Source: a virus. Taken from it: 31,872 bases of DNA. The stretch spans positions 1-31,872 of IMG/VR virus record IMGVR_UViG_3300024323_000014; one strand, given 5' to 3'. Position 1 is the first letter of the stretch, and every line of letters begins with the position of its first letter. The translations under genes were made by a program, and so were the position numbers. Below the pieces are notes generated by a model that made no database searches, had not been told where the DNA came from, and worked only from the letters and a program-made list of their open reading frames with translations. Below are positions 1 through 31,872 of this stretch, one piece after another.

Positions 1-1683
1 GCAGTAGAAACAGATAATCAAATTACCAATCCGCAATTTGCAATCGTAAACTTTGCAACACCACTTACTATATCGACTGCTACGACAACAGAAATAGCCC
101 CTGGTTGGCAGATAGTTACAACGGGTGCTGGCACATTGGTTTTGACTCAAGTTCCTCAGGCCGGCAATGTATGGACGTCTACGAATGCATCAAATGCGCC
201 CTATCTATTATCAATGCAAAATAATGGCTTTGATACGGTAACATTGAGGCAGCGTTTCAATGGGAATGGTGCATTGTGGACAGCAAAAGCTGTCGCAATG
301 AGCTTTACAGCGAGCTCATTAAATGCCACGACATTAACAGGAACCATCGCGTATTCAGGCGGAACTCCTGCGAGTGTCCCAATATTAAGTGCAACGTTAA
401 CTACTGCGGAGAAAGATTACAAAGATTCTGAAGTTATTCCTCAATCCACAAGCGTTACATTGCCTGCTTCTGGATGGACAGATGTCGACATTTCATTTGA
501 TACGAATACAACGGTATTTATCACAAGTGTTCAAGTAGTTGGGCAAGATAATCCTATCGCATTAAACTATATTCAAACCACTCCACAAAGACAGGTTGAC
601 GAAGAATTCAACTATTATAATTTCCCATTACAATATAAACAGATTCCTAGTTATTTAGTAGGCTGGGATTTTCCATTAAATCCAGTTCAAGAATTAGGAG
701 CTACAGTAGCAGCTTCTGCTATTGGGGCTAATAAATCCAAATATGTATGGGATCAGACAATCATATTTCAATCGGCAAATAGTGGTGTTGGAGTTACCAG
801 AGGAACCGCAGGAGAGCTAGTATTAACAGCCGCAGCTACAGGCCAAATGGCAATCGTTCAATATCTTGAGCAAACAATATCTCGAAAAATATTGAATTCG
901 CCAATCTGCGTTAATGTTTCAGCAAAAGCTTCTGTAGCTACAACTGCATCTGTATCGCTGTGGTATACAACGGATGCGACACTACCAACAATAACAGCTG
1001 GAAATAATAATTCAATTGTTGCCACCTTGGATGCCAATGGATTGCCCGCAACTCAAAATGGCACTTGGCTACAAGTTCCAAGAGCATTAGGCAATGCAAA
1101 AATAACTATTGGAACTAATGCCACTACAAATTTTAATGATTATCAGGTGATAGGCTGGGATATGGCCGGTATTGCAGCATGCAACACAGCAACTTTTTTT
1201 GCTATTGTTATCGGTACAGCTTCAGTTACTACGCCAGGAACAATAAGTTTCAATTCTGTTTCATTGCAAGCCGGTTCCGTAGCGACAAGGCCAGCACCAA
1301 AAACATTCAATGAAACATTGCTCGCATGCTCATATTATTATCAAAAATCATTTTCACCTGGAACAATTCCCGCTTCTAATCTTCCAGATACAGGTGAAAC
1401 TATAACGTATCAAATAAAGGTTGCTGGTACAGCCAGTACACTTGGTCCGATAATTAGATATTTAACGCCCTTATTAACAACCCCATCCATTACCACTTAT
1501 AATCCAAGTGCTGCTGGTGCTCAAATAAGAGATTTAACAGTTAGTGCAGACTGGACAAATACGACTGTTTCTAATTCTAATCCAATGGGATTTTATTTAT
1601 TAGGACAAACACCTGGCGGTAGTGCGATTGGTGATGTGACAGCCATTAATTGGACAGCTGATTCAAGACTGGGAACATTTTAA
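1..1683 (+). CDS. Tail fibre / receptor-binding-type structural protein (5' end outside window)
   Basis: The frame is open from the first base, so the gene starts upstream and at least 560 residues are visible. It is rich in Thr, Ser, Ala and Asn with beta-strand-like patterning and has no catalytic motif that I recognise. Near residues 430-450 it reads RPAPKTFNETLLACSYYYQK, which resembles a segment I know from phage tail fibre proteins, where a conserved Glu/Leu is followed by Cys and Tyr-Tyr. This is a family resemblance from memory, not a search. It is followed closely by other tail-type genes on the same strand. The exact role (fibre, spike or adhesin) is inferred from composition and position. 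Confidence 0.65.
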   Translation, partial: AVETDNQITNPQFAIVNFATPLTISTATTTEIAPGWQIVTTGAGTLVLTQVPQAGNVWTSTNASNAPYLLSMQNNGFDTVTLRQRFNGNGALWTAKAVAMSFTASSLNATTLTGTIAYSGGTPASVPILSATLTTAEKDYKDSEVIPQSTSVTLPASGWTDVDISFDTNTTVFITSVQVVGQDNPIALNYIQTTPQRQVDEEFNYYNFPLQYKQIPSYLVGWDFPLNPVQELGATVAASAIGANKSKYVWDQTIIFQSANSGVGVTRGTAGELVLTAAATGQMAIVQYLEQTISRKILNSPICVNVSAKASVATTASVSLWYTTDATLPTITAGNNNSIVATLDANGLPATQNGTWLQVPRALGNAKITIGTNATTNFNDYQVIGWDMAGIAACNTATFFAIVIGTASVTTPGTISFNSVSLQAGSVATRPAPKTFNETLLACSYYYQKSFSPGTIPASNLPDTGETITYQIKVAGTASTLGPIIRYLTPLLTTPSITTYNPSAAGAQIRDLTVSADWTNTTVSNSNPMGFYLLGQTPGGSAIGDVTAINWTADSRLGTF

Positions 1684-1697
1684 CCGGAGAAATTATT

Positions 1698-2039
1698 GTG
1701 TCAATTCGCTATACGAGCTCGTTTGATGAAACCATCGCATTCAGCGATACAGATGCACAATTTTCCTTAGCAGCTAATGCTGCTCAATCATGGACTGTGC
1801 CCGGAACATCAAATCAGAAGTTTAATCTGTTATTTGGCATGAGTTCAAACGCCAATGTATTCGTTGGTTACAATGTAATTGCAACCGTTGCAGGCGCAGG
1901 AACACATACAACTACACAGGGCATTGAATTCATCACGCCTGATAGCAAACGATATGCTATTGGCGGCGATGTTCTTTCATTAGTCACGCCTGATACAACA
2001 GCTTATGTTGGCATATCAGTTCGCAGTATTCCAAATTAA
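1698..2039 (+). CDS. Small structural protein, probably tail-associated, unknown
   Basis: This 113-residue protein starts at GTG, with GGAGA at 1686-1690 as ribosome binding site. The sequence alternates hydrophobic and polar residues, suggesting an all-beta fold. It has no signal peptide, membrane segment or Cys cluster. It sits 14 bases after the preceding tail gene and 11 bases before the next, so the three are probably co-transcribed. I do not recognise the family; a tail accessory or head-fibre-like role is only an inference from position. Confidence 0.6.
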
Positions 2040-2050
2040 AGGAGACCACC

Positions 2051-4501
2051 ATGGTGTCAACGATTAAATTTTCCGAGATGACTGATGGTGGAGACTTAAC
2101 CAATTCAGATACAACAGTCGGTCTTCGCGCAGGTGGCAATGCAAAATTCAATAATCCTTGGACATTCCTGCCTCCAGGAACAACTGGTGATAGACCAACT
2201 CCATCAGCTGCCATTTATTATCGATTACGATTAAATACAACACTTCAAGTTTATGAATATTTCGATCCCATTACTGTTGATTGGATCGAAATGTCAGGAA
2301 GTGGGACTGGGACGGTCAATCCAGGCGTTACAAATTCAATTCCATTTTATCCTGCAAATGGAACAACATTGTCGCCTTTGACGCCATTGGCGAGCGCTGT
2401 ATTAGTAACCAGTGTAGGATCGGTTCCATCCCTAAGCACGACATTACCAATTGGATTATCAATACCTGGCGCAATCATTACAGCTTCAACAGCTGCTTTA
2501 TTATCTGGTTCAGTGGTTGCGGCTCCAGTGTCTGGAAATGATTTAGTTAACAAGACATATGTTGATGCTGCTGTAGGTGGAGATGTAACTTCAATTACAG
2601 GTACAACAAACCAGGTTATAGCTTCTTCACCAACAGGCGCTGTTACTTTGAGTCTTCCGCAAGATATCGCAACAGGAAGCTCGCCAACGTTTTCGACGAT
2701 GACATTATCTTCTACTTCTGCTCATGGTGTATTAATAGGCGAAGCAGGTAGTCCATTAACATCTATTGTTTTAACGACAGGCCATATTTTAATTGGAACC
2801 ACCGCAGGTGATCCCGCTTCTGCTGCCGTAACTTCAGGTCAAAATATTTTAGTAGGACTTGGATCAGGAACAATGAATATTGCGTTTACTGGGAACTTAC
2901 CAGTAACAAATTTGAATTCAGGAACATCAGCTGGAGCTACAACTTTTTGGCGCGGCGACGGTACATGGTCGGTACCTGCTGGAACTGGGGTGACTTCTGT
3001 AACAGGAACAGCAAATCGCATTACGTCTACTGGCGGCAATACACCAGTCATTGATATTTCTGCGGCATATGTAGGTCAGACATCAATAACTACGTTAGGA
3101 ACTATTGCCACGGGTGTTTGGCAAGGAAGTGTGATCGGCTCAACTTATGGCGGAACAGGTGTAAATAATGGTGCAAGCACATTAACTTTAGGTGGAAATC
3201 TAACAACTTCTGGAGCATTTGCTACAACATTTACAATGACCGCAGGAACCAGTGTTACATTCCCCACTTCAGGAACCTTGGCAACTGTTGCAGGAACAGT
3301 TTCTTCCATTACAGGTACAGCCAATCAAATTGCTGCGTCTGCATCAACTGGTGCTGTGACACTCTCTATTGTTAGCAATCCTATTTTGCCAGGAACCGCT
3401 GGCGTTACTTTGCCATCTGGAAACACAGCCGCACGAGCTGGCTCGGCGGGAACAATGCGATTTAACTCGCAAACCACAGTATTTGAAGCCACCGTTGATG
3501 GTTCTACATGGCAAACCATTGAAACTGCTGCTACAGGCGTTACCAGCGTTTCGGGAACTGCTAATAGGATTACATCAACAGGTGGTACTACGCCTGTCAT
3601 TGATATCAGTGCTAGTTATGTTGGTCAATCTTCGATTACAACTCTTGGCACGATTGGAACAGGGGTTTGGCAAGGTACTGTCATCGGCGGCACATATGGT
3701 GGTACAGGAGTTAATAATGGAGCATCAACTTTTACAATGGGTGGAAGTCATACATTAAGTGGCGCTTTTGCAAGTACGTTTACATTTACCGCCGCAACTA
3801 ATGTGACTTTTCCAACTTCAGGTACTTTGCTTACTAGCGCTACTGCTATTACGCAAATTGCTGTTCAATCATTTGTCGCCAATGGAACATATACGCCTAC
3901 AGCCGGCATGAAATATTGTATTGTTGAGGGTGTTGGTGGAGGAGGAGGCGGTGGTGGTTGCAATACTCAAACAACTGCATATGTTGGAGCTGGTGGTGGT
4001 GGCGCAAGTGGCTATCAGAAAGTTTTGTTTACTGCTGCACAAATTGGGGCATCAAAAGCTGTTGTAATTGGTGCTGCGGGTACCGGAGGAACAGCCGGAG
4101 AAACTGTTGGTGTGACGGGCGGCAATACAACTTTTGGATCAACTCTTATTATTTGTAATGGCGGATTAGGAGGGGCAGGAGGAGCGACTGGATCTTCGAG
4201 TCCGTCTTCCGGTGGCGTAGGTGGTACTTCAAGCTTTACAGTAGGAACATCAATAGCCGGATTTCCTGGCGCCGCAGGATTTAATGGTATTGGTGGTGGC
4301 ACCGTAATTGTAGGTATGAGTGGAAATGGAGCTAGTGGGCCTTTAGGTGGAGGCGGTTTAGGTGTTGCCGCTGGATCGCCAACAGCTGGACTTCCTGGAA
4401 AAGGAGGCGGAACTGGCGGCTCAGGCGGCGCGAGTCATTCTACTGCTGTAGCTGGTGGTGATGGAACAGGTGGCTATCTAGTCGTAACAGAATATATTTA
4501 A
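2051..4501 (+). CDS. Long repeat-containing tail fibre with glycine-rich C-terminal domain
   Basis: This 816-residue protein starts at ATG with GGAGA at 2041-2045. The central part is a Thr/Gly/Ser-rich fibre with repeated segments around TLGTIxTGVWQG and [12 protein letters not shown], a motif type common in phage fibre proteins. A 101-residue unit occurs twice, 183 residues apart. The last 200 residues are extremely glycine-rich (runs such as GGGGGGGG and GGGGLG), matching the glycine-rich tip domains seen in some phage fibres. Such tips can form polyglycine helices that bind receptors. There are no catalytic motifs. It is probably a trimeric fibre contacting the host surface; function is inferred from architecture. 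Confidence 0.7.
2984..3835 (+). repeat. Two-copy 303-base repeat inside the tail fibre gene
   Basis: Unit 1 is 2984-3286 and unit 2 is 3533-3835, offset by 549 bases (183 codons). Both encode about 101 residues running from TGVTSV to TFPTSGTL with mostly conservative differences. The copies have diverged at many third codon positions, so this is an old, selected duplication rather than a recent or assembly-generated one. Confidence 0.8.
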
Positions 4502-4517
4502 ATATAGGAGCCAAATC

Positions 4518-4700
4518 ATGGCAGAAAAATTCATAAAAAATGCAATTAAACACCCTGGAAAACTTCATCGTGAACTAGGTGTTAAACAAGGCGAAAAGAT
4601 TCCAGCAAAGAAATTAGCAAAAGCTGAACACTCAAAGAATCCAACCATCAAAAAAGAAGCCGTTTTAGCTAAAACATTAAAATCATTTCATAGGGGATAA
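4518..4700 (+). CDS. Small basic lysine-rich protein, unknown
   Basis: The 60-residue product is very rich in Lys, with scattered His and Ala. It starts at ATG behind TAGGAG at 4505-4510. It has no membrane segment. It is the first of three consecutive tiny Lys-rich genes (60, 36 and 45 residues) after the fibre gene. Small basic proteins of this kind are frequent in phage structural regions, but I know no function for them. Nucleic-acid binding or packaging inside the capsid is conceivable from the charge alone. Confidence 0.6.
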   Translation: MAEKFIKNAIKHPGKLHRELGVKQGEKIPAKKLAKAEHSKNPTIKKEAVLAKTLKSFHRG

Positions 4701-4702
4701 TC

Positions 4703-4813
4703 ATGGCAAAAGATATGAAAAAGAAACCAACACCTAAAAATATAAAGAATGATGATAAGAAGCAAGATATGGCTATGTTGAAATCAAAAGTTAAAAAATC
4801 ATGCTTGAAATAA
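4703..4813 (+). CDS. Tiny lysine-rich protein (36 aa), unknown
   Basis: The product is [10 protein letters not shown]...KSCLK, with about one third Lys. It begins two bases after the stop of the previous gene, with AGGGGA just upstream, and is followed by AGGAG for the next gene. Its support is the tight spacing, good ribosome binding site and composition shared with both neighbours. No function can be assigned. Confidence 0.5.
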
Positions 4814-4823
4814 GGAGTCTAAA

Positions 4824-4961
4824 ATGCCATTAGTTAAAGGTAAATCAAAAAAAACAATATCAAAAAATATTGGCACAGAAATAAAAGCGGGCAAAAAACC
4901 TTCTCAAGCTGCTGCGATTGCTTACAGCGTTGCAGGGGAATATAAGAAAAAGAAGAAGTAG
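4824..4961 (+). CDS. Tiny basic phage protein (45 aa)
   Basis: The product starts [16 protein letters not shown] and contains [17 protein letters not shown] before a poly-Lys end. I recall very similar short proteins (a K-AG-K-xxQAxAIAY core) from many phages, usually near structural genes and without known function. AAGGAG at 4812-4817 provides a good ribosome binding site. The poly-Lys tail and position suggest a virion or DNA-associated role, but that is inference. Confidence 0.6.
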
Positions 4962-5001
4962 TCTATACTAAACATGAGGCTCTACAATTAGGAGAGTTAT
5001 C

Positions 5002-5199
5002 GTGGATAGCAAGAAAGAAATGCCAATTGAACATAGAACTGAAAATACTACGGTTGGTGTTGAAGCAAGAATTCCGGGATACCAATTAAAGTTTTTTGTA
5101 TCTCATGAAACTGTCACTGATACAGTACAACCCAAACTAAATGAGAGAGCCGAAGATGGACAGAATAATCAAGACAGACAAGGGAATCGGCACGATTAA
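5002..5199 (+). CDS. Small hypothetical protein (65 aa)
   Basis: It starts at GTG, with AGGAGA at 4991-4996. The product is hydrophilic, with a central HRTENTTVGVEARIPGYQL segment and a disordered, charged C-terminus. Its last 44 bases overlap the start of the next gene in another frame, suggesting translational coupling. The family is not recognised. Confidence 0.5.
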   Translation: MDSKKEMPIEHRTENTTVGVEARIPGYQLKFFVSHETVTDTVQPKLNERAEDGQNNQDRQGNRHD

Positions 5200-5359
5200 C
5201 ACAGATTATCTTGGCGATACACCTTATCAAAAAAATCCTGAAAATGTTCAGAAATATAATCCTTTAACTTATGCTAATATTCCTGGCGTTCGAAATACAG
5301 ATAAAATCTGCATGAATAAATCTGATTTTAGACCGGTAACTAAATCAGAAAGGGGTTGA
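5156..5359 (+). CDS. Small hypothetical protein (67 aa)
   Basis: I chose the ATG at 5156 because GAGAG lies at a suitable distance upstream; an in-frame ATG at 5141 lacks a ribosome binding site. The product is polar, with several Asn, Tyr and Pro (NTDYLGDTPYQKNPENV) and no membrane segment. It ends one base before the next gene and overlaps the previous one. Unknown, presumably a minor structural or tail-assembly protein. Confidence 0.5.
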   Translation: MDRIIKTDKGIGTINTDYLGDTPYQKNPENVQKYNPLTYANIPGVRNTDKICMNKSDFRPVTKSERG

Positions 5360-5360
5360 A

Positions 5361-7100
5361 ATGCCTATTACTAGCATCAAGAGAGACTGGGGCATAGCGC
5401 CCTCAATGGTTAGAATCATGACTACTGATTCTATTGCAACGGTAAAAACTACTGGATATCTCACTGCTCAAGAGCCAATTACAACCGAATTAAACAGCGG
5501 TGTATTTGGCTTTGTAGTTGGTGATACAGTTTTAGTTTCCGCAGCTGATGCTAGTGAAGTATTTAACTTTGCTGGTGATGATTTTGCAACGCTTGTTCCA
5601 AGCCCTGGCGCGGGAGAAACTTTACCTCCTCTTCCATTTATTGTTGGATCGCCAGGGGCTTACCCTACTATCCAATCTGCTATCAATGCAGCTTCATTGG
5701 TTGCAACAGCTATAACTCCTGCGATTGTTCTCATTAATGCCGGAACTTATCCTGAAGATTTGACTTTGAAATCTTATGTCAGCATTGCAGTTTTCGGTGG
5801 TGGAACTCCAAATACAGTTTATATAGTTGGGAATGCAATTTATAATTCCGTGGCTTCGAATGGTATATTTTCTGGAAGTGGCATAAATTTTGTAACACCT
5901 TCAGGCGGAGGAGCAGCTTTAAATATAGCGGGCTCGAATTCATGCGTTGTCTCACTCATTAATTGTGAGATTGATGCATCATTTGGCACAGGCATTTTAA
6001 ATACTAATGCTAATGTCACGATGGATATTACTAGCACTGACATTAATGTATCGGCAGGTTTCAAATCTTTTGATTTAACTGGCGGTATATTTTCATTGAT
6101 TGCAGTTACAGTGATATCCAATGACACGCCTGCAACTATAACTGATGCGCTTACTTTTAGAGCCGTAGGTTGTTTTCTTCAGGATTCTTTTATAGTATCA
6201 AATTCAACTATAGGCATCAGTAATAGCGCCGTAATATCGCAAGGCACAACATCATCATTCAGTTTAGACGCAACATCCGTTTTAATTTTTGTTTCATCAA
6301 CAAATTTATGTAATGCAGCCTCTGGATTTTGGGCCACTGGAACAGGTGCAATTGCATCAACAGCAATCTCAATTTTATTGAGTACTGCGACATTGATTGA
6401 TCCTTCTTTAAATGAAGTATCGCAACCAACATTGGTCGGCGACTTATTGTTCGGAGATGGAAGCATTCATTTGAATCCGACCGCCATTCAACAATCAGCC
6501 TATAATAAATCTGATGATTCAGGCGTAATTGATGCTTATGTTGGCGTTTTTTTACCAGCGATATCTGGATATACAAATGGAATGCTTGTTATGTTGACAA
6601 GCACTCTAAATAGTAATGATGGCGCCTCTACACTTGATATCGGTCTTGGTGGCGTTACAATAATTACACCGCAAGGTGATTCCCTTAGTGGCGGAGAAAT
6701 TATAAGCGGCAACAATTATTTTTTTCTATTAGACATAAATTCTGGATGGGTATTGTTGAATTCATCGTTAACTCCAGCGCCTGGTCCAACATCAACTCAG
6801 ATACAACAATCCGCATTTAATCATGGAACAGATATAGGCGTAGCCGATGCTTATGTAGTGAATTTAACGCCAGCTGTGGCCGCATTTTCTTATCCAGATG
6901 GATTACTAGTAACATTTACACCTACGAATACAAATATAACAACTGCGCCAACTTTAGCGTTAAATGCAATGGCACCTGCAAATATAGTGTTAAGTAATGG
7001 CGCTGTTGCCGCCGGAGATTTAGCTACAAATATGCTCGCAGTTTGTTATTATTCATTTGCAGCAAGTGCATTTATTTTATTAACTCCAAAAGTGACTTAA
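5361..7100 (+). CDS. Tailspike-like protein with predicted beta-helix and repeated C-terminal domains
   Basis: The product has 579 residues. The first 60 or so (MPITSIKRDWGIAPSMVR...) are shared with the next gene, so they are probably a virion-anchoring or chaperoning module. Residues about 94-360 begin with GSPGAYPTIQSAINAAS and continue with short repeats rich in Asn, Ser, Thr and Ile. This is the usual look of a right-handed parallel beta-helix (pectate-lyase fold), as in tailspikes. The C-terminal part carries two related domains beginning IQQSAYNKSDDSGVIDAYV and IQQSAFNHGTDIGVADAYV. I see no certain catalytic residues. A role in binding, and possibly degrading, a surface polysaccharide is inferred. 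Confidence 0.65.
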   Translation: MPITSIKRDWGIAPSMVRIMTTDSIATVKTTGYLTAQEPITTELNSGVFGFVVGDTVLVSAADASEVFNFAGDDFATLVPSPGAGETLPPLPFIVGSPGAYPTIQSAINAASLVATAITPAIVLINAGTYPEDLTLKSYVSIAVFGGGTPNTVYIVGNAIYNSVASNGIFSGSGINFVTPSGGGAALNIAGSNSCVVSLINCEIDASFGTGILNTNANVTMDITSTDINVSAGFKSFDLTGGIFSLIAVTVISNDTPATITDALTFRAVGCFLQDSFIVSNSTIGISNSAVISQGTTSSFSLDATSVLIFVSSTNLCNAASGFWATGTGAIASTAISILLSTATLIDPSLNEVSQPTLVGDLLFGDGSIHLNPTAIQQSAYNKSDDSGVIDAYVGVFLPAISGYTNGMLVMLTSTLNSNDGASTLDIGLGGVTIITPQGDSLSGGEIISGNNYFFLLDINSGWVLLNSSLTPAPGPTSTQIQQSAFNHGTDIGVADAYVVNLTPAVAAFSYPDGLLVTFTPTNTNITTAPTLALNAMAPANIVLSNGAVAAGDLATNMLAVCYYSFAASAFILLTPKVT

Positions 7101-7128
7101 ACCACCAACCAACAAGAGGGATTTTAAA

Positions 7129-7998
7129 ATGTCTATTACATCACTTACACGCGATTGGGGTTTTCAACCTTCAATTGTTAGAATGACGGCAACAAATACT
7201 TTAGCAGAAATCACAACTACAGGTTATGTATTGGCTCAATTAGCAAATATCGAAGCTGTAAATTTCGGGCCATTCGATTGGAATGCAACCGATTATGTAT
7301 TGGTAAATTATGTAGACAGCGGCCCACAATATGGCTTCTTTGTTTATGATGACGCGACTCAATCTTTGACAGCAGCAGCCGTAGTTCCTGGTTCTTTGTC
7401 AGATACATTGCCAAGTGCTGATTTATTTGTAGGAAGTGCCGGAAACGTTGCAACTGCTAGAGCATTATCAGGTGATGCAACTATTACAAATACTGGCGTA
7501 CTAACGATTGCTAACTTAGCTGTTACAACCGCAAAACTTGCAGCTAATGCCGTGACTAGCGCTAAACTAGCCGCTAATACATTACAATATGCAGCAGTAG
7601 CAATGACAGCTGCCGAATTTAACGGCATGTATGCAGCTCCTAAGCTTTTAATCGCTGCTGGCGGTGCAAACACATTAATCGTAATTGAACGTGCAGTATT
7701 GGCGATGACATTCGTATCTGCGGCTTATGCAGCTGGTGGCGTTGTTGGTTTGCAATACGACGCAACCGTTCATGGTGCTGGCGTTGCTGCAACTAATACA
7801 GAAGCTGCCGCAGATTTCTTTGCCGCCGCAAGCACTTCGTTTGCATTTAATGGCGTAGCAGGAGATACAGTGGCAATTGCACCTTTCACTACTACCGTCA
7901 ATAAAGGCATTTACGCTTCGAACTTAACCCAAGCGTTCACGACCGGGGACGGCACATGGGTTGTTCATTTATGGTACAAAGTAATTCCGACCGTATAA
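7129..7998 (+). CDS. Tail protein sharing its N-terminal module with the upstream tailspike
   Basis: This 289-residue protein begins MSITSLTRDWGFQPSIVR, colinear without gaps with the N-terminus of the preceding gene for about 37 residues. The middle has an Ala/Thr-rich stretch (LAVTTAKLAANAVTSAKLA), a linker motif common in phage fibres. The C-terminus (residues 160-289) looks beta-rich and ends in Trp-containing strands. AGAGGG at 7114-7119 is the ribosome binding site. It is the last tail gene before the terminator at 8007. It probably attaches at the same site as its neighbour but has a different distal domain. Confidence 0.65.
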   Translation: MSITSLTRDWGFQPSIVRMTATNTLAEITTTGYVLAQLANIEAVNFGPFDWNATDYVLVNYVDSGPQYGFFVYDDATQSLTAAAVVPGSLSDTLPSADLFVGSAGNVATARALSGDATITNTGVLTIANLAVTTAKLAANAVTSAKLAANTLQYAAVAMTAAEFNGMYAAPKLLIAAGGANTLIVIERAVLAMTFVSAAYAAGGVVGLQYDATVHGAGVAATNTEAAADFFAAASTSFAFNGVAGDTVAIAPFTTTVNKGIYASNLTQAFTTGDGTWVVHLWYKVIPTV

Positions 7999-8006
7999 TA
8001 TTTAAT

Positions 8007-8027
8007 GCCCCTTCGGGGGCTTTTTTT
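8007..8027 (+). terminator. Intrinsic terminator ending the tail operon
   Basis: GCCCC and GGGGC form a five-pair stem closed by a TTCG tetraloop (8012-8015), followed by seven T residues. It lies 9 bases after the stop codon at 7998. The next gene's ribosome binding site begins directly after the T run. Confidence 0.9.
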
Positions 8028-8037
8028 GGAGTAAAAA

Positions 8038-8235
8038 ATGTTAGAAAAATTAAAAGCTAGAGTTGATGAGCTAAAGATCCAATTAGAACAAAGCGTAGCA
8101 AATCATCATGTAATGTTAGGCGCTTTCCATGAAGCTACTAATTTGTACGAAAGCATGAAAGCTGCTGCACCCGCTGTAGAAGAAGCTATAGCCGAAGTGG
8201 CACCAATTGTTGAAGAAATCGCACAAGAGTTCTAA
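8038..8235 (+). CDS. Short coiled-coil protein (65 aa), unknown
   Basis: The product starts MLEKLKARVDELKIQLEQS, a clear heptad pattern, and ends with an acidic Ala/Glu/Val-rich helix. GGAG at 8028-8031 lies in the tail of the preceding terminator. It has no membrane segment, so a holin role is unlikely. It sits between the terminator and the endolysin gene. I do not recognise a family. Confidence 0.6.
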   Translation: MLEKLKARVDELKIQLEQSVANHHVMLGAFHEATNLYESMKAAAPAVEEAIAEVAPIVEEIAQEF

Positions 8236-8264
8236 ATGCTCATCGCTAGTGTTAATATCAAGGG

Positions 8265-8332
8265 GCGAGCAGGTTTTGCCGGTTCCTCCTTGTTCATCCG
8301 GCGCCCGTTTCCTGCTCGCTCATTGACAGGAG
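8265..8332 (+). promoter_or_regulatory. Nested hairpin with anti-Shine-Dalgarno loop before the endolysin gene
   Basis: An outer 9-base inverted repeat (GCGAGCAGG at 8265-8273, CCTGCTCGC at 8311-8319) encloses an inner 5-base one (GCCGG at 8278-8282, CCGGC at 8298-8302). The inner loop contains CTCCT (8286-8290), the exact complement of the endolysin ribosome binding site AGGAG (8328-8332). The structure is directly visible; a pseudoknot that hides the ribosome binding site is inference. There is no T run, so it is not an ordinary terminator. Confidence 0.5.
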
Positions 8333-8338
8333 TCTTTA

Positions 8339-9001
8339 ATGCATAAAATTCGTATCGCCATTATTGCCACATTATTCATTGCTGGGACATGTTGTTTCTT
8401 TGTTACATCTTGCTATCCACCAATTCAATCAGAAGAAGCACAAGAGCAGCGTGTAGAATATATTCCACCAACTTTTGATTATTTTGATGAAGCAATGAAA
8501 GTTGTGTTACTTCATGAAGGCGGTTACTCGAATGATCAATTCGACAAAGGGGGTGCTACAAAATTTGGCGTATCATTAGCTTTCTTAAAGTCGGATCATC
8601 TTGATATCGATGGTGATGGAGATGTTGATATTGATGATGTCAAAGCTTTAACTCTTGCTCGTAGCGATGAAATTTACAAGCAATTTTTCTGGATTCCTAA
8701 TCATTACGAAAATATCGAAAATAAAGATTTAGCTATTAAGATATTTGATACATGCGTTAATGCTGGCGCGAATAGAACTCATAAAATCTTAAAGAGCTCT
8801 ATCAATGCAATAATCAAAGGAAAGATTGCGGTAAATGGCCAGATGGATGAAGACACAATTGATATCATTAATTTGATTGATCATGACATGCTATTAAAAG
8901 AATTCAGAAAAGAGCAAGCAAACTTCTATCGAGCCATTGTGAAAAAAACACCTAAATATAAGAAATTCCTTAATGGTTGGCTGGCAAGGTCTAAAGAATG
9001 A
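8339..9001 (+). CDS. Endolysin, GH108-type muramidase with N-terminal export signal
   Basis: This 220-residue protein should cleave peptidoglycan during lysis. Residues 58-79 (LHEGGYSNDQFDKGGATKFG) match the N-terminal motif of glycoside hydrolase family 108, with Glu60 the likely catalytic acid. The C-terminal half (DTCVNAGANRTHKIL onward) fits the peptidoglycan-binding domain usually paired with it. Residues 6-21 are hydrophobic and followed by VTSC (22-25), a lipobox-like site, so it may be exported as a lipoprotein or signal-anchor endolysin. Residues 89-100 read DIDGDGDVDIDD, a good EF-hand loop. AGGAG at 8328-8332 sets the start. The next gene overlaps by four bases. Confidence 0.85.
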   Translation: MHKIRIAIIATLFIAGTCCFFVTSCYPPIQSEEAQEQRVEYIPPTFDYFDEAMKVVLLHEGGYSNDQFDKGGATKFGVSLAFLKSDHLDIDGDGDVDIDDVKALTLARSDEIYKQFFWIPNHYENIENKDLAIKIFDTCVNAGANRTHKILKSSINAIIKGKIAVNGQMDEDTIDIINLIDHDMLLKEFRKEQANFYRAIVKKTPKYKKFLNGWLARSKE

Positions 9002-9348
9002 AAATTGGCGCAGAAGACTTTATGCAAATCTTAGTAATGGATTGGGTGAGATTCATGCAATTTGATGGGTTCATATTTCACGTAGCAAATGAACGCAGCT
9101 GCTCACCTCATTCTGGAGCAATGCTTAAGCGCAAAGGCGTCAAAAGTGGCGTTTCTGACATTGCCATCATGAGAGCTTCAAAAGGGCATAACGGAGCTTG
9201 GATAGAGCTTAAATCAGCAATGGGGAAGCTGTCACCCAATCAAAAGAAATTCCTGGATGACATGCATAATGAAAATTATTTCACGGCATGTTGCTATAGC
9301 GCAGAATCTGCCATAGCAACTATAAAGGATTATCTGAATATAACTTGA
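8998..9348 (+). CDS. VRR-NUC domain nuclease
   Basis: The 116-residue product begins within the endolysin stop (ATGA overlap). It has the single-domain size and motif order of VRR-NUC, a PD-(D/E)XK nuclease family: SGVSDIAIM supplies the Asp, GAWIELKSA supplies the ExK, and LSPNQKKFLDDM supplies the downstream Gln and helix. Stand-alone VRR-NUC proteins are common in phages and are thought to process branched or damaged DNA. Its last 19 bases overlap the convergent gene on the minus strand. The domain call is from motif recognition. Confidence 0.8.
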   Translation: MKIGAEDFMQILVMDWVRFMQFDGFIFHVANERSCSPHSGAMLKRKGVKSGVSDIAIMRASKGHNGAWIELKSAMGKLSPNQKKFLDDMHNENYFTACCYSAESAIATIKDYLNIT

Positions 9349-9782
9349 ATTTTACCGAGTGATTCAACGTCATGTGCCCTAAAACCACCGCATTCATGAA
9401 AATAGATGGCTGATCGCGTTATGGCATCAAGTCCAGAATAAATAAATTGCATAGAAACTACAGAATTTGTTTCTCCAATAGGTGAATTTGAAACTAGTCT
9501 ATATTTAACTTTTTGCCATGAGCAGTGCAAATATTGGTCGGCGCAAACTTCCTTTATTACCGTGCAATCTACTGGTGGCCCATTCCATGTATCTACCACT
9601 GAATAAGTAAAAATTCCAGCCACTGTAGTGAGCTTGTTGGCTATTGCCACTCCATTAGGGGCAATGGCAGCACCGTTAAAATGCTTGCCCATAAACGGCA
9701 TTACATCGCCTTCTACAGGATTATAAGCACCTTCATGATTTTCAACACTTAGCATCATTGACATACCTAATAAAATACTCAT
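9330..9782 (-). CDS. Exported Cys-containing protein, paralogue of upstream gene
   Basis: This 150-residue protein has a short hydrophobic N-terminus (MSILLGMSMMLSV), probably a secretion signal although weak. It is related to the gene just upstream on this strand. Both contain F-x-Y at the start of the domain, a C-x6-C-x5/6-C cluster (here Cys at VDCTVIKEVCADQYLHC), and a final Cys in an IYFHEC or IFFEVC segment. Four conserved Cys in an exported protein suggest disulfides and a periplasmic or surface location. The genes overlap by four bases (ATGA). I do not recognise the family. Effects on superinfection or lysis are possible but unsupported. Confidence 0.55.
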   Translation of the reverse strand: MSILLGMSMMLSVENHEGAYNPVEGDVMPFMGKHFNGAAIAPNGVAIANKLTTVAGIFTYSVVDTWNGPPVDCTVIKEVCADQYLHCSWQKVKYRLVSNSPIGETNSVVSMQFIYSGLDAITRSAIYFHECGGFRAHDVESLGKIQVIFR

Positions 9783-10327
9783 TTTGACACCATCATTCTG
9801 CCAAGGTCTTTTTTGGTGTTTGAGTTATCACTACAAACTTCAAAAAATATTGTAGCTGAAGTATATTTTTGACCCCAGCCCAAGTATTTCCAAGTTTGAT
9901 AAACTCGTGATCCTCTATCACGAACACCATCATGCTTTGGAATTAAAATGGTTTCTTGCACATTTATACATTGGAAGCTTTCAAGGCATACCATTCTGGT
10001 AACGATACAAGTAACAGGGGCATTGTTCTGGTTTACGATCTCATACTCGAACGCACCGTAAGCAGTGGTTTCAATATATTGTTTTGTAGCGCCGCTAGGA
10101 GCCTTTGTGGTCGCTCGAATAACTACACCTCCGTTTGTATATTGGCGCTCTGGAATATAGTTTCCTGCAAATTCATAGTGATTTGTATAAATTGGATGTT
10201 CTATTTCTGGATGCTGTAGTCCTTGCATCGTTTGAGGCTGAAATACACCCGTATAAATATTTGTTTTCAACACCTGCGCATGTAAAATTACAGGCAATAG
10301 CAATCCAACCATGATTGGCTTTTTCAT
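9779..10327 (-). CDS. Exported protein with signal peptide, paralogue of downstream gene
   Basis: The 182-residue product starts MKKPIMVGLLLPVILHAQ, a textbook signal peptide with likely cleavage after HA. The rest is beta-rich and carries the same Cys pattern as its downstream neighbour (VTCIVTRMVCLESFQC, then FFEVC). AAGGAG upstream on the minus strand supports the start. It is longer than the paralogue by an N-terminal region rich in Tyr, Thr and Asn. Unknown function; a periplasmic or cell-surface location is inferred from the signal. Confidence 0.6.
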   Translation of the reverse strand: MKKPIMVGLLLPVILHAQVLKTNIYTGVFQPQTMQGLQHPEIEHPIYTNHYEFAGNYIPERQYTNGGVVIRATTKAPSGATKQYIETTAYGAFEYEIVNQNNAPVTCIVTRMVCLESFQCINVQETILIPKHDGVRDRGSRVYQTWKYLGWGQKYTSATIFFEVCSDNSNTKKDLGRMMVSK

Positions 10328-10352
10328 TGTTCTCTCCTTGTTTTAATAAAAT

Positions 10353-10508
10353 TTACTTGCCCATCTCGTCAAGATAAACATGTCCTGTTACCCGCATATC
10401 AGGAACGTGCCTTGTTGGTTTTTGACGCTGGACGACGATAATTGTGTTTTCTTCTTCGTGCATGCATCCGGTTATAAACAAAATACTACATAGTATTAAT
10501 GCTCTCAT
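10353..10508 (-). CDS. Small lipoprotein (51 aa), candidate outer-membrane spanin
   Basis: The product begins MRALILCSILFITGCMHEEE, a short signal with a clear lipobox ITGC, so Cys15 would be lipidated. The mature part is only 37 residues. AAGGA lies eight or nine bases upstream of the ATG. Small lipoproteins of this size in phages are often outer-membrane spanin subunits (Rz1-like), but this one is not Pro-rich and has no embedded Rz-type gene, so that role is uncertain. It overlaps the end of the helicase gene by 23 bases and precedes the exported-protein pair. Confidence 0.6.
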   Translation of the reverse strand: MRALILCSILFITGCMHEEENTIIVVQRQKPTRHVPDMRVTGHVYLDEMGK

Positions 10509-12201
10509 GGAATATCCTTTTAGAAATCTTGTATCGATTTTTTTCGAACCTACATCCTAATTCATGTGGTGTTTTAATGTCACCTGATTGAATCATATTT
10601 CTTAAATGAATGAGACTAGTTAATACTGGATAATATGATGATGCGTTATTGACCTGATGGCGAACGAAACAACCATAGAATATATTCTTCATTCGTTCAT
10701 CGCGAATATTAAATGACTCATATATTACTAGGCCATTTGTTAGGTTATACATGCAATTGAATTGAGGATACTCATAGTTTTCAGTTACCCAATATTTTCC
10801 TAACGCCACTGTAAACATTTCCAAATCAGGCTTTGCAGCTTTAAGACTTAGCTTCGCATTTGGGTCAATAAGTTCATGTCCACAGGTACGGCATTGGCGT
10901 GATGTGGAATCATTTTTTGTTGAACAGGAATCGCAATCTTTCCAAGTGAAATAATTTTCGCAGCGCCTAGAGTCATTAATACCAATACAACGCCTTGCAT
11001 GAATGGTATTCGCCACCCCACAGGCACAGCACGGGATAATGTAATCTTTTTCATTTTCTTCTCTTGGTTGAATGGCTCCATTAATCATTGGGTCGTCTAT
11101 ATCACCATGACGCTGAAGATTTCCCGCATAATCCAGGATTAAAGCCTCTGTTTTTTTTGGGTGAAGCCGCAGTACTCTACCGATTCCTTGCGTATATAAC
11201 ACGAGCGATTCTGTGGGACGTAACCAAGCACAACAGTCGAATAAGGGGACGTCAACGCCCACGTTGAGACAATTGACTGAGACAAGGTATTTAAGCTTGC
11301 CCATTTTTGCTGATTCAATGATTCGTTTGCGTTCATCATGTGGAGTTTCTCCTGTAATTATAGCCCATTCTCCTATAGGCAATGATTTAGCGCATTCTTC
11401 ACAGTGCTTTCTAGTCGACGCAAAAATAAATGCACCTTTGCGATCTTGCATTATTTTTTGCAACTCTTGCATTATAGACCCCGTCAAACGCTCATTTGCG
11501 GATACTACAGCCTGTAATTCGCTGCCTGAAAATTTACCCATAGCATTGACGCGAATATTCGAGAAATCGTAACTATCAACTTCTGTGAGGCCAAAGATAG
11601 GCTTCGTTAGATAGCCTTGGGAAATTAACCAACTAGAATCTATATTGCAAACTTCCTCGCGAAAGAACTGATCGTCTCCTATAATTGAATTACCCTTCCC
11701 ACGATATGGCGTTCCAGTTAATCCTATTGTTCTAAAGCCGTATTGTTCTGCCTGAGAAAGGAGGCCAAAATGATTTATGATGCGCTGATACATCGTATTA
11801 GAGTCATGTGGGTCGATGTTGTGACATTCATCGATAACAATAAGATTAAACCTGCACTTGCTGATATCTTTCTGGTCACGGATGCCGTTACACACGGATT
11901 GTGGACTGCCGAATATCACCAATGGCTTGATCTCATAGGCATTCAAGCTTCCTACATAGATACCACAATGACCGCCTTGGCTTGTGTACGCCTGTGCATT
12001 CTGCTGAATGAGCGTACTGTTAAGCGTTAAACATAGGGCGCGATAGCCTGATTTCTCCATCCATAAGAGAATTTCAGCTATGATTAAACTCTTGCCTGCT
12101 CCTACTGAAGCAGTTACTAGTAATGGATGCTTGACCGCCTTCAGCCTATCTTTAAGCTTATTAACAGTTTCTGCTTGGTAAGGTCTTAAAACTTTTTGCA
12201 T
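10486..12201 (-). CDS. radD: RadD-like superfamily 2 helicase/ATPase
   Basis: The 571-residue product fits E. coli RadD (YejH) along its length. It has LRPYQ at 5-9, Walker A GAGKS at 34-38, DECH at 124-127, LTGTPYRG at 161-168, LRPTESLVLYTQGIGRVLR around 327-345 and a C-terminal Cys cluster. The cluster is CxxC at 391-394 with Cys405 and Cys414, then CxxC pairs at 423-426 and 437-440 (RQCRTCGHELIDP). RadD family proteins act with RecA and SSB in recombination and repair. I chose the ATG at 12201; a TTG five codons upstream is possible. It heads the minus-strand operon that includes the lipoprotein and exported pair. Confidence 0.85.
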   Translation of the reverse strand: MQKVLRPYQAETVNKLKDRLKAVKHPLLVTASVGAGKSLIIAEILLWMEKSGYRALCLTLNSTLIQQNAQAYTSQGGHCGIYVGSLNAYEIKPLVIFGSPQSVCNGIRDQKDISKCRFNLIVIDECHNIDPHDSNTMYQRIINHFGLLSQAEQYGFRTIGLTGTPYRGKGNSIIGDDQFFREEVCNIDSSWLISQGYLTKPIFGLTEVDSYDFSNIRVNAMGKFSGSELQAVVSANERLTGSIMQELQKIMQDRKGAFIFASTRKHCEECAKSLPIGEWAIITGETPHDERKRIIESAKMGKLKYLVSVNCLNVGVDVPLFDCCAWLRPTESLVLYTQGIGRVLRLHPKKTEALILDYAGNLQRHGDIDDPMINGAIQPREENEKDYIIPCCACGVANTIHARRCIGINDSRRCENYFTWKDCDSCSTKNDSTSRQCRTCGHELIDPNAKLSLKAAKPDLEMFTVALGKYWVTENYEYPQFNCMYNLTNGLVIYESFNIRDERMKNIFYGCFVRHQVNNASSYYPVLTSLIHLRNMIQSGDIKTPHELGCRFEKNRYKISKRIFHESINTM

Positions 12202-12308
12202 AAAATTTAATTCCAATATCCATAGATATAACTAAAATAATATGAAACAATTTCAACCGGCATAAATAAAATATGCCAATCCAACCTCAATCCAACTGGA
12301 GATAAATC
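12202..12308. promoter_or_regulatory. Divergent intergenic region with hairpin
   Basis: The 107 bases separate the leftward helicase gene and the rightward C1q-like gene, so both promoters should lie here. I see AT-rich DNA, an inverted repeat GGCATA (12259-12264) / TATGCC (12272-12277) and a partial direct repeat around AATCCAAC. I could not pick convincing -35/-10 pairs. The ribosome binding site of the rightward gene (TGGAGA) is at its right edge. Confidence 0.4.
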
Positions 12309-12881
12309 ATGGCAGAAGTACATCAAGATCATTGTGAAGATGGTTGTAAAATTGTTATCAATTGTGGCGGCGGTCATCATCACAAGCCCTGTCATTGCCC
12401 TAAGATCGAATTTGCAAATGTATATTCACAAAACAGCCAAGAACTTGTCGCATCCCCTGGACAAAATTTGCCTGGTGGAATGACAATTCTTGAAAATACT
12501 GTATTTGCAACAGCTGGAATAGATGCATCTCAAGCCGCTGTCAATGGCATGTTAACCATCAACAAAGCAGGATGGTATTCAGTAGCAGCTGGTATCTGTG
12601 GCTCATTGAATCCCGTTTCTAGCCCTCTATTAGTCTGGACAGCTTCATTGTTCAGAAATGGCGTACTAATTCCAGGGGCAACTGCTGCAAACATGACTCT
12701 TTCGCCAGAACAAAAAGCAAATGAAATTCTCATGGACATTGATGTTCATTTCAATGTAGGCGATACCCTTTTCTTTGCTAACACCAGCACATCCCCATTA
12801 TTGGCTTCAGCACCTGTTTTAGGAAGTTTCGCCACTCCAAGCAGCGCTTTTTTAAAATTATTTTTACTGCAAGCTGATTAA
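12309..12881 (+). CDS. C1q/BclA-like jelly-roll protein with Cys/His-rich N-terminus
   Basis: The 190-residue product has two parts. Residues 5-30 are packed with Cys and His (Cys9, 13, 19, 28, 30; His5, 8, 23, 24, 25, 29), suggesting a metal-binding or disulfide knot. Residues about 35-190 show the strand pattern of C1q/TNF-like domains as in BclA, including INKAGWYSVAAGI and DVHFNVGDTLFFANTS. Such domains usually trimerise and display on surfaces. It is a single-gene plus-strand unit between leftward operons, with its own terminator. A decoration or host-surface role is inferred. Confidence 0.55.
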   Translation: MAEVHQDHCEDGCKIVINCGGGHHHKPCHCPKIEFANVYSQNSQELVASPGQNLPGGMTILENTVFATAGIDASQAAVNGMLTINKAGWYSVAAGICGSLNPVSSPLLVWTASLFRNGVLIPGATAANMTLSPEQKANEILMDIDVHFNVGDTLFFANTSTSPLLASAPVLGSFATPSSAFLKLFLLQAD

Positions 12882-12888
12882 TTTTTAT

Positions 12889-12919
12889 AGCCGCGCTTAT
12901 GACATAGGCGCGGCTTTTT
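12889..12919 (+). terminator. Intrinsic terminator after the C1q-like gene
   Basis: AGCCGCGC (12889-12896) pairs perfectly with GCGCGGCT (12908-12915), giving eight base pairs with an 11-base loop, followed by a T run to 12919. On the minus strand no T run follows, so it works for the plus strand only. Confidence 0.88.
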
Positions 12920-12921
12920 AG

Positions 12922-13089
12922 TTACAATCCACATGCTTCAGCAACTTCAAGAAGTCCGCCTTGAAGCATTGCAACCTGATGAGCTAGAACTTTATTCATT
13001 TCAAATAATGCATCAAGTTGTTTCTCCGCGAGACCTAATCTTTCATTTGTTAGTTTTGCCAATTCATAGATTTCAGAATGTTCATTCAT
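12922..13089 (-). CDS. Tiny coiled-coil protein (55 aa)
   Basis: The product starts MNEHSEIYELAKLTNERLG and is helical throughout, with heptad-like Leu spacing. It is last in a set of three tiny genes. Its start overlaps the stop of the gene before it in the octamer ATGAATGA, implying coupled translation. It has no Cys motif or membrane segment. Unknown. Confidence 0.5.
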   Translation of the reverse strand: MNEHSEIYELAKLTNERLGLAEKQLDALFEMNKVLAHQVAMLQGGLLEVAEACGL

Positions 13090-13261
13090 TTACAATATAC
13101 CCCGCATTCAATTCAGCTCTTAATGAGATTAATTGCATCTGAAATGCTTGTAGCTTCTCATCATATGCATATTTCATTTGAGCCAGAACAATGCATGCAA
13201 CACAAAAAGCAGCTGCGGAGCCTCCAACGGCTCCGGCAATTAGCGCATCAATTTCATTCAT
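13082..13261 (-). CDS. Small membrane protein with C-terminal coiled coil (59 aa)
   Basis: Residues about 7-28 (LIAGAVGGSAAAFCVACIVL) form one strong membrane segment, followed by a helical region with heptad spacing. GGTGA lies six bases before the ATG. The layout (short N-terminal tail, one membrane helix, soluble helix) suits a small holin or an inner-membrane spanin-like protein, but it is short and far from the endolysin. The genes on both sides overlap it by eight bases through ATGAATGA. Confidence 0.55.
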   Translation of the reverse strand: MNEIDALIAGAVGGSAAAFCVACIVLAQMKYAYDEKLQAFQMQLISLRAELNAGYIVNE

Positions 13262-13385
13262 CTTTCACCAATAAAGCTTGAATATCATTAGAAAGATGCT
13301 CGGTTATTTCTTCAATTTGATAAACAAGCAATCCGTAAGAAACCAGGTTGCTTTTTATAGTCTGCTTCAGCTTCTCTATGTCCAT
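13254..13385 (-). CDS. Tiny helical protein (43 aa)
   Basis: The product MDIEKLKQTIKSNLVSYGLL...ALLVKDE is hydrophilic and helical. AAGGA lies upstream of the ATG at 13385. It is the first of three coupled tiny genes after the SSB-like gene. It overlaps the next gene by eight bases. No family recognised. Confidence 0.45.
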   Translation of the reverse strand: MDIEKLKQTIKSNLVSYGLLVYQIEEITEHLSNDIQALLVKDE

Positions 13386-13407
13386 ATATCATCCTTGTTG
13401 GTGAATA

Positions 13408-13977
13408 TTAAAATGGTATATCGCTTCCATCATTCGGCAATCCTGCCACAGCATTTCGTGTTAAGGCAGAACTTATAGCAGTAGGCGGGACTTCAAGCTT
13501 GCTGCCAACAACTACTTCGAAATCTTTATCAAATTTGTTAACTTCCGACACATAGTTGCCATTTGAAGGTGTGCCATCCTGTTTCGTTCCAATGAACTCA
13601 CGAATCTTGATGCCAACAATGCGGCCAACCATAGGTCTTAAATCTGCTGTTGACGGCGCTTCAACATGAGCAGGTTTGTGACTCGTTAAATCATAAACAC
13701 GCTTGAGCATATTTAAGCTTCTGTCCGCAATATTAGGCTTAGCATCGAAGCATTTAATCTTTTGGCGAACTTCTCGACCTTTGAATTGGCCATCAGTTAC
13801 CTTGTAAGTAATCTCATAGAATGCTGAAGGATAACTTTGATTTGAGTCTTCTAATTTGAATTCTTTAATTTGTGCGGGGGCTGTTGTTCCATCTGGTATA
13901 ATAGAAAAGTCTGATACAAAACTTGCTTCTGCTGTTCCTGTTGGCGCTTCGCCTGTAGATAGTGACCAAAAACTCAT
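13408..13977 (-). CDS. Single-stranded DNA-binding-like protein (DUF669-type)
   Basis: The 189-residue product resembles phage DUF669 proteins. The central YEITYKVTDGQFKGREVRQKI segment fits the usual pattern, and it ends NDGSDIPF, an acidic tip with terminal Ile-Pro-Phe as in SSB proteins. SSB tips recruit repair enzymes, and a RadD-like protein (a known SSB partner in E. coli) is encoded nearby. It overlaps the lipoprotein gene by four bases and lies two genes downstream of the Sak4-like ATPase, a partnership known from phage recombination modules. A role in coating single-stranded DNA during replication or recombination is likely but inferred. Confidence 0.6.
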   Translation of the reverse strand: MSFWSLSTGEAPTGTAEASFVSDFSIIPDGTTAPAQIKEFKLEDSNQSYPSAFYEITYKVTDGQFKGREVRQKIKCFDAKPNIADRSLNMLKRVYDLTSHKPAHVEAPSTADLRPMVGRIVGIKIREFIGTKQDGTPSNGNYVSEVNKFDKDFEVVVGSKLEVPPTAISSALTRNAVAGLPNDGSDIPF

Positions 13978-14330
13978 GCTTGTTCTCCTTTAATAATAAC
14001 GTCATCTAAAAATGTATTTGTTTCTCCGCGAGCACACCCAGTAATGGCTTCAGTATGGTATTTTATAATAACTTCTTTTTGATTCTCAAAAGCTGATTCA
14101 ATTTTTTCCGCCAATAATGGATTTTCAATAGTAAAATGGAATGATTTTCCATTAACTCCACTTCCCGAAGAAAGTCCGCCCCTAATTAATTCCGCTTCGA
14201 ACGTTTTATTAAACGCACCTTCTCTAGCTAATTTAACAATAATTCCGGCTTTTTGGCCTTCACCTGTAACCCAGCAACCTGTTATTGACATTACTAATAT
14301 ACTAAGAGCTAATGCTTTCTTATAATTCAC
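13974..14330 (-). CDS. Lipoprotein inside the recombination operon (118 aa)
   Basis: I chose the GTG at 14330 because GAGGA lies nine bases upstream and gives MNYKKALALSILVMSITGC, a standard lipoprotein signal with lipobox ITGC and Cys19. A longer start at 14354 would spoil the signal. The mature part (AGIIVKLAREGAFNKTFEAEL...) resembles, from memory, a family of small bacterial and phage lipoproteins with a GxxxKxSxKGxxxKTxE-like motif, of unknown role. A secreted protein between an ATPase and an SSB-like gene is unexpected. The start overlaps the ATPase gene by 11 bases. Confidence 0.6.
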   Translation of the reverse strand: MNYKKALALSILVMSITGCWVTGEGQKAGIIVKLAREGAFNKTFEAELIRGGLSSGSGVNGKSFHFTIENPLLAEKIESAFENQKEVIIKYHTEAITGCARGETNTFLDDVIIKGEQA

Positions 14331-14982
14331 TGTCAGATTCCTCGTAATTATCATATTCTGACATCTGACGAATTACAGATACCAAATCATTATCTATTAA
14401 CTTTTCATTAAACATAGTCATTGGACTTTTTGCCATGTGACTGCCATCATTTTGCGTTAAAAACTTATACTGATCATCAACAACCATGCTGTGAAGTATA
14501 ACGGTGAACATGCCTTCTAGCGCAATTTTATCATCCAGCATCTTTCCTATAGTCTTGATCTTGCTTTTGCCCTGGGCATCCAAGTCACTATGTGTCAATA
14601 CGAAACATCGCAAGTCAGCCCGTGTTTCAGTTAATGCCATAATTATTTGCCAAGCATGAGCAGCTATTTCTGTGAATTTATCAAATCCTCTTTCGCTTGA
14701 TCGCCCCATGAATTCATTCGCCATGAGATATTGAAAATCATCTAAAATAAGCACATTAATTTCTGGTCTGCGTTCATTAATAGCCAGAATATAATTTAAT
14801 ATCGAACGATAATCATCTGATGCATGATAGTTTTTAGATTCAATATTATACTTTGATTTATACCCCCGAAAGGGAAGAGGTTTATCAAGAACATTAAGAA
14901 TAAATGTTGATTTTGGATCTAGATTCCTTGTGCTGGTTGATTTACCAGAACCACTTTCACCTAGAATTAGAGTTGCTGACAT
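14320..14982 (-). CDS. RecA-like P-loop ATPase (Sak4-like)
   Basis: The 220-residue product begins MSATLILGESGSGKST, placing the Walker A motif at residues 8-15. A Walker B segment, INVLILDDFQYL, follows near residues 76-87, and a third motif FVLTHSD near 125-132. Size and layout match phage AAA_24/Sak4-type ATPases, which promote strand annealing together with SSB. I chose the ATG at 14982; a TTG two codons upstream is less likely. The gene follows the DUF7173-like gene with a two-base gap and overlaps the lipoprotein gene. Confidence 0.7.
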   Translation of the reverse strand: MSATLILGESGSGKSTSTRNLDPKSTFILNVLDKPLPFRGYKSKYNIESKNYHASDDYRSILNYILAINERRPEINVLILDDFQYLMANEFMGRSSERGFDKFTEIAAHAWQIIMALTETRADLRCFVLTHSDLDAQGKSKIKTIGKMLDDKIALEGMFTVILHSMVVDDQYKFLTQNDGSHMAKSPMTMFNEKLIDNDLVSVIRQMSEYDNYEESDSEL

Positions 14983-14984
14983 AA

Positions 14985-15383
14985 TCAAACACCCGCAGTG
15001 ATAGAAACGTTAAGTTTAGCCGGTTTCTTGGTGATTATCTCGGCCAAAATTTCACGCTCTTTGTCCGATGCATATTGATATGATTCACGCAAAATCTTCT
15101 TATTGATCTCATATTTGGTAACGCGATTTATGGGATCAATAGAACTGCTTAAATGGCGAGATAACATCTCGTATTTCTCTTTGTCGAGTGTGTAGTTGTA
15201 GCCAGTTTTGACTGTGATTTTCCATTTATCCTGAATGTAAGTGCGTTGACCTTCGTCTCCATGCTCTAATAAAGCAGCCATTCTTTTTTCAAGTTCTTCT
15301 TTTATACGAAGCAATTCTGCAACCTGATAAGCGATCGTTTCTAAAGTTTGCGCAGTTTCTTTTATATCATTTTCTCGTAACAT
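14985..15383 (-). CDS. DUF7173-like phage protein (132 aa), recombination-associated
   Basis: The start at 15383 follows TAGGAG at good spacing; an upstream in-frame start would extend into the promoter. The N-terminal half is a long charged helix (TLETIAYQVAELLRIKEELE). The C-terminal half contains WKITVKTGYNYTLDKEKY and ends KKPAKLNVSITAGV. This layout is known in phage proteins next to Sak4/SSB genes and reminds me of DUF7173, whose function is not established. It is first in the leftward operon. Confidence 0.5.
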   Translation of the reverse strand: MLRENDIKETAQTLETIAYQVAELLRIKEELEKRMAALLEHGDEGQRTYIQDKWKITVKTGYNYTLDKEKYEMLSRHLSSSIDPINRVTKYEINKKILRESYQYASDKEREILAEIITKKPAKLNVSITAGV

Positions 15384-15419
15384 TTTTATTCTCCTAAGCA
15401 TCAAAATTGATGAACTGCT

Positions 15420-15448
15420 ATAATATCTCATTCGCTTTACAGGCGCAA
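15420..15448 (-). promoter_or_regulatory. Leftward promoter of the recombination operon
   Basis: Reading the minus strand, TTGCGC (15448-15443) and TATTAT (15425-15420) are separated by 17 bases. Transcription would begin near 15413, giving a leader of about 30 bases ahead of the ATG at 15383. The -35 lies inside the repeated 13-base element. Confidence 0.65.
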
Positions 15449-15464
15449 GCGATTTCGCTATAAT
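15436..15464 (+). promoter_or_regulatory. Rightward early promoter
   Basis: TTTACA (15436-15441) and TATAAT (15459-15464) are separated by exactly 17 bases, close to the sigma-70 consensus. The expected start near 15471 falls at the AGGAGG ribosome binding site of the Cro-like gene, so the leader is very short. It overlaps and faces away from the leftward promoter. Confidence 0.8.
15443..15455. promoter_or_regulatory. Candidate Cro operator, copy 1
   Basis: GCGCAAGCGATTT occurs here and at 23486-23498. It contains CGC-AA-GCG, a small dyad. It covers the -35 of the leftward promoter and the spacer of the rightward one, so a bound repressor would block both. That the adjacent Cro-like protein binds it is inference. 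Confidence 0.55.
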
Positions 15465-15485
15465 AAATCCCAGGAGGATAAATCA

Positions 15486-15683
15486 ATGACCGTTGAAGAA
15501 TTGAAAGACTATTACAAAACAGGATATAGATTTGAGAAGAGCACAAAAATGACCGGAAACAGTTTTCTGAATTGGATGAAATGGGGATACATACCTATAG
15601 AGTCACAGTTCAAGATAGAAAATTATACTGATGGGCAATTACGGGCGGATATTAAGCATGCAAGGAGCGATAGTGATAGATGA
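15486..15683 (+). CDS. Cro-like helix-turn-helix regulator (65 aa)
   Basis: The product MTVEELKDYYKTGYRFEK...MTGNSFLNWMKWGYIPIESQFKIENYTDGQLRADI has the size and pattern of P22-type Cro / YdaS-like proteins. In these, a residue run like a-Gvs-saVskW-k precedes IP...a..IE..T.G.L. Here NSFLNWMKWG is the recognition-helix region, followed by IPIESQFKIENYTDGQL. It is the first gene of the rightward operon, directly behind a strong promoter that contains a candidate operator, so autoregulation is likely. AGGAGG at 15471-15476 is the ribosome binding site. Confidence 0.7.
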   Translation: MTVEELKDYYKTGYRFEKSTKMTGNSFLNWMKWGYIPIESQFKIENYTDGQLRADIKHARSDSDR

Positions 15684-15867
15684 AAAGGAATTGGCGGATT
15701 TTAAGGAATGGCAAAGGTCAAAGCATCAGACGCAATTAGATGCGGCATTCTACGACTTGGCCGACATGATGGATAACATGAAAGGTTACACGATAACAAT
15801 GCCAGCAAACGCATTTAAAACAATTGCTAGGGCTTTGATATTGTTGCATGAGGAAGTTATGAAATGA
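15673..15867 (+). CDS. Small hypothetical protein (64 aa)
   Basis: I chose the GTG at 15673 because AAGGAG (15662-15667) precedes it by five bases; upstream starts lack this. The product starts MIDEKELADFKEWQRSKHQ and is helical, with a hydrophobic C-terminal helix (FKTIARALILLHEEV). It overlaps the Cro-like gene by 11 bases and the next gene by four. Unknown early protein. Confidence 0.5.
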   Translation: MIDEKELADFKEWQRSKHQTQLDAAFYDLADMMDNMKGYTITMPANAFKTIARALILLHEEVMK

Positions 15868-15959
15868 GTCTATTTACAAATATAGTTTTTACGGCTTATG
15901 GGGCAATGATTGTTTCATTCCCATTTGTTTGGTTACATTTTCTTATTAAATTTTGGTGA
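15864..15959 (+). CDS. Tiny membrane protein (31 aa)
   Basis: The product is almost entirely hydrophobic (FTAYGAMIVSFPFVWLHFLI). It starts at ATG within the stop of the previous gene (ATGA), which itself is preceded by AGGAAG. One transmembrane helix is predicted by eye. Its function is unknown; short hydrophobic early phage proteins often act on the host membrane. Confidence 0.45.
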   Translation: MSLFTNIVFTAYGAMIVSFPFVWLHFLIKFW

Positions 15960-15962
15960 CAT

Positions 15963-16154
15963 ATGAAAGCAAACGAAAAAGTATTTGATTCTCCGATATT
16001 CGCACAAGCAGTAGCATCGGTTCCGATTGAGCCTGAATCACCAGCACGAGAAGTTAACTTCAGCGCCGTCAGACCTCCATTAAACAGGATGGTTAAAGGC
16101 GGCAAAATTATGATGATTGATGTTCAAGCGCATAGTCCGAGACTTGGATTATGA
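15963..16154 (+). CDS. Small hypothetical protein (63 aa)
   Basis: It begins at ATG behind GGTGA. The product MKANEKVFDSPIFAQAVAS... is rich in Pro, Ser and Arg with no obvious fold or motif. It overlaps the next gene by four bases (ATGA), in keeping with the early operon. Unknown. Confidence 0.45.
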   Translation: MKANEKVFDSPIFAQAVASVPIEPESPAREVNFSAVRPPLNRMVKGGKIMMIDVQAHSPRLGL

Positions 16155-16339
16155 GCGGTTACGAAAGACCAATAATAAAACAGTATTACTTAACCGTTGA
16201 AACTGATGATTTGATAATCGCAATCCGGCCTGAATGGATTGATTTTCAGCATGTGAAAGGCGCCAGGGGCGGATATCCAACGTTGAATGCTGCCATTGAC
16301 GCCATGATTAAACATTTGGAAGGATTGCGTGATGAATGA
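16151..16339 (+). CDS. Small hypothetical protein (62 aa)
   Basis: The product has a beta-beta-helix look: KQYYLTVETDDLIIAIRPEW, then YPTLNAAIDAMIKHLEGL. This suggests a small compact alpha/beta domain. It is coupled at both ends to neighbours (ATGA before, ATGAATGA after). No family recognised. Confidence 0.5.
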   Translation: MSGYERPIIKQYYLTVETDDLIIAIRPEWIDFQHVKGARGGYPTLNAAIDAMIKHLEGLRDE

Positions 16340-16523
16340 TTTTACGAAAGACGAGCTGCAAATTATTCATCTTGATATGACTGCATACATTCATAGAACG
16401 ACTATATTGGCAGAATCACCGAGTCATCGCGCCTTAAGAGATAAAGTTCAATCCATGATTGACGATTATTGCGAGTATGAAGATTGGGAAATGATTGAAG
16501 GTGATTGCGAGAGAATAGGATAA
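16332..16523 (+). CDS. Small phage protein (63 aa)
   Basis: I used the ATG at 16332, seven bases behind AAGGA; GTG at 16329 is an alternative. The segment FTKDELQIIHLDMTAYIHR...ALRDKVQSMIDDYCEYE recalls short proteins in many phage early regions, which carry an FTKEEL...LRDKVQSMIDNYC pattern. Their function is not known to me. It overlaps both neighbours. Confidence 0.55.
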   Translation: MNDFTKDELQIIHLDMTAYIHRTTILAESPSHRALRDKVQSMIDDYCEYEDWEMIEGDCERIG

Positions 16524-16762
16524 TGATTGACTACGAAATGAAGAAATTCGACTTAGATTACAACTATCAAATCACAACAGAAATGATTTTAAAACTGATG
16601 CAGGGTAAAAGGTTGCATTTTCAAATGAATGAAAACTCACCTAGATTTACATTTCATCCACCGGAAAGCGGCGTGTTTATTTCTGATAAGCAGTATCACG
16701 CTTTAAGAGCTTACACCAGTAACGGACAGGAATATATTTTTCATCAGATTGAAAATGATTGA
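16523..16762 (+). CDS. Hypothetical early protein with MIDYE start (79 aa)
   Basis: The ATG at 16523 shares its A with the preceding stop (TAATG) and follows AGGA. An in-frame TTG at 16505 exists but is less likely. The body has strands and helices typical of a small globular protein (RLHFQMNENSPRFTFHPP). Its first 15 bases are the same, bar one, as those of the next two genes. Unknown. Confidence 0.5.
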   Translation: MIDYEMKKFDLDYNYQITTEMILKLMQGKRLHFQMNENSPRFTFHPPESGVFISDKQYHALRAYTSNGQEYIFHQIEND

Positions 16763-16910
16763 TTACGAAAAAAAGATGGATGAACGCACCGCATACATTG
16801 CAGAAAAACTTCAATCGATTAAGCGAATTAATTGGTTTGGATATGGGTTTGTTGTCGGGGTCATGCTTGTTTCAGCAACGCTTTCTATTATTTATTATTT
16901 TATTGGATGA
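16755..16910 (+). CDS. Tiny membrane protein with MIDYE start (51 aa)
   Basis: The product MIDYEKKMDERTAYIAEKLQ... has a charged N-terminal helix and one membrane segment, GYGFVVGVMLVSATLSIIYY, near the C-terminus. It overlaps the previous gene by eight bases (ATGATTGA). It was found by reading the gap between its neighbours. A single-span membrane-anchored protein, function unknown. Confidence 0.5.
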   Translation: MIDYEKKMDERTAYIAEKLQSIKRINWFGYGFVVGVMLVSATLSIIYYFIG

Positions 16911-16913
16911 AAA

Positions 16914-17612
16914 ATGATTGACTACGAAAAACTAAAAAAAGAAATCGAAATAATGAAATCTGAATTTGACGATATGAGATGGCGCATGAATGAAGTCTGT
17001 AATGCATTGTCGTTGCGTGAAGATAGGCCTAAACCTAAATACAAGCTCGGCGATATTTGCTTCGTGAAATATAATGATTTTGATTCCACAACAAAAATAA
17101 GCGGCGTTGAAATAACATCATCTCCGCAAGATGATTACTATGATGCAAAATGGGTGGATACCGGCAATCATGTGAATATTAAAGAGGAACATTTATTCCC
17201 AACACGCCAAGCCCTAATCGAGCATCAAATCGAACACTGGGTAGAGCAATTAAATGCGGAATGCATTCAAGATAAGGATGGTGAAATCCGCCCTCTTCCA
17301 AAAGGCAATAATCATTGTACTATGCAAAGAGAACACAATTTTGTTAGAGGAACTTGTTTTGATTGTGGCTACATAAAGCCTGTATGGAGTGAAGATACTA
17401 TATTCATCGCAGATGGACCGAGTTTTAAAAATGAATGCCAGCATGAATGTACCCATGACATATATCATGGTCAATCAGGAGTCTGTGATAAATGTGGGAT
17501 TACGTTTAAAAAAGAATGCCAGCATGTTTCAGTTTGTGGTGAACTCGCCCCTCCTTCTGAAACATTAAACCCACGATCGAAATGCATCAAATGCGGAGAA
17601 TTCTATAAATGA
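16914..17612 (+). CDS. Protein with zinc-ribbon-like repeats and MIDYE start (232 aa)
   Basis: The N-terminus is a coiled coil (MIDYEKLKKEIEIMKSEFDD). A central region (PKYKLGDICFVKYNDF) looks like a small beta-barrel. The C-terminal third has three Cys pairs, CFDCG, CDKCG and CIKCG, each preceded by C-x-H or similar (QREH, CQHEC, CQHVSVC), consistent with three tandem zinc ribbons. These suggest nucleic-acid or protein binding. It is the third consecutive gene starting with MIDYE. No family name. Confidence 0.6.
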   Translation: MIDYEKLKKEIEIMKSEFDDMRWRMNEVCNALSLREDRPKPKYKLGDICFVKYNDFDSTTKISGVEITSSPQDDYYDAKWVDTGNHVNIKEEHLFPTRQALIEHQIEHWVEQLNAECIQDKDGEIRPLPKGNNHCTMQREHNFVRGTCFDCGYIKPVWSEDTIFIADGPSFKNECQHECTHDIYHGQSGVCDKCGITFKKECQHVSVCGELAPPSETLNPRSKCIKCGEFYK

Positions 17613-17770
17613 ATCTATTCCCCTATAAATACAAGGTAACTAAAGATATCGATGGTTATTACAATATTTATAGAAAGCGGTTTATATTTTGGACTCTAAT
17701 TGCATGCGCTATTAGTCATGAAAGAGCAAAGAAAAAGATAGAGGACGCTACATTTTGCGAATATTTTTAG
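17609..17770 (+). CDS. Small basic protein (53 aa)
   Basis: The product MNLFPYKYKVTKDIDGYYNI...FCEYF is rich in Tyr, Lys and Ile, with a hydrophobic segment FIFWTLIACAI. It starts in an ATGA overlap behind GGAGAATTCTATAA, a sequence repeated before later genes. Unknown; membrane association is possible. Confidence 0.45.
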   Translation: MNLFPYKYKVTKDIDGYYNIYRKRFIFWTLIACAISHERAKKKIEDATFCEYF

Positions 17771-17783
17771 GAGAATTCTACAA

Positions 17784-17966
17784 ATGAGCATTAAAAAGAA
17801 AACTGTAATAGCGTTCGTTATATTTATTACTAGCTGCATACTTTGTATGAACGTTTTATTTCTTCATGACTTTGAATTATTTATATCACACGTGATTCAT
17901 TGTATAGCTGAAGGGATAATAATTTTAATGTTTTCTAGAGAATTGCGCGGAGATTCTTACAGATGA
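17784..17966 (+). CDS. Small membrane protein (60 aa)
   Basis: Two hydrophobic segments are visible, VIAFVIFITSCILCMNVLFL and HCIAEGIIILMF, with Lys-rich cytoplasmic-type ends. The layout is a two-span membrane protein of holin-like size, but nothing else supports a lysis role. The ribosome binding site is the repeated TAGGAGAATTCTACAA. It overlaps the next gene by four bases. Confidence 0.5.
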   Translation: MSIKKKTVIAFVIFITSCILCMNVLFLHDFELFISHVIHCIAEGIIILMFSRELRGDSYR

Positions 17967-18064
17967 GCCACGATGATATTCTAGTGATTTGCAAAGCTGC
18001 CGAATGGTGCTTTTTTTTGGATTGCCGTTGGCATGGCCTGTTTATAGGAGAATTCTACAAATGA
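17963..18064 (+). CDS. Tiny protein (33 aa), coupled to neighbours
   Basis: The product MSHDDILVICKAAEWCFFLD... starts in an ATGA overlap and stops in another (18061-18064). It ends GEFYK, the same peptide as the end of the zinc-ribbon protein, because the repeated ribosome-binding leader is read as coding sequence. Support is the coupling geometry only. Confidence 0.4.
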   Translation: MSHDDILVICKAAEWCFFLDCRWHGLFIGEFYK

Positions 18065-18378
18065 AACATAAGCTTCTTTTAGCAGCCCTGTTATTAGCCA
18101 CATCCATGCAAATACACGCAAGTTTTGCAGCAGGGTATGTTGTTGGTTCTGCGGCGGGTAGCTCATCATCTGAAAGTAATGATGTTTTTATTTCACAAAA
18201 ATATGATTATGCCATAGCTTGCAAAGTGGAGTATGAGCGATTATCAGAATCATCATTTAAATATTATTGCAGCCATCCACCAAAAAGAGATTCTATTTTA
18301 TTTATGAATATGGTTTTTAATAGTGAGCATTGGCCTTCAAGAATTGTTTATTACATGAAGGCCAATAAAGATGATTAA
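18061..18378 (+). CDS. Exported protein with signal peptide (105 aa)
   Basis: The ATG at 18061 follows the repeated TAGGAGAATTCTACAA leader and gives MKHKLLLAALLLATSMQIHA, a clear signal peptide with cleavage after Ala-x-Ala-type residues. The mature part is small, with two Cys (IACKVEY and YYCSH) that may form a disulfide. An earlier in-frame start at 17989 would bury the signal. Unknown periplasmic protein expressed early. Confidence 0.6.
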   Translation: MKHKLLLAALLLATSMQIHASFAAGYVVGSAAGSSSSESNDVFISQKYDYAIACKVEYERLSESSFKYYCSHPPKRDSILFMNMVFNSEHWPSRIVYYMKANKDD

Positions 18379-18406
18379 ACCTGAAGAAATTAAGGAAATT
18401 GAATGA
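18371..18406 (+). CDS. Possible 11-residue leader peptide
   Basis: The reading MIKPEEIKEIE starts inside the end of the exported-protein gene and stops in an ATGA overlap with the next gene. AAGGA for that gene lies within it. It may just be a coupling device rather than a functional peptide. Confidence 0.25.
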   Translation: MIKPEEIKEIE

Positions 18407-18555
18407 CACCCTTAGAAAAAGAACTAATAGAAAGATGCAATAAATCTGCTTTACTACTAGGCATGGCATGGGGCTTATTAAATGAATCAACACATAAAGA
18501 TCATGAGATGTTCATTAATCTAAAAAGATGTATTGAGGAGCTATACTACAAATGA
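18403..18555 (+). CDS. Small helical protein (50 aa)
   Basis: AAGGA at 18391-18395 precedes the ATG by seven bases. The product MTPLEKELIERCNKSALLLG... is helical throughout and ends CIEELYYK, overlapping the next gene by four bases. No family recognised; its support is its coupling with both neighbours. Confidence 0.45.
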   Translation: MTPLEKELIERCNKSALLLGMAWGLLNESTHKDHEMFINLKRCIEELYYK

Positions 18556-18719
18556 CAGACGAACTAAGACACAAAATGCACTTCCTTTCAGGCCAAATAT
18601 CAGCAGCCGGGTTCTTTTGCGAAAGCAGTACATATGCCGATTTATGGGAAAGCATCCAAGACCAATACGAATATATTCTTACCCAATTATTCCCTAATGA
18701 CACTAAATCCAGTAAATAG
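18552..18719 (+). CDS. Small helical protein (55 aa)
   Basis: The product MTDELRHKMHFLSGQISAAG... starts in an ATGA overlap behind GAGGAG. It reads as two short helices and a polar tail. No motif recognised. It ends 32 bases before the next gene. Confidence 0.45.
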   Translation: MTDELRHKMHFLSGQISAAGFFCESSTYADLWESIQDQYEYILTQLFPNDTKSSK

Positions 18720-18750
18720 TACCAGTATATCTTAACTAAATGAGGCAACC

Positions 18751-19026
18751 ATGAATCAACAAGACCTACTGCAAAGACTTTCTGAGCTTTCTGGCATGAC
18801 AAGAGCAATCTATTGCGTATCCGAAGACCAAGGCATTGATACGATTGCCGTCAACCTAGAACAGGCATTAGATGACCTGGTTGAAAGATTGCAATCGGAA
18901 GAGCACCTAGAGTTAAACAACCGATTCCGCCTAGAACCCGATTGCAACCATTATTGGGTGAAACTCCAAGACTCGCATGAAAGCTTCTGCCCTAGATGCG
19001 GAATTCGCAATGATCCCTCATTCTAA
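18751..19026 (+). CDS. Small protein with C-terminal zinc-binding-like site (91 aa)
   Basis: The N-terminal two thirds are helical (MNQQDLLQRLSELSGM..., ALDDLVERLQSEEHLEL). The C-terminus has CNHYWVKLQD followed by FCPRCG, a Cys/His arrangement like a zinc ribbon and similar in spirit to the CxxC motifs of the 232-residue protein upstream. GAGG precedes the ATG. Probable DNA or protein binding; unknown. Confidence 0.55.
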   Translation: MNQQDLLQRLSELSGMTRAIYCVSEDQGIDTIAVNLEQALDDLVERLQSEEHLELNNRFRLEPDCNHYWVKLQDSHESFCPRCGIRNDPSF

Positions 19027-19183
19027 GCTTAAAGAATTGCTCAAGCTACCGCCAAACTTATTCCCATGCTCTACTGGTCGTAGCTTTCATCGTGACCATA
19101 TATGGCGCCCTGGAAGGTCTATATTTCTTCGAAAAGGCATGCGTTGTCAGCGGTGCAATCTGTTCAAATTGGATGGCAATTAA
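19010..19183 (+). CDS. Small Arg-rich protein with CxxC (57 aa), uncertain
   Basis: I used the ATG at 19010, which overlaps the preceding gene by 17 bases; a start at 18977 would overlap by 50. The product is basic (SFHRDHIWRPGRSIFLRKGM) with a CQRC motif near the end. No good ribosome binding site is visible. A competing frame over the same DNA encodes a strongly hydrophobic stretch, so the true frame is unclear. Confidence 0.35.
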   Translation: MIPHSKLKELLKLPPNLFPCSTGRSFHRDHIWRPGRSIFLRKGMRCQRCNLFKLDGN

Positions 19184-19202
19184 ATCATAAATTAGATAAG
19201 AT

Positions 19203-19249
19203 GATAGCTCGCGGTGCTGAAACACCACGGGCTATCTGCGCAATAGCGC
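19203..19249 (+). other. Strong paired hairpins in the gap before the 57-aa gene
   Basis: GATAGCTCG (19203-19211) pairs with CGGGCTATC (19228-19236), including one G-T wobble. After a C-A mismatch, GGTG pairs with CACC around a CTGAAA loop. A second stem, GCGC-AATA-GCGC, occupies 19238-19249. No T run follows. The remaining gap to 19360 has no convincing gene. It could be a structured leader, attenuator or small RNA; function unknown. Confidence 0.45.
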
Positions 19250-19360
19250 GGTGGCATTGCAACCCTGGTTCAGAGGGCTACATATGCTTACAAGTTTACC
19301 ATATTCGATAGACCAAACAACACTTTATTTTAATTTCGTATCGTCGGAAGGATTCGTCAC

Positions 19361-19534
19361 ATGCAAAATTTATTACTTGATATGTCTAAGCAGTTCGCCC
19401 CTAAAATGGGGATTCAATACCACAATGAGTTTGTAAGGATAGCCATGGATTTTATACGCATATCGGAAGAAAAAAGAAAAGCCCGTCTAATCCACGGGCT
19501 AAATGTGCACACTAACAAGGAAACGCAGCAATGA
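19361..19534 (+). CDS. Small protein before the primase (57 aa)
   Basis: The product MQNLLLDMSKQFAPKMGIQY... is helical and basic. GGAAGGA precedes the ATG at 19361, and the stop overlaps the primase start by four bases (ATGA), so the two are coupled. An inverted repeat within it acts as a terminator for the other strand. No family recognised. Confidence 0.5.
   Translation: MQNLLLDMSKQFAPKMGIQYHNEFVRIAMDFIRISEEKRKARLIHGLNVHTNKETQQ
19468..19500 (-). terminator. Minus-strand intrinsic terminator inside an early gene
   Basis: AGCCCGT (19480-19486) and ACGGGCT (19494-19500) form a perfect seven-pair stem with a seven-base loop. Read on the minus strand it is followed by TTTTCTTTTTTC. No minus-strand gene ends nearby, so it may stop antisense readthrough coming leftward from the csrA operon. 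Confidence 0.55.
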
Positions 19535-21351
19535 GTATAACACAATCTTCAAGTTTTGAGCAATTATTTAAAATAGTTGAAGGAATAGCGGCAAAAGATG
19601 GCCAGCGCTTTGATGGAAAGTATTGGGAATATAAAGATTTTAATGGCAATTTTTTGGGCTTAATCGTAAGAACTGAAAAAATACCAACCGGGAAAGATGT
19701 TCGACCGTGGTGTTTAATAGATGGAAAATGGAAGTCAAAAGGCTTCTGGGGTGACTCAAAACCTATTTATGGAATAGAGAAATTAAAACAGCACCCAAAA
19801 AGAAAAATAATGTTTGTTGAAGGCGAAAAAACTACAGATGCAGCACAAAAATTATTTCCAGAAATGAACGTTGTTTGCTGGCAAGGAGGATCAGCTGCTG
19901 CAAAGAAGGCTGATTTATCAAAATTTCAAAACGCACATATCTATCTTGTTCCTGACAATGATGACGCCGGTTATAGAGCTATGGATATCATTGCAGAACG
20001 ACTCTTTGAGCAATCCAATACTTTATTCATGGTAGATATTAGAAAGATTGGCGTTGAGGATAAGTGGGATATTGCAGATTTAGATAATGAGTCTGGAGAA
20101 GTTGAGCCCGATCATGTTCGGGGATTTATTTTAGCGACTAAAAAATATCTCCCTATTTTTCCAGAAATGGATCACTCAACCTACCCCGACCTATCCGAAG
20201 GAAAGAACCCAAGACCACTCGACACAACAGACAATGTTATCGCCTTATTAAATCATTTTAAAATAAAAGTTGCTTGGAACATGATGAAAAGAATAAGAGA
20301 TGTATACGTTCCTTCAATAATATTCTATGACGAAGAATCGGAAAATGCATCGCTAACATATATCACCAATCTAGCCATTAAAAATGGGTTAAAGCCAAAT
20401 AGAATTGATAAACATCTCGACTCAATAGCTTGGTCGAATACCTATCACCCAATCCGAGACTGGATACTAAAAGAACCCCTACAAGATAAATCAATTTTTA
20501 ATAAATTCTTGCAGTGCATCCAAACAACGAATAATGACCTTTCATATATTTTAATTAAACGCTGGATGATTTCAGCAATTGCAGCTCTTTTTAATGATTC
20601 TGATTTCTGCACACAAGGTGTATTAGTGATTCAAGGCGAACCAGGAACACACAAATCTAGTTTTATTATGTCTCTAGTGCCAAATGAATTAAGCGCAATA
20701 AAAGGCGGAACATCATTAGATCCAACAAAAAAAGATGACATTTTAACACTAGCCGCTTATTGGATAGCCGAGCTCGGTGAACTAGATGCAACTTTTAGAA
20801 AAGCTGATATTGCTAGATTAAAATCTCATATTACAAATGACGTTGACGATGTTAGACGCGCATACGCATCAAGAAATAGCCGAATGATAAGACGCACAGT
20901 TTATGCAGCAACAGTGAATGATGACAAATTTCTAGTGGATACAACAGGGAATAGAAGATGGTGGACGATTTCTATTACTGAACCAATAAATACACGTCAC
21001 CGCCTAAATATGCAGCAAGTTTGGCGGTGCATGTATGACATGTGGACAAATGGCGAATCACCTAATCTGCTTGAAAATGAAATGAAACTCCTTAATCAAT
21101 CAAATAAAGAATTTGAATACATTGATCCCATGCTTGAAAAACTGGAAGTCGAATTCAACTGGGAATGGAAAGACAGAATATGGATGAACTCAACCCAAGT
21201 TTTAGAACGAATTGGCTATACCAATATCAATACTAGTCAATCAACAAAAATGGGAAGAATCTTATCAAAGAAACAACTGGTCAAAAAAATATTAAGAGGC
21301 ATAAGTTATTATCATATGCCTATCTTTAAGCTAGACGATGGTGGGCATTGA
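19531..21351 (+). CDS. Primase-helicase: TOPRIM plus VapE/SF3-type helicase
   Basis: The 606-residue product has two modules. Residues about 91-160 are a TOPRIM domain: IMFVEGEKTTDAA (Glu98) and IYLVPDNDDAG (Asp142, Asp144). Residues about 340-480 match virulence-associated E (VapE) type helicases. They include Walker A GEPGTHKSS at 369-377, acidic WIAELGELD at 411-419, and TTGNRRWWTI at 471-480, the family's typical end motif. P4-like phages use comparable primase-helicases to start replication. The gene runs straight into the repeat-rich region proposed as origin. The His before the P-loop Lys (GTHKS) is slightly unusual. Confidence 0.85.
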   Translation: MSITQSSSFEQLFKIVEGIAAKDGQRFDGKYWEYKDFNGNFLGLIVRTEKIPTGKDVRPWCLIDGKWKSKGFWGDSKPIYGIEKLKQHPKRKIMFVEGEKTTDAAQKLFPEMNVVCWQGGSAAAKKADLSKFQNAHIYLVPDNDDAGYRAMDIIAERLFEQSNTLFMVDIRKIGVEDKWDIADLDNESGEVEPDHVRGFILATKKYLPIFPEMDHSTYPDLSEGKNPRPLDTTDNVIALLNHFKIKVAWNMMKRIRDVYVPSIIFYDEESENASLTYITNLAIKNGLKPNRIDKHLDSIAWSNTYHPIRDWILKEPLQDKSIFNKFLQCIQTTNNDLSYILIKRWMISAIAALFNDSDFCTQGVLVIQGEPGTHKSSFIMSLVPNELSAIKGGTSLDPTKKDDILTLAAYWIAELGELDATFRKADIARLKSHITNDVDDVRRAYASRNSRMIRRTVYAATVNDDKFLVDTTGNRRWWTISITEPINTRHRLNMQQVWRCMYDMWTNGESPNLLENEMKLLNQSNKEFEYIDPMLEKLEVEFNWEWKDRIWMNSTQVLERIGYTNINTSQSTKMGRILSKKQLVKKILRGISYYHMPIFKLDDGGH

Positions 21352-21623
21352 TGGTGGGCGTTGGTGGACTAGATTTTTTTATGCCCACCACAAAAACATC
21401 AAGCCAGTAGCGGGTTTAGTGGACATGGTGGACATGGTGGACTTATATTTATATAAGTTATATATATTATTAATATTACTAATATACGCTATAGGGTTTA
21501 CGCTCTATGCACTTTTGTGTCCACCATCCCCCACATGCCCACCAATCCCGCGCCAGTACTGGGCTAAACGTGGTGGTCTGTGTTTTTAGCATCCCCACCA
21601 CCCCACCACATCACCCCCACCAC
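21337..21623. other. Candidate replication origin: iterons flanking an AT-rich core
   Basis: On the left are GATGGTGGGCATT (21337-21349), GATGGTGGGCGTT (21350-21362), GGTGGAC (21363-21369) and three 9-base units GTGGACATG, GTGGACATG, GTGGACTTA (21419-21445). The core at about 21441-21487 is almost pure A/T and starts with a perfect inverted repeat ACTTATAT/ATATAAGT. To the right the same words recur inverted: TGTCCACCAT (21518-21527), ATGCCCACC (21535-21543) and CCACC clusters to 21623. CCAGTACTGG (21553-21562) is a perfect palindrome. The arrangement beside a primase-helicase fits an origin; this is inference. Confidence 0.55.
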
Positions 21624-21636
21624 AATATGGATATAA

Positions 21637-21867
21637 ATGACATTTCAATCACATTGTATAAAAAATGGAATAGAACTCCTGCGAGATGACATAATATTCA
21701 TAAAAAAACAGTTGGCAGGTATTCCTGAGCATTTGCAAAAGCCAGTCTTAACTGAATATTGTGAAATCTGGTTGAAAGGTATGAAGGAAACCGATATTGT
21801 TTATCGGCAACAAAATATCGGAAGACGCAAGGCTAATTTATATTTATTGGAGCAGGTACATGGATAA
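21637..21867 (+). CDS. Small phage protein between origin and cold-shock gene (76 aa)
   Basis: The product contains [20 protein letters not shown] and [18 protein letters not shown], a helical, basic C-terminus suited to nucleic-acid or replication-protein binding. TGGAT lies before the ATG. Its stop overlaps the cold-shock gene start by eight bases. Position between primase-helicase and cold-shock protein suggests a replication accessory role, which is inference only. Confidence 0.55.
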
Positions 21868-22066
21868 GCTGGGAACGGTTAAGTGGTTTAATGGGGCAAA
21901 AGGCTTTGGATTTATTGAATGTGATGGTGAAGATTATTTTGCACATTTTCGGTCAATAGCGGGCGCAGATGGCTTTAAGACGCTGGAAGACGGTGCAAAA
22001 GTAAAGTTCACAGCATTCGCAGGCAAGAAAGGGGCTGAGGCTCATGATATAACGGTTTTACGGTGA
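21860..22066 (+). CDS. Cold-shock domain protein (68 aa)
   Basis: The product [20 protein letters not shown]... is a complete cold-shock domain. KWFN is at 8-11, RNP1 KGFGFI at 14-19 and RNP2-like DYFAHF at 25-30, where bacterial proteins usually have a VFVHF-like sequence. It should bind single-stranded RNA or DNA and melt structures. The length is typical of CspA-type proteins. It is the last gene of the rightward early operon and is coupled to the previous one. Confidence 0.9.
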
Positions 22067-22286
22067 CTTCTCTTTGAGATGGTACGTTTTGATAGGGTGA
22101 ATTTTGCGTTGAATGTAGGCGCTTTAAAATCGGTTTTACGTGATATACCAATTTGGTAATCATTGGTAGGTTTTTGGTAAGCGGCCAGTTAACGCGCTGG
22201 CCTCGCGACTTTATCCCTACTTTGGAGAAGGGGTACATTTCGCATCTACTGGCGTGCCAGGGCGTGAAATGACGTGGGGTATGCTA
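22067..22286. other. Intergenic region between convergent genes
   Basis: This region holds GGCCAG/CTGGCC, a perfect 6-base inverted repeat around 22182-22201, the palindrome ACCAATTTGGT, and three nearby TTGGTA words. No T run follows the stem on either strand, so I cannot call a terminator, and no gene was found. Confidence 0.35.
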
Positions 22287-22592
22287 TCATAAACCGAACC
22301 TTTTACAAAAAAGTGTGAATGAATCGGTTCTTTTTTCTCTCTCGGCTGTATTGGTAGGTTCTCCGTTCTTTTCATTGTTACTCCTAATTTTAAAATATAA
22401 TGTGTTTAATTGCTTGCTGACTACATCCCAATCTGGATCGCAAAATCTGTAGCTTTTTACATCATTCACGATGAGAATCTTGGGCGCGGCTTTTTGCAAT
22501 AGCGGCTGCATTTCGAACTTAACAATGCAACCTAAAGGCTCGAAGGATTTGCATTGCTGTTTCACAATTTCATATTGCGTTGCAGTAGGCAT
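22287..22592 (-). CDS. Hypothetical protein downstream of csrA (101 aa)
   Basis: The product MPTATQYEIVKQQCKSFEPL... has a central alpha/beta pattern (ILIVNDVKSYRFCDPDWDVV) and a charged tail. GAGGA at 22605-22601 (minus) is its ribosome binding site and overlaps the end of csrA. It is the last gene of the leftward operon. Not recognised. Confidence 0.55.
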   Translation of the reverse strand: MPTATQYEIVKQQCKSFEPLGCIVKFEMQPLLQKAAPKILIVNDVKSYRFCDPDWDVVSKQLNTLYFKIRSNNEKNGEPTNTAEREKRTDSFTLFCKRFGL

Positions 22593-22595
22593 GAG

Positions 22596-22796
22596 CTATT
22601 CCTCAATGCTTTTATATTTTATGATATTGGCATTTTTCCTGCGTGCGTGGTAAATCTCTTCGCGGTCGATAATGCAGTCTTTAGGCGCGTCGAAACCGAT
22701 TTTTATTTTTCCGTATTCATTAATTTCACAAAAAGTAATTACAATATCATCGTTGATTCGTATTTTTTCACCGGCTTTTCTCCATAAGATGAGCAT
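22596..22796 (-). CDS. csrA: CsrA-family post-transcriptional regulator
   Basis: This 66-residue protein aligns with CsrA throughout: MLIL at the N-terminus, RKAGEKIRINDDIVIT, KIKIGFDAPKD and DREEIYHARRK. The RNA-contacting residues Leu4 and Arg45 (Arg44 of E. coli, in the REEIY motif) are kept. Trp5 replaces the usual Thr. CsrA dimers bind GGA motifs near ribosome binding sites and repress or stabilise mRNAs. CAGGAG lies before its ATG, so autoregulation through this site is conceivable. It is in the leftward early operon with small genes of unknown function. Confidence 0.92.
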   Translation of the reverse strand: MLILWRKAGEKIRINDDIVITFCEINEYGKIKIGFDAPKDCIIDREEIYHARRKNANIIKYKSIEE

Positions 22797-22801
22797 ATTT
22801 G

Positions 22802-22906
22802 TTACTCCTGGTTATATTTCCAATCATCCGCGTGCTCTTCATTATACTTCCGTTGACGTTCATATTCTTCATTTGCTAGTTCGTCTTCATCGCCATGGAA
22901 TTCCAT
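22802..22906 (-). CDS. Tiny acidic protein before csrA (34 aa)
   Basis: I chose the ATG at 22906, which has GGAG at suitable distance; an in-frame ATG two codons earlier is too close to it. The product MEFHGDEDELANEEYERQRK... is very charged and ends five bases before csrA, with the csrA ribosome binding site in its last codons. Unknown. Confidence 0.45.
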   Translation of the reverse strand: MEFHGDEDELANEEYERQRKYNEEHADDWKYNQE

Positions 22907-22908
22907 AT

Positions 22909-23037
22909 TCATATCTCCTGTGTTGATTCAATCATTTTTCTAATTTGTTTTAAAGCGATGCTGATGTCGGCCAGCGCTTTTTCCATGTCTTCTATTAGGT
23001 CACATACTTTTATTGCTATTTGTTTTTCTTCTGTCAT
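22909..23037 (-). CDS. Tiny helical protein (42 aa)
   Basis: The product MTEEKQIAIKVCDLIEDMEK... is one long amphipathic helix. It is coupled by a four-base overlap with the preceding gene, and its end contains the ribosome binding site of the next. No family recognised. Confidence 0.45.
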   Translation of the reverse strand: MTEEKQIAIKVCDLIEDMEKALADISIALKQIRKMIESTQEI

Positions 23038-23204
23038 TTACCCAAGCTCCGTAATTTTTCTACCATGTCGATGTCAGCATCCCGCGATCCTTCAATGTAT
23101 GACCAGTACAACAGTATTTGTATTGTTTTATTTGCTTCGCCTGTGTAAACCATTTTCTCTAGGCGTTCGTTTGTTATTTCGTTATATTCAATTTCTGTTT
23201 TCAT
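23034..23204 (-). CDS. Small hypothetical protein (56 aa)
   Basis: I chose the ATG at 23204; the longer frame would use TTG. The product MKTEIEYNEITNERLEKMVY... is helical and acidic with a Trp/Tyr-rich middle (ILLYWSYIEGSRDAD). It starts one base after the previous stop and overlaps the following gene by four bases. Confidence 0.5.
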   Translation of the reverse strand: MKTEIEYNEITNERLEKMVYTGEANKTIQILLYWSYIEGSRDADIDMVEKLRSLGK

Positions 23205-23205
23205 A

Positions 23206-23409
23206 TTATTTACCAAAAGTATTTTTTAAAGATGAAACCATGTCTTCAATATAGCTCACTAATGTTGATGGCCAGATTGACTCAACTCCTTCCCATATCG
23301 TGATTGCATCATCATCAGCATTCAATCCTTCCAATATTTCTGGATAGCTCCAGTCCTCAGGATAATTGCTCAAAAAGTGATTTATTGCGAATCTTTCGAA
23401 TTTAGTCAT
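23206..23409 (-). CDS. Small phage protein, first gene of leftward operon (67 aa)
   Basis: The product MTKFERFAINHFLSNYPEDW... recalls short acidic proteins in phage early regions, with a Trp-rich segment and an IEDMV helix at the end. It lies about 48 bases downstream of the predicted start of the promoter at 23464-23491. The function is not known. Confidence 0.5.
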   Translation of the reverse strand: MTKFERFAINHFLSNYPEDWSYPEILEGLNADDDAITIWEGVESIWPSTLVSYIEDMVSSLKNTFGK

Positions 23410-23463
23410 GATTTTTTATTCCATTGGATGTTCACCTTAGCCCATCGCTTCGGTATGTTTGCC

Positions 23464-23491
23464 ATTATACATGATTATTTATTTAGCGCAA
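23464..23491 (-). promoter_or_regulatory. Leftward promoter of the csrA operon
   Basis: On the minus strand TTGCGC (23491-23486) and TATAAT (23469-23464) are 16 bases apart. As at 15.4 kb, the -35 lies within the 13-base repeated element. Confidence 0.65.
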
Positions 23492-23507
23492 GCGATTTAT
23501 GTAAAAT
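23479..23507 (+). promoter_or_regulatory. Weak rightward promoter-like site
   Basis: TAAAAT at 23502-23507 sits 16 bases from the start of the repeated element, exactly as TATAAT does at 15459. The -35 position holds only TTATTT. Geometry is conserved with the first region, but strength is doubtful. Confidence 0.35.
23486..23498. promoter_or_regulatory. Candidate Cro operator, copy 2
   Basis: GCGCAAGCGATTT is identical to 15443-15455 and sits in the same place relative to the divergent promoters. See that entry. Confidence 0.55.
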
Positions 23508-23560
23508 AGTTTATTAGTTATAAAGTGAGCGAGTTGTTTTCGGTAGCATTGGGCTTATGA

Positions 23561-23590
23561 TTGCAGTGGTGGCGCTATATATAGTATGAT
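23561..23590 (+). promoter_or_regulatory. Possible promoter of the packaging genes
   Basis: TTGCAG (23561-23566) and TATGAT (23585-23590) are 18 bases apart, upstream of the small gene at 23640 and the terminase genes. It is a moderate match to sigma-70 sites. Confidence 0.4.
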
Positions 23591-23604
23591 TTGCACAATT
23601 CTAC

Positions 23605-23623
23605 CCACAGATTCTGTGGATAA
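23605..23623. promoter_or_regulatory. Inverted repeat containing a perfect DnaA box
   Basis: CCACAG-ATT-CTGTGG (23605-23619) is a perfect dyad. TGTGGATAA (23615-23623) is the complement of the DnaA consensus TTATCCACA, and the left arm is a near match. It could be a DnaA site or a repressor operator close to the packaging promoter. Confidence 0.5.
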
Positions 23624-23639
23624 CTCGGATTTTTATAAT

Positions 23640-23741
23640 ATGACTTACAACGGCTCACTTGACGATTTACAGGCTATCAATGCATACTTGCAGCAAGTAC
23701 AAGATTTTATCGATGAAATCAAAATCAAACACGGAGTGTAA
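23640..23741 (+). CDS. Tiny protein at the start of the packaging region (33 aa)
   Basis: The product [20 protein letters not shown]... is a short amphipathic helix. An in-frame ATG at 23586 would lie within the predicted promoter, so I prefer 23640. The stop is followed two bases later by the next ATG, and the GGAG in its last codons serves as that gene's ribosome binding site. No function can be assigned. Confidence 0.45.
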
Positions 23742-23743
23742 TC

Positions 23744-23932
23744 ATGAGTAACGAAAATGCAAAAGTTATCCAGAACGAACATTATAGTATGAAGACTGAA
23801 TATGCTCGTAATGTTGACGATATGAATCGTATGTCAATGTATCCATCTTGGAATGCTAAAGCAGACCATCAAGCCAAGTATCCTGATGCTAGTATGCAGG
23901 CTGCGAAGGTTCGTAAACAGGTTATGTTGTAA
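23744..23932 (+). CDS. Small phage protein before the terminase genes (62 aa)
   Basis: The product [20 protein letters not shown]... is polar, with a Met/Asn/Tyr-rich middle and a basic end. GGAG lies within the preceding gene's last codons. It ends two bases before the small terminase gene. Unknown; co-transcription with packaging genes is likely. Confidence 0.5.
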
Positions 23933-23934
23933 TT

Positions 23935-24366
23935 ATGGCTGGTGGAAGACCGACCACATATAATCCTGAAATCGCTGCTTTGATTTGCGAAAGAGTGGCG
24001 ACAACTTGCATGGGATTGAAGAAAATGTGCGATATGTCGCCCGACCTTCCTGACCAAAGTACGGTAAACCTTTGGCGCTACAAGCATCCAGAATTTTCCG
24101 ATCAATACGCAGTCGCAAAGCTCAAACAAGCAGATTTGTTAGCAGAAGAATGCCTTGATATAAGCGATGACGCCTCAAAAGATGTTAAATACGACAAAGA
24201 TGGCAACGAAACATGCAATACTGAATTTGTTCAACGTTCACGTTTACGCATTGACACAAGAAAATGGCTTGCTTCAAAGTTGTTGCCAAAAGCTTATGGT
24301 GATAGAAAGCAAGACGATGACACCCCTGCAAATACACTCATTGAAAAGCTATTAGAGAAATTATGA
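23935..24366 (+). CDS. terS: Terminase small subunit
   Basis: The 143-residue product should recognise the packaging site and regulate the large subunit. It has the typical layout: GRPTTYNPEIAALICERVAT helix-turn-helix region, STVNLWRYKHPEFSDQYAVA near residues 45-65, and a C-terminal LRIDTRKWLASKLLPKAYGD segment that binds the large subunit or forms the ring. I recognise this pattern from Sf6/P22-like small terminases. It is directly upstream of the 61-residue gene and large terminase, with a four-base overlap. Confidence 0.85.
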   Translation: MAGGRPTTYNPEIAALICERVATTCMGLKKMCDMSPDLPDQSTVNLWRYKHPEFSDQYAVAKLKQADLLAEECLDISDDASKDVKYDKDGNETCNTEFVQRSRLRIDTRKWLASKLLPKAYGDRKQDDDTPANTLIEKLLEKL

Positions 24367-24548
24367 TTTTAGACGCAATTGATACCGACAAGCTAGAACT
24401 CACAGAGCAAGAGCAACAAATTGTCGCTGTAATCAACCATCAGATGATATTGCAAGACCAATTTAATCAACTAACCAAGCATTGCGAACTACTCTATACG
24501 CGAGTAATTGCGCTTGAGAAGTCACTGGCGAACAAGGTGCTGTCATAG
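24363..24548 (+). CDS. Small coiled-coil protein between terminase genes (61 aa)
   Basis: The product MILDAIDTDKLELTEQEQQI... is helical, with the segment HQMILQDQFNQLTKHCELLY. It is coupled to terS by ATGA. Its final codons overlap the proposed AUA start of the large terminase (bases ATAG at 24545-24548), so it may control terL translation. A -1 frameshift near its end would also fuse it to terL. Confidence 0.6.
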   Translation: MILDAIDTDKLELTEQEQQIVAVINHQMILQDQFNQLTKHCELLYTRVIALEKSLANKVLS

Positions 24549-26071
24549 ACTTATCACGCCTCAAAGACTTCAAGTTCTTCTCATCAGAATTTTTCAAGAT
24601 ACGCACTAAGAATGGATCGGTAGAACCATTTCTATTAAATCGCGCACAGCTATATATACACGATAGACTAGAGGCTCAATACAAAGAAACGGGCAAAGTT
24701 AGAGCAATCATTGTTAAAGGCAGGCAACAAGGATGCTCAACTTATGTGCAAGCACGCTACTTCCATAAGACCATAACTAATCGTGGTATTAAGACATTCA
24801 TTCTTACGCATGAAGGACAGGCGACCAAAAACCTATTTGAGATGACCAAGAGATATTATGAATACTTGCCCGCTGGGTTATGTCCACGTGCTAACAGAGA
24901 CAGCCAGAAAGAACTTAAATTTGAAACCATTGATAGCGGGTATGCAATCGGAACAGCAGGCGCAAAAGGAACTGGGCGATCTCAAACTGTCCAGCTACTA
25001 CACGGGTCAGAGGTCGCTCATTGGCCAAATGCAGCCGAGCACGCCCAAGGATTGTTTCAAGCCGTAGGTGACCAGACAGGTACTGAGATCATATTGGAGT
25101 CTACGGCCAACGGCATTGGTAATTTCTTCCATCAATCATGGGTCGCAGCCGAACAAAATCTATCAGACTTCCAAGCCATCTTTGTTCCTTGGTATTGGCA
25201 ACCAGAATACAAAGCTTTTTATACACAAACGAAAGATGAAATCTATCTAAGCGATGAAGAGCAAGCACTGTTTGATAACTATCATGACAATGGCATGACG
25301 CGAGAGCATATTTATTGGCGTCGATTTAAGATAGGTCAATTCTCAAGTGACCATGAATTAGGCGTAAAGCTATTCAACCAAGAATATCCAACATGCGCGA
25401 CTGATGCATTCCTTAATCCAGTCGACGATACATTTATTAACTCATCTCATGTTACGCGCGCACGTAAAGCAAAGGTTGATGTTTCACCAACAGCACCATT
25501 AATCATTGGTGTTGATCCAGCCATCGGTGACAATGATAGATGCGCCATCATCAAGCGAAAAGGTCGCGTAGCTTATGACATTGAATCATTGCGTAACTAC
25601 AATACAATGGAACTCGCCGGAAAACTAAAGGGAATGATCGAGCGCGAAAAGCCGGCCAAAGTTTTTATTGATTGCATTGGTATTGGTGCTGGCGTCGTGG
25701 ATAGATTGCAAGAAATGGGATTCAGTTGTGTTGAAGGCGTGAATGTTGCTCGCACAGCTGGCGACAAAGAGAAGTTTGCTAATCAGCGCGCGGAATTATG
25801 GTGGGAAATGCGGGAATGGTTTACTGGTGAATTACCTGTACAGATACCTGATCAAGATGAATTACATGCAGATTTATGCTCATTAGGATATAAGCATCGA
25901 AGCAATGGGCAATTGCTGATTGAGTCTAAGCTTGATTTAAAAGCAAGAGGAATGCCAAGTTGTGACCTTGCTGATTCATTAATGTTAACATTTGCCATGG
26001 GTCAGCATGCAGGCGCAACACAATATCAGCCAAACTTCATGCCTAAACAACATGGTTCTATGTTCACCTGA
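24545..26071 (+). CDS. terL: Terminase large subunit, non-AUG start
   Basis: The product (508 residues from AUA at 24545) is the packaging ATPase and nuclease. The ATPase region has KGRQQGCSTY at 58-67 (Walker A) and a Walker B region at ILESTANG. The nuclease motifs are IIGVDPAIGD, KVFIDCIGIG and CDLADSLML. The open frame begins at 24518, after a stop at 24515, and contains no ATG, GTG or TTG before GTG 24746, which would remove the Walker A motif. AAGGTG at 24534-24539 is five bases ahead of the AUA, supporting that start. The length then fits the family. A -1 frameshift from the preceding gene is the alternative. Confidence 0.85.
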   Translation: MDLSRLKDFKFFSSEFFKIRTKNGSVEPFLLNRAQLYIHDRLEAQYKETGKVRAIIVKGRQQGCSTYVQARYFHKTITNRGIKTFILTHEGQATKNLFEMTKRYYEYLPAGLCPRANRDSQKELKFETIDSGYAIGTAGAKGTGRSQTVQLLHGSEVAHWPNAAEHAQGLFQAVGDQTGTEIILESTANGIGNFFHQSWVAAEQNLSDFQAIFVPWYWQPEYKAFYTQTKDEIYLSDEEQALFDNYHDNGMTREHIYWRRFKIGQFSSDHELGVKLFNQEYPTCATDAFLNPVDDTFINSSHVTRARKAKVDVSPTAPLIIGVDPAIGDNDRCAIIKRKGRVAYDIESLRNYNTMELAGKLKGMIEREKPAKVFIDCIGIGAGVVDRLQEMGFSCVEGVNVARTAGDKEKFANQRAELWWEMREWFTGELPVQIPDQDELHADLCSLGYKHRSNGQLLIESKLDLKARGMPSCDLADSLMLTFAMGQHAGATQYQPNFMPKQHGSMFT

Positions 26072-26117
26072 TTTAATGATAGACTAATTGCATTATATAA
26101 CTCAAGGACATGCAGTT

Positions 26118-28202
26118 ATGGCACGCAAAAACCCAGAGAAAGCACAAGACGTACAGCAAAAAATTGAGTATTGGGATAATTATTGGAAAGATAACAAAGA
26201 TACATACAATGAATTCAATCAATTCGTCTGGGGCAATCAGTGGCTTGATGACGAAGCACGCGTGTTCGAAACATACAAGAAAATCCCATTAACCATGAAT
26301 AAAATTGCGCCTCTCATTAACCACATGGTCGGTGAGCAACGACAAAACACCCCTTCACTTGAATGCATACCTGATGATAGCGTGCCACCTGAAGTAGTTG
26401 ATGTGCGAGAAGCATTAATCAAAGAAATCGTATTTGAATCTTGTGCGAAAATAGTCTATCAAACGGCGTTTCAGTGTGCGGCATCTGGTGGTTATGGTGC
26501 CTATTATATCGATACAGAATATGAAGGCGATAATAGTTTTCTCAAAGTTATTCGATTGCGTGAGGCAAAGATTCCTACTAGATTCTTTTGGGATTCATCC
26601 GCGATATCGCCATGTAAAACTGATGGCATGTATGCAGGATATAGAACAAGAATGTCGCGCAGGAAATTTGGTGCTATCTATGGCAAAAAGCTAGAGCGTG
26701 ATATACCGCCAAGCAATATAGAGAATGGCAGTGTGTTCAATGATGATGAGTCAGTAACACTCGTTAACTTCTACGAACGAAAATATTCAACGGCCAATAT
26801 TTATAAGCTATCTAACCAGCGTGTAGTCGATAACGAAGAGTTCAAAGCATTGCAGCGCGTCATGGTTGATGAAGATGAGATGCTTATTGATAATGGTGAA
26901 ATTGTAACAGTGCTTGAAGAACGAAGAGCGCCAAGATACAAAGTTATTCATTATTTAATGGCTGGCGATTACATCCTTGAAGAAGAAGAATTCCCGAGTC
27001 AACAATTGCCAGTTATTTATGTTGACCAGAATTCATTTTACAACAAGGAAGGCTCGCAGATTGTTAGGCCATTCATTAAAGACACAAAAGATGCCCAAAG
27101 ATACATCAACTACATTGCTACTCAATCAGCTTATTTATTGAAGATAGGTAGATATGATCAGTTCTTAATAGAAGCGGGAAATGCGAGAAGTAATGACACG
27201 GCTCAAATATGGCGTGATCCCTCAAATACTCAAGGTGGATTGAAATTCGATGCTGTACAGTCTGGATTTATTCCGCAACAATTAAGACCGCCGGAGTTAT
27301 CGCAATCACTTGTGCAGCAATATGAACGCGCATTGATGGATATTCAAAGCTGTACCGGAATGTATAATTCACAGCTTGGCGAGCAAGGCAATGAGGTTTC
27401 AGGCGCTGCTGTTGATGCTCGTACTAAGCGTGGCGCATATTCCACATATACGCCTTATGATAGTTTGAATCGTGCAATTGCATGTGGCGCCTCCATTATC
27501 GATGAGATGATCCCAAGAGTTTATGACACTGAAAGAACAATGATGTTATCGATGAAAGATAGCGGCATGAGACAAGTTACATTGAATCAGCAGCAAGATG
27601 AATATGGCGGACAGATTCAAAATGACATGACAAAGGGCAAATATAAGATTCGACTTGTTCCTGGCCCAAGCTGGGAAGGACAGAAGCAAGAGACACTTGA
27701 ATCTTTAAACATGATATTGCAAGCAAATCCTGAGCTTTTTAATATGATAGCGGATTTATATGTCGAGAACTTACCATTGGCCAATAGTAACGAGTTGCGC
27801 AATCGTTTACGCACCATTGTACCGCCCGAGATTATTGAAGCTGGAAAGACAGGACAGCCAATACCGCCTAAACCACCACAACCCGATCCCATGGTCATGG
27901 TTAAGATGCAAGAATTGCAACTCAAACAGCAACAATTAGAGTTAGAGAAGCAAAAAGTTCAATCTGATACAGAGTTATCTCAAGGTGAGTTGCAAATTAA
28001 ACTTGAAGAGCTTGAAACGAAAAAATCAATTGCAGCGGCACAACTCCAAGAGATGGAGTTAAGATTTATGAGTGAGTCTGAACGCACGCAATCAAATGAA
28101 CAAATAGCTCATGCTGATAATCTAGTAAGAATATTAACGCATGGCGCTACGTTACATCAAAAACAAAACGAGGTAAAAAATGTCCCTGACAAACATAGAT
28201 GA
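26118..28202 (+). CDS. Portal protein, P22 type
   Basis: The 694-residue product is close in length to P22 portal (725). I chose ATG 26118 because AAGGA (26104-26108) precedes it by nine bases. Early segments such as YWDNYWKDNKDTYNEFNQFV and NKIAPLINHMVGEQRQNTPS fit P22-like portals. The C-terminal 100 residues are a Gln-rich helix (QELQLKQQQLELEKQKVQ), as expected of the barrel. Twelve copies should form the DNA channel at one vertex. The end overlaps the scaffold gene by 23 bases. Confidence 0.88.
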   Translation: MARKNPEKAQDVQQKIEYWDNYWKDNKDTYNEFNQFVWGNQWLDDEARVFETYKKIPLTMNKIAPLINHMVGEQRQNTPSLECIPDDSVPPEVVDVREALIKEIVFESCAKIVYQTAFQCAASGGYGAYYIDTEYEGDNSFLKVIRLREAKIPTRFFWDSSAISPCKTDGMYAGYRTRMSRRKFGAIYGKKLERDIPPSNIENGSVFNDDESVTLVNFYERKYSTANIYKLSNQRVVDNEEFKALQRVMVDEDEMLIDNGEIVTVLEERRAPRYKVIHYLMAGDYILEEEEFPSQQLPVIYVDQNSFYNKEGSQIVRPFIKDTKDAQRYINYIATQSAYLLKIGRYDQFLIEAGNARSNDTAQIWRDPSNTQGGLKFDAVQSGFIPQQLRPPELSQSLVQQYERALMDIQSCTGMYNSQLGEQGNEVSGAAVDARTKRGAYSTYTPYDSLNRAIACGASIIDEMIPRVYDTERTMMLSMKDSGMRQVTLNQQQDEYGGQIQNDMTKGKYKIRLVPGPSWEGQKQETLESLNMILQANPELFNMIADLYVENLPLANSNELRNRLRTIVPPEIIEAGKTGQPIPPKPPQPDPMVMVKMQELQLKQQQLELEKQKVQSDTELSQGELQIKLEELETKKSIAAAQLQEMELRFMSESERTQSNEQIAHADNLVRILTHGATLHQKQNEVKNVPDKHR

Positions 28203-28968
28203 TTTATTGAATGCTGTGCCGATGGAACCAGAACCTATCGCAACAAGCGATACATCAGATGCGACTGAATTTGAGCCAGAAATAAAGCCGATTGAAAAGA
28301 TACCTGAGCCAGAAAGTTCAGTAACTGAAGCGGAAGTTGAAACTGATGACTATGGTTCTCCAGTAGAAAAGAAAGAGAAAACATATACTGAAGCTGAAGT
28401 TCAGGAAATGATTCGCCGAAGAGTCAAAGAGAAGCACGAGCAGCCGATTGTTCAGCCTCAAGAAATGCCAGCGAATACAGATGGTGATAACTGGGAATCA
28501 CAATTAGAGTCATTTGTTGAACAGACCCTGACGAAGCGTGAGCAAAAGATGCAAGAGCAGTCTTGGCAGCAACAACAAGCACAACAACAAGCCGAGTTTG
28601 AGATTAAATTCAATTCTGGTGCTGCTAAATATCCAGATTTTGAATCAGTAGTCATGGGGAAAAGCTTGACGCCTCAAATGGTCATTGCAACTCGCGGAAT
28701 GGATAACCCAGCAGCATTTATTTATGCAGCTGCTAAGACGCAATCAGGTGAACTAGATAGAATTGCTAAGATTTCAGACCCATATTCACAGGCGGTAGAA
28801 CTAGGAAAACTTGAAGAGCGTATGAAGAAAGGAAAAACATCGGTAAGCAATGCACCAAGACCTATTGAAACACCACGCGGAGATGTTGTTGAGAAAAAGA
28901 ACAAGAATCAAAACATTGATGACAAATTGCTTCAAGTTGAGCGTGACATGAAGAAAGCGAGAAGGTAA
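28180..28968 (+). CDS. Scaffolding protein
   Basis: The 262-residue product is highly charged and helical, with a Glu/Pro-rich, disordered first 80 residues, a central Gln-rich coiled coil (QSWQQQQAQQQAEFEIKF) and a basic C-terminus (MKKGKTSVSN..., ERDMKKARR). Such a basic helical end binds the coat protein in P22 gp8 (303 residues). Position between portal and coat agrees. Assignment rests on position and character more than on sequence identity. Confidence 0.8.
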   Translation: MSLTNIDDLLNAVPMEPEPIATSDTSDATEFEPEIKPIEKIPEPESSVTEAEVETDDYGSPVEKKEKTYTEAEVQEMIRRRVKEKHEQPIVQPQEMPANTDGDNWESQLESFVEQTLTKREQKMQEQSWQQQQAQQQAEFEIKFNSGAAKYPDFESVVMGKSLTPQMVIATRGMDNPAAFIYAAAKTQSGELDRIAKISDPYSQAVELGKLEERMKKGKTSVSNAPRPIETPRGDVVEKKNKNQNIDDKLLQVERDMKKARR

Positions 28969-28980
28969 ATTGTTGGCGCA

Positions 28981-29565
28981 CTATTGGTGCGCCTTTAGAT
29001 ATCTGATTGCAGATTCTAATCGTTCGATTGAATCTTTCATGTGTCCAAGTGCTTGATTGCACATTTGACATAATAATCCTCTAATTATTTTTGTTTTATG
29101 GCAGTGATCAATTGCGAGTCTTTTTATTCCTTTTTTATCTGCTCTAATCATCGTTTCTGGATTGCCACAGATGGCACATGATCCATCTTGTTTTTGAAGT
29201 AGTTCTTCATAATATTCTTTAGTTACTTTCACTTTATTTTTTCCTTTCCCTATATACCAGTTTTTCTTAAGTATATTTGTATCGCGATTTGGATTCTTTT
29301 CATCGAACTTTTTCATAGCATTCTTTTTGCATTCATAGCATTGATATGAAGAATAATTGTCATTTTTATAGGCTTCATCAGGTGTCAGTTCACCGTGAAT
29401 CTTACAAATATGAACAATGCCTTCCGGCAGCGTTTTAATGGGCAAGTCATGCGATTTAAAGCGGCTCCAACGAACTCTATGCATAATGCACATACTTGAA
29501 CCTTGTGATTTGTCTCTTGGTTTTTCGCAATCTTCTACTTTACAAAAATCAGATTTAATAGCCAT
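28981..29565 (-). CDS. Endonuclease VII-type HNH protein inserted between scaffold and coat
   Basis: The 194-residue product ends with an endonuclease VII-like domain: CAIC at 130-133, LAIDHCHKTKIIRGLLC at 150-166 with the catalytic Asp-His-x-His, and CxxCN at 166-170, as in T4 gp49. The N-terminal part has extra Cys pairs (C-x4-C, CxxC at 76-79), like many free-standing homing HNH enzymes. It lies antisense within the head operon, separated from the coat gene by a structured 247-base region. It is probably a selfish homing endonuclease; resolution of branched DNA during packaging is the other option. Confidence 0.85.
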   Translation of the reverse strand: MAIKSDFCKVEDCEKPRDKSQGSSMCIMHRVRWSRFKSHDLPIKTLPEGIVHICKIHGELTPDEAYKNDNYSSYQCYECKKNAMKKFDEKNPNRDTNILKKNWYIGKGKNKVKVTKEYYEELLQKQDGSCAICGNPETMIRADKKGIKRLAIDHCHKTKIIRGLLCQMCNQALGHMKDSIERLESAIRYLKAHQ

Positions 29566-29597
29566 TGTTTCACTTCTCTAGTGTTCTCATTGAAGGA

Positions 29598-29650
29598 CAA
29601 AGCCAAATCGGTGAGATTCCAATCTTTCACGCTGCAGGCGCTAGGCTTTG
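29598..29650. other. Nested stem-loop upstream of the endonuclease and coat genes
   Basis: CAAAGCC (29598-29604) pairs with GGCTTTG (29644-29650). Inside, GTGA-GATT pairs with AATC-TT-TCAC around a CC loop. The rest of the gap (29651-29812) has no gene or clear promoter; a GTTTAAAC palindrome and a repeat resembling the coat ribosome binding site (TAGGAGCA) are visible. No T run follows the stem. An RNA element is possible. Confidence 0.4.
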
Positions 29651-29812
29651 AGGCACATATTGTATCATATTAATTCTAGGAGCATAATAACTCTTGACGT
29701 AGCGATGGTTCGTCATTCGCAATAGACGTGTTTAAACTTACTGTCCGTCCGGTAATGAAGAAGTGAGCGCCCTAATGGGTATTTATTTGTTAATTATTGG
29801 AGCAATTAGATC

Positions 29813-31057
29813 ATGTCTAATACATTTAGCACAACACAATACATACTTGATGAAGTTTTCATCAGATTTATAAATTATTTGTCTTTCACGAAGGTCGCTA
29901 ACAGAAACCTTGAAGCTGATTTCAAAGACCTAAAATACGCAACTGGCCAAACGATCAATTATCGTCTTGAAGAAAGATTCCTAGGCGGCGAAGGCGCAAC
30001 AGCAACTGAAGAAGCTTTAGTTCAAGTTGTTCGACCTTTAACAATTAACAAGCAGTTCAACTCTCTTGTTTCATTTAACGGCATGGAATTAACATTTGAT
30101 CGCGCTCGCGACCAACCATATTTAGATATGATGTTGAAGCCACGTTGTAAAACATTGGCCAACAAAGTTGAGAAGTTCGTCTGTACAGACAGTCTTCAAC
30201 CAGCTGTTTATCAAACAGTCGGAACACCTGGCGTTCCTGTAGACATCCAAACGATTCTAAATACTGATGCTTACATGACTGAACTAGGTATCCCAGAAGA
30301 CGGTAATCGTTATTGCGCAAATGCTCCTGGCGTATCAGCTGCATTATCTGGAAGCTTGTTTAACGTGTTCAATGCTTCAGTTAACACTGGCGTATTGATG
30401 GATGGTTTCATCGGTCACTTATCTGGCTTTGACTTCTTCAAATCTAACTTTTTGAAACGTCAAATCGCGGGTGTTGGTGAAGTTGGTGCTTCAGGCGTAG
30501 CTGGGTTCAAACTTGCCGGAACAATCACCAATGGTCCAATCTCTAGTGGTAACACTTTTGTATTAACCGGTTTGGTTGCAGGCCAAGCTAATCCATTCAA
30601 CGTAGGCGATAAGATTCAATTTGCTGAAGCTGCTGACGTGTTCATGGTTAACCCATTAACTTATGAATCTTTAAGTCAAACCGCACAGTTCGTTGTATTA
30701 ACATCTACTGCGTCTGATGGTGGTGGTAACGCTACAATAACAGTTAGCCCAACAATCGTTGTTTCTGGTGCGCGTCAAAACATCAGTACTGCAATTCCTA
30801 ACGGCGCTCAATTGTTGTTAGCGAATGATCATAACGAATCTGTAGCTTTCCATAACCAAGCTATTGTGTTTGCTGCTCCTCCTATCACTGAACTTAAAGG
30901 TGGTGTTGAAGCTATAACTACATATAGTGACCTTTACAAAATGGCAATCACTTACACTCTAGGTGCTGATATCCGTAACTATGTTCAGTTAGATCGTTTG
31001 GACATTATTGCAGGTGTTGCGATTAACCCTGAGTTTGCTGTCACGATAATGAGTTAA
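29813..31057 (+). CDS. Major coat protein, P22 type
   Basis: The 414-residue product is close in length to P22 coat (430). It starts MSNTFSTTQYILDEVFIRFI, and the early region (NRNLEADFKDLKYATGQTIN, VVRPLTINKQFNSLVSF) follows the HK97-fold pattern of P22 gp5. A middle segment (residues about 225-340) rich in Val, Gly and Thr resembles the insertion domain. TTGGAG precedes the start by ten bases. Position after scaffold is the P22 order, although an endonuclease gene intervenes. Confidence 0.88.
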   Translation: MSNTFSTTQYILDEVFIRFINYLSFTKVANRNLEADFKDLKYATGQTINYRLEERFLGGEGATATEEALVQVVRPLTINKQFNSLVSFNGMELTFDRARDQPYLDMMLKPRCKTLANKVEKFVCTDSLQPAVYQTVGTPGVPVDIQTILNTDAYMTELGIPEDGNRYCANAPGVSAALSGSLFNVFNASVNTGVLMDGFIGHLSGFDFFKSNFLKRQIAGVGEVGASGVAGFKLAGTITNGPISSGNTFVLTGLVAGQANPFNVGDKIQFAEAADVFMVNPLTYESLSQTAQFVVLTSTASDGGGNATITVSPTIVVSGARQNISTAIPNGAQLLLANDHNESVAFHNQAIVFAAPPITELKGGVEAITTYSDLYKMAITYTLGADIRNYVQLDRLDIIAGVAINPEFAVTIMS

Positions 31058-31065
31058 TGACAATT

Positions 31066-31091
31066 GCGGGGCTATGTAAAAGTAGCCCTGC
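31066..31091 (+). other. Hairpin after the coat gene
   Basis: GCGGGGCTA (31066-31074) pairs with TAGCCCTGC (31083-31091), nine pairs including one G-T wobble, eight bases after the coat stop. No T run follows, so it is more likely an mRNA-stabilising or weakly attenuating hairpin than a true terminator. Confidence 0.55.
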
Positions 31092-31108
31092 ATCATTTGG
31101 TGAAAACT

Positions 31109-31309
31109 ATGAACTATGATAATGACGCTTACATCAATGATAAAAAAGAAAGAGAAGTTAAAGAAGGAAATCCACAGCCTACAAATGAATTGCCTAGTCC
31201 ATTTAAAGAATCCAAGCACGTTCAAGATATGCTCATAGAGCGAAAGGAAATGAGAGATAAAATGAGAGATCGGGGGCACGCTGGCAGCAAACATCATCCA
31301 AGAGGTTAA
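31109..31309 (+). CDS. Small hypothetical protein after coat (66 aa)
   Basis: I chose ATG 31109 because GGTGA precedes it by about five bases; a TTG further upstream would lie in the hairpin. The product MNYDNDAYINDKKEREVKEG... is hydrophilic, Lys/Glu-rich and likely disordered. It is located between the coat and gp4-like genes. No family recognised; a minor head component or assembly factor is possible. Confidence 0.5.
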   Translation: MNYDNDAYINDKKEREVKEGNPQPTNELPSPFKESKHVQDMLIERKEMRDKMRDRGHAGSKHHPRG

Positions 31310-31311
31310 AA

Positions 31312-31548
31312 ATGCTCGACACACAAGTTTTATATAAAGGTCGATGGGTATCCCGCGATCATTTCTGCGCATTCGTTTATAACAAAGATGGTCAGAAACT
31401 TGCAAAATCCTATCAAGAATTCACAGATTTAATTAATAGCCGATTGTGGAATGTAGAAAAGACAGTGCCTATTGAAGAAGAACAAAGCAATATTGTTGAC
31501 ATCAAACCCAAGAGAGGCCGTAAATGTCAGAGCCAACCCAATCAGTAA
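31312..31548 (+). CDS. Small hypothetical protein (78 aa)
   Basis: The product MLDTQVLYKGRWVSRDHFCA... begins with a compact beta-like domain containing Trp, Phe and Cys and ends with a basic tail (KPKRGRKCQSQPNQ). GAGG just upstream of the start supports it. It overlaps the next gene by 25 bases. The role is unknown. Confidence 0.5.
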   Translation: MLDTQVLYKGRWVSRDHFCAFVYNKDGQKLAKSYQEFTDLINSRLWNVEKTVPIEEEQSNIVDIKPKRGRKCQSQPNQ

Positions 31549-31872
31549 GATCGTTCGTAACAGACTCTTATCAAATTGTCAGTGCATCAACGCCAACAGT
31601 CCCATTGCATGGCGATGACTTATCAAAAGGCATAGCTATATTAAATAGATTACTTGGCCAATACAGTGCAAACGGCTTAATGATTACAGTATCCAAGAAA
31701 GTCAATTTTGCAGTGGGGATTGGCGTAGGTGAAATAACATTCGGCCCATCTGATTTTGTTCCAACGCCTGATGTTACAACTGAAGGACGACTAGTTAACC
31801 TTCTAAATGCCTGGGTTTCATTGAACGGCATTACATACCCATTAATTGACGAATCTCGCACAGAATTCTTTT
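31524..31872 (+). CDS. Head completion / tail accessory protein, gp4-like (3' end outside window)
   Basis: The ATG at 31524 follows AGAGG, and the frame is open to the window end (116 residues). The sequence MSEPTQSVRSFVTDSYQIVS... with KGIAILNRLLGQYSANGLMI, then FAVGIGVGEITFGPSDF, then LNGITYPLIDESRTEFF resembles P22 gp4-type adaptor proteins (about 166 residues). These bind the portal and plug the DNA channel. P22 gene order agrees. Confidence 0.65.
   Translation, partial: MSEPTQSVRSFVTDSYQIVSASTPTVPLHGDDLSKGIAILNRLLGQYSANGLMITVSKKVNFAVGIGVGEITFGPSDFVPTPDVTTEGRLVNLLNAWVSLNGITYPLIDESRTEFF

Follow-up and report, generated by a model that had tools for sequence, protein, structure and literature searches.

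A CsrA-family protein encoded by a podovirus-like phage, with an unusual predicted RNA-contact surface

Introduction

CsrA is a bacterial protein that grips mRNA and turns the translation of genes on or off. Phage-borne csrA genes have already been described (PMC7366521, PMC8450108, PMC11879866), with 30 phages counted by 2020 and a survey of IMG/VR published in 2021 (Campa et al., PMC8450108). Although these genes are common, our literature search yielded one knockdown phenotype, that of phage PTXU04, in which csrA knockdown led to smaller plaques and csrA was among the genes whose expression was toxic or disturbed infection (2025; PMC11879866). The cas genes are repressed by RsmA, an effect from which phage homologues have been suggested to profit (PMC8450108). 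Other mobile elements carry CsrA homologues as well, including RsmQ of a Pseudomonas plasmid, which gains control of translation in its host and reshapes host behaviour by that route (PMC9928087), and CsrT of Legionella integrative elements.

The csrA gene described here lies in the window, i.e., the complete 31,872-base virus record from IMG/VR. The closest described systems are the phage CsrA/RsmA proteins (F116-type RsmM of Pseudomonas phages, PTXU04_00028, and the IMG/VR homologues of Campa et al.), which belong to the same Pfam family, are encoded by tailed phages, and have a similar core domain with conserved loop-reading residues; the F116 copy is 49% identical to the window protein over 49 aa. 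The window protein differs from them in having Trp5, Lys30, and Lys32 in place of stem-contact residues. Phage copies were described as highly similar to bacterial ones (PMC8450108), whereas those of the window's clade are not. The window protein is about 33% identical to E. coli CsrA. RsmQ and CsrT are likewise mobile-element homologues but are carried by a plasmid or ICE rather than a phage, and RsmQ has a canonical VHRE/D motif (PMC9928087). It is the RNA face of the window copy that is unusual.

Results and discussion

A divergent member of the CsrA family

The gene and its ribosome-binding site are:
22596–22796, minus strand: csrA, encoding a 66-aa CsrA/RsmA-family protein, MLILWRKAGEKIRINDDIVITFCEINEYGKIKIGFDAPKDCIIDREEIYHARRKNANIIKYKSIEE (Pfam PF02599, PHROG 9500, AF2 model)
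22805–22809, minus strand: Shine-Dalgarno (SD) sequence AGGAG of csrA, with GGA inside it (read from the sequence)

The ORF is intact from its ATG through to the stop codon and the ATG has a good ribosome-binding site, with the SD 8 nt upstream; the gene is the sole csrA in the whole record. Against PF02599 the protein scored 65.4 bits (E = 4.6e-18), above the Pfam gathering cut-off of 27 bits, and the match extended across the whole domain (residues 1–51 on profile positions 1–50 of 53). It also matched PHROG 9500, annotated as a CsrA-like regulator (E = 8.7e-16), and, in a phmmer search of PDB chains, RsmE 2jpp (E = 5e-10). The protein thus clears the Pfam threshold, but it does not reach those set for NCBIfam equivalogs (55.9 vs. 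70.1 bits for TIGR00202; 54.8 vs. 73 bits for NF002469), which makes it a divergent family member rather than an orthologue-grade one.

An AF2 monomer model built from 11 phage sequences reached a pLDDT of 80.4 and a pTM of 0.53, with strand beta1 unassigned. All Foldseek matches with E ≤ 0.001 were CsrA/RsmE proteins (probability 1.00; query TM 0.68–0.74), the fold neighbours being RsmE 2mfc/2jpp, CsrA 1vpz, and 5z38. As modelled, the window protein has the CsrA fold. An earlier note on this DNA had proposed a complete, phage-encoded CsrA, to be checked by a profile search; the identity was borne out by the Pfam and PHROG matches and the fold, and the completeness by the intact ORF.

RNA-contact residues

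Two positions of the protein, assigned from sequence and alignment, are central to the comparison with characterized homologues:
22782–22784, minus strand: Trp5, codon TGG (Thr5 in E. coli CsrA and RsmE)
22662–22664, minus strand: Arg45, codon CGC, equivalent of the essential Arg44

Window Arg45 corresponds to E. coli Arg44 because of a one-residue insertion. With the chromosomal RsmE (P. protegens) and CsrA (E. coli) the window protein shares the fold (2mfc, 2jpp, 1vpz) and, in E. coli numbering, L4, R6, A36–P37, R44, and E46, with I42 present; it differs from them by T5W, Q29K, R31K, H43D, and V42I (W5, K30, K32, and Asp44 in its own numbering for the first four), by the insertion, and by its own C-terminal tail. 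In window numbering, the loop-reading residues L4, R6, A37, P38, I43, R45, and E47 are kept. Arg44 was reported to be essential for RNA binding in RsmA (PMC3791407, PMC7366521), and the RNA site formed by this residue with Leu4/Arg6 is represented by L4, R6, and R45, so that the preservation of Leu4 and Arg45 claimed earlier holds.

The stem-reading side is different. In RsmE, the side chain of Thr5 forms a hydrogen bond with the C-G pair that closes the stem (PMC4005645), as Ser7 does in RsmN (PMC3791407), and contacts with the U-A pair that follows have been ascribed to Gln29 and Arg31 (PMC4005645, PMC3791407). Trp5 would therefore remove the contact with the closing pair. In place of Thr/Ser5, Gln29, and Arg31, which are typical of the family rather than strictly defining and vary in other members too, the window has W5, K30, and K32. 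Judged from the alignment, the loop-reading part is intact while none of the three stem-reading side chains is retained. The earlier suggestion that Trp5, normally Thr, may alter RNA preference thus gains support, both from the role of Thr5 in RsmE and from the accompanying replacement of Gln29 and Arg31.

In a comparison sample of 73 sequences besides the window's (from E. coli, RsmE, a single bacterial host copy, and phages; chosen for Thr5 and not for positions 29 or 31), position 29 was Q in 67 and position 31 was R in 63. A similar triple change (A5, K29, K31) was found in the relative G010. A scan of IMG/VR, excluding the window's own record, for a degenerate DNA pattern encoding ML-x-(L/F)-W-R-x-x-G-E matched 11 stretches, none of which was CsrA, whereas the corresponding narrower Thr pattern matched at least 120 stretches; of the 80 kept among the matches listed, 79 were CsrA.

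The three replacements are predicted to make binding less dependent on a C-G-closed hairpin, with the loop or single-stranded GGA counting for more, and the window protein possibly has a relaxed stem preference. A point against GGA binding is that His43 of the VHRE motif corresponds to Asp44 in the window: RsmQ binds GGA via its VHRE/D motif and is weakened by H43A (PMC9928087).

Proposed function and GGA sites

We consider it probable (roughly 0.6) that the gene encodes a phage CsrA/RsmA RNA-binding protein that alters the translation or stability of mRNAs with GGA sites, mainly those of the host, to favour infection. Encoded in the leftward small-gene operon, the protein would act as a homodimer, as expected for this family, and bind GGA sites near the ribosome-binding sites of mRNAs; this predicted activity rests on the conserved contact residues. 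By changing translation or stability of the bound, mainly host, mRNAs it would take over or compete with host Csr control, and infection could be favoured through metabolic reprogramming and possibly through suppression of defence. The homodimeric, GGA-binding regulator of translation is predicted from the protein itself, while host targeting and timing are suggested by analogy with the other phage and plasmid homologues in the literature.

Alternatively, CsrA might mainly time the translation of the phage's own genes, including itself, rather than the host's. The csrA leader, with a mean of 3.1 GGA in −100 to +20, contained more GGA than that of any other conserved gene in these phages, a clear enrichment over plain leaders, and a GGA lies within the SD, so that CsrA may bind its own SD (AGGAG). 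However, with the SD and start codons removed from the count, the excess disappeared (18 GGA observed vs. 16 in shuffles, p = 0.28). A GGA-rich sponge RNA was also sought near csrA and rejected: the GGA-dense minus-strand stretches nearby were coding DNA, no such RNA was seen between the neighbouring genes, and an Rfam search returned no match. Self-regulation as the main role is rather unlikely.

Retention and divergence among relatives

PF02599 searches of the records of relatives (50, then 41) found csrA in 13. Among the 13 relatives with TerL identity of at least 72% and at least 4 kb of flanking sequence upstream of TerL, all except G498 carried the gene. It lies on the strand opposite the terminase and as a rule has the primase/cold-shock-protein side on one flank and the terminase module on the other, within the leftward small-gene operon. 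This retention, generally in the same operon, indicates a gene long kept in the clade and not a stray ORF. The gene was missing from relatives that share the head-protein type but are more distant (L018, L020, L023, and beyond), with one exception, G013 (head protein 74%), whose csrA is at another location.

The window protein is about 37–48% identical to most clade copies, and its identity is among the lowest of the genes common to the window and G001/G002. Such divergence would suit a functionless passenger gene that is neutral or in decay, but the ORF and SD are intact, 12 of the 13 close relatives keep the gene with conserved core residues, and the median identity of 43% is comparable to the values for further small or early genes (SSB 35%, VapE 44%). 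A passenger gene is therefore highly improbable. Accelerated evolution of csrA was likewise rejected, as its divergence was not exceptional beside those genes. In a clade tree of 57 columns, too short to settle between single and multiple origins, 7 label changes were counted vs. 12.4 in shuffles, and the window and G001 copies paired at 90 SH-aLRT.

Relatives without Arg44 and neighbouring genes

In the comparison sample, R44 was kept in every sequence with a letter at that position. Three homologues at the same locus in relatives (records G005, G011, and G496) have R44-E45-E46 replaced by H-P-K (IDHPKK):
L095, 1432–1629, minus strand: csrA homologue without Arg44
L104, 59–271, minus strand: csrA homologue without Arg44
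L131, 5823–6041, minus strand: csrA homologue without Arg44

They are 25–29% identical to the window protein and keep the rest of the CsrA domain. Given the reported essential role of Arg44, these copies should be defective or different in RNA binding, and are possibly dominant-negative forms; RNA binding may not be required throughout the clade. They are the most surprising thing seen, though in relatives and not in the window. Such copies, like the altered RNA-facing surface of the window protein, would fit an antagonist that weakens host Csr regulation through mixed dimers with host CsrA or through competition for RNA or partner proteins. The window copy, however, keeps Arg45 and the whole loop-reading set, and we regard antagonism as unlikely for it; regulation of mainly host GGA-site mRNAs remains our preferred reading.

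The leftward operon runs from 23409 to 22287 as a series of small ORFs that abut or overlap, and a convergent gene flanks it:
23206–23409, minus strand: 67-aa ORF, first of the operon
23034–23216, minus strand: 60-aa ORF, conserved in G001/G002 (61%)
22909–23037, minus strand: 42-aa ORF
22802–22912, minus strand: ORF for an acidic microprotein of 36 aa, immediately upstream of csrA, with the motif HGDEDE...HADDW
22287–22592, minus strand: ORF for a 101-aa protein, immediately downstream of csrA, with the motif (Y/W)(R/H)(F/L)(S/C)DPD(W/L)xV
21860–22066, plus strand: cold-shock-domain protein gene, convergent with the operon (Pfam CSD, E = 1.6e-18; synteny)

The earlier placement of csrA in an "early leftward operon" stands as a gene layout, while "early" is presumptive. 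The cold-shock-domain gene is a conserved neighbour of the operon. The stop codon of the acidic microprotein adjoins the csrA SD; the microprotein is directly upstream of csrA in G005, G011, and G496, a similar ORF lies further upstream in G007 and G018, and Pfam and NCBIfam searches gave no match. The 101-aa protein adjoins csrA in G001, G002, G010, G012, and G018. Strict coupling of the two genes was ruled out, since fragment G533 has the downstream gene without csrA. The model of the 101-aa protein is alpha-beta-beta-beta-alpha with a confident core, and the best neighbours in the fold search were T7 Gp1.2 and dsRBD/HPF folds (E = 0.01, none significant). T7 Gp1.2, to which the similarity is weak, is a dGTPase inhibitor.

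A bolder and doubtful proposal is that the clade's CsrA has been remodelled rather than borrowed, its RNA face altered by loss of all stem-contact side chains (window) or of Arg44 (three relatives), and that it binds a different RNA shape or poisons host CsrA through mixed dimers, together with co-encoded small partners, namely the upstream acidic microprotein and the downstream protein with the dsRBD/Gp1.2-like fold. With csrA almost always present, at a mostly fixed locus, and with natural variants at several RNA-contact residues, the clade offers a natural panel for studying the purpose CsrA serves in phages and the contacts that determine its RNA preference.

Phage and host context

The window is a fragment of a podovirus-like phage of roughly 37–38 kb; its fuller relatives are about 37–39 kb. 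The portal is P22-like (about 27% to Vibrio phage VvAW1), and an Sf6-like small terminase, a VapE-type primase/helicase, Sak4, SSB, and a GH108 endolysin are also encoded. An INPHARED nucleotide search with bases 1–25,000 gave no match, and IMG/VR relatives shared the major head protein at up to 93% identity. No tyrosine integrase was found in 8 records.

Two related phage contigs were found in MAGs, one alphaproteobacterial and one gammaproteobacterial. The former MAG had no detectable csrA, and the only csrA match in the latter was on another contig, so that its phage contig showed none; both links could be mis-binning. Otherwise, 369 gammaproteobacterial genomes gave weak or distant head-protein matches only, and the rest of the 42 genomes of the alphaproteobacterial order gave none.

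Some further features were observed. The large terminase frame (24518–26071, plus strand) is open from 24518 and encodes a full N-terminus with a Walker A-like KGRQQGCST, with no ATG, GTG, or TTG before 24746. By alignment with L104, its start would fall near an ATA at 24545, in overlap with the TAG that ends the preceding ORF, and a rare start, recoding, or an assembly error may be involved. Apparent inteins, each ending in HNS, occur in TerL of L104 (3223–5556) and L103 (10709–13402) at different sites, one after KGRQQGC and one after LLHG. A 98-nt tRNA-Asn (anticodon att) called by ARAGORN at 28946–29043 (plus strand) overlaps the end of a coding ORF and is probably spurious. The early region of relatives contains tandem small paralogous ORFs beginning M(N/S)(D/N/E)FTK(E/D)EL (L102, 10244–10936; L162, 700–2110), and one copy of this family is present in the window at 16329–16523.
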